From contig JAISIN010000005.1 of NCBI GenBank assembly GCA_031262085.1, forward strand, positions 1 to 64,000: a DNA stretch of 64,000 bases, given 5' to 3'. The notes beneath the pieces were generated by a model. It was given only the letters and a program-made list of their open reading frames with translations. It did not search any database and was not told the DNA's origin. The stretch comes from Prevotellaceae bacterium. Its GTDB lineage: Bacteria > Bacteroidota > Bacteroidia > Bacteroidales > Bacteroidaceae. The position numbers and the translations under genes are program-made. Below are positions 1-64,000 of this stretch, one piece after another; the first letter of the stretch is position 1; each line of letters opens with the position of its first letter.

Positions 1-114
1 CTTCAGTTTGTGCCTTATGTGTACAAGCCCGTGAGCAACGCCTACTACTACGTGGGTCACGAAGCTACCGCCGTTTCGGCTTTTGTGCAGCAGTGCAAGA
101 AGCACTTATCCTGA
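1..114 (+). CDS. C-terminal end of a protein truncated by the window edge (…LQFVPYVYKPVSNAYYYVGHEATAVSAFVQQCKKHLS*)
   Basis: Open frame 1 from the window start to TGA at 112-114; too short to assign a family. Confidence 0.5.
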   Translation, partial: LQFVPYVYKPVSNAYYYVGHEATAVSAFVQQCKKHLS

Positions 115-286
115 AAGCATTGACTAAATTATCGGTACCGCAAGACCTGCCCCAAAGCGTAAAACACTTACCGTAGAGCACGGGGGTTTAACGTCCCAAT
201 TGCGCGACTGTCGGTTGATGACACAGTCGCAGCAATTGGACGGTTACCGATGTACGTGGCGGACAGCCTCCTGTCAAGAGGCGTAG

Positions 287-1645
287 TTACTGTAGGTGGC
301 GATAGAACTCCACCACCGCTTCGATTCCTTTGTAAAAGATGTCTAAAGAGAAGTTCTCGTTGGGCGAGTGTATGGCATCCGATTCTAATCCGAATCCCAT
401 CAGGATGGTCTTGATGTCCAGTACCTGCTCGAAAGTGGCAATGATGGGGATGCTGCCGCCGCGGCGGACTGCCAGCGGCTTCTTGCCGAATGCCAACTCG
501 AAACCCTTGTCGGCGGCACGGTAGGCGGGGTGGGTGATGGGGCACACGTAGCCTTGTCCGCCGTGCATGGGGGTGACCTTCACCTGTACGGTGTCGGGAG
601 CGATGTGCCTGATATAGTCGGCGAAGCGTTGCGAGATTTGGTGATGGTCTTGGTGCGGAACCAGCCGGCACGACACCTTGGCAAAGGCTTTCGAGGGGAG
701 CACCGTTTTGGAACCCTCGCCGGTGTATCCGCCCCAGATGCCGCATACATCGAACGACGGGCGACAGCTGTTGCGCTCCAGCGTGCTGTAGCCCCGCTCG
801 CCGAACAGCTCCTTCACACCGATGGCAGCCTTGTAGGCGGCTTCGTCGAAGGGGATGGCGGCAATCATGTCGCGCTCGGCTTTCGACAGCTCCTCCACGT
901 CGTCGTAGAACCCCGGGATGGTGATGCGTCCGTCGGCATCGACCACCCGGCTGAGGAGGTTGCACAGCACGTTGATCGGATTGGCTACCGCCCCGCCGAA
1001 GTGTCCGGAGTGCAGGTCTCGGTTGGGACCGGTGACCTCGATCTCCCAATAAGCCAAGCCGCGCAGTCCGGTGGTGAGCGAGGGGAGGTCGGCGCCGAGC
1101 ATGCTGGTGTCGGAAACCAGGATGACATCCGCCTTGAGCAGCTCTTTGTGTGTGCGGCAGAAGGCTTCGAGGCTGGGCGAACCGATTTCCTCTTCGCCTT
1201 CGAAGATAAACTTGACGTTGTGCGTGAGCAGGTTGTGCTTCACCAAGTACTCGAAAGCCTTGACCTGAATGAACGACTGCCCTTTGTCGTCGTCGGCGCC
1301 GCGTGCCCAGATGCGACCGTCGCGTATCTCGGGTTCGAAGGGGTCGCTTGTCCAGCGTTCCAGCGGTTCGGCAGGCATCACGTCGTAGTGGGCATAGACC
1401 AGCACGGTGGTGGCGGCAGGGTCGACGGTTTTGCAGGCAAACACGACGGGATTGCCGTCGGAGGGCATCACGACAGCTTCGTCGGCGCCGGCTTCCTTGA
1501 GCAATTCGCTCCACCGGAGGGCGCATCGCATCATGTCCGGTTTATGTTCGGGCTGGGCGCTGATACTGGGGATGCGAATGAGGCTGAACAGGTCGTCGAG
1601 CATCTGTCCGCGCTGTTGGTCGAGGTAAGATTGAAGTTCGTTCAT
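287..1645 (-). CDS. M20 family dipeptidase/metallopeptidase
   Basis: ORF with VLVYAHYDVMPAEP, ARGADDDKGQ, FEGEEEIGSPSL and LHSGHFGG motifs typical of M20 peptidases. Confidence 0.93.
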   Translation of the reverse strand: MNELQSYLDQQRGQMLDDLFSLIRIPSISAQPEHKPDMMRCALRWSELLKEAGADEAVVMPSDGNPVVFACKTVDPAATTVLVYAHYDVMPAEPLERWTSDPFEPEIRDGRIWARGADDDKGQSFIQVKAFEYLVKHNLLTHNVKFIFEGEEEIGSPSLEAFCRTHKELLKADVILVSDTSMLGADLPSLTTGLRGLAYWEIEVTGPNRDLHSGHFGGAVANPINVLCNLLSRVVDADGRITIPGFYDDVEELSKAERDMIAAIPFDEAAYKAAIGVKELFGERGYSTLERNSCRPSFDVCGIWGGYTGEGSKTVLPSKAFAKVSCRLVPHQDHHQISQRFADYIRHIAPDTVQVKVTPMHGGQGYVCPITHPAYRAADKGFELAFGKKPLAVRRGGSIPIIATFEQVLDIKTILMGFGLESDAIHSPNENFSLDIFYKGIEAVVEFYRHLQ

Positions 1646-1668
1646 GGGTGGTAAGCGTTTAAAGGATG

Positions 1669-2745
1669 TTACAGTTGGGTGGTACGGTCGATCAGGTAAT
1701 AGTCGAGCAGCGTGAGCGCCGCCATCGCCTCGACGATGGGTACGGCACGCGGCAGCACGCAGGCGTCGTGTCGACCGCGGGCTTTCAGGGTGGTATCTAT
1801 GCCGTCGGCATTGACGGTGTGCTGCTCCATGAGCACGGTGGCTACCGGCTTGAATGCCACGCGGAAGTAGATGTCCTGTCCGTTGCTGATGCCTCCCTGT
1901 ATGCCTCCCGAATGGTTGGTGTGTGTTTCGATGCGTCCGCCGTTGTTATAGAACACATCGTTCTGCTCGGAGCCGGTCAGCTTCAACCCTTTGAAGCCGT
2001 CGCCGTACTCGAATGCCTTGGCGGCATTGATACTCATCATGCCTGCCGCCAGCGCCGCCTGTAGCTTGCCGAACACCGGCTGCCCCAATCCGATGGGACA
2101 TCCCTTGATGACGCAGGTGATGACTCCTCCGATGGTATCGCCTTTCTCCTTCATCTGCATGATGAGTGCCGCCATCTCTTCCGCCGTTGCCGGGTCGGGG
2201 CAGCGTACGGGGTTGCTCTCTGCCAGGTTGAGGTTGTATGCGGTGTATTCCTGCTCCAGCTTGATAGCTCCCACCTGCGAGGTGAATGCCGTGATGCGTA
2301 TGCCCAATTGGCGCAGCGCCAGTTTAGCCAGAGCGCCGCCTACGACACGGGCAATGGTCTCGCGTGCAGAGGCACGTCCTCCGCCCCGGTAATCACGGGT
2401 GCCATACTTCACTTGATAGGTATAATCGGCGTGAGAGGGTCGGTACACCTCCTTGAGTGCGTCATAGTCGGCTGATTGTTGATTCTTGTTCCATACGATG
2501 AAACCGATGGGACTTCCGGTAGATCTACCGTCGAAGATGCCGGAGAGAAACTCCACCGCATCCTCTTCATTTCGAGGTGTACTCAGTTGGGATTGCCCGG
2601 GGCGTCGGCGGTTCAGCTCTGCCTGCACAAAATCCATGTCGATACGGATACCTGCCGGAAATCCGTCCAGTACGCCTCCAATGCCTTTTCCATGCGATTC
2701 TCCAAAGCTGGTCAGGCGAACGATGTTTCCATACGAGTTGAACAT
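1669..2745 (-). CDS. aroC: Chorismate synthase
   Basis: [45 protein letters not shown] motifs. Confidence 0.97.
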
Positions 2746-3010
2746 AATGTTTTGTTTTTAGAGGATAATCACGTTAGCTTACTTTTATCTTGTCACATAA
2801 AACAGCCTGCGGCTCATTTTATAAACGTAACAAATATCCGTAAAACTGCACAAACACAGCGGAATAAAACACGCTTTTTTTGTCCTTACCGCTTTTTTGT
2901 CGCTTTATTTTGTCTGCTTTTGTTTTTTTCGTTCCTTTGCGGCATTATTAACCGCTTAAAGTAGAATCGCCTATCGCATAAACATTACGCAAACTTCAAA
3001 TTGCAACGTA

Positions 3011-3604
3011 ATGAAACTATCTTCCAATGCCGCCGACGAAACGTTGGTGGCTCTTTATGCGCAAGGCAACGACCGGGCATTTGACGTACTGCTGAACAGA
3101 CACCGCGAACGCATCTACTCCTATATATATTATGCGGTACGCAATGGCGATCAGGCAGCCGACATCCTTCAGGAGACGTTAACAAAGGCGATTACTGCTA
3201 TCAGACAAGGTCGATATCAGGAGAGTAACAAGTTTTCCTCGTGGTTGCTTTGCATTGCCCATAATCTCTTGATGGATTTCTTCCGCAAGGTAAGAGTAGA
3301 AAACGCCGTATCGGCAGACAGCTTCGAGTACTCCATATTTAATGATGCCCGCTTTGCCGACTATACCGTGGAAACCGAGATGGCGCTCTATCAGATACAT
3401 TGCGACGTACGGCGGTTAGTCAGGCATCTGCCCGACGACCAGCGTGAAGTGGTGAACATGCGTTTCTATCGCAACCTCTCCTTCAAGGAAATTGCCGCAA
3501 AGACGGGTGTCAGTGTCAACACATCGCTGGGGAGAATGCGTTACGCACTGATAAACATGCGACGGATGGCACGGAAGTACGACATCGCCTTGAGCGTGGA
3601 CTAA
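3011..3604 (+). CDS. RNA polymerase sigma-70 family factor (ECF-like)
   Basis: Region 2 (AADILQETLTKA) and region 4 (VVNMRFYRNLSFKEIAAKTGVSVNTSLGRMRYAL). Confidence 0.9.
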   Translation: MKLSSNAADETLVALYAQGNDRAFDVLLNRHRERIYSYIYYAVRNGDQAADILQETLTKAITAIRQGRYQESNKFSSWLLCIAHNLLMDFFRKVRVENAVSADSFEYSIFNDARFADYTVETEMALYQIHCDVRRLVRHLPDDQREVVNMRFYRNLSFKEIAAKTGVSVNTSLGRMRYALINMRRMARKYDIALSVD

Positions 3605-3705
3605 AAAAACGGAGAGGAGATGCAGTATTTGGGGGACAGCTTCGTTTTAACTACGTATCTTACGCATATAAGAATATTAATATCAATTATTAGACATTAC
3701 AGTTT

Positions 3706-4305
3706 ATGAAAAAAATGAATTCAATGAAGCGCTATGCGCTGGTAGCAATGGTTCTCTGCCTGACAACAGCATTTGTTGCCTGTGGCAATGACGACGAAGA
3801 GAAGATCGACACAAAGACATTGGCGGACGTAAACGGTTCGTATACGGGTACAATGAGTGTATTGGGCAGCAGGCAGGACGTAACCGCCACGGTAAGCAGC
3901 AGCACCGTTACTTTCGCCAACTTCCCGGTTACACCATTAATTGCACTCGTTCTGCAAGATGAAGAGGCAGCTGCCGGTATCGCCCAGCAATTGGGAAACT
4001 TTGGCTATAATGCCAAGTTTGCACCTGTCTTCAATGACGACAAGACAGCGATTGAACTGACGTTCACTCCCGATCCTATCAACATAGCGTATGCCCCCGT
4101 GCCTACACTTCCTGATGCGAAAGCTACCGTAAAGGTAACCATTGCAGCACCGGAGAAGGGTAGTTACACCTATACAGGCGGCAAACTCTCTTTCGCGTTG
4201 TCTGTAAGTAAGATTGAACTTACCAAGCCCATGACAGACGAACCAGAAGAAGTACCTCTTCCCGCCATCACTCTCTCCTTCGATTTAATTCAGGCGGCAG
4301 AATAA
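3706..4305 (+). CDS. Putative lipoprotein, DUF4840-like
   Basis: Lipoprotein signal (…TTAFVACGNDDEE) with overall pattern of DUF4840 proteins. Confidence 0.65.
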   Translation: MKKMNSMKRYALVAMVLCLTTAFVACGNDDEEKIDTKTLADVNGSYTGTMSVLGSRQDVTATVSSSTVTFANFPVTPLIALVLQDEEAAAGIAQQLGNFGYNAKFAPVFNDDKTAIELTFTPDPINIAYAPVPTLPDAKATVKVTIAAPEKGSYTYTGGKLSFALSVSKIELTKPMTDEPEEVPLPAITLSFDLIQAAE

Positions 4306-4337
4306 CCCCTTATTCTTCCCTAATTGCAATTTATTCG

Positions 4338-4380
4338 AGGATGTATTGCCGGTCACGGCGGTACATCCTCACTTTTTTCA
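4338..4380 (+). terminator. Intrinsic terminator downstream of the DUF4840-like gene
   Basis: gaggatgtattgcc…ggcggtacatcctcactttttt hairpin plus T-run. Confidence 0.75.
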
Positions 4381-4451
4381 CCCAATTAAACTTATCTACT
4401 TCTCTTTTCTTTATCTTTGCTCCATCAATTTATAATCAGCCCCGTATCACA

Positions 4452-5102
4452 ATGACACCAATGATAGCCCCGTCACTCCTTGCTGCCGATTTTGCCCATC
4501 TGGCAGGCGAAATGGAGATGCTGAATCGCAGCGAAGCCGACTGGATACACCTTGATGTAATGGATGGTGTATTTGTTCCGAATATTTCCTTTGGCTTTCC
4601 CATACTGAAATATGTGGCAGCACTCACAGCCAAGCCGCTCGACGTACACCTCATGATTGTACAGCCCGAGAAGTTCATTGCCGAAGTGAAAGCGCTGGGC
4701 GCACACACCATGAACGTGCACTACGAAGCGTGTCCGCACCTGCACCGTGTGGTGCAGCAGATACGCGAAGCCGGCATGCAACCCGCTGTCACCATCAACC
4801 CTGCCACTCCCGTAAGCATGCTCACCGATATTATCCGCGATGTTTACATGGTACTGGTTATGACCGTCAACCCGGGCTTTGGTGGACAAAGCTTCATTGA
4901 GCACAGCCTCGATAAGGTGCGCCAACTGCGTCGACTGATTGAACAGACCGGATCGAAAGCCCTGATAGAGGTCGACGGCGGGGTGAACCACGAAACCGGC
5001 GCACTGCTCATGCAAGCCGGAGCCGATGTACTGGTAGCAGGCAACGCCATCTTCCACGCCCCTGACCCCGAAGCTGCCATTCACGCACTGAAAACGCTTT
5101 AA
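4452..5102 (+). CDS. rpe: Ribulose-phosphate 3-epimerase
   Basis: MIAPSLLAADF, HLDVMDGVFVPNISFG, VMTVNPGFGGQSF, EVDGGV; start set at ATG 4452, with TATCTTTG (-7) at 4412-4419. Confidence 0.96.
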   Translation: MTPMIAPSLLAADFAHLAGEMEMLNRSEADWIHLDVMDGVFVPNISFGFPILKYVAALTAKPLDVHLMIVQPEKFIAEVKALGAHTMNVHYEACPHLHRVVQQIREAGMQPAVTINPATPVSMLTDIIRDVYMVLVMTVNPGFGGQSFIEHSLDKVRQLRRLIEQTGSKALIEVDGGVNHETGALLMQAGADVLVAGNAIFHAPDPEAAIHALKTL

Positions 5103-5114
5103 CCCCTCCCCGCT

Positions 5115-6719
5115 TTGAGAGATTTGTTGCAACGACACCCCTTCCTGCTTCTGACGGTGGCGTTGGCAGGAGGTATTGCCTGCGGCGATGCCCTCTATTT
5201 CAGACAGCTGATGCCGCTACCGGCGAACACTTCACGGATTACACTCTTCTGCATCGCCATCGCACTGCTGTTCATCACGCACTATTGTGCGCGAAAGATA
5301 CGTTTTCGCCCCCTCTTTACCCTCACGATTACCGTTCTGTGCTGGATGCTGGGTATGATGCTGAGCGGAGATCAACTCCACACCACCCGTTTTTCACCGC
5401 CGCCGACCGCCACCGACTATGCCGTTACCATCGAAGAACAACCTGAACGGAAAGCCCGCAGCATCCTGTGTCGTGTGACAGACGATACCACCCGACAGCA
5501 ATATCTGCTCTATCTGGCACCCGACAGCGCTGCCGCTGCCCTGACACGGGGCGATCGGTTGTGGGTACACGCCCGCTTGTCGCCACCCCGCAACTTCCAT
5601 GCCGACAGCAGCTTCGATTATGCGCGCTACCTCACGCGAAAGGGTATCAGCGGTACCGGCTACGTTGCCTCCGGATATTGGCAGCAGGCAGGACACGACG
5701 ACACGCGTACATGGTCGCAACGGGCACGTGACTACAGGGCACACATCGTAGAGATCTACCGGAAGCTGGGTTTCTCGGGCGACAACCTCGGCGTACTCTC
5801 CGCCCTGACCGTCGGACATAAGGAGGAACTGAGCGAAGAGATTCGGAACACCTACGCCGTGACAGGAGTCGCCCACGTGCTGGCGCTGTCGGGATTACAT
5901 ATAGGCATACTGTATGCCCTGTGCCTGATTGTTGTGGGAAAAGGGCGACGCAGACGCATATTGGGCACACTGCTGTTTGTGTTGCCGGTGCTGTGGGCAT
6001 TCGCCTTGCTCACCGGACTATCGGCATCGGTCGTACGCTCCGTGATAATGTTCTCACTGCTGGCTCTCTCGCACCTGTCACCCGACCGGCGACCGTACAC
6101 CTTAAATATATTACTGGCTACTGCCTTCTTCATGCTGCTCTTCCGCCCTCTTTGGCTGTTCGATGTAGGATTCCAGCTTTCGTTTGTCGCCGTGGCATCC
6201 ATCCATTTTATTCAACCCCGCCTTTATCGCCTGCTGCCGCAATCGGGTACCCGACTGTTACAATGGCGTGCATTCAGCTACTTTTTCGGACTGTTTACGG
6301 TGGCAATAGCCGCACAGGCAGGGACTGCTCCGCTGATATCATTTTATTTCCATCGCCTCCCCGTCCACTTCCTGTGGACCAACCTGTGCATTGTTCCGTT
6401 GGTGGGTCTGTGTCTCTGTACAGCCGGAATCATGTTGCTGCTTACCCCCTTTACTTCGGTTTTACAGCAAGGGACGGCGTGGCTGTTGAACGTGCTGCTG
6501 AACACGCAGCACCGCCTGCTTCATCTTGTCGAACAGCTGCCCATGGCATCCATAGAGACGGGTCAGACCGACGGATGGGATATACTCTTTTATTACTTTT
6601 TCTTGGTCGGGGCAATCCGATGTATGGATGCTTGTACCGTACGAAATGTGTATTTTACACTAATTAGTCTGCTTCTATTAATAATTCACTCAATTGTTTT
6701 ACGCAGTTTCTTTTTGTGA
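5115..6719 (+). CDS. ComEC/Rec2-family competence protein
   Basis: Multi-TM protein with VAHVLALSGLHIGIL and SVVRSVIMFSLLALS; TTG or nearby start. Confidence 0.9.
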   Translation: MRDLLQRHPFLLLTVALAGGIACGDALYFRQLMPLPANTSRITLFCIAIALLFITHYCARKIRFRPLFTLTITVLCWMLGMMLSGDQLHTTRFSPPPTATDYAVTIEEQPERKARSILCRVTDDTTRQQYLLYLAPDSAAAALTRGDRLWVHARLSPPRNFHADSSFDYARYLTRKGISGTGYVASGYWQQAGHDDTRTWSQRARDYRAHIVEIYRKLGFSGDNLGVLSALTVGHKEELSEEIRNTYAVTGVAHVLALSGLHIGILYALCLIVVGKGRRRRILGTLLFVLPVLWAFALLTGLSASVVRSVIMFSLLALSHLSPDRRPYTLNILLATAFFMLLFRPLWLFDVGFQLSFVAVASIHFIQPRLYRLLPQSGTRLLQWRAFSYFFGLFTVAIAAQAGTAPLISFYFHRLPVHFLWTNLCIVPLVGLCLCTAGIMLLLTPFTSVLQQGTAWLLNVLLNTQHRLLHLVEQLPMASIETGQTDGWDILFYYFFLVGAIRCMDACTVRNVYFTLISLLLLIIHSIVLRSFFL

Positions 6720-6772
6720 AAATAGTATTGGTTACAGATAAAATTATATTTGTTTGCATTCGTTTGCCCAAG

Positions 6773-6780
6773 TACCTTTG
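6773..6780 (+). promoter_or_regulatory. Bacteroidetes -7 element (TACCTTTG) upstream of susC
   Basis: Exact TAnnTTTG match with upstream TTTG-rich stretch. Confidence 0.55.
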
Positions 6781-6842
6781 CCTCAAACAATTTATAGCAA
6801 TTTATGAACGTGAATTCGGCTTAAGCAAAAGAGAAGATAAAA

Positions 6843-6883
6843 CTTAGTCCCGCACAAAGTTATGCTTAGTCCCGCACAAAGTT
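6843..6883 (+). repeat. Two perfect 19-bp direct repeats (cttagtcccgcacaaagtt), 22-bp period, in the susC leader
   Basis: Copies at 6843-6861 and 6865-6883. Confidence 0.95.
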
Positions 6884-6928
6884 TTGCCGCGCTCTTTCTT
6901 ACATCGAACTCACGTTTTATTAAGTCTA

Positions 6929-9900
6929 ATGAAAGAATGTATGAAGAACTGTTTACTTTTTCTATTGACGCTCTTCATGAGTAGTCATTTGATGGCGCAA
7001 CAGCACATCGTCACCGGTCGGATAACCGATGCGGGCGACGGTTCGCCCTTGATAGGTGCCGCTGTCCAAGTGAAAGGTACATCAACCGGTACCATTACAA
7101 ATATCAACGGAGACTTCAGCCTGAACGTACCTGTAGGAAAAACCATACTGATTTTCTCCAGTATCGGCTACACCACACAGGAGATCACTTTGAAAGCCGG
7201 ACAGCAGACAGTGAATGTAACCATGCGTGAAGATGTGGAGATGCTCGACGAAGTCGTGGTCGTGGGTTACGGTACGATGAAGAAGAGCGATCTCTCCGGC
7301 GCATCGGTATCCGTTAGCGAGAAAGCACTCAAGAGCAGCATTGCCACCAATCTCGACCAAGCCTTGCAGGGCAAGGCAGCCGGTGTTACGTCGGTGATGA
7401 CTTCGGGTGCTCCCGGTTCATCCATGTCGATCAACATCCGTGGTCAAGCTACTATCAACGCCAGTTCGCAACCGCTCTATGTCATCGACGGTGTGATTTG
7501 GCAGGGAGGCTCTACTACCGGTAACTCGCTCGGTCTGAATCTGGGTAACGGCGCCGGTACCATCTCACCTTTGTCCAACCTGAATCCTTCAGACATTGTA
7601 TCCATGGAAATCTTGAAAGATGCCTCTGCCACAGCCATCTATGGCGCGCAGGGAGCCAATGGTGTCGTGCTGATTACTACCAAACGCGGTAAAGCCGGTG
7701 AAGCCCGCTTTACTTATGAAGGGATGATTGCCGTACAGCAGCAGTACAAACGCTTGGATATGATGAATCTGCGTGAATATGCCGAATACAGCTCAGCCAT
7801 TGCCGCTACTACCGGCGGCTCTACTACTACACCGGAATACCAAGACCCGTCACTGCTGGGAGCCGGTACCGACTGGCAAGATGCCGTGTTCCGCCCCGCA
7901 CTGATGCACCAGCACACCATCTCTGCCGAAGGCGGTTCGGACAAGGTGAAGTACTACTTCTCGGGGTCGTACATGGATCAGGAGGGTACCATCATCGGAA
8001 CCGACTTCAACCGTTTCTCCGGTCGGTTGAACTTGGACGCACAACTCAAATCGTGGTTCAAACTGGGTGTGAACATGATGTACTCGCAAACCAAAGAGCA
8101 CCTCAACGTGGCAGACGGTACGCAGGGTATCCTTACCTACTCGCTGCAAACACCGCCCGACATCCCTATTTATGATGCCGAAGGCAACTTCGCCTCGCAG
8201 GTGCGCGAAGGATATACCCGCGTGAACCCCATCGCCATTGCCAATCTGGACACCAATACACTGAAACGTCAGAAACTGAACGGAAGTGTCTTCTGGGACA
8301 TTACCTTCTTCAAAGGACTGACGTGGCACGCCGAATTCGGATACGACCTCGGATGGGTGCACAGTGAAGCATGGCAACCCACCTATAACTTTGGCGGTGG
8401 CGTAGCGCGGGAAAAGAATGCCATCGTCTGGCAAAAGAACAGCAATAGCTACTGGAACTTAAAAAATTACCTGACATACAACGGCAAGATAGGTAAACAC
8501 TCCTTTACCGCCATGGCGGGACAGGAAGCTTCGGAAAGCAATTGGGACTACATGCGTATTCGCGGCGTAGACCTGGGAAGCAACGCGGTAAAGAACCCGC
8601 AATTGGCAAGCGAAGCCAATCAGACATACTTCGATGGTTACGGAGACGGGGCGATGGCTTCCTTCTTCACCCGCGAAACCTATAATTACAACGACCGCTA
8701 TCTGCTCACTTACACGTTCCGTTACGACGGTTCATCGGCTTTCGGTCCCGACAACCGTTGGGCATCATTCCACTCGCTGGCAGGTTCGTGGCGTTTCAGC
8801 AACGAAAAGTTCTGGGAGCCGATACGCAACATTGTCAGTAACGGCAAGCTTCGTGTGGGCTGGGGACAGACCGGTAATGCCAACATCGGACAAGGATTGT
8901 GGGGCGCTACCCTCTCCACCTTCCCTACGGGATTGGGACAGGCATACAAGCAATCGCAGCTTGCCAACCCCGGTGTGCACTGGGAGACACAAGAGCAGTG
9001 GAATATCGGTTTAGACCTGAGCTTCCTCAACGACCGCATCAACCTGACCATTGACTGGTACAACAAACGTGCCGGCGACCTGCTGATGCGCTTGCAACTA
9101 CCCACCTACTTCGGTTCGCGCGGCAATGCCAACTCGGCGCTGACGGCTCCGATGGGTAACTACGGCACGATAGAGAACAAAGGTCTCGAAATATCATTGA
9201 GCACACACAACCTGACCGGTAAGTTTACATGGGATACCGACTTCCAAATCTCCTTCAACCGCAACAAGCTGGTGGCGCTCTCCGGCACCGACGCTTCTGC
9301 CATCGAAGGTTACGGACAGTGGAATGACGTTGTATCGTTGTCGCAAGTAGGTAAACCACTCTTCCAATTCTACGGATACATTGCCGACGGCGTGTACAAG
9401 GATAAGGCAGATATTGAGAATCACCTGAAAGGCGAACTTCCTGCCAACGGATTTAACCGTTACGCTACCGTATTCCCGGGCGACATGAAGTATCGCGACC
9501 TGAACAACGACGGAAAGATCGACACCAGCGACCGCACCATCATCGGTAACCCGTTGCCCGACTTTACGTTCGGATTCAACAATAGCTTTAGCTATAAGGG
9601 TTTCGACCTCACCATCTTCCTGCAAGGAAGCGTAGGTAATGATGTCTTCAACGCTTTGGGACGCGAACTCACCGGAATGGGCTACTGGACCAATCAGCTC
9701 CGCACCGCCATGGACTACGCCAAGTTGGTGCCGATTGATGCCAACAAAACCTACCCCATCACCAATGACTATGGCGTTGTCATCAACAACTGGTTTGAGG
9801 ATGTAGACAACGTAGTGGTATCCAACCCCAACACCAAGATGTCGCGTGCCGGACAGGGACTGCCTTACAACAACACCCGCATCAGCACCAAGTACATCGA

Positions 9901-10156
9901 AGACGGTTCGTACCTGCGCGTGAAGAACATCATGCTGGGATATACGCTTCCCAGGCAATGGCTGAAGAAAGCCGGCATTGAGAATATCCGCGTCTACTGC
10001 AACATGCAGAACCTGCTCACCATCACCGGATACAGCGGATTCGACCCCGAAGTGGGCGCCAACTCACAAGACTCATCCGGTTATACATTCGGATTTGATA
10101 TGGGACGTTATCCGTCGCCCCGCACCATCTCCTTCGGTGCCAACATATCTTTCTAA
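6929..10156 (+). CDS. SusC/RagA family TonB-linked outer membrane protein
   Basis: VTGRITDAGDGSPLIGAAV carboxypeptidase-like domain, DEVVVVGYGTMKKSDLSGA, SATAIYGAQGANGVVLITTKRG; start moved from ORF TTG 6884 to ATG 6929. Confidence 0.96.
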   Translation: MKECMKNCLLFLLTLFMSSHLMAQQHIVTGRITDAGDGSPLIGAAVQVKGTSTGTITNINGDFSLNVPVGKTILIFSSIGYTTQEITLKAGQQTVNVTMREDVEMLDEVVVVGYGTMKKSDLSGASVSVSEKALKSSIATNLDQALQGKAAGVTSVMTSGAPGSSMSINIRGQATINASSQPLYVIDGVIWQGGSTTGNSLGLNLGNGAGTISPLSNLNPSDIVSMEILKDASATAIYGAQGANGVVLITTKRGKAGEARFTYEGMIAVQQQYKRLDMMNLREYAEYSSAIAATTGGSTTTPEYQDPSLLGAGTDWQDAVFRPALMHQHTISAEGGSDKVKYYFSGSYMDQEGTIIGTDFNRFSGRLNLDAQLKSWFKLGVNMMYSQTKEHLNVADGTQGILTYSLQTPPDIPIYDAEGNFASQVREGYTRVNPIAIANLDTNTLKRQKLNGSVFWDITFFKGLTWHAEFGYDLGWVHSEAWQPTYNFGGGVAREKNAIVWQKNSNSYWNLKNYLTYNGKIGKHSFTAMAGQEASESNWDYMRIRGVDLGSNAVKNPQLASEANQTYFDGYGDGAMASFFTRETYNYNDRYLLTYTFRYDGSSAFGPDNRWASFHSLAGSWRFSNEKFWEPIRNIVSNGKLRVGWGQTGNANIGQGLWGATLSTFPTGLGQAYKQSQLANPGVHWETQEQWNIGLDLSFLNDRINLTIDWYNKRAGDLLMRLQLPTYFGSRGNANSALTAPMGNYGTIENKGLEISLSTHNLTGKFTWDTDFQISFNRNKLVALSGTDASAIEGYGQWNDVVSLSQVGKPLFQFYGYIADGVYKDKADIENHLKGELPANGFNRYATVFPGDMKYRDLNNDGKIDTSDRTIIGNPLPDFTFGFNNSFSYKGFDLTIFLQGSVGNDVFNALGRELTGMGYWTNQLRTAMDYAKLVPIDANKTYPITNDYGVVINNWFEDVDNVVVSNPNTKMSRAGQGLPYNNTRISTKYIEDGSYLRVKNIMLGYTLPRQWLKKAGIENIRVYCNMQNLLTITGYSGFDPEVGANSQDSSGYTFGFDMGRYPSPRTISFGANISF

Positions 10157-10175
10157 CCCCTCAATGACTGACAAT

Positions 10176-11978
10176 ATGAACAACATAGCAAAAAGACTTA
10201 AAATGCTGCCCGTTGTGTGCGCGGCAGCCATGACACTGGGATTGACCGGTTGCGAGGACTTTCTGAATCGCCCCGATGACTCCAGTTATACCTTGTCGGA
10301 CTTCTATAAGTCGGACGAACAATGCTTGCAGGCAGCCAACATTCTCTATTCCGTGCCCTGGTACGATTTCTTCCGGGGTTGGATACAGGTAGGCGAAACC
10401 ATGTCGGGCAATCACTACATGGGCAGTAACGGTTTCTGGCGATTGACGCTCAAGGACGGAACGGTCGACGGACAGTTGGCAGATATGTCGGCTTCACTCT
10501 GGGCAGTGAATGCACGTGCCAATACCATTATCGAAAACATCAACCGCTACGGAGGAGGTACCTCTACCGAAGTGGGACGCAACACTGCCAAAGGAGAGGC
10601 TTTGGTGTGGAAAGCATTGGCTTACTTCTTCATGGTACGCATCTATGGCGCTGTGCCTATTGTGCATAACAATACCGAACTGATGGCTACGGGAGAATAC
10701 AGCTCGTTATACCGCATCAAGATTAATTATGTGTACGATTACATCATTATGACCCTCAAAAAGGCATTGGAATGGTTGCCCGAAACGCCCGAGAAAGGCA
10801 GAGTCGGTAAATATGCGGCTTACGGATTGCTGGCAAAGGTCTATCTCACCAAATCGGGTTACGGCATGAGCGGCAGTCGCAATCAAGACGACCTCGACCA
10901 GGCTGCCAAGTATGCCAAGCTGGTTGCCGACCACTATGAGTATTGGCTGGAACCCGAATATGCCGATATCTTCCGCGGCAGCGGGAACTTCACCCGCGAA
11001 GCGCTCATCAGCTGGCGATGGGTGGTAGCCAGTGATAGCTACTGGACTGCCTACAACTCACTGCAATCCGATTTAGCCATAGCAGGCTTCGACGAATACG
11101 GTTCAGGAGGTGCATGGGGCAACTGGGTAGGTCCTTCGCTGGACTTACAGGCTGCTTTCGGCGAAGATGCCACCAAGAAGACGCGCAACAACTACGACAA
11201 ACGGCGCAAAAGCACCATGATGATGTACGGCGATGTGTACGACGGCAACGGATGCCCCAGCTTTTGGCGCGACCATCCCACCAAAGCAAAATCCGACGGC
11301 AGCGGTACGGTAACGTTCTCCAACGGATTCGATTGGACGATGTATTGCCGCGACGTACTGAACAGCTTCGACAGCTCCACCGGCGCCAATGCCGTGAAGC
11401 ACCTGGTAGGCAACAACGAAGACCACTTAGCCGAAATCGGTACGCCCAACGGACAGATGAAGACCGGACTGGCAACCCACATCCTGCGCTTGGCGGATGT
11501 CTACCTGATACTGGCAGAAGCCACTTTGGGCAATGCCGAATCGACAACCGACGCCACAGCGCTACGCGCATTCAATGCCGTGCGCGACCGTGCCGGTGTA
11601 GACGAAAAGACATCCATTACGTTCGACGACATCTTCAAGGAACGCCGGTTGGAATTGGCTTATGAGGGCGATTACTGGTACGATTTCGTTCGTTTGAGCT
11701 ATTACAAGCCTGCAGAAGCCGTTGCCATGATCAATGCGCAAAACCGCAAGAACTACATCGGACTGAACGATTATTACAAATCGACCAACGATGCCCCCTA
11801 CGCAGGCGGCGACGGTTTGATGATTCCCCGCATCAATAAGGAAGAACCACCGACAGGCGACAATTACTGTACGCCGGAAAGCTTCACCGTTCCCTTTCCC
11901 GAGACCGATTTGCAGATGAATCCGCACCTCAACGAAGAGCCGCAGGATGCAGACATCAGCCAGTACACCTATCATTAA
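10176..11978 (+). CDS. SusD/RagB family nutrient-binding outer membrane lipoprotein
   Basis: LTGCEDFLNRPDD lipobox/N-term, SusD C-terminal pattern (AFNAVRDRAGV, IFKERRLELAYEGDYWYDFVR); start ATG 10164 or 10176. Confidence 0.95.
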   Translation: MNNIAKRLKMLPVVCAAAMTLGLTGCEDFLNRPDDSSYTLSDFYKSDEQCLQAANILYSVPWYDFFRGWIQVGETMSGNHYMGSNGFWRLTLKDGTVDGQLADMSASLWAVNARANTIIENINRYGGGTSTEVGRNTAKGEALVWKALAYFFMVRIYGAVPIVHNNTELMATGEYSSLYRIKINYVYDYIIMTLKKALEWLPETPEKGRVGKYAAYGLLAKVYLTKSGYGMSGSRNQDDLDQAAKYAKLVADHYEYWLEPEYADIFRGSGNFTREALISWRWVVASDSYWTAYNSLQSDLAIAGFDEYGSGGAWGNWVGPSLDLQAAFGEDATKKTRNNYDKRRKSTMMMYGDVYDGNGCPSFWRDHPTKAKSDGSGTVTFSNGFDWTMYCRDVLNSFDSSTGANAVKHLVGNNEDHLAEIGTPNGQMKTGLATHILRLADVYLILAEATLGNAESTTDATALRAFNAVRDRAGVDEKTSITFDDIFKERRLELAYEGDYWYDFVRLSYYKPAEAVAMINAQNRKNYIGLNDYYKSTNDAPYAGGDGLMIPRINKEEPPTGDNYCTPESFTVPFPETDLQMNPHLNEEPQDADISQYTYH

Positions 11979-11991
11979 TACCCCGACAGAT

Positions 11992-13281
11992 ATGAAAAAT
12001 AGATTCAACCCAATAATGCTTTGCCTGCTGGCTGCTGTCGGCTTTGCCGTGACCAGCTGCGAGGACTATACAGGCAAATACGAAATGACCGGCGGTACGC
12101 CCACCATCTATTATGTGCGCCCCACCGATGCAGCCAAAGCCGACTCATTGCTGACGGGCGCCTACATGGGCAGCACCGTTTGCCTGGTTGGCGACAACCT
12201 GACCAGCATTCAGGAACTCTTCTTCAACGATGTGAAGGCAACACCCAACATCAACTTCATCACCAAGAACACCTTAATTGTCAGCGTACCCAACGTATTG
12301 CCCGATGCCATCAGCAATAAGATCTGGATGGTGACCGAACGGAAAGATACGATAGGCTACGACTTCGTGACGCAGATTCCCAATCCCAGTATCTCCAGAA
12401 TATACTGCGACAATGTGCCTGAAGGCGGTACCGTTACCCTCATCGGCGACTACATGCTCGACTATCCCAATGCGCATATCTCTGTGACGATAGGCAACTA
12501 TACCGTGCCTTACGAGCACATCACGCATGTCGAGAAGACCACCCTGTCGTTCATCGCACCGCCTGCCGAGGTGAGCGGCTACATCACCGTGACCAGTACG
12601 TATGGCAGCAATACCCGCTCGTATCGCAGCCTCTTCCGCGACGGCGATCCGGAGGTGGTGCAGTACATCACCCGCTTTGAACCGACCGAGAACAACGGGA
12701 CAGGATTCGTTCCCGGCTGGGGACGCCCCGGCACACAACAGTTACAGAACGATCCGGCACTGGCTATCTCCGGAACGTATGTACGCTGGGACGGCGCACT
12801 CACCGGCGGCGAGTGGGCAAGCGGTTCGCCCAACTATGTCATCAACATCTGGGGATGCAACGACAGCTCCAATCCCAACAGCGGCATACCCGACCCGATG
12901 TTCACCTTCAAGCCCGAAGAGGCTGCCCTGAAGTTCGACATCAATGTGATGCAGGCATGGAGCGGATTGCCTATCGCACTCTTCTTCACCAAAGCATCCG
13001 ACGCCGAGAACTACCTCTGGGGCGATGACACCTATCCGCGCGCCTTCTATGCACCGTGGACAACGGCTCCCGGCGCCTCGTACGTCTCCAACGGCTGGGA
13101 AACGGTCACCATCCCGCTCACCGACTTCAAGTACATCGGCAGCGGCGCTACGGTAGACATCAGCGACGGCTATTCCAACCTGGGCATTGCCATACACAAC
13201 CGTGGCGGCGCGGCTTATGCCGGTACCGATTGCAGTCCGGTCATCCTGATAGATAACATTCGTGTGATAAAGATTCAATAA
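11992..13281 (+). CDS. IPT/TIG-domain surface glycan-binding lipoprotein of the PUL
   Basis: Lipobox FAVTSCEDY, IPT/TIG-like repeats, glycan-binding-type C-terminal half; starts right after SusD. Confidence 0.8.
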   Translation: MKNRFNPIMLCLLAAVGFAVTSCEDYTGKYEMTGGTPTIYYVRPTDAAKADSLLTGAYMGSTVCLVGDNLTSIQELFFNDVKATPNINFITKNTLIVSVPNVLPDAISNKIWMVTERKDTIGYDFVTQIPNPSISRIYCDNVPEGGTVTLIGDYMLDYPNAHISVTIGNYTVPYEHITHVEKTTLSFIAPPAEVSGYITVTSTYGSNTRSYRSLFRDGDPEVVQYITRFEPTENNGTGFVPGWGRPGTQQLQNDPALAISGTYVRWDGALTGGEWASGSPNYVINIWGCNDSSNPNSGIPDPMFTFKPEEAALKFDINVMQAWSGLPIALFFTKASDAENYLWGDDTYPRAFYAPWTTAPGASYVSNGWETVTIPLTDFKYIGSGATVDISDGYSNLGIAIHNRGGAAYAGTDCSPVILIDNIRVIKIQ

Positions 13282-13294
13282 TCAGCATTTAGTC

Positions 13295-15319
13295 ATGAAG
13301 AAGATATATACTTGTATAATCTCTCTCGTCCTGCTGGCAGGCAGCTTTGCCCTGACCGGATGCGGCGAGACGCAAGAAGAACTCAATACGAGCCAGATGG
13401 GCAGCGGAAAGGTAGCGCTGAAAGTCTACGGACCCAGCCCTGCCCTGCGCGGCGGCGAACTCCGCTTCATCGGCGACAACATGGATAAGGTGACTGCCAT
13501 CAATCTGCCCGGTGCAGGCGACATCACCGACTTCGTATCCAAAGAAAAGACGGAGCTGCGCATCACCATTCCGCAGAATGCCGAACCGGGCTATCCGGTG
13601 GTGAAATCGCCCGAAGGCGAGATTACAACCGAGACACCCCTGTCGTTCGAAGAACCTGTATCCATCAGCAGCATCACCACAGCCAAGGTGAAAGCGGGCG
13701 ACACCTTTACCGTCGAGGGCGATTATCTGAACCTGATGTCGCAAGTGGTATTTGCCGACAATGTAGTGGTCGATAAGCTCATCACGCATACCCGTTATAA
13801 GATAGAAGTGCAAGTGCCCATTGCAGCCAAATCGGGCGTCATCAAGCTTTCCAACGGCGCAGACATCCCGCTCGAAGTCTATTCGGGCGACTGGCAAGCC
13901 AACATCACCGCTCCGGTGGTAACGAAGGTGAGCGAATGGGTGAAGCCGGGGGCAGCATTGACCGTCACCGGTACCGACCTCGACTTGGTCGAATCGGTGC
14001 TCTTCAGTGGCGGCATCTCGGTGCCGATCGAAGAGCCGGGCGCTACATCGTTCGCGGTAACCGTACCTGCCGAGACTAAGATCGGCGCCGACGGACAGGC
14101 TACGGCAACGGTAATTGCTTATTCGGGCATTGAGACAGCAATGCCGTTTAACTTGGTGGCACCGACGATTACGGCGCTTGCTCCGGCTACCGATCTGCGT
14201 CCGGGCGATATCATCACCATCACCGGTACCGACCTCGACTTGGTAACGACCCTCACGTTTGTCGGAGCCGACGGCATAGCGCCCGCTTCGCAATCGGAAA
14301 CGGAACTGACCGTAGCTCTGCCGGCTCCGGCTCAAGACGGCGACCTGATATTCAACACGGCCGGCGGCTTGACACTGACGCAAACCATCAGCACCAAGAA
14401 ACCGACCATTACCGGTTATAGTCCCACGCCGGTACCTGCCGGAGAAGCGATCACCCTCACCGGTACCGACCTCGACTTGGTAACGCAGGTAACGTTTGCC
14501 GGCGAAGGAGCGACAACGGTTACTATAGCTGCGGAAAACATCATAGATGCCAATACCTTGACATTTATCGTTCCGTCGGTAGCCGAGACCTCCGCTCCGC
14601 AACTGACACTCATCAACACGACCACCGTAGAGACGAACGTAACGATAGAAATCAAACCGGCTACCGACCCGGTCATTGCCACCATGCCCGAAGCCACTAC
14701 GCCGGGAAGTATCATTACCATCACCGGAAAGAATCTCAACTACGTAGAATCGTTCTATTTCGGCGACAATAAGGTAACATACTACGAGGGACGCACAGCC
14801 GAATCGGTCATCTTGCAGGTTCCGCAAGCAACGCCTTATGCCGACTATCACGTCACAATGGTAACCTATGCCGGACAGACCTTTACCAGCGGAAGCACCA
14901 TCAAGGTGCAAAGTCCGGAAATCACGGTGTGGGAAGGTCCTCAAGACATCAGCGGATGGGGGAATGCACAGCGCATTTATCGTACCGTTGCCGGTGGCGG
15001 TTTGGCAGACTTTGCCTCACTGAACCTGACGGAAAGCTCCACATTGATCATCTACTACACAACGACCACTCCGGGTGGATGGTTCCAGATTCAAATGAAT
15101 GATGCCAACTGGAGTTCCGCCGTTTTCGGCACCATTACGCCGGGAGGTGACAGCACAGATGGAATACCCGGACCCGAAGGGACGAATGTAAGGTACGAAA
15201 TAGCGCTGAACGCCGACCGACTGAATACGCTGCTCAATGTCGTCGATGGCTGGTCGGATACGGCATTGGTGCTGCAAGGCGACCTCGTCATACTGAACAA
15301 AATATGCATACTTCCTTAG
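13295..15319 (+). CDS. Multi-IPT/TIG-domain surface glycan-binding lipoprotein
   Basis: Lipobox FALTGCGE; repeated IT(I/V)TGTDLDLV motifs of TIG domains. Confidence 0.8.
   Translation: MKKIYTCIISLVLLAGSFALTGCGETQEELNTSQMGSGKVALKVYGPSPALRGGELRFIGDNMDKVTAINLPGAGDITDFVSKEKTELRITIPQNAEPGYPVVKSPEGEITTETPLSFEEPVSISSITTAKVKAGDTFTVEGDYLNLMSQVVFADNVVVDKLITHTRYKIEVQVPIAAKSGVIKLSNGADIPLEVYSGDWQANITAPVVTKVSEWVKPGAALTVTGTDLDLVESVLFSGGISVPIEEPGATSFAVTVPAETKIGADGQATATVIAYSGIETAMPFNLVAPTITALAPATDLRPGDIITITGTDLDLVTTLTFVGADGIAPASQSETELTVALPAPAQDGDLIFNTAGGLTLTQTISTKKPTITGYSPTPVPAGEAITLTGTDLDLVTQVTFAGEGATTVTIAAENIIDANTLTFIVPSVAETSAPQLTLINTTTVETNVTIEIKPATDPVIATMPEATTPGSIITITGKNLNYVESFYFGDNKVTYYEGRTAESVILQVPQATPYADYHVTMVTYAGQTFTSGSTIKVQSPEITVWEGPQDISGWGNAQRIYRTVAGGGLADFASLNLTESSTLIIYYTTTTPGGWFQIQMNDANWSSAVFGTITPGGDSTDGIPGPEGTNVRYEIALNADRLNTLLNVVDGWSDTALVLQGDLVILNKICILP
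13965..14481 (+). repeat. 25-bp identical repeat (tcaccggtaccgacctcgacttggt) x3 inside the TIG protein gene
   Basis: Copies at 13965-13989, 14220-14244, 14457-14481. Confidence 0.95.
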
Positions 15320-15441
15320 TACGATAAATCCTTTTTACTTTTCATAATTCCAACTACCTGTTCTTCTCTGCGTACAATCCATACCATACACGGAGGAGGA
15401 TAGGTAGTTTGGTTTATCGCAATTGATAACCCTTACTGAAT

Positions 15442-16659
15442 ATGAAGTTTAGAACATTCGCTTTTGCCCTGCTATACACGGTATGCGCAGGCACCCTGCA
15501 AGCCCAGAAGTACGAAGGGCTGGCAGACACGCCCCCTATGGGATGGAACAGTTGGAACAAGTTTGCCTGCAACATCGACGAGCAGCTCATCCGCGGCATT
15601 GCCGACGCCATGGTAGAGAGCGGCTTGCGCGATGCGGGATACATTTACCTCAATCTGGACGACTGCTGGCACGGACAGCGCGACAGTCTGGGATTCATTC
15701 AGCCCGACCCCGTGCGCTTCCCTTCGGGCATGAAGGCGCTGGCAGATTATATCCACAGCAAAGGACTGAAGATGGGCATCTACTCGGATGCCGGACGCAC
15801 CACCTGCGGCGGTCGTCCGGGCAGCTACGGGCACGAATACCAAGACGCCCTGCAATATGCCAAGTGGGGAGTGGATTACCTGAAATATGACTGGTGCGCC
15901 ACCGAAGACATCAACGCCAAAGGCGCCTATACCCTGATGCGCGATGCCCTGCGGGCTGCCGGTCGACCCATCTACTTCAGCATGTGCGAGTGGGGCACTG
16001 CCAAGCCGTGGGAGTGGGCTGCCGACGTGGCACACTCGTGGCGCACCACGGGCGACATCTTCAACTGCTTCGACTGCGTAGACCAACACCCGGGATGGGC
16101 TGCCTACGGTGTGCTTCAGATACTCGACATGCAAGAAGGGTTGCGCAAGTATGCCGGTCCCGGACACTGGAATGACCCCGACATGCTGGAGGTGGGCAAC
16201 GGACAAACCGTCAACGAAGACCGCGCCCATTTCTCGATGTGGTGCATGCTGGCTGCCCCGCTCATACTGGGCAACGACATCCGAAACATGAGCGCCGAAA
16301 CCCAAGAGATTATCCTCAACAAAGAGGTTATCGCCATCAATCAAGACAAAACAGGCATACAAGGGTTGCGCTTCCTGCGCGAAGATGGTTTAGAGTACTG
16401 GTTCAAGCCGCTGACCGACGGCGACTGGGCTTTCTGCATCCTCAACCGCACCACTGAAGCAAAAAGCTGCACCATCGACTGGCAGCGCTTCAATCTCTAC
16501 GACGAGGTGAGCAAACGCTTTACCGACTTCGATTCCAAAACGTACCGGCTACGCAACCTCTGGACAAAGAAGGAAGAGGGCGACACCCGCAAAGGACGCA
16601 CCCTGACCATTTCCGGACACGATGTGGTGTTGTATCGCCTCACGCCGGTAAAGAAATAG
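15442..16659 (+). CDS. GH27 alpha-galactosidase
   Basis: TPPMGWNSWNKF, YLNLDDCW, VDYLKYDWC (nucleophile Asp), WRTTGDI, GHWNDPDMLEVGN. Confidence 0.95.
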   Translation: MKFRTFAFALLYTVCAGTLQAQKYEGLADTPPMGWNSWNKFACNIDEQLIRGIADAMVESGLRDAGYIYLNLDDCWHGQRDSLGFIQPDPVRFPSGMKALADYIHSKGLKMGIYSDAGRTTCGGRPGSYGHEYQDALQYAKWGVDYLKYDWCATEDINAKGAYTLMRDALRAAGRPIYFSMCEWGTAKPWEWAADVAHSWRTTGDIFNCFDCVDQHPGWAAYGVLQILDMQEGLRKYAGPGHWNDPDMLEVGNGQTVNEDRAHFSMWCMLAAPLILGNDIRNMSAETQEIILNKEVIAINQDKTGIQGLRFLREDGLEYWFKPLTDGDWAFCILNRTTEAKSCTIDWQRFNLYDEVSKRFTDFDSKTYRLRNLWTKKEEGDTRKGRTLTISGHDVVLYRLTPVKK

Positions 16660-16676
16660 AATTTACGACCTTTTGT

Positions 16677-18059
16677 ATGAACATCAAGTTGTTCCCTTGG
16701 ATGTTGCTCGCTACGCTCACTGCCTGCGGTGACAATGATACGCCGACAGAGCAAGCCTATATACCGGCTACCCTGCTCTCCTCTACCCCTAAAGGTGGCG
16801 AAACCATTGCGCCGGAAACAGCCGCTGTCATGCTTACCTTCGACCAGGCAATCACCAACGTCATCCGGCAAACCATCACCCTGAACGGAAAATCGGTTTC
16901 AGCCGCCTCCTTCAGCGGCAATGCCCTCACCCTGACGCCCGGTCGGTTAGAGGGAAGTACGGCATACACCCTGACCATCGCCCCGCTCTCGGTCTGCTTC
17001 GAGGAGTATGGTTTCAACAAGGAACCGTACACCCTCTCGTTCGGCACCGACGCTTACCCCGTGCCGGAGATGGATGCTACACTATCGGTCAAGAACCCGT
17101 CACAGCAGACGCAAAAGCTGTATGCCTACCTACTGGAGAGCTACGGCAAGCAGATACTTTCGGGCATGATGGCAAATGTGGCATGGAACAACGACGAGTC
17201 CGAACGGGTACACACGCTCACCGGCAAGTATCCTGCCATCAATAGTTACGATTACATTCATCTGAACTGGTCGCCTGCCAACTGGATAGACTACGGCGAC
17301 ATCGCCCCTGCCCGCACATGGTGGGAGGCAGGCGGCATTGTGGCTGCCGGCTGGCACTGGACGGTACCGCCGTCGGAAGGCATCAATGATCCGAATCAAT
17401 ATACCTACGAACCCGGTAAGACGACCTTCCGCACTGCCAACGCCACCGTAGAGGGTACGTGGGAGAACACCGTCGTCAAAGCCGACCTCGAAAAGATTGC
17501 CGGCTATCTGAAGCTGCTGCGCGATGCCGACATCCCCGTACTGTGGCGACCGCTGCACGAGGCGGCAGGCAATATTTACGAGTATGCGAGCGGGACAGCT
17601 TGGTTCTGGTGGGGCAACGATGGCGCCGAAGCTTACCGGAAGCTGTGGATTTACCTGTTCGACTACTTCGAGGCGCAAGGGTTGAACAACCTGATCTGGG
17701 TATGGACTACGCAGACCAAAGACAACGCGTTCTATCCGGGCGATGACTATGTCGACATCATCGGGCGCGACCTGTACGGCACCGCTGCTGCCGACTGCGG
17801 TTCGCAGTATAGCCTCATCGCCACCGACTATCCACGTAAGATGGTCACCCTCTCCGAGTGCGGATGGTCGGACTATACCCACTCGCGCGTCGGTCTCATC
17901 TCCGAAGAGTGGGCAGCCGGGGCGCGCTGGTTGTGGTTCATGCCGTGGTACGACAACACCGGCGCCGCGCACGCTCACGCCGATGATGCGTGGTGGCAAG
18001 ATGCCATGCGTTGCGACTTTGTCGTGACACGCGACGAGTTACCGTCGTTCAATGAGTGA
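16677..18059 (+). CDS. GH26 beta-mannanase with N-terminal Ig-like (Big_5-type) domain
   Basis: VLWRPLHEAAG (acid/base Glu), MVTLSECG (nucleophile Glu), WHWTVPP; N-terminal STPKGGETIAPETAAVMLTFDQAI. Confidence 0.93.
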   Translation: MNIKLFPWMLLATLTACGDNDTPTEQAYIPATLLSSTPKGGETIAPETAAVMLTFDQAITNVIRQTITLNGKSVSAASFSGNALTLTPGRLEGSTAYTLTIAPLSVCFEEYGFNKEPYTLSFGTDAYPVPEMDATLSVKNPSQQTQKLYAYLLESYGKQILSGMMANVAWNNDESERVHTLTGKYPAINSYDYIHLNWSPANWIDYGDIAPARTWWEAGGIVAAGWHWTVPPSEGINDPNQYTYEPGKTTFRTANATVEGTWENTVVKADLEKIAGYLKLLRDADIPVLWRPLHEAAGNIYEYASGTAWFWWGNDGAEAYRKLWIYLFDYFEAQGLNNLIWVWTTQTKDNAFYPGDDYVDIIGRDLYGTAAADCGSQYSLIATDYPRKMVTLSECGWSDYTHSRVGLISEEWAAGARWLWFMPWYDNTGAAHAHADDAWWQDAMRCDFVVTRDELPSFNE

Positions 18060-18160
18060 CGCTCTGCCACCTCGTCTGTGGTCATGGTTCCGGCAGCCGT
18101 CACCGCCTGTGGATACCATTTACCGTTAATCTTTTGCTGTATCTTCTTATAGAAAGCCAT
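18060..18160 (-). pseudogene. 5' remnant of an HU-family DNA-binding protein gene, cut at the GH26 stop codon
   Basis: Minus-strand ORF begins MAFYKKIQQKINGKWYPQAVTAAGTMTTDEVAER (HU-family N-terminus pattern), then reads only antisense GH26 sequence. Confidence 0.75.
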
Positions 18161-18184
18161 GGTTTGTGATATGAGTTAAACACT

Positions 18185-18245
18185 ACAAAGGTAACCTTTG
18201 TATGCTACAAAAGTAACCTTTGTACTCCACAAAGGTTACCTTTGT
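18185..18245. promoter_or_regulatory. Three 17-bp palindromes (acaaaggtaacctttgt type), 22-bp spacing, overlapping -7 elements
   Basis: 18185-18201 acaaaggtaacctttgt; 18207-18223 acaaaagtaacctttgt; 18229-18245 acaaaggttacctttgt. Confidence 0.85.
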
Positions 18246-18323
18246 CGTCGTTCATCCCAAACGCGAAGCGTATTATTATGGCTTCTTAACACGATCGGGG
18301 TAGTTACCTCAGAGCGCTTTTCC

Positions 18324-18377
18324 GGCTCTATAACGTTTTCAAGGGGTGGCGCGTAGCGATGGGTTCGTTATAGAGCC
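18324..18377. repeat. Inverted repeat with perfect 12-bp arms (ggctctataacg / cgttatagagcc)
   Basis: Arms at 18324-18335 and 18366-18377. Confidence 0.85.
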
Positions 18378-18465
18378 TTAAATGGAAGAAGTTTCATATT
18401 TACCGCCAAAATAGTGTTTTATCGCATAGACCTTGCCGGGAGAGTGGAAATTCTTTCAAATTCTC

Positions 18466-18473
18466 TATCTTTG
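18466..18473 (+). promoter_or_regulatory. -7 element TATCTTTG upstream of the 18540 gene
   Basis: TAnnTTTG match ~65 bp upstream of ATG. Confidence 0.5.
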
Positions 18474-18539
18474 CCCCCTGTAAATGACGCAAACGACATT
18501 CGCGATTACAATTGTCTAACTTTCACATAATGTACACCT

Positions 18540-19682
18540 ATGAAGAATATTTTGAGATTCGGTTTTATCCTGATTGCCTCCGCTGCCTTGTGTAGTTGCA
18601 AACAGAAAAAAGAACAGATGGAGGAGGTTGATTTGCTATCTGCCTACTTAGAAGCAGACAGAGGCATGTATTATGACAACATTGCGGGCACAGATGCCCT
18701 TGACACTGCCGATTCTGCCATCTTTAAGTTTAACTACCGGATTAGTCATGTAGATGAGGGAATCAATAGAAAGACAAAGCTCATCAAAGACCTGACCGAC
18801 CTATACAATGCCTATCAGGTATTGAACAATGTATACATCTATAAAGAGCTTGCCATCATGGGGTATAACAACAGCTTCAGCATTGACAGTACCAAGTTTG
18901 AGGAATTCTACAAGTCGATGAACGGTTCGTTGGAAACAGCAAAAGACAAGGAGCTGTTCCACTCAATCTTAAAGATGAAAGAGCAACAAGGCAAAGCCAT
19001 CTCGGAAGTATCGTATCGCATCTTGTCAGAGGAGCCGTATCTGGACATTCCGGTGGATACTGTTCTCAACAAAAGCATCGCAAAAGCCATGAGCGAATAC
19101 ATCAGGACCATGTGCCGGACGTTGCACGACGCGGCTGCCAACGGAACAGCCGGCAAACAGGACGATGTATATACCAATCTGCAAGCCATGGACGAAGCGG
19201 AAGATGCCTTTGGAAAGTGCATGAAAGAGTATGCCGACACCAACCACCTGCTGATTGAGACCGGCGAAGACAAGTTTACCGAATTACTCGACCAACACAC
19301 CCCACCCTATACAGGAATCAAAACAGCCGACTCGTTGTCTATTGCCAAATTGCAGGAGATATTAGACAGCGAGACCTATTTCCCGCATATCTACTTCGCC
19401 TTTCTGATGTGGCGCAGCGCCGTGCAACTGGTATATTTCTCGCCCGGCAATATGGCGCATATCCCGCATCCGCTATACAATGCGATGCGATTGAGGTGTG
19501 CCAATACGACGCTGAAATATATAGAGCAGCACCCCGACGATGCCTTGGCACGCGATGCGTTTGTTTGCTTGGCAAGCACGCCTAACTTGGGACGAAGGGG
19601 TACTTACGGGAATCAGGCGGTAGAGGATGTATATAATTTCTTTGACGATGCGACCTCGGAAGAGATGAAAGATGAAGAATGA
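18540..19682 (+). CDS. Hypothetical lipoprotein (380 aa)
   Basis: Long ORF with lipobox (ASAALCSCKQKK); no recognised family. Confidence 0.8.
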   Translation: MKNILRFGFILIASAALCSCKQKKEQMEEVDLLSAYLEADRGMYYDNIAGTDALDTADSAIFKFNYRISHVDEGINRKTKLIKDLTDLYNAYQVLNNVYIYKELAIMGYNNSFSIDSTKFEEFYKSMNGSLETAKDKELFHSILKMKEQQGKAISEVSYRILSEEPYLDIPVDTVLNKSIAKAMSEYIRTMCRTLHDAAANGTAGKQDDVYTNLQAMDEAEDAFGKCMKEYADTNHLLIETGEDKFTELLDQHTPPYTGIKTADSLSIAKLQEILDSETYFPHIYFAFLMWRSAVQLVYFSPGNMAHIPHPLYNAMRLRCANTTLKYIEQHPDDALARDAFVCLASTPNLGRRGTYGNQAVEDVYNFFDDATSEEMKDEE

Positions 19683-20338
19683 AAACACTGTTTATCATAC
19701 CGGTATATATACTGTTGGCAACATTCATGCTGCTGTCGGGCTGGCAGCTTATTGAAACGACTTACTGGCTGGCCATAAAGAGCTACAAGCTGTATATGTG
19801 GTTCGGCATTGGAGTAGGCGTCTATCTCGTATTAAGAAAGATCCCGCTTCTGCATAAAAACGCAGAATGGTTTGAAACGCAGACCCACGAATGGCTGCAC
19901 ACCATCGTAGCGTTACTGTTCGGACAGAAGATACATGCCGTGAATGCCGGCGAGAAAGAAGGCGTTATGTATCACAGCGGACGTTTCTCGCGAAACATAT
20001 TCATATCGCTTGCCCCCTACTGTCTGCCGCTCTACACATACGCTTTCTGCCTGTTGAGGTTGCTTAGCGACCGGCAAACGCTGTACATCTTCGATTTACT
20101 GATTGGCTTGACGCTGGCGTTTCATCTGTCGGTATTCCTGAAACAGGCGAAACCCTACCAAACCGACATCAAAGAATTTGGCTACTTGACTTCGTACACA
20201 TTTATTGCTGCATTTCTATTCTTCAACATCACGATCGTTCTGCTTACCGTAAAGACCGGATTAGACGATGCTTTCATCTACCAGTTCGAACAATACTGGA
20301 AGAACATACTATCGGTTTGGAGACACCTATGGGGTTGA
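19679..20338 (+). CDS. Polytopic membrane protein with HExxH motif, possible M50-like metallopeptidase
   Basis: Hydrophobic segments plus THEWLHTIVALLFGQKIHAV and downstream ISLAPYCLPL; 4-bp overlap (ATGA) with upstream gene. Confidence 0.6.
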   Translation: MKTLFIIPVYILLATFMLLSGWQLIETTYWLAIKSYKLYMWFGIGVGVYLVLRKIPLLHKNAEWFETQTHEWLHTIVALLFGQKIHAVNAGEKEGVMYHSGRFSRNIFISLAPYCLPLYTYAFCLLRLLSDRQTLYIFDLLIGLTLAFHLSVFLKQAKPYQTDIKEFGYLTSYTFIAAFLFFNITIVLLTVKTGLDDAFIYQFEQYWKNILSVWRHLWG

Positions 20339-20350
20339 ACAAACGCAGAT

Positions 20351-20812
20351 TCAGATATTTATGCCGTAATTGTGCTTCACCTCATCCATGACAAAAGAGC
20401 TTTCAATAGACCCGAGACTTTCGATGGTGCCCAACACATTGAGCGTAAACTCTTGATAATAGCGCATGTTGGGCGCATGAATCTTGAGCAGATAATCGTG
20501 ACTGCCCGAAATGTTGTAGCACTCGGTAACTTCCGGAATATCTTGTATCACACGGGTAAAAGAGAGGGCTATATCGCGATTCATGCGCCGCAACTTTACG
20601 CGGCAGAATACGATGAAGCCCTGATTGAGTTTTCCGGCATCGAGCACAGCGATGTATTTCTTGATGTACCCCTTACTCTCGAGACGTTTCAGCCGTTCGA
20701 ACACAGGAGTCGAAGAGAGATGTACCTCGGCAGCGAGTTCTTTCACCGTCAGGCGGGCATTGGCTTGCAGGGTGCGAAGTATCTGCAAGTCGGTATTGTC
20801 TAACATTTCCAT
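20351..20812 (-). CDS. Lrp/AsnC family transcriptional regulator
   Basis: DLQILRTLQANARLTVKELAAEVHLSSTPVFERLKRLESKGYI. Confidence 0.95.
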   Translation of the reverse strand: MEMLDNTDLQILRTLQANARLTVKELAAEVHLSSTPVFERLKRLESKGYIKKYIAVLDAGKLNQGFIVFCRVKLRRMNRDIALSFTRVIQDIPEVTECYNISGSHDYLLKIHAPNMRYYQEFTLNVLGTIESLGSIESSFVMDEVKHNYGINI

Positions 20813-20938
20813 AAGAATAATATTCTACGAAGCGGATGTTTTACTTTCCGTTTCCGTTGTTTTGTTCCATTTGAGGACACAAATATAGTGTCATTTGCTG
20901 TATTTATATAATCCCTTGGTGAATAAATCTGCGCGCCC

Positions 20939-20946
20939 TACCTTTG
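20939..20946 (+). promoter_or_regulatory. -7 element TACCTTTG upstream of the O-acetylhomoserine sulfhydrylase gene
   Basis: TAnnTTTG with TTGG upstream. Confidence 0.55.
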
Positions 20947-20988
20947 TAGCCAATAAGAACGAACAATAACAATAAAAAGCATATCATT

Positions 20989-22269
20989 ATGGAAACAAGT
21001 AAACTTCACTTTGAGACGTTACAACTGCATGTTGGACAAGAGCAGCCCGATTCGGCTACCGATTCGCGTGCGGTACCCATCTATCAAACCACCTCTTATG
21101 TGTTTCACAACTCGGCACATGCCGCCGCACGCTTCAGTTTGCAGGATGCCGGCAACATCTACGCGCGGCTGACCAACCCGACGCAGGACGTATTCGAACA
21201 ACGCATAGCTGCTCTCGAAGGGGGGGGTGCCGCATTGGCTGTGGCGTCGGGCGCTGCTGCCATCACCTACTCCATTCAGAACATCACCCGTGCGGGCGAT
21301 CATGTCGTGGCTGCACAGACCCTCTACGGCGGCACCTACAATCTGCTGGCACACACACTGCCTGCCTCCGGCGTAACGACTACGTTTGTCGATCCGTCGG
21401 ACTTACGCCATTTCGAACAGGCCATACAACCTAACACCCAAGCAGTGTTTATTGAAACCTTGGGCAACCCCAACTCAAACATCATCGATCTGGAGGCTGT
21501 GGCAGCCATTGCACACCGGCACGGCATCCCGCTCATTGTAGACAACACGTTTGCCACGCCCTATCTGCTGCGTCCGTTGGAACATGGGGCAGACATCGTG
21601 GTACATTCGGCAACCAAGTTCATCGGCGGACACGGTACATCGCTGGGAGGGGTGATTGTAGACGGCGGCACGTTCGACTGGGTTGCTTCGGGCAAGTTCC
21701 CGCAACTCACCGAGCCGGAGAAGTGCTATCACGGCGTGCGCTTTATCGACGCAGCCGGCGCAGCAGCGTATGTGACGCGCATCCGTGCCGTCTTGCTGCG
21801 CGACACGGGAGCAGCCATCAGTCCGTTCAATGCCTTCTTGCTCTTGCAGGGATTGGAGACGCTTTCGCTCCGCGTAGAACGACATGTTGCCAATGCCTTG
21901 AAGGTGGTCGATTACCTGAAGGCACATCCGAAGGTCGTGGCAGTACATCATCCGGTGCTACCCGAGCATCCCGACCATGCACTTTATCTGCGTTACTTCC
22001 CGCAGGGAGCAGGTTCCATCTTTACTTTCGAGTTGCAAGGGGGAGAGGCTGAAGCCCATCAATTTATCGACAAGCTGAAGATCTTCTCACTGCTCGCCAA
22101 TGTAGCCGACGTGAAGTCGCTGGTGATACATCCTGCCACCACCACTCACTCGCAGCTCAACGAGCAGGAACTAGCAGAACAGGGAATTACGCCTGCAACG
22201 GTGCGGCTCTCTGTCGGCACCGAGCATATCGACGACCTGCTGGCAGATTTGGCACAAGCGCTTGGCTGA
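20989..22269 (+). CDS. metY: O-acetylhomoserine aminocarboxypropyltransferase/cysteine synthase
   Basis: Cys/Met PLP enzyme: [43 protein letters not shown]. Confidence 0.92.
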
Positions 22270-22282
22270 CAAGCGTAGCCGT

Positions 22283-23062
22283 CTACTCGCCCGCTTGCGC
22301 TTCATGCGTCATCACCAGATTCAGCTCCTGACAGATGGTTTCAACAATCTTTTTGGTAGAGAGCGACAGCGATTCTGCCATGTTATCCATCGAAGCCTGC
22401 AGGGCATCGGTTTCATAGAAATCGTTACGTCCCATAACAGGTTGCTTGTACTTTATCTCGTAGGTCTTGTCGAGCAGACAATCGCCGGCATGCGTCAGAC
22501 GCACGCTGATAAGCAGGTCGGTTATTGACGGGTGATAAATAGTAGACCGGCTCTCTACATATTCCCAATAGAGTCCCAACATCAAGATATTGAGTATAGA
22601 GATGCCTCCTACGGTTTCGTTTTTGCGTACCTTGATTTCTAAACGATATACCGAATCGGGATTGACCATCGCATCGCTGTTGTCTGCCAGTTGAAAACAG
22701 GTGCTACTGTTGCACTCTGTCAGCAAAGCTTCGGTGAGGAACTCCCGATAAAGATAGTTGAGCGACCTTTCGCCCAGCAACAGGCTGAAGTTGTCGCGCT
22801 GGAGATTGAACAGAATCAGCGGAATGAAGTATCCGCCCTTGCGATGGATGGAAGTGACATAGTTCATGTTCGAGTAGTCGATGAAATCCATGTACACCGT
22901 ATCTTTCACCTCTCCTGTATACACGGGAGAGGTGAGTTCGTAATACATCTGACTTCGCAGGGTGTTCAACTCCCGCTGCAGGGGTTTGGCGCTTCGGCAG
23001 GAGCCAAGCGTCAGAAGGAGGGCTATGACGGCAACAAATGTCAGGGATCTATACATATTCAA
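22283..23062 (-). CDS. Hypothetical lipoprotein
   Basis: ORF with lipobox LLTLGSCRSAK. Confidence 0.75.
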   Translation of the reverse strand: MNMYRSLTFVAVIALLLTLGSCRSAKPLQRELNTLRSQMYYELTSPVYTGEVKDTVYMDFIDYSNMNYVTSIHRKGGYFIPLILFNLQRDNFSLLLGERSLNYLYREFLTEALLTECNSSTCFQLADNSDAMVNPDSVYRLEIKVRKNETVGGISILNILMLGLYWEYVESRSTIYHPSITDLLISVRLTHAGDCLLDKTYEIKYKQPVMGRNDFYETDALQASMDNMAESLSLSTKKIVETICQELNLVMTHEAQAGE

Positions 23063-23098
23063 GTTATTTTAATCAAGGCTCCCCCCTCTACCGGGCGA

Positions 23099-23521
23099 TC
23101 ACTCTTTCTTCAGGCTCAAATTGACCATCATCTGCGATTCGCTGTTTGCGCTTTCTTTCTCTTTGCAAACCACGCGAATGGATACTTTGGTGCCGTTGAT
23201 GCGCGACGGATATATTTTCATCGGCACCATGACCGACTTCTTTTTGGCAGGGATCACGACTATGCTCTGTTCGACTGTCAGCACCACTCCCCTACCCGGC
23301 GGATTGACCGCAGCCACCACCACTTCCCGGTCTTTTTCACTTTTCTCGGCTGCTATGATTTTCACGTCAAATCCCTCTGCTGCTGCGCCTTTTTCAAACG
23401 ACCGGTCTATTACACTTTTCTCAAACCCTATGTAATCCGAAGGGAATCTGTTTGTGCCGCTGCAAGCGACCAACACCAGCAGACCGAACAACGTCTGCGT
23501 AATCCATAATGCTCGTTTCAT
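23099..23521 (-). CDS. Hypothetical lipoprotein
   Basis: ORF with lipobox LLVLVACSGTN. Confidence 0.65.
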   Translation of the reverse strand: MKRALWITQTLFGLLVLVACSGTNRFPSDYIGFEKSVIDRSFEKGAAAEGFDVKIIAAEKSEKDREVVVAAVNPPGRGVVLTVEQSIVVIPAKKKSVMVPMKIYPSRINGTKVSIRVVCKEKESANSESQMMVNLSLKKE

Positions 23522-23588
23522 TTCATTGTGATGTTAGAATTGTTAGAATTGTTATCGTAAGTAAAGACAGTGTGTGTAGCCAAACTCC

Positions 23589-25076
23589 CTATTCCCTTCG
23601 CAATCGCGCTACGGGCAGTCCCAATTGTTCGCGATACTTGGCTACTGTGCGGCGCGCTATGGGGAATCCTTTCTGTTTGAGCATATCAGTCAATTCGGCA
23701 TCGGTATACGGGTGCTCCTTACGCTCGCTGTCAATGCACTCCTTCAGTATCCGTCGTATTTCGCGGGTAGAGAGTTCTTCGCCGTCGTCGGTGGTATAAC
23801 CGTCGTTGAAGAAAAACTTCAGGGGGTAGATGCCGAAATTGGTCTGTACATACTTGCTGTTGCTTACGCGCGACACGGTCGAGATATCCAATCCGGTGCG
23901 TTCGGCTACATCTTTGAGAATCATGGGGCGTATCAGTTGCTCATCGCCTTCGGTAAAGAAGGGTCGTTGCAGGTCGATGATGGCTTGCATGGTCGTCATT
24001 AGCGTTTGCTGGCGTTGCTTAACGGCATCGATAAAGCCCTGCGCGGCATCCATCTTCTGCTTGAGGAAGAGCATGGCTTCGCGCGATTCTTTCGACTGGT
24101 TGGCGCGGTTGCGGGTATGCTCGTCGAGCATCTCGGTAAAGCTGCGGCTCATGCGCAGTTCGGGCGTATTGCGATTGTTCAGAGAGAGGTGTATGGTTCC
24201 GTCGTCGTCGGTATCGACCAAAAAGTCGGGTATAATCTGTTGCATATTCTTCCCGATAGCTTCGCCCAGCGAGGCGCCCGGTCGGGGGTTGAGCTTGGTT
24301 ATTTCACAAAGTGCATCTTTGAATGTGTCTTCGTCTATACTCAGTTTCTGCCGCACCTTGTCCCATCGTTTACGCGTGAAGTCGTCGTAACATTCGCCGA
24401 TGATACGCAGTTCGATGTCTGTCAGCGGATTCTGTTGCTCCTCATAAGCTGCCCGTCGACGTATTTGAATGAGCAGACACTCTTGCAGGTTGCGTGCTCC
24501 CAGTCCGGCGGGATCGAAGTCCTGAATAATCTTCAGCGCCTCTTCCAGTTCCTGTGGAGTGGCATCAATGCCGCCATATATGGCAAGTTCGTCGCTCAGG
24601 TTGTCTATGGACTTTCTTAACAGTCCGTCGTCGTCGAGCGATCCGATGAGATACTCTGCCAAGCTACGTTGCCTTTCTGTGAGTTCGCGCTCACTTAGCT
24701 GTTCTTTCAATGTTTCGTAAAACGAGGTAGCGTCGGAGAAAGGAATTTCTTCGGCACGTTCATCGCGACTGCGATTTTGTTCTTGCAATTTATAATCGGG
24801 AATATCATCTTCGGTGAGATAATCTTTCATGGCATCGTAGTCGGTATTCTCTTCCGATTCGGATTCGGCATCGTGGCTGTCGGCAAAGTCATCGTCGGTT
24901 GCATCGTCCTCTTTACCCTCTTCGAGAGCCGGGTTTTCGAGCAGTTCGGCATGTATTCGGTCTTCCAGTTCTACTGCGGGGAGTTCGAGCAGCTTGACAA
25001 CCAGAACTTGTTGCGGCGACAGGGTTTGTACCTGTTGTTGCGCTTGGGTTTGTACTTGGCGTGAGGTTAGTGACAT
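23589..25076 (-). CDS. rpoN: RNA polymerase sigma-54 factor
   Basis: Gln-rich N-term, ISTVSRVSNSKYVQTNFGIYPLKFFF, RpoN box IARRTVAKYREQLGLPVARLRRE. Confidence 0.97.
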   Translation of the reverse strand: MSLTSRQVQTQAQQQVQTLSPQQVLVVKLLELPAVELEDRIHAELLENPALEEGKEDDATDDDFADSHDAESESEENTDYDAMKDYLTEDDIPDYKLQEQNRSRDERAEEIPFSDATSFYETLKEQLSERELTERQRSLAEYLIGSLDDDGLLRKSIDNLSDELAIYGGIDATPQELEEALKIIQDFDPAGLGARNLQECLLIQIRRRAAYEEQQNPLTDIELRIIGECYDDFTRKRWDKVRQKLSIDEDTFKDALCEITKLNPRPGASLGEAIGKNMQQIIPDFLVDTDDDGTIHLSLNNRNTPELRMSRSFTEMLDEHTRNRANQSKESREAMLFLKQKMDAAQGFIDAVKQRQQTLMTTMQAIIDLQRPFFTEGDEQLIRPMILKDVAERTGLDISTVSRVSNSKYVQTNFGIYPLKFFFNDGYTTDDGEELSTREIRRILKECIDSERKEHPYTDAELTDMLKQKGFPIARRTVAKYREQLGLPVARLRRE

Positions 25077-25155
25077 ACGTTCTATATTTTACAGTAATGG
25101 CACAAAAATACGGAGATTTGCGGAAACGATTGGTTAGGCAAGGTGCTTTTTCGAG

Positions 25156-25626
25156 TTATTTGTAGAGTATTCCGCGGCATACCCGTATCAATTCGTTCGG
25201 ATCGATCTTGAATTGCAACCCTCGTTGTCCGGCGCTGATGTATATGAAGGGGTAAGCGAGACACGAACGGTGTATGTAGACGGGGAATTGTTTCTTCATG
25301 CCGATGGGGGTACATCCGCCGCGAATGTAGCCGGTAAGCGGCAACAAATCTTTTACGGGGATCAAGTCGCACTTCTTATTGCCGGATATTTGGGCGGCTT
25401 GCTTCAAGTCGATCTCATCGCCTCCGGGCACAACGCATACAAAGTAGCCGTTACGGTCGCCGTGCAACACCAGTGTTTTAAACACTTGAGCAATATCTTC
25501 GCCCAATGCGGCGGCAACATGCACGGCACTCAAGTCGTTCTCGTCGACGTCGTAAGGTATCAGTTCGTAGACAACACCCGCTTTATCGAGCAGGCGGGCA
25601 GCGTTGGTTTTGGATTCGCGTTTCAT
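25156..25626 (-). CDS. ybaK: Cys-tRNA(Pro)/prolyl-tRNA deacylase, YbaK family
   Basis: TNAARLLDKAGVVYELIPYDVDENDLSAVHVAAALGEDIAQVFKTLVL; start set at the internal Met. Confidence 0.9.
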   Translation of the reverse strand: MKRESKTNAARLLDKAGVVYELIPYDVDENDLSAVHVAAALGEDIAQVFKTLVLHGDRNGYFVCVVPGGDEIDLKQAAQISGNKKCDLIPVKDLLPLTGYIRGGCTPIGMKKQFPVYIHRSCLAYPFIYISAGQRGLQFKIDPNELIRVCRGILYK

Positions 25627-25692
25627 TATATAACGAGCCTGCACCCGCATGGGCGTGAGCTTACATGTGGTGCAGGCGTGAGCTGTGTATCA

Positions 25693-26937
25693 TTACAATT
25701 TGTGGATGACTAACCCCGAGCGCAGTTTCGGTTCAAACCAAGTAGTCTTGGGCGGCATAATATTCCCGGTATCGGCAATATCCATCAATTGTTTCATGCT
25801 AACGGGATAGAGCGCCAGCGCCACTTTCATTTCGCCGCTGTCGACACGCTTCTTCAGTTCACCCAGTCCGCGGATACCGCCGACAAAGTCGATGCGTTTG
25901 TCCGAGCGCAGGTCTTTGATTCCCAGTATTTGGTCAAGGATGAGATGGGAGGAGATGGTTACATCCAGCACGCCAATGGGGTCGTTATCGTTATAAGTAC
26001 CCGGTTGGGCTGTGAGACTATACCATTTGCCGTCCAGATAGAGTGAGAAATTGTGCAGTGCGTTGGGCTTATAAATCTCCGTTCCCTTTTCCTCGACGGT
26101 GAAGTTGCGACGCACGGCGTCTAAGAATTGTTGGGGTGTCAAGCCGTTTAAGTCTTTCACCACGCGGTTGTAGTCGATAATGGTAAGCTGATTGGCAGGG
26201 AAACATACAGCCATGAAGTAGTTGTACTCCTCTTTGCCTGTGTGATGAGGGTTCTGTTTTGCCTTTTCGGCGCCAACCAAAGCGGCGGCAGCGCTGCGAT
26301 GATGACCGTCGGCAATATACAGAGCGGGCATCTTGGCAAATTCTGCCGTAACGATATCCATATCTTCTTGCCGGTCGATCATCCAGAACGTATGTCCGAA
26401 GCCATCGCCGGGGGCGATAAAGTCGTACACCGGTTGCGTGGCAGCATAACGGGCAACGAGTGCATCGAGCACAGCATTGTCGGGATAGGCAAAGAACACC
26501 GGTTCGATGTTGGCGTTGTTCACCCGCACATGTTTCATCCGGTCTTCTTCCTTGTCGCGACGGGTTAGCTCATGTTTCTTGATGATTCCGTTCATATAGT
26601 CGGGCACATAAGCGCCCACGACCAATCCGTATTGCGTCTTGCCATTCATGGTCTGCGCGTAGATGTAGTAGTTTTCCTGCTTGTCTTGTATCAGCCAGCC
26701 GTTGTCCTGAAACTTTTGGAAGTTCTCGGCAGCCTTTTGATACACCCGCTCATCGTGTTCGTCGGTACCTGCCGGGAAATCTATTTCGGGCTTGATGATA
26801 TGGTAGAGCGACATTTCATTGCCTGCTGCTTCGGCACGTGCCTCCTCCGAGTTGAGCACATCGTAGGGGCGCGACACTACCTGCTCGACCAGCGCCTGCG
26901 GTGGTCGAACACCTTTGAATGGTTTAATGGTTGCCAT
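25693..26937 (-). CDS. DUF1015 family protein
   Basis: IKPFKGVRPPQALVEQVVSRPYDVLN, YIADGHHRSAAA, VGGIRGLGELKKRVDSGE. Confidence 0.92.
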   Translation of the reverse strand: MATIKPFKGVRPPQALVEQVVSRPYDVLNSEEARAEAAGNEMSLYHIIKPEIDFPAGTDEHDERVYQKAAENFQKFQDNGWLIQDKQENYYIYAQTMNGKTQYGLVVGAYVPDYMNGIIKKHELTRRDKEEDRMKHVRVNNANIEPVFFAYPDNAVLDALVARYAATQPVYDFIAPGDGFGHTFWMIDRQEDMDIVTAEFAKMPALYIADGHHRSAAAALVGAEKAKQNPHHTGKEEYNYFMAVCFPANQLTIIDYNRVVKDLNGLTPQQFLDAVRRNFTVEEKGTEIYKPNALHNFSLYLDGKWYSLTAQPGTYNDNDPIGVLDVTISSHLILDQILGIKDLRSDKRIDFVGGIRGLGELKKRVDSGEMKVALALYPVSMKQLMDIADTGNIMPPKTTWFEPKLRSGLVIHKL

Positions 26938-26948
26938 ATCCGGAATAC

Positions 26949-27902
26949 CTAATTCACTTTAAATTTAGTGCATCCCTCTTTGAAGAAACCGACTATCTGA
27001 CGAGCAGCGGCAATACCGGCATTGATATTGGCTTCGGCAGTCTGTGCTCCCATTTTTTTGGGAGTGGCGAAGTAGCGCCCGGCAAACTTGGCTACGAAGG
27101 TATCGTGTGCAGCCGGCATAATATCGGTCATATATTTCAAATCGGTACGTGTCTCCATGAGTTGAATCAGCTCGGCTTCGTTGATCACCTCCTTGCGGGC
27201 TGTATTGACCAACACGCCCCCCCGGGGCATTCGGTTTACGAGTGCGGCATGAATGGAGTTTTTCGTTTCGGGGGTTGCAGGGATGTGTACAGACACTACG
27301 TTGCACTGTGCGTACAGTTCTTCGACGGTGTCGACAACCTTTACGCCGTCGGCTTCCATCACCTCTTTCGGGCAGAAGGCATCGTAGGCATAGATATCCA
27401 TCCCGAACCCTTTGGCTATGCGGGCTACGTTACGTCCTACGTTTCCATAAGCATGAATGCCCAACTTTTTGCCTTTCAGCTCTGTGCCCGATGTTCCGTT
27501 GTACATGTTACGAACCGCCATCACCATCAAGCCCAACGCCAGCTCGGCTACGGCATTCGAGTTTTGACCGGGGGTGTTCATCACGCATACGTTGTGTGCA
27601 GTAGCAGCGGCAAGGTCGACGTTGTCGTAACCGGCACCGGCGCGTACAACTATTTTCAATGCGCCGGCAGCATCCAGCACCTCTGCATCTACTACATCGC
27701 TACGGATGATCAATGCGTTGGCGTCTTTGACAGCTTCCAACAGTTCGGCTTTGGAGGAATACTTCTCCAGCAGCGCCAGTTCATAATCGGCGGCTTCTAT
27801 TTCTTTACGGATGCCGTCTACCGCAACTTTGGCAAACGGCTTATCCGTGGCAACTAAAATTTTCATATCAATGTAATTTTTCAAACTCTTGCATGCAGTC
27901 AA
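26949..27902 (-). CDS. serA: D-3-phosphoglycerate dehydrogenase (short form, no ACT domain visible)
   Basis: [68 protein letters not shown]. Confidence 0.9.
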
Positions 27903-28935
27903 TCAAAGCTTGTACGCTCTCTTTAGGCAAGGCGTTGTAGCACGATGCACGGAAGCCTCCCACCGAGCGGTGTCCTTTCAATCCTACCATGCCGTGTTCG
28001 ATAGCAAACTTCAGGAAGTCGGCTTCCAGCTCCTTGTACTCGGGAGCCATCACGAAGCAGATGTTCATGCGCGAACGATCTTCCACAGCAGCCGTTCCGA
28101 CAAACAGTTTGTTGCGGTCGATCTCGCCATACAGCATGTCGGCTTTCTCGGTGGCACGACGTTCCATCTCCTGCACGCCGCCTTGTGCTTTCAACCAGCG
28201 CAGTGTCAGCAATGCCGAATAGATAGGAACTACCGGCGGGGTATTAAACATGGAGCCGTTGTCAATATGCGTCTGATAGCTCAACATGGTAGGGATGTAT
28301 CGCGACACTTTGCCCAAAGCATCGTTCTTGACGATTACAAACGTTACGCCTGCCATAGCCAGATTCTTCTGGGCGCCGCCATAGATACAGATGTATTTGG
28401 ATACATCGACCGGACGGGAGAATATATCCGACGACATATCGGCGATGGTCGGTACCGACAAATTCAGGTCGTGCTTGATCTCGGTACCGAAGATGGTATT
28501 GTTCGTTGTGAAATGGAAATAATCGACATTTGTCGGAACGGAGAAGTCTTTCGGTACAAAGGAGTAGTTGGCATCGGCAGATGAAGCGGCTTCGACCACC
28601 TCGCCAAAGGCTTTAGCCTCTTTCATGGCTTTCTTTGCCCACGTGCCTGTGTTCAAGTAGGCAGCTCTCTTTTCCAGAAAGTTGTAGGGTATCATACAAA
28701 ATTCGAGACTGGCGCCCCCACCCAAGAAGATAACCGAATAGCCTTCGGGTATGTTAAGCAGCTCTTTAAACAGGGCTACTGCTTCATCAACAACCGGTTG
28801 AAAATCCTTAGAGCGATGGCTGATTTCCATCAGCGAAAGACCGGAACCATTAAAATCAAGAATGGCTTGGGCGGTTTCTTCAATTACTTCGCGAGGTAGA
28901 ATAGAGGGACCTGCATTAAAATTATGCTTTTTCAT
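27868..28935 (-). CDS. serC: Phosphoserine aminotransferase
   Basis: [37 protein letters not shown]. Confidence 0.96.
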
Positions 28936-29202
28936 TTTAGCTTGTATTGGTTAAACTTTATAATTATATTTACCATGTCCTAAGACGCGGCGAAATTACA
29001 GAATTATTTCCGTAATTCGATTCTTTCTCTATTAAATTCTGTTTAACTTAAATCTGTCGTTAGAAAACACTCCTTTAAACTCGTTTGCAGAGCTATTGGT
29101 ATTCACGTGTTTAACGTACATACAGCTTTCTATGACCGATTGGGGGTTAATGAATATAGACAACGCATTTGAACAACTTACAGTAACGTATCTGTTTGTT
29201 GA

Positions 29203-30537
29203 CTACTTTGCCTCTTCGAATACGGTTTTCATTCCTTTTATTTTTTCATTACGTATCAGAGTGAGTAACTGACGAACTTTGCTACGCCGGACGGCGACAA
29301 AGGCATAGCGCTCTTTGACGTCGACCTGACCGATGTCGTCGGTTGCCAGTCCACCCTTTTTATAGAGGAAGCCCACAATATCAACTTTGTTCAACTTGTC
29401 TCGTTTTCCCTTACCTATATATATAGTGCTCCATCGCGGCTTGGCAGGCGCAGGCACCACATCGGGAAGGAGGAAAGGTATCGGGGCATTCGGCAGATAA
29501 TCGGGTATCTGCTCTTCCCGATGTAGTAACAGATACGAGTTCCCGGTAGCATGCCAGCGTGCTGTACGCCCGTTGCGATGCGTGAAAGCCTCTTCATTGA
29601 CCGGCAGATGGTAATGCACAATATGCTCTACATCGGGAATATCTAATCCGCGTGCTGCCAAGTCGGTAGAGACAAGTACCGGACAAGTGCCGTTACGAAA
29701 TTTATAAAGCGCCCGTTCGCGGTCGGGCTGCTCCATACCACCATGAAACATATCGCACGGGAAGCGGTTGGCTTGCAGATATCCGGTCACCCGCTCTACA
29801 CTCTCGCGATAGTTGCAAAAGACAAGCGTAGCATGTCCGTTGCTAATCACACACAGCAACCGATAGAGGGTTTCTAATTTATCCTTATCGGGAGAATCGA
29901 CGCGATAGCGTGTCAAGCGGGAAGTGATCTCTGCCATCCTGAAATCGAGCTTCGCCACAACATGGTCGGCGCCCACACCGACAAACAGCGGAATCTCTTC
30001 GGCATCGGTAGCCGATAGCAGGATGCGCTTCTTCAGCGAAGGGAGTTGTCGGACGATTGCCCCCATCTCTTCCTGAAACCCAAGCTCCAGTGATTTGTCA
30101 AACTCATCGATTACCAGCGTAATGACGGTATCGGCATCGAAATGGGCTTTCTGCAGATGGTCGTTCATACGTCCGGGCGTACCAATGATCACCTGCGGAC
30201 GGATGCCTTGCATGGTGCGATGCTCCTCCATAGCCGGTCGACCACCGTAACAGCTCATCGCACGGAAAGAGGTACCTGTCTGCCGGAATACCTGCTCTAT
30301 CTGCAAAGCCAATTCGCGCGAAGGCACCAGTATCAGCGCCTGCACACCTGCCACATCCGACTGCAGCGACTGTATCAGTGGCAACAGGAATGCCAGTGTC
30401 TTTCCCGAACCGGTAGGCGAGAGCAACACCATATCTTTCGATGTGTGATAAGCTTCGATGGCAGTTGTCTGCATCGGCGTCAGTTGCTCTATATGCAGAT
30501 TGGCGAGCAACCGACCTATATTGTTTTCCTTTTCCAT
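29203..30537 (-). CDS. DEAD/DEAH-box RNA helicase
   Basis: LSPTGSGKTLAFLLP, VIDEFDKSLELGF, LLSATD, HRNGRTARWHATGNSYLLL. Confidence 0.95.
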   Translation of the reverse strand: MEKENNIGRLLANLHIEQLTPMQTTAIEAYHTSKDMVLLSPTGSGKTLAFLLPLIQSLQSDVAGVQALILVPSRELALQIEQVFRQTGTSFRAMSCYGGRPAMEEHRTMQGIRPQVIIGTPGRMNDHLQKAHFDADTVITLVIDEFDKSLELGFQEEMGAIVRQLPSLKKRILLSATDAEEIPLFVGVGADHVVAKLDFRMAEITSRLTRYRVDSPDKDKLETLYRLLCVISNGHATLVFCNYRESVERVTGYLQANRFPCDMFHGGMEQPDRERALYKFRNGTCPVLVSTDLAARGLDIPDVEHIVHYHLPVNEEAFTHRNGRTARWHATGNSYLLLHREEQIPDYLPNAPIPFLLPDVVPAPAKPRWSTIYIGKGKRDKLNKVDIVGFLYKKGGLATDDIGQVDVKERYAFVAVRRSKVRQLLTLIRNEKIKGMKTVFEEAK

Positions 30538-30653
30538 GATTCAAATAAAAAAGTGTCGCCCTACCACCTTTCGCAGGCACGGACGACACAAACCACAAAT
30601 ACAAATACAACTAAACAAAGTTTTCTATTTTGTCTATAACAACAAGTCTTTTT

Positions 30654-31991
30654 TTAGATGATGCCTTGTCCCATCATGGCATGAGCTACCTTCATGAAGC
30701 CTGCTACATTGGCTCCTTTCACGTAGTTGATATAGCCGTCGGGGTCTGTACCATACTTCACGCATTGCGCATGAATGGCGTGCATGATGGTATGCAGCTT
30801 AGCATCTACTTCGGCGCTGCTCCAAGTGATGTGCATGGCGTTTTGCGTCATTTCCAAACCGCTGGTAGCCACACCTCCGGCATTGACAGCCTTACCCGGT
30901 GCATACATAATCTTCTTCTCAATGAACAGGTCGATAGCCTCGGGTGTGCAACCCATATTGGATATTTCGCCGACGCACAATACGCCGTTCTCTATCAGTT
31001 GACGGGCATCATCGCCATTCAGTTCGTTCTGCGTAGCACACGGCAGTGCGATGTCGACCTTTACTTCCCACGGACGTTTGTCGGGAACGAAGGTTGCACC
31101 TGGGAATTGCTCGGCATACGGAGCGACAATGTCATTGCCTGTTGCACGGAGTTCCAGCATGTAATCGATCTTTTCGCCACAGATGCCCGCAGGGTCGTAC
31201 ACATAACCGTCGGGACCCGACAGTGTAACGACTTTAGCTCCCAACTCGGTAGCCTTCAGGGCAGCGCCCCAAGCCACATTACCGAAACCGGAGACCGCTA
31301 CTGTTTTATCTTTGATGCTGATACCTTTGGTTTCCAGCATCTGGTTTACGAAATACAGTCCTCCAAAGCCGGTAGCCTCCGGACGAATGAGCGAGCCGCC
31401 AAATTCAAGTCCTTTGCCGGTGAAGGTGCCGGTACATTCGCGTGTTAACTTCTTATACATGCCGTACATATAGCCTACTTCACGTCCGCCTACACCGATA
31501 TCACCGGCAGGTACGTCCATATCGGGTCCCAATTGGCGCCACAGCTCCAGCATGAAAGCTTGGCAGAAACGCATAATCTCGGCATCGCTCTTTCCGCGCG
31601 GCGAGAAGTCCGAACCACCTTTGGCACCTCCCATGGGGAGTGTTGTGAGTGCATTTTTGAACGTTTGTTCAAAGCCCAGAAACTTCAAAATAGAGAGGGT
31701 TACAGAAGCATGGAAACGCACGCCTCCTTTGTAGGGACCAATGGCGTTGTTGAACTGTACACGATAGCCAAGGTTGGTTTGCACTTCGCCGTTGTCGTCG
31801 ACCCATGTTACGCGAAAAGTAAAGATACGATCCGGTTCTACCAAGCGTTCGATAATCTTAGCCTTTTCAAATTCAGGATGTTGGTTGTAAATATCCTCAA
31901 TGGAGAGTAGTACCTCTTTTACTGCCTGAAGATATTCGGACTCACCGGGATGCTTTGCCTCCAAAGAGGCCATAATCTTTTCAATATTCAT
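30654..31991 (-). CDS. gdhA: NADP-specific glutamate dehydrogenase
   Basis: GPYKGGVRFHASVTLSILKFLGFEQTFKNALTTLPMGGAKGGSDF. Confidence 0.97.
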   Translation of the reverse strand: MNIEKIMASLEAKHPGESEYLQAVKEVLLSIEDIYNQHPEFEKAKIIERLVEPDRIFTFRVTWVDDNGEVQTNLGYRVQFNNAIGPYKGGVRFHASVTLSILKFLGFEQTFKNALTTLPMGGAKGGSDFSPRGKSDAEIMRFCQAFMLELWRQLGPDMDVPAGDIGVGGREVGYMYGMYKKLTRECTGTFTGKGLEFGGSLIRPEATGFGGLYFVNQMLETKGISIKDKTVAVSGFGNVAWGAALKATELGAKVVTLSGPDGYVYDPAGICGEKIDYMLELRATGNDIVAPYAEQFPGATFVPDKRPWEVKVDIALPCATQNELNGDDARQLIENGVLCVGEISNMGCTPEAIDLFIEKKIMYAPGKAVNAGGVATSGLEMTQNAMHITWSSAEVDAKLHTIMHAIHAQCVKYGTDPDGYINYVKGANVAGFMKVAHAMMGQGII

Positions 31992-32171
31992 AATATTACG
32001 TTGTATAGAAGGTTATACCATTATGGCGTTTTGACTTACTTTTAGCAAAATGTCACTGAATAACGCCGCAAATATAGGTATACTTTTGAATATAGCGATG
32101 CTTTTCGGCGATATTTTGATTATTTAATATTAAAATGTCAGCAAGTGCCTTTTTCCCGGCATTGTTATAGA

Positions 32172-32214
32172 GGCAAAAAGAGGAGCGTTTGTCTGAGCAA
32201 ACACCCCTCTTTCT
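32172..32214 (-). terminator. Intrinsic terminator of the ExbBD operon
   Basis: aaaaagaggagcgtttgtctgagcaaacacccctctttctt hairpin. Confidence 0.7.
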
Positions 32215-32230
32215 TACAAGTATCGGCGTA

Positions 32231-32695
32231 CTACATGCGCGGTTGCGCAGAGTAGTTGATTTTTAGTGCATAGGCTTTACGCAAAGCCTCTTTGATATCT
32301 GTTACGATACCCATCTTTGTATCTTGGTCAACTTTCAAAGAAACCGTCATCTGCGGCTGGTCTTCTTCCTTCATACTGGCACGTTCACCAATAATGTAGT
32401 CTTGAATTTCAGCCACTTCAGCGAAGCTGTCGTTGAGCTGGATGCGACTTTCATTTCCCAGTTTTTTGCGGAACTCGGCAGTAGGTTTTCCTACATAGAT
32501 GAATGTCACCAACGACTTCTTTTCCAGTTTTTCCAATTCGGTAGCTTGCGGAACCTTAAACTCAACCTTCAGTGTCACCTCACGCATGGTTGTTACAATC
32601 ATAAAGAAGAACAACAGCGTGAAGATAAGGTCGGGTAGAGACGAGGTATTCAGGGCGGGCATACCGCGCTTTCCGGTTTTATTAAACTTTCCCAT
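32231..32695 (-). CDS. ExbD/TolR family biopolymer transporter
   Basis: LNTSSLPDLIFTLLFFFMIVTTMREV. Confidence 0.92.
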   Translation of the reverse strand: MGKFNKTGKRGMPALNTSSLPDLIFTLLFFFMIVTTMREVTLKVEFKVPQATELEKLEKKSLVTFIYVGKPTAEFRKKLGNESRIQLNDSFAEVAEIQDYIIGERASMKEEDQPQMTVSLKVDQDTKMGIVTDIKEALRKAYALKINYSAQPRM

Positions 32696-33288
32696 TACTT
32701 CTTATCTCCAAAATTTTTAGGTTCTGCTTCCGATATCTTCTGCGGATAGATCATACGCACTGCTTCTTGTTGGTCTTCACTCAAGGCTGCGTAGCTCTTT
32801 CCCCACTTCTCTTGCGAGATTTCGTTACGGAGTTCGTTGTATGCAGCAACCAATTCGTTTTGTACAGCAATGTAGTCCTTATACGAGGTACCACGGTCGC
32901 ATCGCAGTGAGATGACGTGATTTTTAGTAACCTGCACTGCTCCGAAATAGGGCACATCCACCGATTCTTTCGCAGGCTTGGTCTCGTCATTGTAGGGGTT
33001 CGCAATAAATTCTTTCGCTACATCCTTCAACTGGTTTACGTTGATATAGTCAGGACCGCACATTAGTTGGTCATCCTTGTTGAGGAACACCTTCAAGACA
33101 TTGCGCTCTTTTACTTTATCCGACTCATCATTTTGTTGTGTGGGATCCGGTGGTGGCGGCAAACGTCTCGCCAATCCTCGGTCGGTATCCATAGATGTCG
33201 TAATCAAGAAGAAAATAAGTAGCAGGAATGCGATATCGGCCGTCGAACTTGAGTTAATTTCGGGTACTTTTCTATTACCTTTTGCCAT
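32695..33288 (-). CDS. ExbD/TolR family biopolymer transporter (second paralogue)
   Basis: INSSSTADIAFLLLIFFLITTSMDTDRG. Confidence 0.93.
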   Translation of the reverse strand: MAKGNRKVPEINSSSTADIAFLLLIFFLITTSMDTDRGLARRLPPPPDPTQQNDESDKVKERNVLKVFLNKDDQLMCGPDYINVNQLKDVAKEFIANPYNDETKPAKESVDVPYFGAVQVTKNHVISLRCDRGTSYKDYIAVQNELVAAYNELRNEISQEKWGKSYAALSEDQQEAVRMIYPQKISEAEPKNFGDKK

Positions 33289-33299
33289 AATCGCTTCTT

Positions 33300-33782
33300 T
33301 TATTTGAATTTTTTGGAGATTCCGAATCCAAACATCAGCAGGATCAGAACTACCATCAGTGTATAAATGGTATAAAGGAACATGTCAGTAAGCTTCAGCC
33401 ACTTATAGACATTTTCTGCTCCGTCGTAGGCAGGCATATTCAAGGGGTCACCGCTACCTACATTCCATGATATAACCATCACCACTACCAGCAAGATGAT
33501 ACCGATAAGTGATTTTAGTGCTTGTACAGGTGAGTCGATAAGCGCGCTAACAAATTGATAGATAGCTCCGATTACCGTAACCAGAATGGTTGTGCCCAGC
33601 AGAACATATATCCAATAAATCAACGTATCTGTATAGGTAGGTTGCGACATGGTAGCGTCGGCAATCACACGTTGATTATCGGGGGCTTCTCCACCGGCAT
33701 AAAACATAACCAGCACGACTATTGTAATAGCCAGCATTACATACAGTACAGCACTTGAAACTTTTTGTATTCTAACTTTCAT
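33300..33782 (-). CDS. Membrane protein of the ExbBD operon
   Basis: Multi-TM ORF between ExbB-like and ExbD-like genes. Confidence 0.8.
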   Translation of the reverse strand: MKVRIQKVSSAVLYVMLAITIVVLVMFYAGGEAPDNQRVIADATMSQPTYTDTLIYWIYVLLGTTILVTVIGAIYQFVSALIDSPVQALKSLIGIILLVVVMVISWNVGSGDPLNMPAYDGAENVYKWLKLTDMFLYTIYTLMVVLILLMFGFGISKKFK

Positions 33783-33793
33783 AGTTCAAGTGA

Positions 33794-34576
33794 TTATTTT
33801 TTGTACTTCAGGTTGTATTTGATAACCATATCCAGCATCGTGATGGAAGAGTCTTCCATTTCGCTGGTCAGGGCTTCAATCTTAGAGAGAATGTAGTTAT
33901 AGAATACTTGGAGAATCAAGGCTACAATCAGACCGAAGATCGTTGTGATCAACGCCACTTTCATACCACCGGCAACAACCGTCGGAGAAATATCGCCTAC
34001 TTGCTGGATCTTATCGAATGCCTGCACCATACCGATTACAGTTCCCAAGAATCCCAACGAAGGCGCCATGGCTATAAACAGTGTAATCCACGAGCAGCCT
34101 TTCTCAAGATAGCCTGCTTGTACGCCTCCATACGAAACAACCGATTTTTCTACCACATCTAATCCCTGATCTACACGCATCAAGCCTTGATAGTAGATAG
34201 AAGCTACCGGACCGCGGGTATTGCGCGCAATGTCTTTAGCCGCCTCAATATCACCTTTATCCAACGCAGCCTCGATAGAAGCAAGGAACTTCTTCGTGTT
34301 AATTTCAGCCAAGCTCAAATAGATGATACGTTCGATACAGAACGCCAGACCGATAACCAATGCGATAGCAACGAAACTCATGAAGAAAGCCGATCCTTCG
34401 ATGAATTTCACCTTCAATTCCTTGTGAATACCGGTTTCACCGGCAGCAGGGGCAGCAGCTCCGACGGAAGCCTGTTCTGTTTGAGTAGCGGCAGGAGTGT
34501 CTTGTGCTTGCACTAATTGGGTAGTGCCAAACGTAAGAACTCCCATTACAGCAACAATTGCAAATAACTTTTTCAT
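33794..34576 (-). CDS. MotA/TolQ/ExbB proton channel family protein
   Basis: APSLGFLGTVIGMVQAFDKI and conserved membrane topology. Confidence 0.95.
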   Translation of the reverse strand: MKKLFAIVAVMGVLTFGTTQLVQAQDTPAATQTEQASVGAAAPAAGETGIHKELKVKFIEGSAFFMSFVAIALVIGLAFCIERIIYLSLAEINTKKFLASIEAALDKGDIEAAKDIARNTRGPVASIYYQGLMRVDQGLDVVEKSVVSYGGVQAGYLEKGCSWITLFIAMAPSLGFLGTVIGMVQAFDKIQQVGDISPTVVAGGMKVALITTIFGLIVALILQVFYNYILSKIEALTSEMEDSSITMLDMVIKYNLKYKK

Positions 34577-34655
34577 TGTGTGTCTAATTTTTAAGATTAA
34601 TAATAAAATTATTGATTTTGTTAATTTGCTAACCTAAGTGTCTTCCTCTCTGCGC

Positions 34656-34742
34656 GGAGAGACGGGGATTCGAACCCCGGATACCCTTTAGGGGTATACA
34701 CGCTTTCCAGGCGTGCCTCTTCAACCACTCGAGCATCTCTCC
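34656..34742 (-). tRNA. tRNA-Ser (anticodon GGA)
   Basis: Reverse complement GGAGAGATGCTCGAGTGGTTGAAGAGGCACGCCTGGAAAGCGTG…GGGGTTCGAATCCCCGTCTCTCC folds as a class II tRNA with long variable arm. Confidence 0.96.
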
Positions 34743-34850
34743 AGAGAGGCAGATTCATTTTCAGGCACAAATGTATCCTTTTTTTAGTTTTCGCCGCAAT
34801 TTCCTATCGTATTATTTTTGCCAAACCGCTGAAATTAACAATCTTCAACC

Positions 34851-35630
34851 TTATCTAAGTTTTCCGAACACTTCTAAGGCTGTTGTCGAGGTTCGTTCAG
34901 CGACTTTATCGGGCGACGTTTGATAGATTTCGGCTACTTTGTAGAGTACATCGCGTACATGGGCGCTTTCGTTGCGCTTACCTCTATGGGGCATAGGGGT
35001 CAGGTAGGGCGAATCGGTTTCGAGCACGATGCGTTCGAGAGGAATCGTTTCCAGTACTTCGGGCAGCGTAGATTTCTTAAAGGTCACTACACCGTTTATG
35101 CCGAAGAGGAAGCCCGGATATTGCATGATGTATGCAGCATCCTCTATGGTTCCGGTGAAGCTGTGAAAGATTCCGCGTAGCGCAGTGTGGCGATAGGGTT
35201 CCAACACCTTATATATATAGGTGAATGCTTCGCGGCAATGAAGCACCACCGGCAAATTGTATTGCAATGCCAGATTTATCTGCATCTCGAGCGCCTGTTG
35301 TTGTTCTTTCAGGTAGGTTTTATCCCAATAGAGATCCATTCCTATTTCCCCCACAGCTACATAGCGACGTGCCGCATCCAACTCGGCTTCGACTATTGCC
35401 AATTCTTGTCTGAAAGTATCGGTCACAGAAGTGGGATGCAGTCCGATCATCGGGAAGCAGTAATCCGGATAGGCATCGCAGACTTCGAGCAGCGGTTTGA
35501 GTGTGGTACTGTCGATAGCCGGCATGAAGATGCGTGTCACTCCGGCGTTGCGTGCCCGTTGGATAACCTGCGGCAGGTCGTGGGTAAATTCTTCCAGAAA
35601 GAGGTGGGCGTGTGTGTCGACAATGTTCAT
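34851..35630 (-). CDS. tatD: TatD family metal-dependent hydrolase
   Basis: IVDTHAHLFLEEF, VAVGEIGMDLYWD, VLHCREA, FHSFTGT, LETDSPYLTP. Confidence 0.95.
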   Translation of the reverse strand: MNIVDTHAHLFLEEFTHDLPQVIQRARNAGVTRIFMPAIDSTTLKPLLEVCDAYPDYCFPMIGLHPTSVTDTFRQELAIVEAELDAARRYVAVGEIGMDLYWDKTYLKEQQQALEMQINLALQYNLPVVLHCREAFTYIYKVLEPYRHTALRGIFHSFTGTIEDAAYIMQYPGFLFGINGVVTFKKSTLPEVLETIPLERIVLETDSPYLTPMPHRGKRNESAHVRDVLYKVAEIYQTSPDKVAERTSTTALEVFGKLR

Positions 35631-36340
35631 CCTTTCGTATCCTCCTCGCGTTGTTCACCTTTGCGATAATAGTATATCACGCCATAGCTCCGGCACAAGT
35701 CGAGGCGCCGTTGATTGGGGGTGGTCTCTTCAAAAGTTTTCTCCACCTGATTCCAGATGTCGAGTATCAGTTCATCGGCAACAGCCCTCATCGACGATAG
35801 CTCTTCCAAGCTGCGGGCAGTCAGCGATTGCAGGTTTTTCTGTTGGTCGTAACTCTCCCTGAAGATGTCGTAATGCGTTTTGACTTTGGCAATGGTTGGG
35901 TTGTAGATAGGCACTCCTCCATGCGACAGACGTTTTTTTTCACCCTCGATGATATTTTTGCCCCATTGCACCAACGCCGATTCGGAAGAGAGGTCGGGCA
36001 CGTTCATATCATCGGGTACCAAGTTATAATAGGTTTTGTATGCCGGTCGTATCTCGGAACGGATTACTGCCAAGTTGAGCACCTGAATGAAATGCGAGAC
36101 AAACAGGCGTGCCATTCGCACATGGGCTTGATGCTTGCGTCCCGCCTGCGATTGTCGTTCAAAGCAGCCGGCATAGTAGGTTTGCGCCGCGTTAAAACGG
36201 ACTAAAAAGTTTCGCGCTTTGGTTACTGTGCCCAACGACACTGCCAAATGATACACATCTCCATAATCGGCTTTGTTTACCACTGCCCGCAAGGCTCTTA
36301 TTCTTGCCTGATCTGTATTAGGTAATCTCCGGTAGGGCAT
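35627..36340 (-). CDS. Hypothetical protein (DUF6261-like)
   Basis: Conserved-looking ORF overlapping tatD start by 4 nt. Confidence 0.6.
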   Translation of the reverse strand: MPYRRLPNTDQARIRALRAVVNKADYGDVYHLAVSLGTVTKARNFLVRFNAAQTYYAGCFERQSQAGRKHQAHVRMARLFVSHFIQVLNLAVIRSEIRPAYKTYYNLVPDDMNVPDLSSESALVQWGKNIIEGEKKRLSHGGVPIYNPTIAKVKTHYDIFRESYDQQKNLQSLTARSLEELSSMRAVADELILDIWNQVEKTFEETTPNQRRLDLCRSYGVIYYYRKGEQREEDTKG

Positions 36341-36360
36341 ATTTCATTTATTATCAATGA

Positions 36361-37338
36361 TCATACATTTCTATGCATCAAGCCGCTTACGATTTTCTTC
36401 AGTTCTTCTTTCCTTTCGTTCTCGACGCCGATCTTTTCCAAGACGCTGACAGCTTGCCGACCATAATTGAGTATTGCCTGTTCGGTCATGTCGCCTACAC
36501 CGATTTCGTTGTACAGCGCCGTTACTCCGGCAATCTTTGCTGCGGGATTGTCGGTCGCAGTAATCTGCATCCATCTATCCAATTCGGCACGTTGTGTGGC
36601 ATTGGCATGCTGCCGGGCTTTTATCAGGAGATACGTTTTCTTGTTGCACAAGATGTCTCCTCCGATATTCTTGCCGAATATATTCGGGTCGCCGTACACA
36701 TCTAACCAGTCGTCTTTCAGTTGGAAAGCCATGCCAGCCTGTATACCCAACTCGTACAATCTATCCTCATCCGCCATGGATGCGCCCCCCAGTATGGCTC
36801 CTATCCTAAGACTTTCAGCCAGAAGCACAGCCGTTTTCAGTCGTATCATCTCCAAATATTCATGTTCGCCGATTGTCGTTCGGTGTTCAAACTCCATGTC
36901 CATCTGCTGTCCTTCGCATATTTCCTGTGCTGCAAGACTAAAGAGTTCTATCACCTTTTTGAGAGACCTGTAAGGCACCTTGCTCATCCATTGATAAGCC
37001 ATTACCAGCATGACATCGCCCGATAAGACAGCCCTATTTTCACCCCATACCTTGTGCACGGTAGGTTTTCCGCGTCGCATGTCGGCATGATCCATCAGGT
37101 CGTCGTGCATGAGTGTGTAGTTGTGGAAGATCTCGATGCCGGTAGCCGGTGCCAAAATACCCTCCGGTTTGGTTTGGTAAAGATTGTATGCCATCATCAT
37201 CAAGACCGGTCGCAACCGTTTTCCCTCCATGCCCAGTACATAGGCTATGGGGGCATAAAGTTCTTTGGGCGTGCGTACAAACGGCAATCCGGCAATGGCG
37301 GCATTTATTTTATCGAGCAACTCGGCATAAGTAAACAT
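36361..37338 (-). CDS. Polyprenyl synthetase (isoprenyl diphosphate synthase)
   Basis: GKRLRPVLMMMAY, LMHDDLMDHADMRRGKPTVH, FQLKDDWLDVYGD. Confidence 0.95.
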   Translation of the reverse strand: MFTYAELLDKINAAIAGLPFVRTPKELYAPIAYVLGMEGKRLRPVLMMMAYNLYQTKPEGILAPATGIEIFHNYTLMHDDLMDHADMRRGKPTVHKVWGENRAVLSGDVMLVMAYQWMSKVPYRSLKKVIELFSLAAQEICEGQQMDMEFEHRTTIGEHEYLEMIRLKTAVLLAESLRIGAILGGASMADEDRLYELGIQAGMAFQLKDDWLDVYGDPNIFGKNIGGDILCNKKTYLLIKARQHANATQRAELDRWMQITATDNPAAKIAGVTALYNEIGVGDMTEQAILNYGRQAVSVLEKIGVENERKEELKKIVSGLMHRNV

Positions 37339-37385
37339 AGTGAGCTTTTTTATGGGGGGGGTAACAATTGATTTTTAAGGCTGTA

Positions 37386-37422
37386 ACAAAAAGAGAGGCT
37401 GCTTAGGCAGCCTCTCTTTAAA
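37386..37422 (-). terminator. Intrinsic terminator downstream of tonB
   Basis: taaagagaggctgcctaagcagcctctctttttg on the minus strand. Confidence 0.85.
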
Positions 37423-37433
37423 CGTTTAAACGA

Positions 37434-38120
37434 TTACTGCAATCTGAACATTACAGGCACCGTATACTTTACGCGCACGGGCTTGCCTCGTTGCATACCC
37501 GGTTTCCATTTGGGCATTCCGCTAATCACGCGAATAGCCTCTTTGTCCAGATACGGGTCGATACCTTTTGCCACGGTAGCGTCGACAATACCGCCGTCAC
37601 GATTCACAACGAACTGTACGATTACTCGACCCTGTACACCGTTCTCCTGCGCGATGGTGGGATACTTGATGTTCTTGCTCAGGTATTGCATCAATCCAGC
37701 CATTCCTCCATTGGGGAATTCGGGCATGGTTTCTACAATCTCGAAGATTTTTTCTTCGTCTACCTTTTCTTCTTCGACCTCCATAGGAGTGTACTTAACC
37801 TCAACGGCAGCTCCGGTTTCCTCAGAAGAAGCGACGCTAGTTTCTTCTACATCGGAATTGTCGTCAACAATTTCCAACTGCTCGGCAATTTTTACCGGCT
37901 CGGGGGGTGGAGGGGGGATGACTTTTTCTTCCTGTACGGTGATAGGAACCTCCTCCTCAAAGATTGGATCTACAACCGCCTGACTGGTATCGATCGTGAC
38001 GTCGCGCTCTGTCCATTCAAATGCCACAAACATGATGGCGAGCACAATTACATAACCGATAAGCAGCCACGTCGACTTCTTGTTCTCCAGGTCCGCTTTG
38101 GGTGTTTTCTTGATTTCCAT
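37434..38120 (-). CDS. tonB: Energy transducer TonB
   Basis: N-terminal TM, acidic/proline-rich linker, C-terminal YPTIAQENGVQGRVIVQFVVNRDGGIVDATV. Confidence 0.93.
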   Translation of the reverse strand: MEIKKTPKADLENKKSTWLLIGYVIVLAIMFVAFEWTERDVTIDTSQAVVDPIFEEEVPITVQEEKVIPPPPPEPVKIAEQLEIVDDNSDVEETSVASSEETGAAVEVKYTPMEVEEEKVDEEKIFEIVETMPEFPNGGMAGLMQYLSKNIKYPTIAQENGVQGRVIVQFVVNRDGGIVDATVAKGIDPYLDKEAIRVISGMPKWKPGMQRGKPVRVKYTVPVMFRLQ

Positions 38121-38335
38121 ACTAATTGTATTAATTAAATTTAGAGTTCGTTGCTCCTTGATACAAATGTAACGGCTTATCTAATCACTTGTACGCCTAT
38201 GCGATATTTTTTAATATAATCTGCATGCTTTTCAAGATTTTTAATCCTTTTTGGAAGCCACATTTGCTTTTAGCGTGCAAATGTAACGAGATATTTTAAA
38301 ATTGACGTATCTTTGGCGACAATTTTATGTAGGAA

Positions 38336-39280
38336 ATGTACAAGAGGTATCCGTTCATCGCGTGTTTGTTCCTGTGCTCCGTCTCTATACAAGCGCAGTA
38401 TTCAACCGATGCTTTTCAGTTTTTGAGACTTCCCTTCTCATCGCATGCCGCGGCATTGGGGGGAGTGAACATATCCGTCATTGCGGACGACCTGACAATG
38501 GCGCTTCACAACCCTGCCCTGCTCTCTTGTGTATCCAATCGCACCCTCACGCTGAATTACATGCGTTACATGGAAGGTGTCAATGTGGCAGGCGCCGCCT
38601 TTGCGCATACGGCAGGCGAACGGGGAACATGGGCGGCAGCTGCTCAATATGTCGATTATGGTAAGATGACCGAAACGACACCCGAGAATATCGAAACCGG
38701 TACGTTTACTGCCAAAGATATGGCACTGTCGGGCATCTATACATACGACCTGAGCAACCGCTGGAGCGGCGGCGTACGTGCTGCGTTCATCTATTCGGAC
38801 TATGCCGGTTACAGTTCGATGGCGGTAGGGGTCGATTTGGGCGTAAACTATTACCATGCCGAACACGACTTTTCTTTCTCGGCGGTTGCGCGCAATCTGG
38901 GCGGACAGCTCAAAACATTCGATGAGGTACGCGAGAATCTTCCGGCAGAGCTACTGGTAGGTATCAGCCAAGGATTAGCCCACGCCCCCTTTCGCTTTTC
39001 GCTTACCCTGCACGACCTCACGCGCTGGGGCGGCTACGGCAGTAAGTTGTTGAATCACGTAACGTTGGGTGTCGATTTCCTTCCGGCAAAAGCTTTTTAT
39101 GTCGCAGTCGGCTATCAATTCCGGAGGAGCGACGAGATGAAAGTCAATGGCTCCGGTCATGGGGCAGGTTTCACCGGCGGAATCGGTATCCAACTGAAAC
39201 GGGTTAAGCTGGGATTATCCTACGCCAAGTATCATGTTAGCAGCTCATCGCTGATGATGAACCTGTCGTACACCCTGTAA
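38336..39280 (+). CDS. porQ: PorQ-like type IX secretion-associated outer membrane protein
   Basis: FQFLRLPFSSHAAALGGVNISVIADDLTMALHNPALL, beta-barrel pattern. Confidence 0.8.
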   Translation: MYKRYPFIACLFLCSVSIQAQYSTDAFQFLRLPFSSHAAALGGVNISVIADDLTMALHNPALLSCVSNRTLTLNYMRYMEGVNVAGAAFAHTAGERGTWAAAAQYVDYGKMTETTPENIETGTFTAKDMALSGIYTYDLSNRWSGGVRAAFIYSDYAGYSSMAVGVDLGVNYYHAEHDFSFSAVARNLGGQLKTFDEVRENLPAELLVGISQGLAHAPFRFSLTLHDLTRWGGYGSKLLNHVTLGVDFLPAKAFYVAVGYQFRRSDEMKVNGSGHGAGFTGGIGIQLKRVKLGLSYAKYHVSSSSLMMNLSYTL

Positions 39281-39331
39281 CCGGATAGATATATAAATAA
39301 GGTGTATAAAACAACCATAATCCATATTCTG

Positions 39332-40018
39332 ATGAAAAAGATAATCATTGCAATCGACGGCTTTTCTTCGTGCGGGAAAAGTACCATGGCAAAAGAGTTG
39401 GCGCACGAAATCGGCTATATCTATATCGACAGCGGAGCCATGTATCGAGCTGTCACGCTGTACTGCATCCAAACCGACATCCTGAAAGAGGAAACAATAG
39501 ATATCCAACGGCTCAGAGAAGCTATCGGCACGCTGAAGGTCTGTTTTCACTTCAACAGGGAGACCGACCATCCCGACGTGTGGTTGAACGATGTCAACGT
39601 AGAAGATAAGATACGCACCATGGAGGTGTCGGCACATGTGAGCAAGATAGCCGCATTCGACTTTGTGCGCACGGCAATGGTAGCGCAACAGCAAGCCATG
39701 GGGCGCGACAAAGGGCTGGTGATGGATGGACGCGACATCGGCACCGTCGTCTTCCCGCATGCCGAGCTGAAGATATTCGTCACTGCCAGTCCCGAAGTAC
39801 GCGCCCGTCGACGTTACGACGAGCTGACGGCAAAAGGAGCGACCGTGAGCCTCGAAGAGATATTAACCAACATCAAAGAACGCGATTACGCCGACCAGCA
39901 CCGCCCGGTCAGCCCGCTACGCCAAGCCGACGATGCCATTTTGCTCGACAACACCCACCTTACCACTGCCCAGCAACTCGAATGGTTGAAAGAGCAGTAC
40001 CAACAGGCTATCCAATGA
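39332..40018 (+). CDS. cmk: Cytidylate kinase
   Basis: [58 protein letters not shown]. Confidence 0.96.
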
Positions 40019-40043
40019 CGCCCTGACAAAGCAGGGAAGAGCT

Positions 40044-40922
40044 ATGGTAAAGGTAGAGATAGACAAAGGGTCGGGCTTCTGCTCCGGCGTCGTGAATGCC
40101 ATCAAAAAAGCCGAGGAGGAGCTGGCAAAGGGCGGCACGCTATACTGCTTGGGCGACATTGTGCACAACAATCGTGAAGTAGAACGGTTGGAGGCGATGG
40201 GGTTGATCACCATCAATCACGAAGAGTTTGCGCAGCTGCATCACGCCAAAGTATTGCTACGCGCACACGGCGAACCACCCGAGACCTACGAAATTGCCCG
40301 CCGCAACCATATCGAGATTATCGATGCCACCTGTCCGGTGGTGCTGCATCTGCAAAAGAAGATCAAACAAGAGCATGCCTTGACCGACGACGACACGAAA
40401 CAGATCGTCATCTACGGCAAGAACGGTCATGCCGAAGTGCTGGGTTTGGTGGGTCAGACCAACGGGCAAGCCATCGTCATTGAGAACCCTGAAGAGGTGA
40501 GGCTATTGGATTTCGGTCGAAGCATTCGTCTCTATTCGCAAACCACCAAGTCGCTGGAGGAGTTTCGCCATATCGTAGAATACATTCGGTCGCATATAGC
40601 ACCTCATGTCACCTTCGAGTTCCACGACACCATCTGTCGCAAGGTTGCCAATCGCATCCCCAACATCCGGCAGTTTGCCGCTTCGCACGACTTACTGTTT
40701 TTCATCAGCGGCAAAAAAAGTTCCAACGGCAAGATTCTGTTCAACGAATGTCTGTCGGTCAATCCCAATTCATATCTCATCGAAAGCGCCGACGAAATAG
40801 AGACACCACTGTTGATGCGCGCCGCCTCTATCGGAATAAGCGGAGCCACCTCCACGCCGAAATGGTTGATGGAGGTGGTTCGCGATACCATCATCGCCCG
40901 TATCTCGGTCATTTACTACTAA
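40044..40922 (+). CDS. ispH: 4-hydroxy-3-methylbut-2-enyl diphosphate reductase
   Basis: GFCSGVVNAIKKAEE, GDIVHNNREVERLEAMG, RAHGEPPETYE, IDATCPVV. Confidence 0.97.
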   Translation: MVKVEIDKGSGFCSGVVNAIKKAEEELAKGGTLYCLGDIVHNNREVERLEAMGLITINHEEFAQLHHAKVLLRAHGEPPETYEIARRNHIEIIDATCPVVLHLQKKIKQEHALTDDDTKQIVIYGKNGHAEVLGLVGQTNGQAIVIENPEEVRLLDFGRSIRLYSQTTKSLEEFRHIVEYIRSHIAPHVTFEFHDTICRKVANRIPNIRQFAASHDLLFFISGKKSSNGKILFNECLSVNPNSYLIESADEIETPLLMRAASIGISGATSTPKWLMEVVRDTIIARISVIYY

Positions 40923-41105
40923 AGATATACCCCTTCACGCTTTCACCCTTTCAATCTGAAACTTAATATGTTGATCAATCGCATTTTCCGGTGAAAGCAA
41001 AATGCATAATTGCTTCTCGCCACGTTTTTGCGATAGGTAGATGTAAGATTCGGCAGGAAGAGCACGCGATGAAGCAATAGTTTACTCAACGAAGACAGAA
41101 CTTTG

Positions 41106-41345
41106 TCATAGCTCATTCAGGGCAAACCGATAGACACGTGTGTCATCTTCTTCATATTTAACACCGTAAATATAGTTATTGTCCGCGCAAAAACGATTTA
41201 TAGAGAGCGGTAAATTGTATGCTTTGATTTCTTTTCCATTCCAGTCATAACATAATATTCTATTTACTGCATAGTCTTGGCGCGCCAAATCTGTTGCGGG
41301 GGATTCGGAATAAGATAGGAAGATGTACTCTTGGGTAGCAGCTAA
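41106..41345 (-). pseudogene. C-terminal remnant of a 6-bladed beta-propeller-like (BF3164-type) protein
   Basis: Frame reads LAATQEYIFLSYSESPATDLARQDYAVNRILCYDWNGKEIKAYNLPLSINRFCADNNYIYGVKYEEDDTRVYRFALNEL*; no intact upstream part. Confidence 0.55.
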
Positions 41346-41427
41346 ATGCTGTTAAACGTGAAAATGTGTATCGATTCATTTTATTAGATATCATATTGTT
41401 CTAAGTAATAAAGTAATAATATTATAC

Positions 41428-42825
41428 TCAATGAGGTTGCAAAGATTCTTCTCCATGTTCAACTAAATTCCCCTTCAGCGTCGCCGAGCTTGCCTCCGTC
41501 ATGCGTACCACCACCCGTTCACCGATACGGTGCGTTCCTTTGTCGAACACCACGACGCGGTTTTGCTCCGTGCGTCCTACCAACTGCTCGCGCGAACGCT
41601 TGGAGATTCCCTCCGCCAGCACCTCGAACACCTTATTTATACAGCGAGCATTCGATTCTGCCGAGAGACGATTCTGCAAAGCGATGATTTCGTTCAACCG
41701 ACGAATCTTCACCGCCTCGGGCACGTCGTCGGGCAGATGCTTGGCAGCATAGGTTCCCGGACGTTCTGAGTACTTGAACATAAAAGCAGCATCGTACCCA
41801 CATGCCTCCATCAACGAGAGAGAGAGCTGATGATCCTCCTCCGTTTCCGAGGGGAAGCCGCAGAAGATGTCGGTCGACAAGCCGCAGTCGGGCACCATGC
41901 GACGAATCGCAGCTACCCGCTCCAGATACCACTCGCGCGTGTACTTGCGGTTCATCAACTTCAAGATACGCGAACTGCCGCTCTGCACCGGCAAATGAAT
42001 GTGTTTGCACACATTAGGCACGGCAGCGATCACAGCCAGCGTATCGTCGCTCATATCCTTGGGGTGCGAGGTAGTGAAGCGCACACGCAATTCGGGAACT
42101 TCCAGCGCCACCCGTTCCAGCAACAAGGGGAAGGTTACCGGCGTACCACCTGTCTGCTCAAACCGATAAGAGTTGACGTTCTGTCCCAGCAGCGTCACCT
42201 CCCGATACCCCCTTTCCGCCAAGTCGCGCACTTCGGTGAGAATACTCTCTACGTCGCGACTACGCTCCCGTCCGCGCGTATAGGGCACAATGCAATAGGT
42301 GCAGAAGTTGTTGCATCCTCGCATGATAGAGACAAATCCGGAGATATGATTACCACCGATGCGCGAAGGCACCACGTTGCGATAGGTCTCGGTGGTCGAC
42401 AGCTCTACATTCATAGCCTTCTCGCCCGCCTCGACAGCAGCCATCAGGTCGGGCAGGGTGAGATAAGCATCGGGACCTGCCACCAAGTCGACATGATGAT
42501 GCGCTATCAGCTCCTCCTTCACCCGCTCTGCCATGCAGCCCAGCACACCTACGATGAGCGGGCGTTTCTTCTTGATAGAATTAAAAAACTCCAGCCGGTT
42601 GACGATCTTCTGCTCGGCATTGTCGCGCACCGAGCAAGTATTCAAGAACACCGCATCCGCTTCGTCGAGCGTTTGCGCCTGTTCGTAGCCTGCCATCTGC
42701 ATCACAGAGGCAATCACTTCACTGTCTGCCACATTCATTTGGCAACCATACGTTTCGATGAACAGCTTTTTGCTGTCGGCATCGGCATCGGCAGATTTAA
42801 AGTCTGCTCCCGATAAATTCTTCAT
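41428..42825 (-). CDS. miaB: tRNA-2-methylthio-N6-dimethylallyladenosine synthase
   Basis: FIETYGCQMNVADSE, GCNNFCTYCIVPYTRGRE, TRAM-like C-term. Confidence 0.97.
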   Translation of the reverse strand: MKNLSGADFKSADADADSKKLFIETYGCQMNVADSEVIASVMQMAGYEQAQTLDEADAVFLNTCSVRDNAEQKIVNRLEFFNSIKKKRPLIVGVLGCMAERVKEELIAHHHVDLVAGPDAYLTLPDLMAAVEAGEKAMNVELSTTETYRNVVPSRIGGNHISGFVSIMRGCNNFCTYCIVPYTRGRERSRDVESILTEVRDLAERGYREVTLLGQNVNSYRFEQTGGTPVTFPLLLERVALEVPELRVRFTTSHPKDMSDDTLAVIAAVPNVCKHIHLPVQSGSSRILKLMNRKYTREWYLERVAAIRRMVPDCGLSTDIFCGFPSETEEDHQLSLSLMEACGYDAAFMFKYSERPGTYAAKHLPDDVPEAVKIRRLNEIIALQNRLSAESNARCINKVFEVLAEGISKRSREQLVGRTEQNRVVVFDKGTHRIGERVVVRMTEASSATLKGNLVEHGEESLQPH

Positions 42826-43055
42826 AAATAGATCGTGTTATTCGTTATAACGCCGTCTGCAACGGCGCGACAAAGATATAACCTTTTGTGCAGAAGCATT
42901 CGGCTTTTCCAAATGGATTTTATACATTTATTAAAGTACGTTAAATAGGCAGGCTTTTTATAGCAAGCATTTGGAACTTACCCATGTAGCCCGTACCTTT
43001 GTCCATTGAAAGAAACATTAGATTTTTTCATAGTTAAGGTTTAGGTTAAAAATAA

Positions 43056-43086
43056 AAAGGGGTGCTGTGAAGCAGCCCTTTTTTTC
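43056..43086 (+). terminator. Intrinsic terminator in the divergent miaB/43149 intergenic region
   Basis: aaaaaggggtgctgtgaagcagccctttttttc. Confidence 0.7.
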
Positions 43087-43148
43087 GTGCCCTTACTTTT
43101 CGTTGAATCCAAATTAAATGGCTACCTTTGGCGGCAAAATAACAAGAT

Positions 43149-43535
43149 ATGGACGGTATTATAGAATTTCTAATTTTAGTGGGTATCCTAGCATTCGGCG
43201 CCATACGCGAGTACAAGAAAGAAGCCCGAAAGAATGCCGGTGCAAAACCTGTTACACCCGAGAAAGAACCGGAACAGGAAGTATTTGTGCCGCGTCCGTT
43301 CAATCCCTTTGAACGAGAGGTGAGCCTGCCTAAGAAAACACCACAGCCCAAGAAGAAAAAACAAGCACCCCGTCCCTTCTTGAGCCAACAAGAAGCCGTT
43401 ACTGCTATTGAAGCCGCAGAGCCGCCGGTTGTGGAAGTCGAAGAAACGGCAACAGAATCCGAGTATACCATACACTCGGCTGAAGAGGCGCGCAAAGCCA
43501 TCGTCTGGGGAGAAATCTTGCAAAGAAAATATTAA
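43149..43535 (+). CDS. Small hypothetical membrane-anchored protein
   Basis: N-terminal hydrophobic segment plus charged linker; TACCTTTG at 43123-43130. Confidence 0.7.
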   Translation: MDGIIEFLILVGILAFGAIREYKKEARKNAGAKPVTPEKEPEQEVFVPRPFNPFEREVSLPKKTPQPKKKKQAPRPFLSQQEAVTAIEAAEPPVVEVEETATESEYTIHSAEEARKAIVWGEILQRKY

Positions 43536-43606
43536 TCCCGCACTACGACAACCTATCCCCGAAACTACATCTCTGCAACTAATTATCAAACATATAAGCA
43601 ATAATT

Positions 43607-45103
43607 ATGGCATTGAATTACATCTCGGCAGCCGAGGCTGCCAGTCTTATTAAACATGGTAACAACATTGGTTTGAGCGGATTTACACCCGCCGGAACTG
43701 CCAAAGCCGTAACGGCTGAACTGGCAAAAATCGCAGAAGCAGAACACGCAAAAGGGAACCCGTTTCAAGTGGGCATCTTTACCGGAGCATCTACCGGCGA
43801 ATCGTGCGACGGCATCTTGTCGCGCATCAAAGCCATCCGCTATCGCGCCCCCTACACAACCAACACCGATTTCCGCAAAGCCGTCAACAACGGTGAAATT
43901 GCCTACAACGACATACACCTGTCGCAAATGGCGCAAGAGCTGCGATACGGATTCATGGGAAAAGTCGATTTTGCCATTATCGAAGCCTGCGAAGTGACCG
44001 AAGACGGAAAGATTTACCTCACCGCAGCCGGCGGCATATCGCCTACCCTCTGCCGCCTGGCACCCAAGATTATTATCGAACTAAACGCTGCCCACAGCAA
44101 AACCGCTATGGGGCTGCACGACGTGTACGAACCGCTCGACCCGCCGTCCCGCCGCGAAATCCCTATCTACAAACCAAGCGACCGCATCGGAATGCCCTAT
44201 ATTCAGGCAGACCCGAAGAAGATTGTCGGTGTGGTAGAGACCAACTGGCCCGACGAGGCACGCAACTTTGTGGAGGCAGACCCCGTGACGGAGAAGATCG
44301 GTCAGAACGTGGCAGACTTCTTGGTGGCCGACTTGAAGCGGGGCATCATCCCCTCGACCTTCCTGCCGTTGCAATCGGGTGTGGGCAATATCGCCAACGC
44401 CGTACTCGGCGCCTTGGGAAGCGACGCCACCATCCCCCCGTTTGAGATGTACACCGAGGTGATTCAAAACTCCGTCATCGGATTGATTCGCGACGGACGC
44501 ATCAAGTTCGGCAGCACCTGCTCGCTGACCGTGACCAACGACTGCCTCCAAGAGGTGTACGACGATATGGACTTCTTCCGCGACAAGTTGGTGCTCCGTC
44601 CGTCGGAAATATCCAACAACCCCGAGGTAATCCGTCGACTGGGCGTCATCGCCATGAACACCGCCATCGAGGTCGACCTCTACGGCAACGTCAACTCCAC
44701 CCACATCGGCGGCACCAAGATGATGAACGGCATCGGCGGCTCGGGCGATTTCACCCGGAACTCCTACATCTCCATCTTCTCCTGCCCCTCGGAAGCCAAA
44801 CAGGGAAAGATCAGCGCCATCGTACCCATGGTGTCGCACGTCGACCACAGCGAACACTCGGTCAACGTAGTGATTACCGAGCAAGGCATTGCCGATTTGC
44901 GCGGTAAGGGTCCGAAGGAACGCGCACAAGCCATCATTGAGAATTGCGCACATCCCGATTACAGAAACCTGTTGTGGGATTACCTCAAGCTCACCGACGG
45001 CAAGTCGCAGACCCCGCAAGCCCTGCAAGCTGCCTTCGGCATGCACGTCGAGCTGGCTAAAAGCGGAGACATGCGCAACACCAATTGGGGACAGTACAAA
45101 TAG
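43607..45103 (+). CDS. Acetyl-CoA hydrolase/transferase (succinyl-CoA:acetate CoA-transferase type)
   Basis: NIGLSGFTPAGTAKAV, LQSGVGNIANAVLGAL, IGGSGDFTRNSYISIF, TEQGIADLRGKGP. Confidence 0.95.
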   Translation: MALNYISAAEAASLIKHGNNIGLSGFTPAGTAKAVTAELAKIAEAEHAKGNPFQVGIFTGASTGESCDGILSRIKAIRYRAPYTTNTDFRKAVNNGEIAYNDIHLSQMAQELRYGFMGKVDFAIIEACEVTEDGKIYLTAAGGISPTLCRLAPKIIIELNAAHSKTAMGLHDVYEPLDPPSRREIPIYKPSDRIGMPYIQADPKKIVGVVETNWPDEARNFVEADPVTEKIGQNVADFLVADLKRGIIPSTFLPLQSGVGNIANAVLGALGSDATIPPFEMYTEVIQNSVIGLIRDGRIKFGSTCSLTVTNDCLQEVYDDMDFFRDKLVLRPSEISNNPEVIRRLGVIAMNTAIEVDLYGNVNSTHIGGTKMMNGIGGSGDFTRNSYISIFSCPSEAKQGKISAIVPMVSHVDHSEHSVNVVITEQGIADLRGKGPKERAQAIIENCAHPDYRNLLWDYLKLTDGKSQTPQALQAAFGMHVELAKSGDMRNTNWGQYK

Positions 45104-45119
45104 TCTGTAACCGTACCTA

Positions 45120-45872
45120 CTAACGCCTGATGCCCAGCCTGACCACAAACCAGGCATGATGCCACAGGGTCGACAGCCAACCATAATGCCTCACCATGAT
45201 GCGGAAACGTTCGCGCAGGGAGGCTTTGTGGTTGGCTGTTGTCATGCCCTCCTCGAGGTAGTCGATCAGGGTGAGGTGGGTATTACAGATGGTATGGGCT
45301 TTCTTCATCATGCGGATGCACCAGTCGAAATCGGAGGAGAAGCGGTAGCGCAGGTCATAAGGCGCTGCCAGCGTCCGCTTGACAAAGAACGCCTGATGGC
45401 AGACCATCATACCGTGGCGGAAGCTCTTCCACGTGAGCACATCGGGGGCGGAGAGGCGGCGCATGCGCAGGAAGTGTCGGCGGGCGTCGACGATGGCGGT
45501 CTCGCCGTAGAGGATGTCGGGCAACTCATCGGTACGAGGTAGGCGATGAACCATCTGCTGGAGCGTGTCGTCTTCATGGAAGCTGTCGCCGGCGTTGAGG
45601 AAGCAGAGGTAATCGCCGGTGGCAAGCGTCATTGCCTTGTTCATGGCGTCGTACAATCCGTTGTCGGGTTCGCTCACAAGGTGCGTGATGTGCGGGCGAT
45701 ATTTCTCGAGGATAGAGAGGGTGCCGTCGGTGGAGGCACCGTCGACGACGATATACTCAACGCGATGCCATGTCTGTGCGATGACGCTCAGTATCGTCTC
45801 CTCCAGTGTCGCTTCGCCCTGATAGACCACGGTGATGACAGTGAACGTCGGTGTGGCGCGCTGCTTAGGCAT
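45120..45872 (-). CDS. Glycosyltransferase family 2
   Basis: FTVITVVYQGEATLEETILSVIAQTWHRVEYIVVDGASTDGT. Confidence 0.95.
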   Translation of the reverse strand: MPKQRATPTFTVITVVYQGEATLEETILSVIAQTWHRVEYIVVDGASTDGTLSILEKYRPHITHLVSEPDNGLYDAMNKAMTLATGDYLCFLNAGDSFHEDDTLQQMVHRLPRTDELPDILYGETAIVDARRHFLRMRRLSAPDVLTWKSFRHGMMVCHQAFFVKRTLAAPYDLRYRFSSDFDWCIRMMKKAHTICNTHLTLIDYLEEGMTTANHKASLRERFRIMVRHYGWLSTLWHHAWFVVRLGIRR

Positions 45873-47130
45873 GGCTACCGCTGATCTGGTTGTAGAGTTC
45901 GATGTATCGTTTGGCGACCGCCTGCTCTGAGTAGTGGGTGCTCACCTTTCGGCACGCCTGCTCGGAGAGGGCGGTGTAGTCGGGGGCGGTGAGCAGGCTG
46001 AAGATGCCGCGCGCAAAGTCCTCGGCAGAGCGATAGTCTGCCACATAGCCGTTCTGTTCGTGGTCAATCATCTCGGGGATGCCGCCCGTGCGGAACCCGA
46101 CGCACGGCACGCCGCACGCCATGGCTTCCATGATGGTGTTGGGGAGGTTCTCCTCGAGCGAGGGGGTGACGTAGAGGTCGGCGGCGTTGTATATCTCCAC
46201 CAGCCGGTGTTCGTCGATGACGAAATCCATCGGGTAGACCTTGAAGGGGAGCAGGTTCTCCAACCGGCGCGACTGATTGCCCAAGACGATGACGCCGAGA
46301 CGGTCGGTCAGCTCGGGATGTTGCTCGGCAAGGAGTTGGCACGATTCGACCATGTAGTCGAACCCTTTGCGTTTGTCGGTGATCTTCACCGAGCCGAAGA
46401 GCAGCAGCCTGCCTGCTTCGGGCAGTTGGCAGGCACGGCGCGCCTCCTGCTTGTTCATCGGGCGGAAGAGGCGTGTATTGATGGGGTTGGGAATGACGGT
46501 GACGGACTGTCCGGCAAGCAAGAGGCTCTTCTCCACCTCTGTTTTCAGCCATTGGCTACAGGCAACGAAGTGTATTTTCCGTCCTTTATAGAGTTTCAGC
46601 TTCCTGCGATAGGTGCGATAGGCGAGGTCGTGCTTGCCTCCGCCGCCGTAGAGGTAGGGGCAGTGGTGGCACCCCGTGACGTAGCGGTCGCATTGGCGGG
46701 CGTGGTGGCAGATGCCGGTGGCAGCCCACATGTCGTGCATCGTCCATACCACGGGCTTGCCCGAAGCCAATATCTTGTCGATCTGCTTGAGCGAGAGCAT
46801 GCCCTGATTGATCCAGTGGAGATGCACCACGTCGGCTTCGCGGAACTCGGGCAACGGCGTGACGTCTGTACCCGTGTTGGCGATGTCCACGGCGAAGAGC
46901 TGGTGCTTCTTGAAGTGGTTGGCGCGCCATATGACGATGCGCTCCCATACGAACTTCCACATCAGTCGCCACGAACCTTTGAGCGGCACCACGCTGATCG
47001 CTTCGGTCTGTTTGTCGCGCACCAGCAATTTGGCTTTGACGCCGTTGGCTGTGAGTGCTTCCATCAGACGAACGGCAGCCACAGCTGCTCCGCCGATGCG
47101 CTCGGATGTATTGATTAATAGTATTCTCAT
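45865..47130 (-). CDS. Glycosyltransferase family 4
   Basis: LINTSERIGGAAVAAVRLMEAL, VYPMDFV…YNAADLYVTPSLEENLPNTIMEAMACGVPCVGFRTGGIPEMI. Confidence 0.95.
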   Translation of the reverse strand: MRILLINTSERIGGAAVAAVRLMEALTANGVKAKLLVRDKQTEAISVVPLKGSWRLMWKFVWERIVIWRANHFKKHQLFAVDIANTGTDVTPLPEFREADVVHLHWINQGMLSLKQIDKILASGKPVVWTMHDMWAATGICHHARQCDRYVTGCHHCPYLYGGGGKHDLAYRTYRRKLKLYKGRKIHFVACSQWLKTEVEKSLLLAGQSVTVIPNPINTRLFRPMNKQEARRACQLPEAGRLLLFGSVKITDKRKGFDYMVESCQLLAEQHPELTDRLGVIVLGNQSRRLENLLPFKVYPMDFVIDEHRLVEIYNAADLYVTPSLEENLPNTIMEAMACGVPCVGFRTGGIPEMIDHEQNGYVADYRSAEDFARGIFSLLTAPDYTALSEQACRKVSTHYSEQAVAKRYIELYNQISGSHA

Positions 47131-47243
47131 ACTGCGGTTATGCTTGATTAATTTGTATGCTTATAGGGCGGCTATGCTTGATTAAATTGCGCAAAAGTAG
47201 TGGTTTTTGGTGACTTTCCGGCAAATTGGGGAGTAATTCGCCC

Positions 47244-47366
47244 GATAATACGTTCACAGAGAAGCTGAAAGCGTTGTTAGCGAAATATCCGACGGTAGAT
47301 ATTCATGCAATGGGCTTCTCTGATGGGTGGGAAGAAGAGGAACCCGGGTTTATCATTACCTACTGA
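47244..47366 (+). pseudogene. C-terminal remnant of an Abi family (Abi_2/AbiD-type) protein
   Basis: DNTFTEKLKALLAKYPTVDIHAMGFSDGWEEEEPGF…* matches the characteristic Abi_2 C-terminus; no upstream portion. Confidence 0.6.
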
Positions 47367-47384
47367 AAACGTTATAGAGCCTAT

Positions 47385-47598
47385 TTTTTAGCAAATCTCC
47401 TGCAAGAAATCACCGCCAATCTAAATAAAAGCGGTAGCATTCAACGTAGCCATCGAAAAGAATCGCAAGGTATCTCTTCCCGCTTATCCACCCATCACGC
47501 TCTACTACTGGAAGCGGGAGTATCAAGAACTCGGCGTGGTAAGTCAAGAGATAGAGGGCTACACAGTCCGCATCTATCATCCGGAAAAGTCGGTGTGC
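47385..47598 (+). pseudogene. Internally deleted partial copy of the AbiEi-like gene at 49579-50166 and its leader
   Basis: 47385-47437 nearly matches 49501-49553; 47436-47598 nearly matches 49842-50004. Confidence 0.9.
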
Positions 47599-47744
47599 CA
47601 TGATTGTATCGTTTAACGAGCGGCAAAGTTATCTCTTTCTCCCTACCTTTCTGCGGTTTTTCTCCCTACTTTTTTGTGATTTAATAGTCATATTAGCGTA
47701 CTGCGCTTTGTTGAGAAAGGGGCATAGCTTTAAAGTGAATGTTG

Positions 47745-48155
47745 TTAAATGGCAAGCCACTCTGCGGGCGATAATACCAGGATTTTGGATGAGCGAAAGT
47801 CTTTTTTGTTGCGCGTAATGATGGCACTAACAGAACTATCTTGTGAAGCTGCGTAGTATTGTATCGCATCTTCGAAATCAGAAAAGTCCGAATGCAATGC
47901 CTGTTGGATAATGCTTTCATTAACCGGAAGAATTGATACGTATTCAGATAAGTCAGATAGTGCAGCAATCGCGTTTTTGTTCCCTATACGCTTACGAAGA
48001 ATATAATAGATATTTGCATACGACAAGGCGCACACAGATAAATGAATCTCCTTTCTTTCTGCTGCGTCAAACAGATATGCCGCTGATTCGGCATAACCTT
48101 CACGATTAGCCAACAAGTCAATTACGACATTTGTATCAACAAAATAATGCTTCAT
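47745..48155 (-). CDS. PIN-domain toxin (VapC-type)
   Basis: MKHYFVDTNVVIDLLANREGYAESA…. Confidence 0.92.
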   Translation of the reverse strand: MKHYFVDTNVVIDLLANREGYAESAAYLFDAAERKEIHLSVCALSYANIYYILRKRIGNKNAIAALSDLSEYVSILPVNESIIQQALHSDFSDFEDAIQYYAASQDSSVSAIITRNKKDFRSSKILVLSPAEWLAI

Positions 48156-48418
48156 AAAATCCGGTCTTCCAGTTCTTTTTTGTAGTCATACTCCTCGGGT
48201 AACGTTATGATGCCGCGCAATTTAGAGGTTATTTTTTCGTGCTCCGCAGTAAATGTCTTATGCTTCAAAGACAGTTGTTGTGGTATTGACAAATATTTTA
48301 TCAATGCATTCTCTATCAAAGTAGACAGTGAAACCCCTTGCCGTTTTGCCGATTGCTCGGCAACATTCAGCAAGGCGGTGTTCAAATCCAATTGCAATGT
48401 TTGGTGTTCTGTTCTCAT
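48152..48418 (-). CDS. Antitoxin (DUF6364/RHH-like) of the PIN toxin
   Basis: Small ORF overlapping the toxin start by 4 nt; LQLDLNTALLNVAEQSAKRQGVSLSTLIENALIKYL. Confidence 0.8.
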   Translation of the reverse strand: MRTEHQTLQLDLNTALLNVAEQSAKRQGVSLSTLIENALIKYLSIPQQLSLKHKTFTAEHEKITSKLRGIITLPEEYDYKKELEDRIL

Positions 48419-48495
48419 ATCTAAAACATCTTGATTATCTGCCTACAAAGGAACATGTTTTGTGGTTAACAGCCAAACTTTTTTGCTATAAAAGA

Positions 48496-48561
48496 CAGTG
48501 ACTATTTGTACGTGCTTCAGTGACTATTTGTACGTGGTTCAGTGACTACCTCTATATGACG
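48496..48561. repeat. 22-bp tandem repeat cagtgactatttgtacgtg(c/g)tt, 2 clear units plus a decayed third
   Basis: Units at 48496-48517, 48518-48539, decayed 48540-48561. Confidence 0.9.
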
Positions 48562-48736
48562 ACTGCCACGGACTTTTGTGCATGATCCGACCAGGGTCAG
48601 GGGAAATGGCACGCGGATGACACGGATGGGGCGGATGAGCGCGGATTTGCAGAAGGGGGGAAAATGTATGACGTTCGTTTCGTAAGTAACTAAAAGGGCG
48701 TATCTTTGCCGCGAATTAATAATATATGGATCTATT

Positions 48737-48904
48737 ATGGCTATTACAATAAAAAGTATCCCGGTTCTTGAAGGCAAAACAGCCGAAGAATTTGTGCGTA
48801 AAGCAGAACAGAACGCTACTTTGCGCACCCCCTCGTTATCTAAAACCGAGGCAGACCGGTTACAAAAAGTATTGGATAAATCTAAAAGATTTAAGTTTCA
48901 ATGA
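48737..48904 (+). CDS. Small antitoxin-like protein (55 aa) missing from the ORF track
   Basis: ATG 48737: MAITIKSIPVLEGKTAEEFVRKAEQNATLRTPSLSKTEADRLQKVLDKSKRFKFQ*; TATCTTTG promoter-like element just upstream. Confidence 0.65.
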   Translation: MAITIKSIPVLEGKTAEEFVRKAEQNATLRTPSLSKTEADRLQKVLDKSKRFKFQ

Positions 48905-49292
48905 CCGCGACAGCATCAAAACGCGCGCTTTGCAATCGAACGCCAAGAACCGATTGCAACGACACATCGTCAATCCCAAACGCGGACGCAGCTATCCTGC
49001 CGTTCTTATCGGGCGATTGGGTGTGAACTGTAATTTTCAAGGCAAGTTCTATCACGTTGGCAGTCAGCTAATGACTTTTATCAAAGAATGGTTCCGACAC
49101 GAGGATAACAAAACTGGTTGTCGTTTCCTCGTCGTCGATGCTTATAATGACCCGCGTGTTCTTCATTATTACGAATCGAACGGGTTTGCTCCTTTGCACA
49201 AAAGCGAAGATGACGAGAAAGGGTATTATGACATAGCAAAAGAAGAACTTCTGAAAACGCGACTGATGTATTTCGATTTGAAGCAGGCGTGA
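48892..49292 (+). pseudogene. N-terminally truncated GNAT acetyltransferase (toxin-type)
   Basis: LSFNDRDSIKTRALQSNAKNRLQRHI…SYPAVLIGRLGVNCNFQGKFYHVGSQLMTFIKEWF…VDAYNDPRVLHYYESNGF…TRLMYFDLK; N-terminal GNAT part absent. Confidence 0.7.
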
Positions 49293-49578
49293 TGTGGAGT
49301 GCCTTGATTTGATATTAGTTATGACCTTTATTTCCAGAGTCCGCTTTATGTGTACGACTTTTTGCGGGAAGAAATAGAAAGGTGAGGTGCTACGTGATTG
49401 GATAGGTACGCTTATTGCGGTCTCATCTTGTTTCGGTGAACGGACATGACCGTTTTTCGTGGGTGGATATGCGCCATATCTCCCATGTTTACAACGATAC
49501 TTTTTAGCAAATCTCCTGCAATAAATCACCGCCAATCTAAATAAAAGCGGTAGATTTGTCCCGTCAAAGGAAATATCT

Positions 49579-50166
49579 ATGAATCAAGAACTACAGCTTT
49601 TGTTTCAACAGCATGGCGGCTATCTGGTACGGCGATTGTTGCCGGACAAGCCTACCTACAACCAACTGTTGCAGTTGGTGAAAGCCGGGGTGGTGGAACG
49701 CCTCAAGCAGGGCGTGTATCACTACGCGGGCGATGGAGATGTCAACCGCACGATGATCAATCTCGAAGCCGTCATGCCCGGCGGTGTGCTCTGCATGTAT
49801 TCCGCATGGGCATACTACGGATTGAGCACACAGATACCGCAAGCATTCAACGTAGCCATCGAAAAGAATCGCAAGATATCTCTTCCCGCTTATCCGCCCA
49901 TCACGCTCTACTACTGGAAGCGAGAGTATCAAGAACTCGGCGTGGTAAGTCAAGAGATAGAGGGCTACACAGTCCGCATCTATCATCCGGAAAAGTCGGT
50001 GTGCGATGCTGTCAAATTCCGCTTGAAGATAGGGCTGGACGTAACGGCAGAGATACTGAATAGCTATCTGAAACGGAAAGATCGCAACCTCGCGCTATTG
50101 ATGGAGTACGCCCGAATGATGCGAATAGAGCGTGTGATGCGAACTTATTTGGAGACGAGGGTATGA
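49579..50166 (+). CDS. AbiEi-family (type IV TA) antitoxin-like transcriptional regulator, no AbiEii partner
   Basis: wHTH N-term (GGYLVRRLLPDKPTYNQLLQLVKAGVVERLKQGVYHYAG), SAWAYYGLSTQIPQAFNVAIEKNRK, YHPEKSVCDAVKFRLKIGLD. Confidence 0.85.
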   Translation: MNQELQLLFQQHGGYLVRRLLPDKPTYNQLLQLVKAGVVERLKQGVYHYAGDGDVNRTMINLEAVMPGGVLCMYSAWAYYGLSTQIPQAFNVAIEKNRKISLPAYPPITLYYWKREYQELGVVSQEIEGYTVRIYHPEKSVCDAVKFRLKIGLDVTAEILNSYLKRKDRNLALLMEYARMMRIERVMRTYLETRV

Positions 50167-50374
50167 TAAAGGATATAGGGAAGTCAGTCAAAGCCGGACA
50201 TAAAATGTCAGTTTGCACATCCATCCGTGTGCTTTATACATGAGCAGATGGAAACAGCGTTTCTTACTACTCTTTCATTTCTTACTACAATCAAAAAGTG
50301 ATTGAAAATAAGTGTATTAGTTGAGTTATGAGGATGAGCTAATGCACTGTTTCTTACTACAATTTCATTTCTTA

Positions 50375-52009
50375 CTACTTTTCCGCCTCAATGACCCATA
50401 CAGGCTGTTTGGTAGAATGAGAGGTGTTCTTGATTCTCCCGTCTTTAGCCAATTTCGATGTGATGTTAGACACTTTTCTTTGTTGTTTATCAACAGGCAT
50501 ATCGGTAGATAAGGTTGGAATGATCAGATTCTCAATATCATCTCTTGTCGCAGAACCATTCCTTATAATAAACTGCATGATCATCTGTTTATAGTTTTCA
50601 TACGACAAGTCTGCATCTTTTCGTACATCCGAAATGAGTACGTTGGACTTCCAATCTCTTATTAATCCCAGCTTTTTCAATCGTTCCATTTCTCCCGCCT
50701 GCAACGCTTCGCCCTTCTGCACCTTATCCAACGCAATGATCTCGTCTATCGACAGCTCGGGGCGTGCTTTCAATAGTCGGGAATAATTCTCGTTGATGAT
50801 ATTACCGAATATCGTCACTTCCGTATGATTTTCATCGGAGATATTATAAGTGGGCATGGGGAAGTATCGTTCCTTTTGGATGGTAAATATCTTCTTGATA
50901 CCGCTCCCGATGGTATCAATCATATTCAGCGTAACCATGGCGCTTACCAAAAACGGATTGCGGTAGTAGCGTTGCGGTCGGTCATAACGGATCACCTCTT
51001 CGATGGAATCAGGAATGAATCCGCCCGCATTATCAAAAATGAGCCGGTCGTTATACTCCAAGACAAGGATTCGTTCCGAGCTTTCATACCGTTGGTGTGC
51101 CACACAATTATGTAATATCTCACGAATCGCCCATTCGTCGTAGTGATAAATCTCTTCCGGGAACAGGGTTGTTTCGTCGACCATATAGCGGTATTTCGTA
51201 TTGCGGATGCAGGCAAGTACCTTATCCACATTTAGGATGAATGGCGTGTAGAAATGCTCATACCCTTCGGGGGCATCCTTTAGTATCCATGAAATCTGCC
51301 CGATAGCCGGAGATAGAAAATGGTTTGATTCGTTCTTCCCGAGCAACAAGATGGCAGTGTTGGTTATCATTCCGTCCAGCGTGATTTTGGCTTTGTCCAA
51401 AAAGAGAGCGTCATCCCAACGGTCTACATCCGCTGCTAATTTCGGATACTTCTTCTTAAACTGCTCCCGCGCTTTTTGTATTGCCTCTTTGTCAAGATGC
51501 TCTATCGTTGCCTCCGAAACAATGTTTTTCGACCAATCATACCCTGTCGCCTGATTGCGAATGCGTTCTATCTTTTCGATATTCAATGCCACAAGGCTAT
51601 CGTGAGCGCGACCATAATAAAAGCCCTCGAAAGCTACCGGAATGCCTTGGGGTGCAGCAGGTATCTGAAACATCACCACCCGACCTTCCGGCTCGTGCAA
51701 TTCGTGAATCTCCATGAAAGAGATTCCTTGCGTGGTTTTGTCGCCGATCTCTTTCTTGAGGCTGTCCAGCTTCTTGCGGTCTGTGCGATAGTTACTGCCC
51801 ACGATGCGGTGTTTCTTATCTTCCACGCCAAAGACAAGCCATGCGTAGGGATGCCCTTTCAAGTTCGCTTCGTTGCTCAAAGCCGAGAAGTACTTCCCGA
51901 TTTTGTCGAAGTCGAAGCCCTCTTTGGCTTCTTTGAACTCTACGACTTCGCTTTCGGACGAAAGGGCGGTCAGTGCTGAAAATATCTTGTGCAATTCGAT
52001 TGCTGTCAT
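50375..52009 (-). CDS. AlbA_2 (Schlafen AlbA)-type ATP-binding/transcriptional regulator-like protein
   Basis: SSESEVVEFKEAKEGFDFDKIGKYFSALSNEANLKGHPYAWLVFGV; HATPase_c_4-like REILHNCVAHQRY…LEYNDRLIFDNAGGFIP; start at ATG 52009. Confidence 0.88.
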   Translation of the reverse strand: MTAIELHKIFSALTALSSESEVVEFKEAKEGFDFDKIGKYFSALSNEANLKGHPYAWLVFGVEDKKHRIVGSNYRTDRKKLDSLKKEIGDKTTQGISFMEIHELHEPEGRVVMFQIPAAPQGIPVAFEGFYYGRAHDSLVALNIEKIERIRNQATGYDWSKNIVSEATIEHLDKEAIQKAREQFKKKYPKLAADVDRWDDALFLDKAKITLDGMITNTAILLLGKNESNHFLSPAIGQISWILKDAPEGYEHFYTPFILNVDKVLACIRNTKYRYMVDETTLFPEEIYHYDEWAIREILHNCVAHQRYESSERILVLEYNDRLIFDNAGGFIPDSIEEVIRYDRPQRYYRNPFLVSAMVTLNMIDTIGSGIKKIFTIQKERYFPMPTYNISDENHTEVTIFGNIINENYSRLLKARPELSIDEIIALDKVQKGEALQAGEMERLKKLGLIRDWKSNVLISDVRKDADLSYENYKQMIMQFIIRNGSATRDDIENLIIPTLSTDMPVDKQQRKVSNITSKLAKDGRIKNTSHSTKQPVWVIEAEK

Positions 52010-52114
52010 ACTTTTATGTTTTGGATGAGGATGCAAAAGTAGGGATTGATAGCAAATGGAACAAGAATGGCGGGGATTATCTTTGGTTTGGTGGGCGGTT
52101 ATGCGCCGTTCTTG

Positions 52115-52139
52115 CACATATTCCATTTTGGAATATGTG
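52115..52139. repeat. Perfect inverted repeat, 11-bp arms, 3-nt loop (cacatattcca ttt tggaatatgtg)
   Basis: Direct reading. Confidence 0.95.
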
Positions 52140-52323
52140 GGTAACGATGGTAAGCGAAAACGCACGAACTCTAACTGATAATCTTACGTGGTAGACTGAA
52201 CGAGCAGAAAACGAAGAGGTGTACTTTATCGGGGACTTACTTTTATTCGTGACCGTTATCTTGAAAGTAAAAAGAACAGCCAAAGATTCGTTTCACATTG
52301 TCGCTTTACTGAAAGATTTAAAA

Positions 52324-53115
52324 TCAGGGCGACGGAATCGTTGGAGTTGCTGACGTAGTGGATGTTTCTGAATAGACAATCTTAGCAAGATTTGCCATTG
52401 TTTCTGCTGGTTTTTCAGACATAAATATATTTCTGCCAAAACTAACACCAAAGATACCACAGTTCATTAAATCAGCTGTGCGTCTATAAAACTCCCCTCG
52501 TTCCAAGATATCACCACCAGCAACTACAACAGGAATTAAGGCATCTTTAATAATGGAACTTAGCTCTTCACAATTCCAATTAGAATCAATTTTTACTATA
52601 TCCGCACCAAGTTCTGATGCAATACGAATAGAATGCTTTGCAGAACTAATATTTGCTATGCCCTTGTTGTCATTGTCTCTTATATACATCATTGCCAATA
52701 AAGGCATTCCATAAGTTTGGCAATCCTTACTTATTCTAGCAAAATCAGCAAGCATTAACTTTTCATACTCATTACCAAGATTGATATGAATAGAAACGGC
52801 ATCTGCCCCAATACTCACAGCTTCGGCGACTTCACAAATAATTACTTTGTGAACAGGTTTATGTTTTTCCGTACTTGCAGATAAATGAACTATCAATCCT
52901 GTGTTATTTAGGGGAGGCAAAAACCGAACCATCCCCTTATGGACAACTATTGACGAAGCCCCATTTGCTATAATCGTATTTACTGCGTTCTTAAATTTAG
53001 CCAAATGAGATATTTCACTCATTGTGATTCCATGATCAAGTGGCACACACAGCATCTTATTATGGTGCAATAATCTGTTTATGCGAATATCTTTCCCATT
53101 CATACTGTTTGTCAA
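52324..53115 (-). CDS. Class I aldolase of the DeoC/FbaB/ADH-synthase (2-amino-3,7-dideoxy-D-threo-hept-6-ulosonate synthase-like) family
   Basis: CVPLDHGIT, LLAMMYIRDND, GADIVKIDSN (Schiff-base Lys position), IPVVVAGG. Confidence 0.85.
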   Translation of the reverse strand: MTNSMNGKDIRINRLLHHNKMLCVPLDHGITMSEISHLAKFKNAVNTIIANGASSIVVHKGMVRFLPPLNNTGLIVHLSASTEKHKPVHKVIICEVAEAVSIGADAVSIHINLGNEYEKLMLADFARISKDCQTYGMPLLAMMYIRDNDNKGIANISSAKHSIRIASELGADIVKIDSNWNCEELSSIIKDALIPVVVAGGDILERGEFYRRTADLMNCGIFGVSFGRNIFMSEKPAETMANLAKIVYSETSTTSATPTIPSP

Positions 53116-53876
53116 ATATTTACAGATCTGCCACCGTCAATGATATACATTGAGCCTGTAATCCATTTTGCTTTTTCTGTGGTTAAAAAGAAGATTAATT
53201 CACTAACATCTTTACATTCTCCTATTCCAATAGGATAGTCTTTAGAAATATTATCCAAAAAACTCTCGTATTGAAATTCATCCATTAGATTGTTATTTAC
53301 TTGAAAACCGCTTTTTGTAATACCCGGATTAACCCCGTTAACTCTAATTTTATATTTGCTTAATTCTCTTGCAAGACACATTGTCACCATATCAACCCCT
53401 GCTTTTGCTACGGAATAACCCATTGAAGCACCAGCAAGTTTCGACGAAATAGAAGAGATATTCACTATACTAGGGTATTTCGAACATTTCAACATATCTA
53501 CAAATATCTTTGTAACATAGAAAAAGCTCGACAAATTATTTGAGATGCAAGAATTCCAATTTTCAAAACTCAAATCCTCTAATCCGCCTGGAATTATGTT
53601 CCCTGCATTGTTTATCAAAACATCTATTTTTGAAAATTTAGTTGATATTTCTTTTTGAACTTTTTCTATTTCACTTTTATCAGAAACATCTGCCTGGAAA
53701 AAATGGACTTGCTTCCCAAATTGCTTTAATGCAAGTTTTGCATTTTCAATTTTTCTTTTTGATCGTGATATTGAAATAATTTCAATATTTTCGTTTAATT
53801 CATTTAAAAACTTATGAATAGTAGATAACCCTATTCCAGTTGTTCCACCTGTTATCAAAATTACTTTTTTGTCCAT
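53112..53876 (-). CDS. SDR family oxidoreductase
   Basis: ILITGGTTGIGLSTIHKF, INNAGNI, GYSVAKAGVDMVT, RVNGVNPG. Confidence 0.95.
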   Translation of the reverse strand: MDKKVILITGGTTGIGLSTIHKFLNELNENIEIISISRSKRKIENAKLALKQFGKQVHFFQADVSDKSEIEKVQKEISTKFSKIDVLINNAGNIIPGGLEDLSFENWNSCISNNLSSFFYVTKIFVDMLKCSKYPSIVNISSISSKLAGASMGYSVAKAGVDMVTMCLARELSKYKIRVNGVNPGITKSGFQVNNNLMDEFQYESFLDNISKDYPIGIGECKDVSELIFFLTTEKAKWITGSMYIIDGGRSVNI

Positions 53877-53896
53877 TTCTTACCTCCAAGTATATA

Positions 53897-54316
53897 TTAT
53901 GGCAGAAGTTCGATTTTGATACCTTGTCCACCTTCAGTAGATAATTTTACAGCTTCTTTAGCAAAATCATCCAAACCTTCTGTTACCATTCCAACAGCTG
54001 ATCCATTCATAAAGCCTTGCGCTCCAACAGCCCAACCTCTATCATACCACAAATCAAATGCAATAAGATTTTCTTCTAATTGCATTAAAATAATTTCGCC
54101 AATTGAAGGCAAAAAAGTTTCATTTTCATGTGCATAACCAGGGAAGTTCGGCATTTGTGTCCATATTTCTCCACCACCCCATTTGGCATGAAATGCTTGA
54201 GCCTCGTGCGGCAACATAGTCATTAACTTGCTTACCATTTGTGGGCATTTGTCTTCTCTAAGAGTAGCAATTGCGCTGACATTTGCCTTTAATAAAGTGA
54301 TTTTTATCTTTTTCAT
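53897..54316 (-). CDS. DUF3830-like (cyclophilin-like fold) protein
   Basis: EAQAFHAKWGGGEIWTQMPNFPGYAHENETFLPSIGEIILM…WYDRGWAVGAQGF pattern. Confidence 0.7.
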   Translation of the reverse strand: MKKIKITLLKANVSAIATLREDKCPQMVSKLMTMLPHEAQAFHAKWGGGEIWTQMPNFPGYAHENETFLPSIGEIILMQLEENLIAFDLWYDRGWAVGAQGFMNGSAVGMVTEGLDDFAKEAVKLSTEGGQGIKIELLP

Positions 54317-54347
54317 TTTAAAAGTTTTTTATATGTTTAAAATTATT

Positions 54348-55226
54348 CTATTTCTGGAATAGCAATATAGCATCGCCTACACTGTTTACATCATAGTTTA
54401 TAAGCACTGAAAAGTTCTCCTCTTGTGCCTTATTAACTAACCAACTTTTCTTAATCAAGAATTCTCCATTTCGGTTTCTTACTTTAATATAGGCTTGATG
54501 CTCTCGTATTTTACTATTTTCTGCTTCTTCTGTTGCTTTTCGAATATCTTCATCACCAACACCTTTCAGATAATTCCAAAAAGTCGCTGATTCTGTTTCT
54601 TTCTTTCTTAGCTCATAAAGAGTTTCTAACGACTTGTCTTTTTTCAATTCCGTCTCTTTGCAATTTTCAGGAAGAAAATCATCTGCAATGCAAAAGAAAG
54701 AATCCGACCTCATATTGTCATAAATATTTGACAGAAAATCTCCTTTTTCTTTTTTTCTTATGTTATCATCAGGAATATGATGAAAATTATAAAGCATATA
54801 TGTGAGATCATAATCTTTCAATGACTCTTGGATAAAATTGTTCAACTGTTCTTTTTCAATGTATTTGATTGTGATATTGGTTAGTCCTTTCTCATTTGCT
54901 ATTTTAGTAGCCATGTCTGTCATAGGTTTATTAGTATTTACAATAGTTATTTTCACGCCTTTATATTGCTCTGCTACTTTAACTGCTGTTTGCGAACCAC
55001 CAAACCCTAATTCTAAAATTGCTTTGGGTTTAATTAAATCAATGAGTTTAATTAAATTTGTCTGCAAACACAAATAGACAGAGTCGTGAGTAAGGTACCT
55101 TTCCTGTATCTCTTGGATATCGTAATAGGAGACAGGAGCATTTATTGGAATCTGCTCTTTCTCTGTAGATTCTTCTCGCGCACTATCTTTGCGTTGTATG
55201 CCGACTGGTTTGTAAGATTCTGACAT
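54348..55226 (-). CDS. Class I SAM-dependent methyltransferase
   Basis: LIKPKAILELGFGGSQTAVKVAEQYKGVKITIVNTNK (motif I), YDLTYMLYNFHHIPDDNI. Confidence 0.82.
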   Translation of the reverse strand: MSESYKPVGIQRKDSAREESTEKEQIPINAPVSYYDIQEIQERYLTHDSVYLCLQTNLIKLIDLIKPKAILELGFGGSQTAVKVAEQYKGVKITIVNTNKPMTDMATKIANEKGLTNITIKYIEKEQLNNFIQESLKDYDLTYMLYNFHHIPDDNIRKKEKGDFLSNIYDNMRSDSFFCIADDFLPENCKETELKKDKSLETLYELRKKETESATFWNYLKGVGDEDIRKATEEAENSKIREHQAYIKVRNRNGEFLIKKSWLVNKAQEENFSVLINYDVNSVGDAILLFQK

Positions 55227-55245
55227 ATACTATCCTCCTTTGGTT

Positions 55246-55695
55246 TTAGTTCATTTTGTCAATAACGTCTGAATCCAATATAGAATTTTCAGCTAATCTC
55301 AAACCATCATCTATTTTTCCCACATGGACAGTATTCGTGTTATACGATTTGTCTGTTTTGAGATTGTGCCAAGAATTGATGTCATCTATATATTTATACA
55401 ATATAAGTAATTCTTTATACCAATCATACTTATCCAAAAGCGTAATTTTGGTTGAGTTTACATAGGCTTTGAAAACAGGTGTTTTTATAGGGGATAAAAA
55501 GAGCGAGTCTCGCTGTTCTCGAGTACTTCTTATCGTTACTATTGCTTCTGCAAGTTCTTCCTTTATTTTGTTTTTTACTTCTTCCGCATCCTTGTTTCTT
55601 TTGGATGACTCAGCATTCTTTTGTACTCTTAATGCTAAATATACACCAATAGCAGTTGCAGCTAAAGCAACTATAAAATTCATAAAGTATTCCAT
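55246..55695 (-). CDS. Hypothetical protein with single N-terminal TM and coiled-coil-like segment
   Basis: MNFIVALAATAIGVYLALRVQKNAESSKRNKDAEEVKNKIKEELAEAIV…. Confidence 0.7.
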   Translation of the reverse strand: MEYFMNFIVALAATAIGVYLALRVQKNAESSKRNKDAEEVKNKIKEELAEAIVTIRSTREQRDSLFLSPIKTPVFKAYVNSTKITLLDKYDWYKELLILYKYIDDINSWHNLKTDKSYNTNTVHVGKIDDGLRLAENSILDSDVIDKMN

Positions 55696-55899
55696 TCTTC
55701 ATTTTCTTTATGCGTTTTTGCTTACTCTTTACTGGATTTTCGGCATTACTCCATTTAGCAAATACATCAGGGGAACTTTTTCTTACATATAGTCGGTGTT
55801 TTGCTATTACTCCACCATGGAGCAGGAAATTATTTTTATTCCACATGCAAGACATTAACTAAATACCTTTTCCCATTCTTAAATTTCACATACGGACAC

Positions 55900-56150
55900 A
55901 AAAAAAGCGTGGAGCTATCGAATATTACCCGTCTGAGGCTCTGGACTGCCTACCACTTGTAATAAACAATAGCCCACGCCTCTGTTATATAAGCCACCGA
56001 TTAGGTGAGTATATAGCATTGACGTGAGCGTTCTTGTCTATTATCCCAAGTGGTCGAAATTGTCCAGATTTCAGACTGAGGATAATATCGTAAACGCTTT
56101 CGTTATCAATATGTCATCTTTGGCTTCAAATTGCTTCTCTACCAAAGATG
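55900..56150 (-). ncRNA. Candidate structured non-coding RNA (rod-like, 6S-like architecture) ending in an intrinsic terminator
   Basis: Nested complementary segments 55904-10:56094-100, 55919-27:56083-90, 55931-46:56062-76, 55952-65:56041-54, 55986-98:56004-15; alternative terminator hairpin 55907-20:55967-79 followed by T7 on minus strand; minus-strand TACATTTG at 56161-56154. Confidence 0.65.
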
Positions 56151-56431
56151 TTGCAAATGTACGACTAATTTTTATCCCGCATCATAAATAAGCAACTTTT
56201 TTCGATGGGAATATTCAACTTTTCAACTAATCGCCAGTTATCGTAGCCTTTTCTGCCAATTTGCCGCCATCAAGAGGTCATGACAGGAAGCGCAGGTGAT
56301 GCGAATAAAGAGACCCTCGAAATGATTCGTTTGTTGCGGATTTTTGCAGGAGGTATCTCCGATGACCGCAATATCTTCCCTCCGCTTCTATTAAAGAATC
56401 TGAAAAGTCTTGACGACTATTCCCTTTTGTT

Positions 56432-56439
56432 TACCTTTG
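56432..56439 (+). promoter_or_regulatory. -7 element TACCTTTG, candidate promoter of the HU gene, giving a ~460-nt leader
   Basis: TAnnTTTG match upstream of the repeat array; no other clear element nearer the ATG. Confidence 0.4.
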
Positions 56440-56473
56440 CCGCGCTCTTTCCGGTGAGGTCTTCAACTCATTT

Positions 56474-56813
56474 TCCCGAGTAGAAGTAGTCGCGGGGCTG
56501 AGAAGAAGAACTTGCGAGGACGAGTAGAAGTAGTCACGGGGCTGAGAAGAAGAACTCGTCGGGGACGAGAAGAAGCAGTTGCCGCGTCGCCCAAAGCAAC
56601 TTGCCGCGACGTTCACTTCTACTCGCCGAGCGAGTAGAGCAACCCGCCGGAACGAGTAGAGCTACTCGTCGAAAGGAGTAGAAGTGAACGATGCGACGAG
56701 TAGAAGTGGCGCAAAATCGAGAAGAAGAACCTTTCGGAACGAGTAGAAAAACCCGCAAGGTTGAACAGAAGAACTCACCGCGACGAATAGAAAGGGTCGC
56801 GACGATAAGAAGA
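56474..56813 (+). repeat. Degenerate ~19-23-bp tandem repeat array (consensus approx. acgagtagaagNNctcgcgg)
   Basis: About 16 units readable, e.g. acgagtagaagtagtcgcgggg / ctgagaagaagaacttgcgagg / acgagtagaagtagtcacgggg; one segment inverted (cacttctactcg). Confidence 0.85.
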
Positions 56814-56908
56814 AGATTTCAAATTCCTACTACTAACACAAAAACGACATGATTATTAACCGCCACGCGCAAGCGTGGTAATTGTATAACTAAAAAAACG
56901 GTAGGAAT

Positions 56909-57391
56909 ATGAGTATTTTACTTAATTCTGTACAGCGCGTTAACCCGCGCGACGTCAAAGCACCCAAGAAGTGGTACTTTGTACAGCACGTAAGTGCACA
57001 ACTCAGCGAAACAGATGTCGCTCAGTTTATCTCCGACGAGACCACCCTGAATGAGGGCGAAGCGCTGATGGCGATTCGTCAGTTACACAAAGTGTTGCTC
57101 CGCGCACTGCTCAACGGGCAGAGTGTGAAACTGGGAAATTGGGGCTACTTCGGTCTCTCGATCAACTCCGAAGGGGTTGAGAAAAAGTCGGACTTGACCG
57201 TCCACAACATCAAGCACGTCAACGTCACTTTCCAACCTGGTGAAGAGCTGAAAGCCGAACTGCAAAAAGCAACTTTCGTGTCGCTGGATAAGATTGTCCT
57301 TGGCTCGAAAGCCGACGACGGCAATAATTCCGGCGGCGGTGGAAACACCGGCGGCGGGGGCAATGATGGGGATGACGACCCGTATCAATAA
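56909..57391 (+). CDS. HU-family DNA-binding protein with Gly/Asn/Asp-rich C-terminal tail
   Basis: AQFISDETTLNEGEALMAIRQLHKVLLRALLNGQSVKLGNWGYFGLSINSEG; tail NNSGGGGNTGGGGNDGDDDPYQ. Confidence 0.93.
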   Translation: MSILLNSVQRVNPRDVKAPKKWYFVQHVSAQLSETDVAQFISDETTLNEGEALMAIRQLHKVLLRALLNGQSVKLGNWGYFGLSINSEGVEKKSDLTVHNIKHVNVTFQPGEELKAELQKATFVSLDKIVLGSKADDGNNSGGGGNTGGGGNDGDDDPYQ

Positions 57392-57431
57392 CGCCACAAA
57401 AGCCGAAGAGATACCTCTCCGCCAAGCAAGC

Positions 57432-57475
57432 CAAACGGCACAACCTGCAAAGGTTGCGCCGTTTGTTGTTTTATG
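57432..57475 (+). terminator. Intrinsic terminator after the HU gene
   Basis: aaacggcacaacctgcaaaggttgcgccgtttgttgtttt. Confidence 0.8.
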
Positions 57476-57488
57476 AATAATACGGTAT

Positions 57489-59069
57489 CTATTCTTTTAT
57501 GACTACCCAAATACCGCCTTTGGATGAGCCTTCGTGCCTGATCTTTCCATCCTCTTTGAGCTTTTCTATATGATGCCGTACACTTCCAATAGAGATGGAT
57601 AGTTGTTTAGCTATCAATGGGCGAGATATATCCGGAGCAGATTCAAGTAAATTGATAATTTTTAGCTGAATGCCTAAATTAGGTAGATCATTTTTGGATT
57701 CTTTTTCTGGTTGTTTTCTTGTGGTTTTCAGGTCGTTTTCTGGTTGTTTTCTAGTTGTTTTCTTGTGGTTTTTGGGTTGTTTCTGGGTTGCTTTTGGGTT
57801 GTTTTCAGGTTGTTTTTGGGTTGTTTTCAGGTTGTTTTCTTGTGGTTCCTTTACGCTATCCGGCATCACCACCTTACCATCTTTGAGCATAAAAGTGACC
57901 TTTGTTTTGTCCACCCACGTATCGAACGTCACCTCTTGTTGGGTTTCCGCCTTCCAAGCGAGCATCTTATCGAAGCCGTAGCCGGCATTTTCGCAGAGGT
58001 TTGCTACGCGGAACAGTTTCGCTATCACCGGGTTGCGGGGAATGGTGACATCTTCGTTGAGCAGCTCCTTGACCGGTCGGGGCAGTGCGCCCGGGTTTTC
58101 AAACTCGATGCGATTGGTGAATACGCGGATGCGCGGCTTCATCGGGCTGAAGAAATCGGTATGCATGAGGAGGTTGACCAATGCTTCTCTGAGCGCGTCC
58201 TGCTGCTTGGTATCTTCGCGTCCGATGCCCATATCGCCGATATAGAGCGGGTTGTCGGCATAGATGCGTATTCGCTGGAACAGCACAAAGTAGTACTCCC
58301 ACAGGTTCTCTTGCTCCTGAATGCGATAGGTATAGCGCGGTTCGGCATCGGCATAAGAGAGAGCGGGTATCTCGAGGTAATCCACCCGGAAGTCGGGGAA
58401 GCTGTCTTGTATCTCTTCGTTGCGACCGAACATCAGCAGACCTCCGTAAGTCAGTTTGCCCTCTTTCACGATTTGCAGTTTGCGGTTAAACGTTTCGTCG
58501 TCCAGCGCATTGTACGAGAGTTCGGGTACCATGCGTTTGAGGTAGCCGCGGAAATTTTTGTAGGAGGAGGGGTTGAGCGAATCGGGTGTGGTCCCGTCGA
58601 CCGTTTTCGCCGACATGCTGCCGAAGGATTGGTCGCGGTAGAGTGCATTGATTTCGTGCTCTGTGGCTCGTTGGTCGCCACTCGCAGTACGGATAAACGT
58701 GTTTTGCAGGGCATTGAAATAGACCGGCTTCTTGTCTGCCGACGGAATATAGAACGCCAACACGGTCATCCCGTCAATGATATACTTCCGACATTCGGGC
58801 ATAATCACCAGATTGAATTTCTGCTTGCTACGCAGGGTAGTTGTGAAATCCTGCTCTATCTTTTCGGGATGCTCCACGCCCACTACTTCATACTTCTTCC
58901 CTTGCTGATGTACGCCAAATACAATCCAACCACCTGCTGCGTTAGAGAATGCGCTAACCGTTTCCCAAACATTCTTCGGGAGTTCGTGCGATGCCTTTTT
59001 AACCTCAAAGTCGTCCCACTCGATGTCTGTAAGACGCTGAATCAGTGCTTCTTTGTTCATAGGGGGCAA
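57489..59069 (-). CDS. AlbA_2-type ATP-binding protein with C-terminal winged-HTH and repeat linker
   Basis: EWDDFEVKKASHELPKNVWETVSAFSNAAGGWIVFGVHQQG; LREALVNLLMHTDFFSPMKPRIRVFTNRIEFENPG; linker NNLKTTQKQPENNPKATQKQPKNHKKTTRKQPEND…. Confidence 0.9.
   Translation of the reverse strand: MPPMNKEALIQRLTDIEWDDFEVKKASHELPKNVWETVSAFSNAAGGWIVFGVHQQGKKYEVVGVEHPEKIEQDFTTTLRSKQKFNLVIMPECRKYIIDGMTVLAFYIPSADKKPVYFNALQNTFIRTASGDQRATEHEINALYRDQSFGSMSAKTVDGTTPDSLNPSSYKNFRGYLKRMVPELSYNALDDETFNRKLQIVKEGKLTYGGLLMFGRNEEIQDSFPDFRVDYLEIPALSYADAEPRYTYRIQEQENLWEYYFVLFQRIRIYADNPLYIGDMGIGREDTKQQDALREALVNLLMHTDFFSPMKPRIRVFTNRIEFENPGALPRPVKELLNEDVTIPRNPVIAKLFRVANLCENAGYGFDKMLAWKAETQQEVTFDTWVDKTKVTFMLKDGKVVMPDSVKEPQENNLKTTQKQPENNPKATQKQPKNHKKTTRKQPENDLKTTRKQPEKESKNDLPNLGIQLKIINLLESAPDISRPLIAKQLSISIGSVRHHIEKLKEDGKIRHEGSSKGGIWVVIKE
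57690..57850 (-). repeat. Imperfect tandem repeat coding the (K)TTxKQPEN linker
   Basis: Repeated ttttctggttgttttcttgtggttt / ttttgggttgttttcaggttg units. Confidence 0.9.
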
Positions 59070-59253
59070 AATTAGGGAGAATTATTGAATGCTCAAATCG
59101 GTGGGCGTTTTATTTTTAGGAGTTGCCGGTGTCGAGGTTGCGCATCATGCCACGATGCGTTATAAGGTGCACAAAAAGTATGGTTTTTCCCTTGAAATCG
59201 TGTAAGCAGTCCACTTATTTCGTAGCTTTGCAGCCATTTAAAAACAGCATAAC

Positions 59254-60858
59254 ATGATAAGAAAGTATGATTTTCTGGTGATAGGCTCAGGCCTTGCCGG
59301 AATGAGCTTTGCGCTGAAAGTGGCACAGAAGGGCAGTGTAGCCTTGATTTGTAAAGCAGGTATGGAGGAGGCAAATACCTATTTTGCACAGGGTGGCATC
59401 GCCTCGGTGACCAATTTTGCCGTAGACAGCTTCGACAAACACATCGAAGACACGATGATCGCAGGCGACTTCATCAGCGACCGACCTGCCGTAGAGATGG
59501 TGGTGCGCAATGCACCCGCACAGATTCAGGCGCTCATCGACTGGGGCGTGGAGTTCGACAAGAAGGAGAACGGCGAGTTCGACCTGCACCGCGAGGGCGG
59601 ACATTCGGAGTTCCGCATCTTGCACCACAAAGATAATACGGGTGCCGAGATACAAACCAGCCTCATCAAAGCCGTTCAGGCGCATCCCAACATCACGATA
59701 TTCACCAACTTCTTCGCCGTGGAGATTATCACGCAGCACCACCTGGGCATCATCGTGACCCGCTACACGCCCGGCATCAAGTGCTACGGCGCCTACGTGC
59801 TCAACGAAGCCACGGGCGAGGTGGATACCTTCCTCTCCAAGCTCACCGTGATGGCTACGGGCGGTTGCGAAGCGGTCTACCGGCACACCACCAATCCGCT
59901 GGTGGCTACGGGCGACGGCATCGCCATGGTCTATCGCGCCAAGGGAGCGGTCAAGGATATGGAGTTTATCCAGTTTCACCCCACGGCGCTCTACCATCCG
60001 GGCGACCGCCCCAGCTTCCTCATCACCGAGGCGATGCGGGGCTACGGTGCCATCCTGCGCAACGCCGACGGCGAAGAGTTTATGCAGAAATATGACGCAC
60101 GCCGCGAACTGGCACCGCGCGACGTGGTGGCGCGCGCCATCGACAAAGAGCTGAAGCTGCGCGGCGAAGACCATGTCTATTTAGACGTGACGCACAAAGA
60201 GCCGGAGGAGACACGGAAGCACTTCCCCACCATCTATCAGCACTGCAAAGAGATTGGTCTCGATATTACCCGGGAGTATATCCCCGTGGCACCCGCTGCC
60301 CACTACCTCTGCGGAGGCATCAAGGTCGATCTGGACGGACAGTCCACCATCCGCCGGCTCTATGCCTTGGGCGAATGTTCGTGCACGGGCTTGCACGGCG
60401 GCAACCGCCTCGCCTCCAACTCCCTGCTCGAGGCAGTGGTCTATGCCGATGCCGCCGCCCGCCATGCGCTGAGCGTGGTAGACCGCTACGACTTCAACAC
60501 CGACATCCCCGAATGGAACGACGAGGGCACCATCTCCAACGAAGAGCGGGTCTTGATCACCCAAAGCAGCAAGGAGGTGAACCAGATTATGGAGGCTTAT
60601 GTGGGCATCGTGCGCAGCAACATCCGACTGACACGGGCTTGGAACCGCCTCGACATCATCTATGAGGAGACCGAAGCGTTGTTCAAACACAGCAAAGCGT
60701 CACGCGAGATCTGCGAACTGCGCAACATGATCAACGTGGGCTATCTCATCACCCGTCAGGCAATGGAGCGGAAAGAGAGCCGCGGGCTGCACTATACCAT
60801 CGACTATCCGCACCCCACTATCGCCGCGCATACTTCCGCGGATAACCGGAATAAATAG
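59254..60858 (+). CDS. nadB: L-aspartate oxidase
   Basis: DFLVIGSGLAGMSFALKVA, NTYFAQGGIASV, FIQFHPTALYHPG, ALGECSCTGLHGGNRLASNSLLEAVVY. Confidence 0.96.
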   Translation: MIRKYDFLVIGSGLAGMSFALKVAQKGSVALICKAGMEEANTYFAQGGIASVTNFAVDSFDKHIEDTMIAGDFISDRPAVEMVVRNAPAQIQALIDWGVEFDKKENGEFDLHREGGHSEFRILHHKDNTGAEIQTSLIKAVQAHPNITIFTNFFAVEIITQHHLGIIVTRYTPGIKCYGAYVLNEATGEVDTFLSKLTVMATGGCEAVYRHTTNPLVATGDGIAMVYRAKGAVKDMEFIQFHPTALYHPGDRPSFLITEAMRGYGAILRNADGEEFMQKYDARRELAPRDVVARAIDKELKLRGEDHVYLDVTHKEPEETRKHFPTIYQHCKEIGLDITREYIPVAPAAHYLCGGIKVDLDGQSTIRRLYALGECSCTGLHGGNRLASNSLLEAVVYADAAARHALSVVDRYDFNTDIPEWNDEGTISNEERVLITQSSKEVNQIMEAYVGIVRSNIRLTRAWNRLDIIYEETEALFKHSKASREICELRNMINVGYLITRQAMERKESRGLHYTIDYPHPTIAAHTSADNRNK

Positions 60859-61069
60859 CCAGCAAAGTTGCCAACCCGAGCAGATAAGGATAATAAAGGT
60901 ATTGCATGATGCTGAGAGGTGAAATACCACCCTGTCCGGCTGCCATCAGCAGTTGGGCGCCGTAGGAGATAAGCCCTTGCATCACACACGAGAAGATGTC
61001 CATCAGGCTCGCACTCCGTCGTGGGTCGATGCCATATTTCATGGCAATATCTTTGGCAATAGGATATCC
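60818..61069 (-). pseudogene. 3' fragment of a NhaC-type Na+/H+ antiporter gene
   Basis: MGYPIAKDIAMKYGIDPRRSASLMDIFSCVMQGLISYGAQLLMAAGQGGISPLSIMQYLYYPYLLGLATLLAIYSGYPRKYARR*; no upstream portion. Confidence 0.7.
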
Positions 61070-63033
61070 CATTCGTGTAGATCTGCCACATAAGGCAAGG
61101 TGATGCAATACCCCTCGTCGCCATGCAGGCGGTTGAACTCTTCGGTCGTTTGCACGGCGTGTTCGTTGCGTGCCCAAGCACGGCGTGCCACGCCCCCCAT
61201 CACATCCCAAAGCATTGCCGAGCGCAGTATCTCGTCGACTCGGTCGCTGCCGTCGCACACCATACCGAATCCGCCGTTGATGGCTTTTCCGATGCCGGTG
61301 CCGCCGCCATTGTGCAGAGCAACAAGGCTCATGCCGCGGGCGCAGTTGCCGGCGAAGCACTGCACTGCCATGTCTGCCATGATGTTGCTTCCGTCTTTGA
61401 TGTTCGACGTTTCGCGGAAAGGCGAATCGGTACCGCTTACGTCGTGATGGTCGCGTCCCAGCATGACGGGACCGATTTCACCGCGTCGCACCATCTCGTT
61501 GAAACGCAGGGCAATGCGTAGCCTGCCCTCGGCATCCTGATAGAGGATACGTGCTTGGGTACCTACCACGAGGTGGTTCTTCTCGGCATCGCGTATCCAG
61601 TTGTAATTATCCCGGTCTTGTCCGCGACGGGCGGGGTCGATGCACGCCATGGCGGCATGGTCGGTCTTGACGAGGTCGTCGTGCCTGCCGCTGAGACAGA
61701 CCCATCGGAACGGACCGTAGCCATAGTCGAAGAGTTGCGGTCCCATAATATCTTCTACATAGCTGGGGAAGATAAATCCGTTGCGGTCGTCGCCGTTGCG
61801 GGCTATCTCATGCACACCGGCGTCGTAGACGGCTTTCATGAAAGAGTTTCCGTAGTCGAAGAAATAAGTACCTGCCTCCACCAATGCACGGATGGCAAGG
61901 AAATGACGTTTCAGGGTTTCGTCGACCCGTCGGCGGAAGCGTTGCGGTTCTTCGTGCAGTAGGCGCGTGCGCTCCTCGAAGCTGATACCCACCGGACAGT
62001 AACCGCCCTCGTAGACAGCGTGACACGAGGTCTGGTCGGAGAGCAGGTCAATGTGTATGCGGTTCTGCACGGCATATTCCAGCAGGTCGACGATGTTGCC
62101 GTGGTAGGCGATGGAGAGGGGCGTGTCGGCGTGCATGGCTTTCTTGAGCCGGGCAAAAGCATCGGCAGCCGATTCGGTGACTTCGCCTATCCATTGCTGT
62201 TTCAGCCGTGTCTCGATGCGCGAGCGGTCTACTTCGGCAATGATGCAGGAGGCGCCTGCCAGCTCGGCTGCTTTGCCCTGTGCGCCGCTCATGCCTCCCA
62301 AGCCCGACGACACGAACAGCTTGCCTGCCAAGTTGCCGTCCGGGGAGATGCCGAGCTTCAGTCGTCCGGCATTGAGCAGGGTGTTAAAGGTTCCGTGTAC
62401 AATGCCTTGCGGACCGATGTACATCCAGCCGCCGGCAGTCATTTGTCCGTAGTTGGCTACGCCCAGCTGCATGGCGGTGTGCCAATCGGCAGGATTGTCG
62501 TAAAGTCCCACCATCAGCGCGTTGGTGATGATGACGCGCGGGGCGTCGGGGCGCGAGCGGAACAGTCCCAGCGGATGTCCGCTCTCGACCACAAGCGTCT
62601 GCTCTTGTGTCAGTTCTTCAAGATACATTTTGATGAGGCGGTACTGCATCCAGTTCTGGCACACCTGTCCGGTTTCGCCGTAGGTCACCAACTCGTAGGG
62701 ATACAGGGCGATGTCGAAGCAGAGGTTATTGTCTATCATCACTTGAAATGCCTTGCCTTCGGTGCACCGACCCTTATATTCGTCGATGGGCAGGGCTTTG
62801 ATGTCGCCTTCGGGACGGTATCGGTAGCCGTAGATACGTCCGCGTGTGCGCAGTTCGTCGAGAAACTCGGGTGCCAACGCAGCATGCAGTTCGGTAGGTA
62901 TGTATCGCAGGGCGTTCTTCAGCGCCAGCACGGTTTGCTCCGGTGTGAGGGTGTAGCCACGGTCGGGCGCCCGCCGGATGCCATCGACAAAGGTCGGATA
63001 AGGGGGTAGTTGATTGCTTAAAGTTATCTTCAT
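61039..63033 (-). CDS. hutU: Urocanate hydratase, C-terminus apparently altered at a junction
   Basis: GQMTAGGWMYIGPQGIVHGT, SGLGGMSGAQGKAAELAG, GYGPFRWVCLSG; start at MKITLSNQLPPYP (63033). Confidence 0.93.
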   Translation of the reverse strand: MKITLSNQLPPYPTFVDGIRRAPDRGYTLTPEQTVLALKNALRYIPTELHAALAPEFLDELRTRGRIYGYRYRPEGDIKALPIDEYKGRCTEGKAFQVMIDNNLCFDIALYPYELVTYGETGQVCQNWMQYRLIKMYLEELTQEQTLVVESGHPLGLFRSRPDAPRVIITNALMVGLYDNPADWHTAMQLGVANYGQMTAGGWMYIGPQGIVHGTFNTLLNAGRLKLGISPDGNLAGKLFVSSGLGGMSGAQGKAAELAGASCIIAEVDRSRIETRLKQQWIGEVTESAADAFARLKKAMHADTPLSIAYHGNIVDLLEYAVQNRIHIDLLSDQTSCHAVYEGGYCPVGISFEERTRLLHEEPQRFRRRVDETLKRHFLAIRALVEAGTYFFDYGNSFMKAVYDAGVHEIARNGDDRNGFIFPSYVEDIMGPQLFDYGYGPFRWVCLSGRHDDLVKTDHAAMACIDPARRGQDRDNYNWIRDAEKNHLVVGTQARILYQDAEGRLRIALRFNEMVRRGEIGPVMLGRDHHDVSGTDSPFRETSNIKDGSNIMADMAVQCFAGNCARGMSLVALHNGGGTGIGKAINGGFGMVCDGSDRVDEILRSAMLWDVMGGVARRAWARNEHAVQTTEEFNRLHGDEGYCITLPYVADLHEWDILLPKILP

Positions 63034-63068
63034 TAGAATTAGGATTAGGATTAGTCGGACAATCTTCA

Positions 63069-63698
63069 CTATTTCAAGCGCAGCAGATACTTTCGGGTCA
63101 CAGCAGCTGCTTCGCTGCACTCTTCTTGGTATGCCTCTCTCAGGTCGGGGAAGTTGGTGAGCAGTTCGAGCATTTTCTCCCTGCCCACAAACTCCACCTT
63201 GGATGTTTCGGGATCTATCTCGTAATAGACGCGGTCGTTTACCAGCCCCGACGAGGCGATGGCTGCACCGATCTCGCCTCTCAGTCGGGTAGCATCGGCA
63301 GGCGTGATTGTTTCGGCTGCTACCGACCCTACGGGTTGTGCGCAGAAGTAGAGTTTGCCTTGTACCCATACGGCAGGCGCATACCATCCGCCGAAGCGGA
63401 AGCGTTTATATCGTACTTTGCGGGTATTGACGTACCACGAGGTGTCGGCGCGCACGGCAAAGCATCGCGATTTGAGGTAGCGCGACAGTCCGGCGTTGTT
63501 ATCGACCGATATTTTGTAATCGGCTCCTCCCATCAACATCTGTTGATTCTTCGAGCGTTTTTCTATTTTCAGCGTGGTGAGCGTATCACCTTCCGCCCGC
63601 AGAATCTCCTTCATGTTGGCATAGATAATCTGTTGTGCATCTGCCTGTACGGCAACCATCATGCACACCAATATGCCCGATAGCAAAATTGTCTTCAT
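63069..63698 (-). CDS. Hypothetical secreted protein
   Basis: Signal peptide ORF MKTILLSGILVCMMVAVQADAQQ. Confidence 0.75.
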   Translation of the reverse strand: MKTILLSGILVCMMVAVQADAQQIIYANMKEILRAEGDTLTTLKIEKRSKNQQMLMGGADYKISVDNNAGLSRYLKSRCFAVRADTSWYVNTRKVRYKRFRFGGWYAPAVWVQGKLYFCAQPVGSVAAETITPADATRLRGEIGAAIASSGLVNDRVYYEIDPETSKVEFVGREKMLELLTNFPDLREAYQEECSEAAAVTRKYLLRLK

Positions 63699-63747
63699 CG
63701 TTAGTTGTACGTTTAAGTTATGATAAGCTTATTTCATTCGTAAAGCG

Positions 63748-64000
63748 CTATTCTATCCATGTCGTCCATTTGGTATCCTTGTTACTGTTTGATGCATTCA
63801 TGGTTTCGATGAACTGCATCCCCCGCAAGCCGTCGTACACGGTGGGGTAGTCGAGCATCAGTGGCGTGGGTGTCTCTCCTTGCCGCAGCGCCAAAACGGT
63901 CAGCGCAAAGTTGCGGTAGATATTGGCAAATGCTTCGATATATCCTTCGGGGTGTCCGCCGGGAGTACGGGTGTTCCATGCGGCTGCTTCGCTCAGGTTG
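63748..64000 (-). CDS. C-terminal part of a Gfo/Idh/MocA-family oxidoreductase (truncated by window)
   Basis: Frame reads NLSEAAAWNTRTPGGHPEGYIEAFANIYRNFALTVLALRQGETPTPLMLDYPTVYDGLRGMQFIETMNASNKDTKWTTWIE*; not in the supplied ORF track. Confidence 0.8.
   Translation of the reverse strand, partial: NLSEAAAWNTRTPGGHPEGYIEAFANIYRNFALTVLALRQGETPTPLMLDYPTVYDGLRGMQFIETMNASNSNKDTKWTTWIE

Follow-up and report, generated by a model that had tools for sequence, protein, structure and literature searches.

Genes of the operon

The window, that is, the whole stretch of 64,000 nucleotides analysed, contains five packed open reading frames on its minus strand, at the positions given for them by an earlier, sequence-only reading. 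The first, gene X (55246-55695), encodes a protein of 149 amino acids with a single N-terminal transmembrane helix (residues 3-25) and a helical tail; it belongs to no family and has no relatives in the sets searched. It is followed by genes for a class I SAM methyltransferase (54348-55226; 292 amino acids), a DUF3830 protein (53897-54316; 139 amino acids), a classical SDR (53112-53876; 254 amino acids) and an ADH-synthase-like class I aldolase (52324-53115; 263 amino acids). Profile searches bear out the proposed families of the latter four (Methyltransf_25, 1e-6; DUF3830, 1e-20; adh_short, 3e-45; DeoC/LacD, 6e-39), with nothing found for X. All five frames are intact and co-oriented, separated by intergenic gaps of about 20-31 nt in addition to the SDR/aldolase junction. 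At this junction, the 4-nt overlap described before needs a TTG start for the aldolase. An in-frame ATG at 53103 encodes MNGKDIR, in agreement with the family N-terminus, making it the likelier start; the two genes would then be separated by 8 nt, and the overlap is uncertain.

The cofactor and catalytic motifs of the SDR (TGGTTGIG, NNAG and YSVAK, as read from its sequence) are intact. The DUF3830 protein has a relative of known structure (3KOP); genes of this family adjoin dihydropyrimidinase genes in proteobacteria, and are present in 3 of 396 Bacteroidota genomes, the present one included. Remote relatives of the methyltransferase (30-32%) are encoded by three haloarchaeal plasmids (L005, L006 and L007), in which the related methyltransferase forms a conserved pair with a VOC protein. 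Single-sequence AlphaFold models of X and the methyltransferase had pLDDT values of 39 and 45, and were left unused.

The aldolase contains the motifs ascribed to it, VPLDHG (with Asp27), MMYIR (with Tyr144) and ADIVK (with Lys175), and also retains GG200-201 and GR227-228. The three named residues align with Asp33, Tyr153 and Lys184 of MJ0400, its best match in the PDB (2QJG, 1e-44), which are the catalytic residues of that enzyme. Its assignment as ADH-synthase-like (DhnA group) rather than FbaB/LsrF holds, as it passes the NCBIfam model PRK07226 (246.6, cut-off 241). A catabolic FbaB/LsrF aldolase was rejected, with 115.8 for the FBA model, which is that of the archaeal enzyme (cut-off 430), and 104.2 bits for LsrF (cut-off 297). 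A phage origin of the aldolase was rejected too, the only matches being three distant ones in phage collections and one viral contig. The closest relatives among the matches listed are about 42% identical at best, and in the tree the protein stands alone on a long, unplaced branch (end branch 3.63).

A species-specific low-GC island

The five genes have GC contents of 32, 33, 38, 31 and 37% and GC3 values of 24-29%, whereas the core genes of the window (n = 34) average 53% GC, with a minimum of 45%, and 63% GC3. The five are thus indeed more AT-rich than their surroundings (31-38% against a core-gene mean of 53%). Of 414 open reading frames sampled over 594 kb of this genome, only 10 have GC values below 39%. 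The codon-usage distance of the operon is 0.81 to the core genes and 0.70 to the adjacent SLFN genes, against 0.21-0.34 to five other modules headed by the RNA described below, a likeness partly forced by the low GC common to these modules.

The operon is located in a low-GC island of about 12 kb (47131-59205), at the limits of which homology to congeners ends; two genomes set the left limit, near 47130, and seven the right one, near 59205-59255. None of the island content was found at the corresponding limits in congeneric genomes. In relatives, the two genes flanking the island lie far apart or on separate contigs; therefore, only island limits can be set, and not a single empty site. The proposed recent acquisition of the five-gene set is supported. 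Within the island, the operon has as neighbours genes for a PIN protein, an AbiEi-like protein, two SLFN/AlbA_2 proteins and an HU-HIG protein. A 167-bp direct repeat (98%; 47436-47602 and 49842-50008) extends into the AbiEi-like gene and represents a partial gene duplication, while in an SLFN/AlbA_2 gene 11-bp repeats at 57681-57867 encode a linker of repeated K/T/Q/P/E/N residues. No PADLOC model matches any of the five operon proteins, and a known anti-phage defence system was rejected on this basis.

The gene combination, singled out before as unusual, was seen in no searched genome or plasmid. The sequence-only reading had named the lack of a conserved neighbourhood as grounds for its refutation, and no such conservation was seen when several hundred Bacteroidota genomes, 80 loci centred on aldolases, plasmids and phages were covered, in a search of limited sensitivity that used a long concatenated query and scored two candidates per genome.

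The structured RNA and its copies

Upstream of the operon, on the same strand, lies a dispersed repeat block of 313 bp (55888-56200, minus), made up of a promoter-proximal part and a structured RNA. Ten copies were scored in the genome, the nine others being 83-87% identical to this one. The promoter-like TAnnTTTG box, TACATTTG (56154-56161, minus), is conserved across the aligned copies; its consensus is that of the Bacteroidota-type -7 element, an established promoter class, and its use as a promoter is putative. The RNA element (55896-56150, minus) is about 255 nt long and closes with a hairpin and seven U residues, its 3' end lying 200 nt ahead of gene X; the core match of the covariance model spans 55902-56103 (minus; 221 bits). 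In the alignment of the copies, the box is followed by about 255 conserved nucleotides and a hairpin with a T run, after which similarity ends. The non-coding RNA locus suspected beside the operon is confirmed; it is a dispersed element, standing in front of other operons as well as this one.

Two observations concern the sequence around the element. A match to the Rfam DUF805b motif, just above its gathering score, is located 24 nt upstream of gene X (55719-55754, minus), outside the RNA element, and is not seen at other RNA copies. Tandem-like repeats of 22 nt occur upstream of the RNA (56477-56816), with similar ones upstream of the copies on contigs C103 and C24; the C103 copy is accompanied by a second HU-HIG-like gene.

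The covariance model detects no fewer than 11 full copies of the element in this genome and a twelfth, truncated one at the end of contig C52; the assembly is a MAG, 90.6% complete and in 134 contigs, and several copies are near contig ends. Matches were obtained in 41 of 149 Bacteroidales genomes, with E-values that are rough and scores far above threshold. Of 84 base pairs, 17 have changed on both sides, and 57 cells with such double changes were counted, against 18 ± 3.5 in shuffled controls and 3-13 in slid ones, so that covariation supports the fold. Each of the ten copies tested has two mutually exclusive folds available to it: a global rod, better by about 8-16 kcal/mol, and a local terminator hairpin. 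The terminator helix is mostly invariant and therefore receives weak support from covariation, and its U-tract is often imperfect outside the genus. Palindromic, terminator-like RNAs of Bacteroidetes have been reported among structured-RNA candidates from human microbiomes (HMP2 motifs; PMC8040213). Set against these and Rfam 15, the element is similar in type; no Rfam family (4227 models) matches it.

At 39 further loci (38 of them in other Bacteroidales, plus one more copy in the genome itself), the gene behind the RNA is co-oriented with it in 36 cases, compared with 53% at control gaps, and its start is often about 54 nt past the element. Unlike this recurrent distance, the gap within the genome itself varies from 40 to 740 nt. 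There, the first gene has less than 39% GC in 9 of 12 cases, against a background of 8 in 412 (about 2%; p 5e-12). The association is not absolute, as C106, C89 and the first gene of C130 do not fall below 39%.

The copies in the genome head unrelated conflict- or signalling-like operons, as well as single genes, and a small transmembrane protein is encoded in 6 of the 11 full-copy modules. Two operons (L120:770-4452 and L123:2229-6095) contain a kinase-like (histidine-kinase-like) ATPase, a receiver and a transmembrane protein, in versions that are 36-53% identical. Another, with SDR, NUDIX, transmembrane, Ppx-GppA and LOG proteins (L121:1847-6090; G000:C81), looks like a nucleotide-processing module. 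A further one, encoding a PH domain, proteins of 82 and 244 amino acids, ThiF/E1 and JAB (L122:2095-5399; G000:C125), is a possible ubiquitin-like conjugation module; its 82-residue protein has no Pfam match and is ubiquitin-like by eye only. A transmembrane protein, a G-alpha-like GTPase and a protein of 608 amino acids form a further operon (L124:964-4845; G000:C130), and an AAA ATPase and a transmembrane protein yet another. Since the RNA usually precedes a different foreign, AT-rich set of genes, the operon of the window appears to be one member of a series of exchangeable modules.

Interpretation of the operon and its RNA

In several genomes, a site-specific recombinase of the tyrosine or serine type is encoded directly upstream of the RNA (G003, G056, G011, G784, G546, Bacteroides finegoldii and an IMG/VR contig; loci L152, L148, L147, L211, L217, L144 and L142), in several of these loci with DUF3871/RadC further upstream. 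Several Bacteroidales copies have such a recombinase on their 5' side, and on their 3' side short low-GC genes arranged in an array, a layout resembling the published definition of rAID interbacterial-defence loci (PMC12247911). The operon shares with rAID loci its occurrence in Bacteroidales, gene lengths of about 100-300 codons and co-directional genes below 41% GC (five, of 31-38%, where at least two are called for), and elsewhere the RNA sits between the recombinase, several with DUF3871/RadC upstream, and a rAID-like array. It differs in having no tyrosine recombinase directly upstream and in coding, by Pfam, for metabolic enzymes and a transmembrane protein instead of recognisable orphan immunity genes. 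Conserved intergenic motifs have been published for rAID loci (Ross et al. 2019), and the RNA may correspond to these. No tyrosine recombinase was found beside the RNA copy in the neighbourhood covered by the window, nor elsewhere in the genome with the one query used; the mobility of this copy is therefore putative.

These recombinases bring up the main rival reading, in which cassettes insert at the RNA block, a recombination site folded as single-stranded DNA in the manner of integrons, and its transcription is incidental. A recombinase, a folded element and exchangeable gene modules are indeed common to integrons and the present loci, the covarying stems also fit a folded attachment site, and conservation ends sharply at the 3' end, where unrelated operons begin. 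However, the element is longer than attC, has promoter- and terminator-like ends and no integron integrase nearby, and it is not repeated between cassettes in the modules it heads; neither was a matching site found at their 3' ends. The recombinases belong to two unrelated classes and are absent beside the copies of the genome itself, whereas the conserved promoter-like box, the terminator U-tract and the recurrent distance to the start codon elsewhere suggest transcription. We therefore regard a role as recombination site as unlikely, if worth keeping in mind.

The other two readings concern the genes, and seem less probable still. The operon could consist of remnants that came together by chance in an island now decaying, its low-GC genes being unrelated and sharing no pathway, as might be thought from a set that recurs in no other searched genome and from an X protein devoid of relatives. 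Remnants would hardly be expected to consist of five intact, co-oriented and tightly spaced frames of uniform GC3, with the SDR and aldolase motifs preserved, which makes this reading improbable. We give least credence to a C7 amino-sugar pathway of the ADH-synthase or 3,4-AHBA type, such as archaea or the grixazone and bagremycin clusters have. In the known 3,4-AHBA route, a DhnA-type aldolase works with a GriH/BagC partner (PMC6692506). The aldolase of the operon shares with MJ0400 and with GriI, BagB and FevI the DeoC/DhnA family and the Asp/Tyr/Lys triad, and has the PRK07226 match in its favour, but it scores 221.4 bits with the ADH-synthase equivalog model TIGR01949 (cut-off 299) and 161 bits with the BagB/FevI model, far under the cut-off of 500. 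Of 80 relatives, 58 have DHQS-II close to the aldolase; here, as the sequence-only reading had remarked, the GriH/DHQ-synthase-like partner is missing from the operon, and the 90.6%-complete assembly gave no match to PF01959 (DHQS-II), for which control genomes did give matches. Because of the long, unplaced branch, the DHQS-II that was not found and a gene combination seen in no searched genome, the specific pathway that had been entertained is unsupported, and we consider it very improbable.

We favour, as the somewhat more probable account, that the operon is an acquired AT-rich module behind a dispersed, attenuator-like leader RNA, which heads many and varied acquired operons of Bacteroidales, and that its enzymes form a DHAP-type aldol, reduction and methylation pathway, the chemistry being judged from the protein families. 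That the operon belongs with the acquired modules headed by the RNA has good support. Computation shows the RNA family, its copy number and covariation, the fixed orientation and the low GC of downstream genes, the codon usage common to modules, and recombinases next to some of the copies. Transcription would start at the TAnnTTTG promoter. Given that the global rod and the intrinsic-terminator hairpin exclude each other, the RNA would gate expression of the downstream operon, whichever operon follows. The operon probably converts a sugar phosphate into a small molecule. The DhnA-type aldolase would join an aldehyde to DHAP, or to a related ketose phosphate, by way of a Schiff base formed on Lys175; the NAD(P)-dependent SDR would reduce the product and the methyltransferase would methylate it, this order of aldolase, SDR and methyltransferase being a guess. 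The DUF3830 protein would bind or isomerise an intermediate, and the product of gene X would anchor or sense at the membrane. The small molecule made would serve in competition or stress signalling.

More tentatively, Bacteroidales may carry a widespread two-state RNA, undescribed by Rfam, that serves acquired conflict modules in general as a leader for docking and expression. These modules would be operons for ubiquitin-like conjugation, kinase/receiver/transmembrane, nucleotide-processing and AAA/transmembrane operons, and rAID-type arrays. The operon of the window would be a new module of this platform, one that makes a small molecule. If this is true, the RNA would be a searchable flag for acquired competition and defence modules in gut Bacteroidales, including those unseen by protein models. 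Novel biosynthetic operons would be connected with ubiquitin-like operons and with rAID-like immunity arrays by one shared element, regulatory or for insertion, and the way in which these bacteria collect and express such modules would become directly testable.
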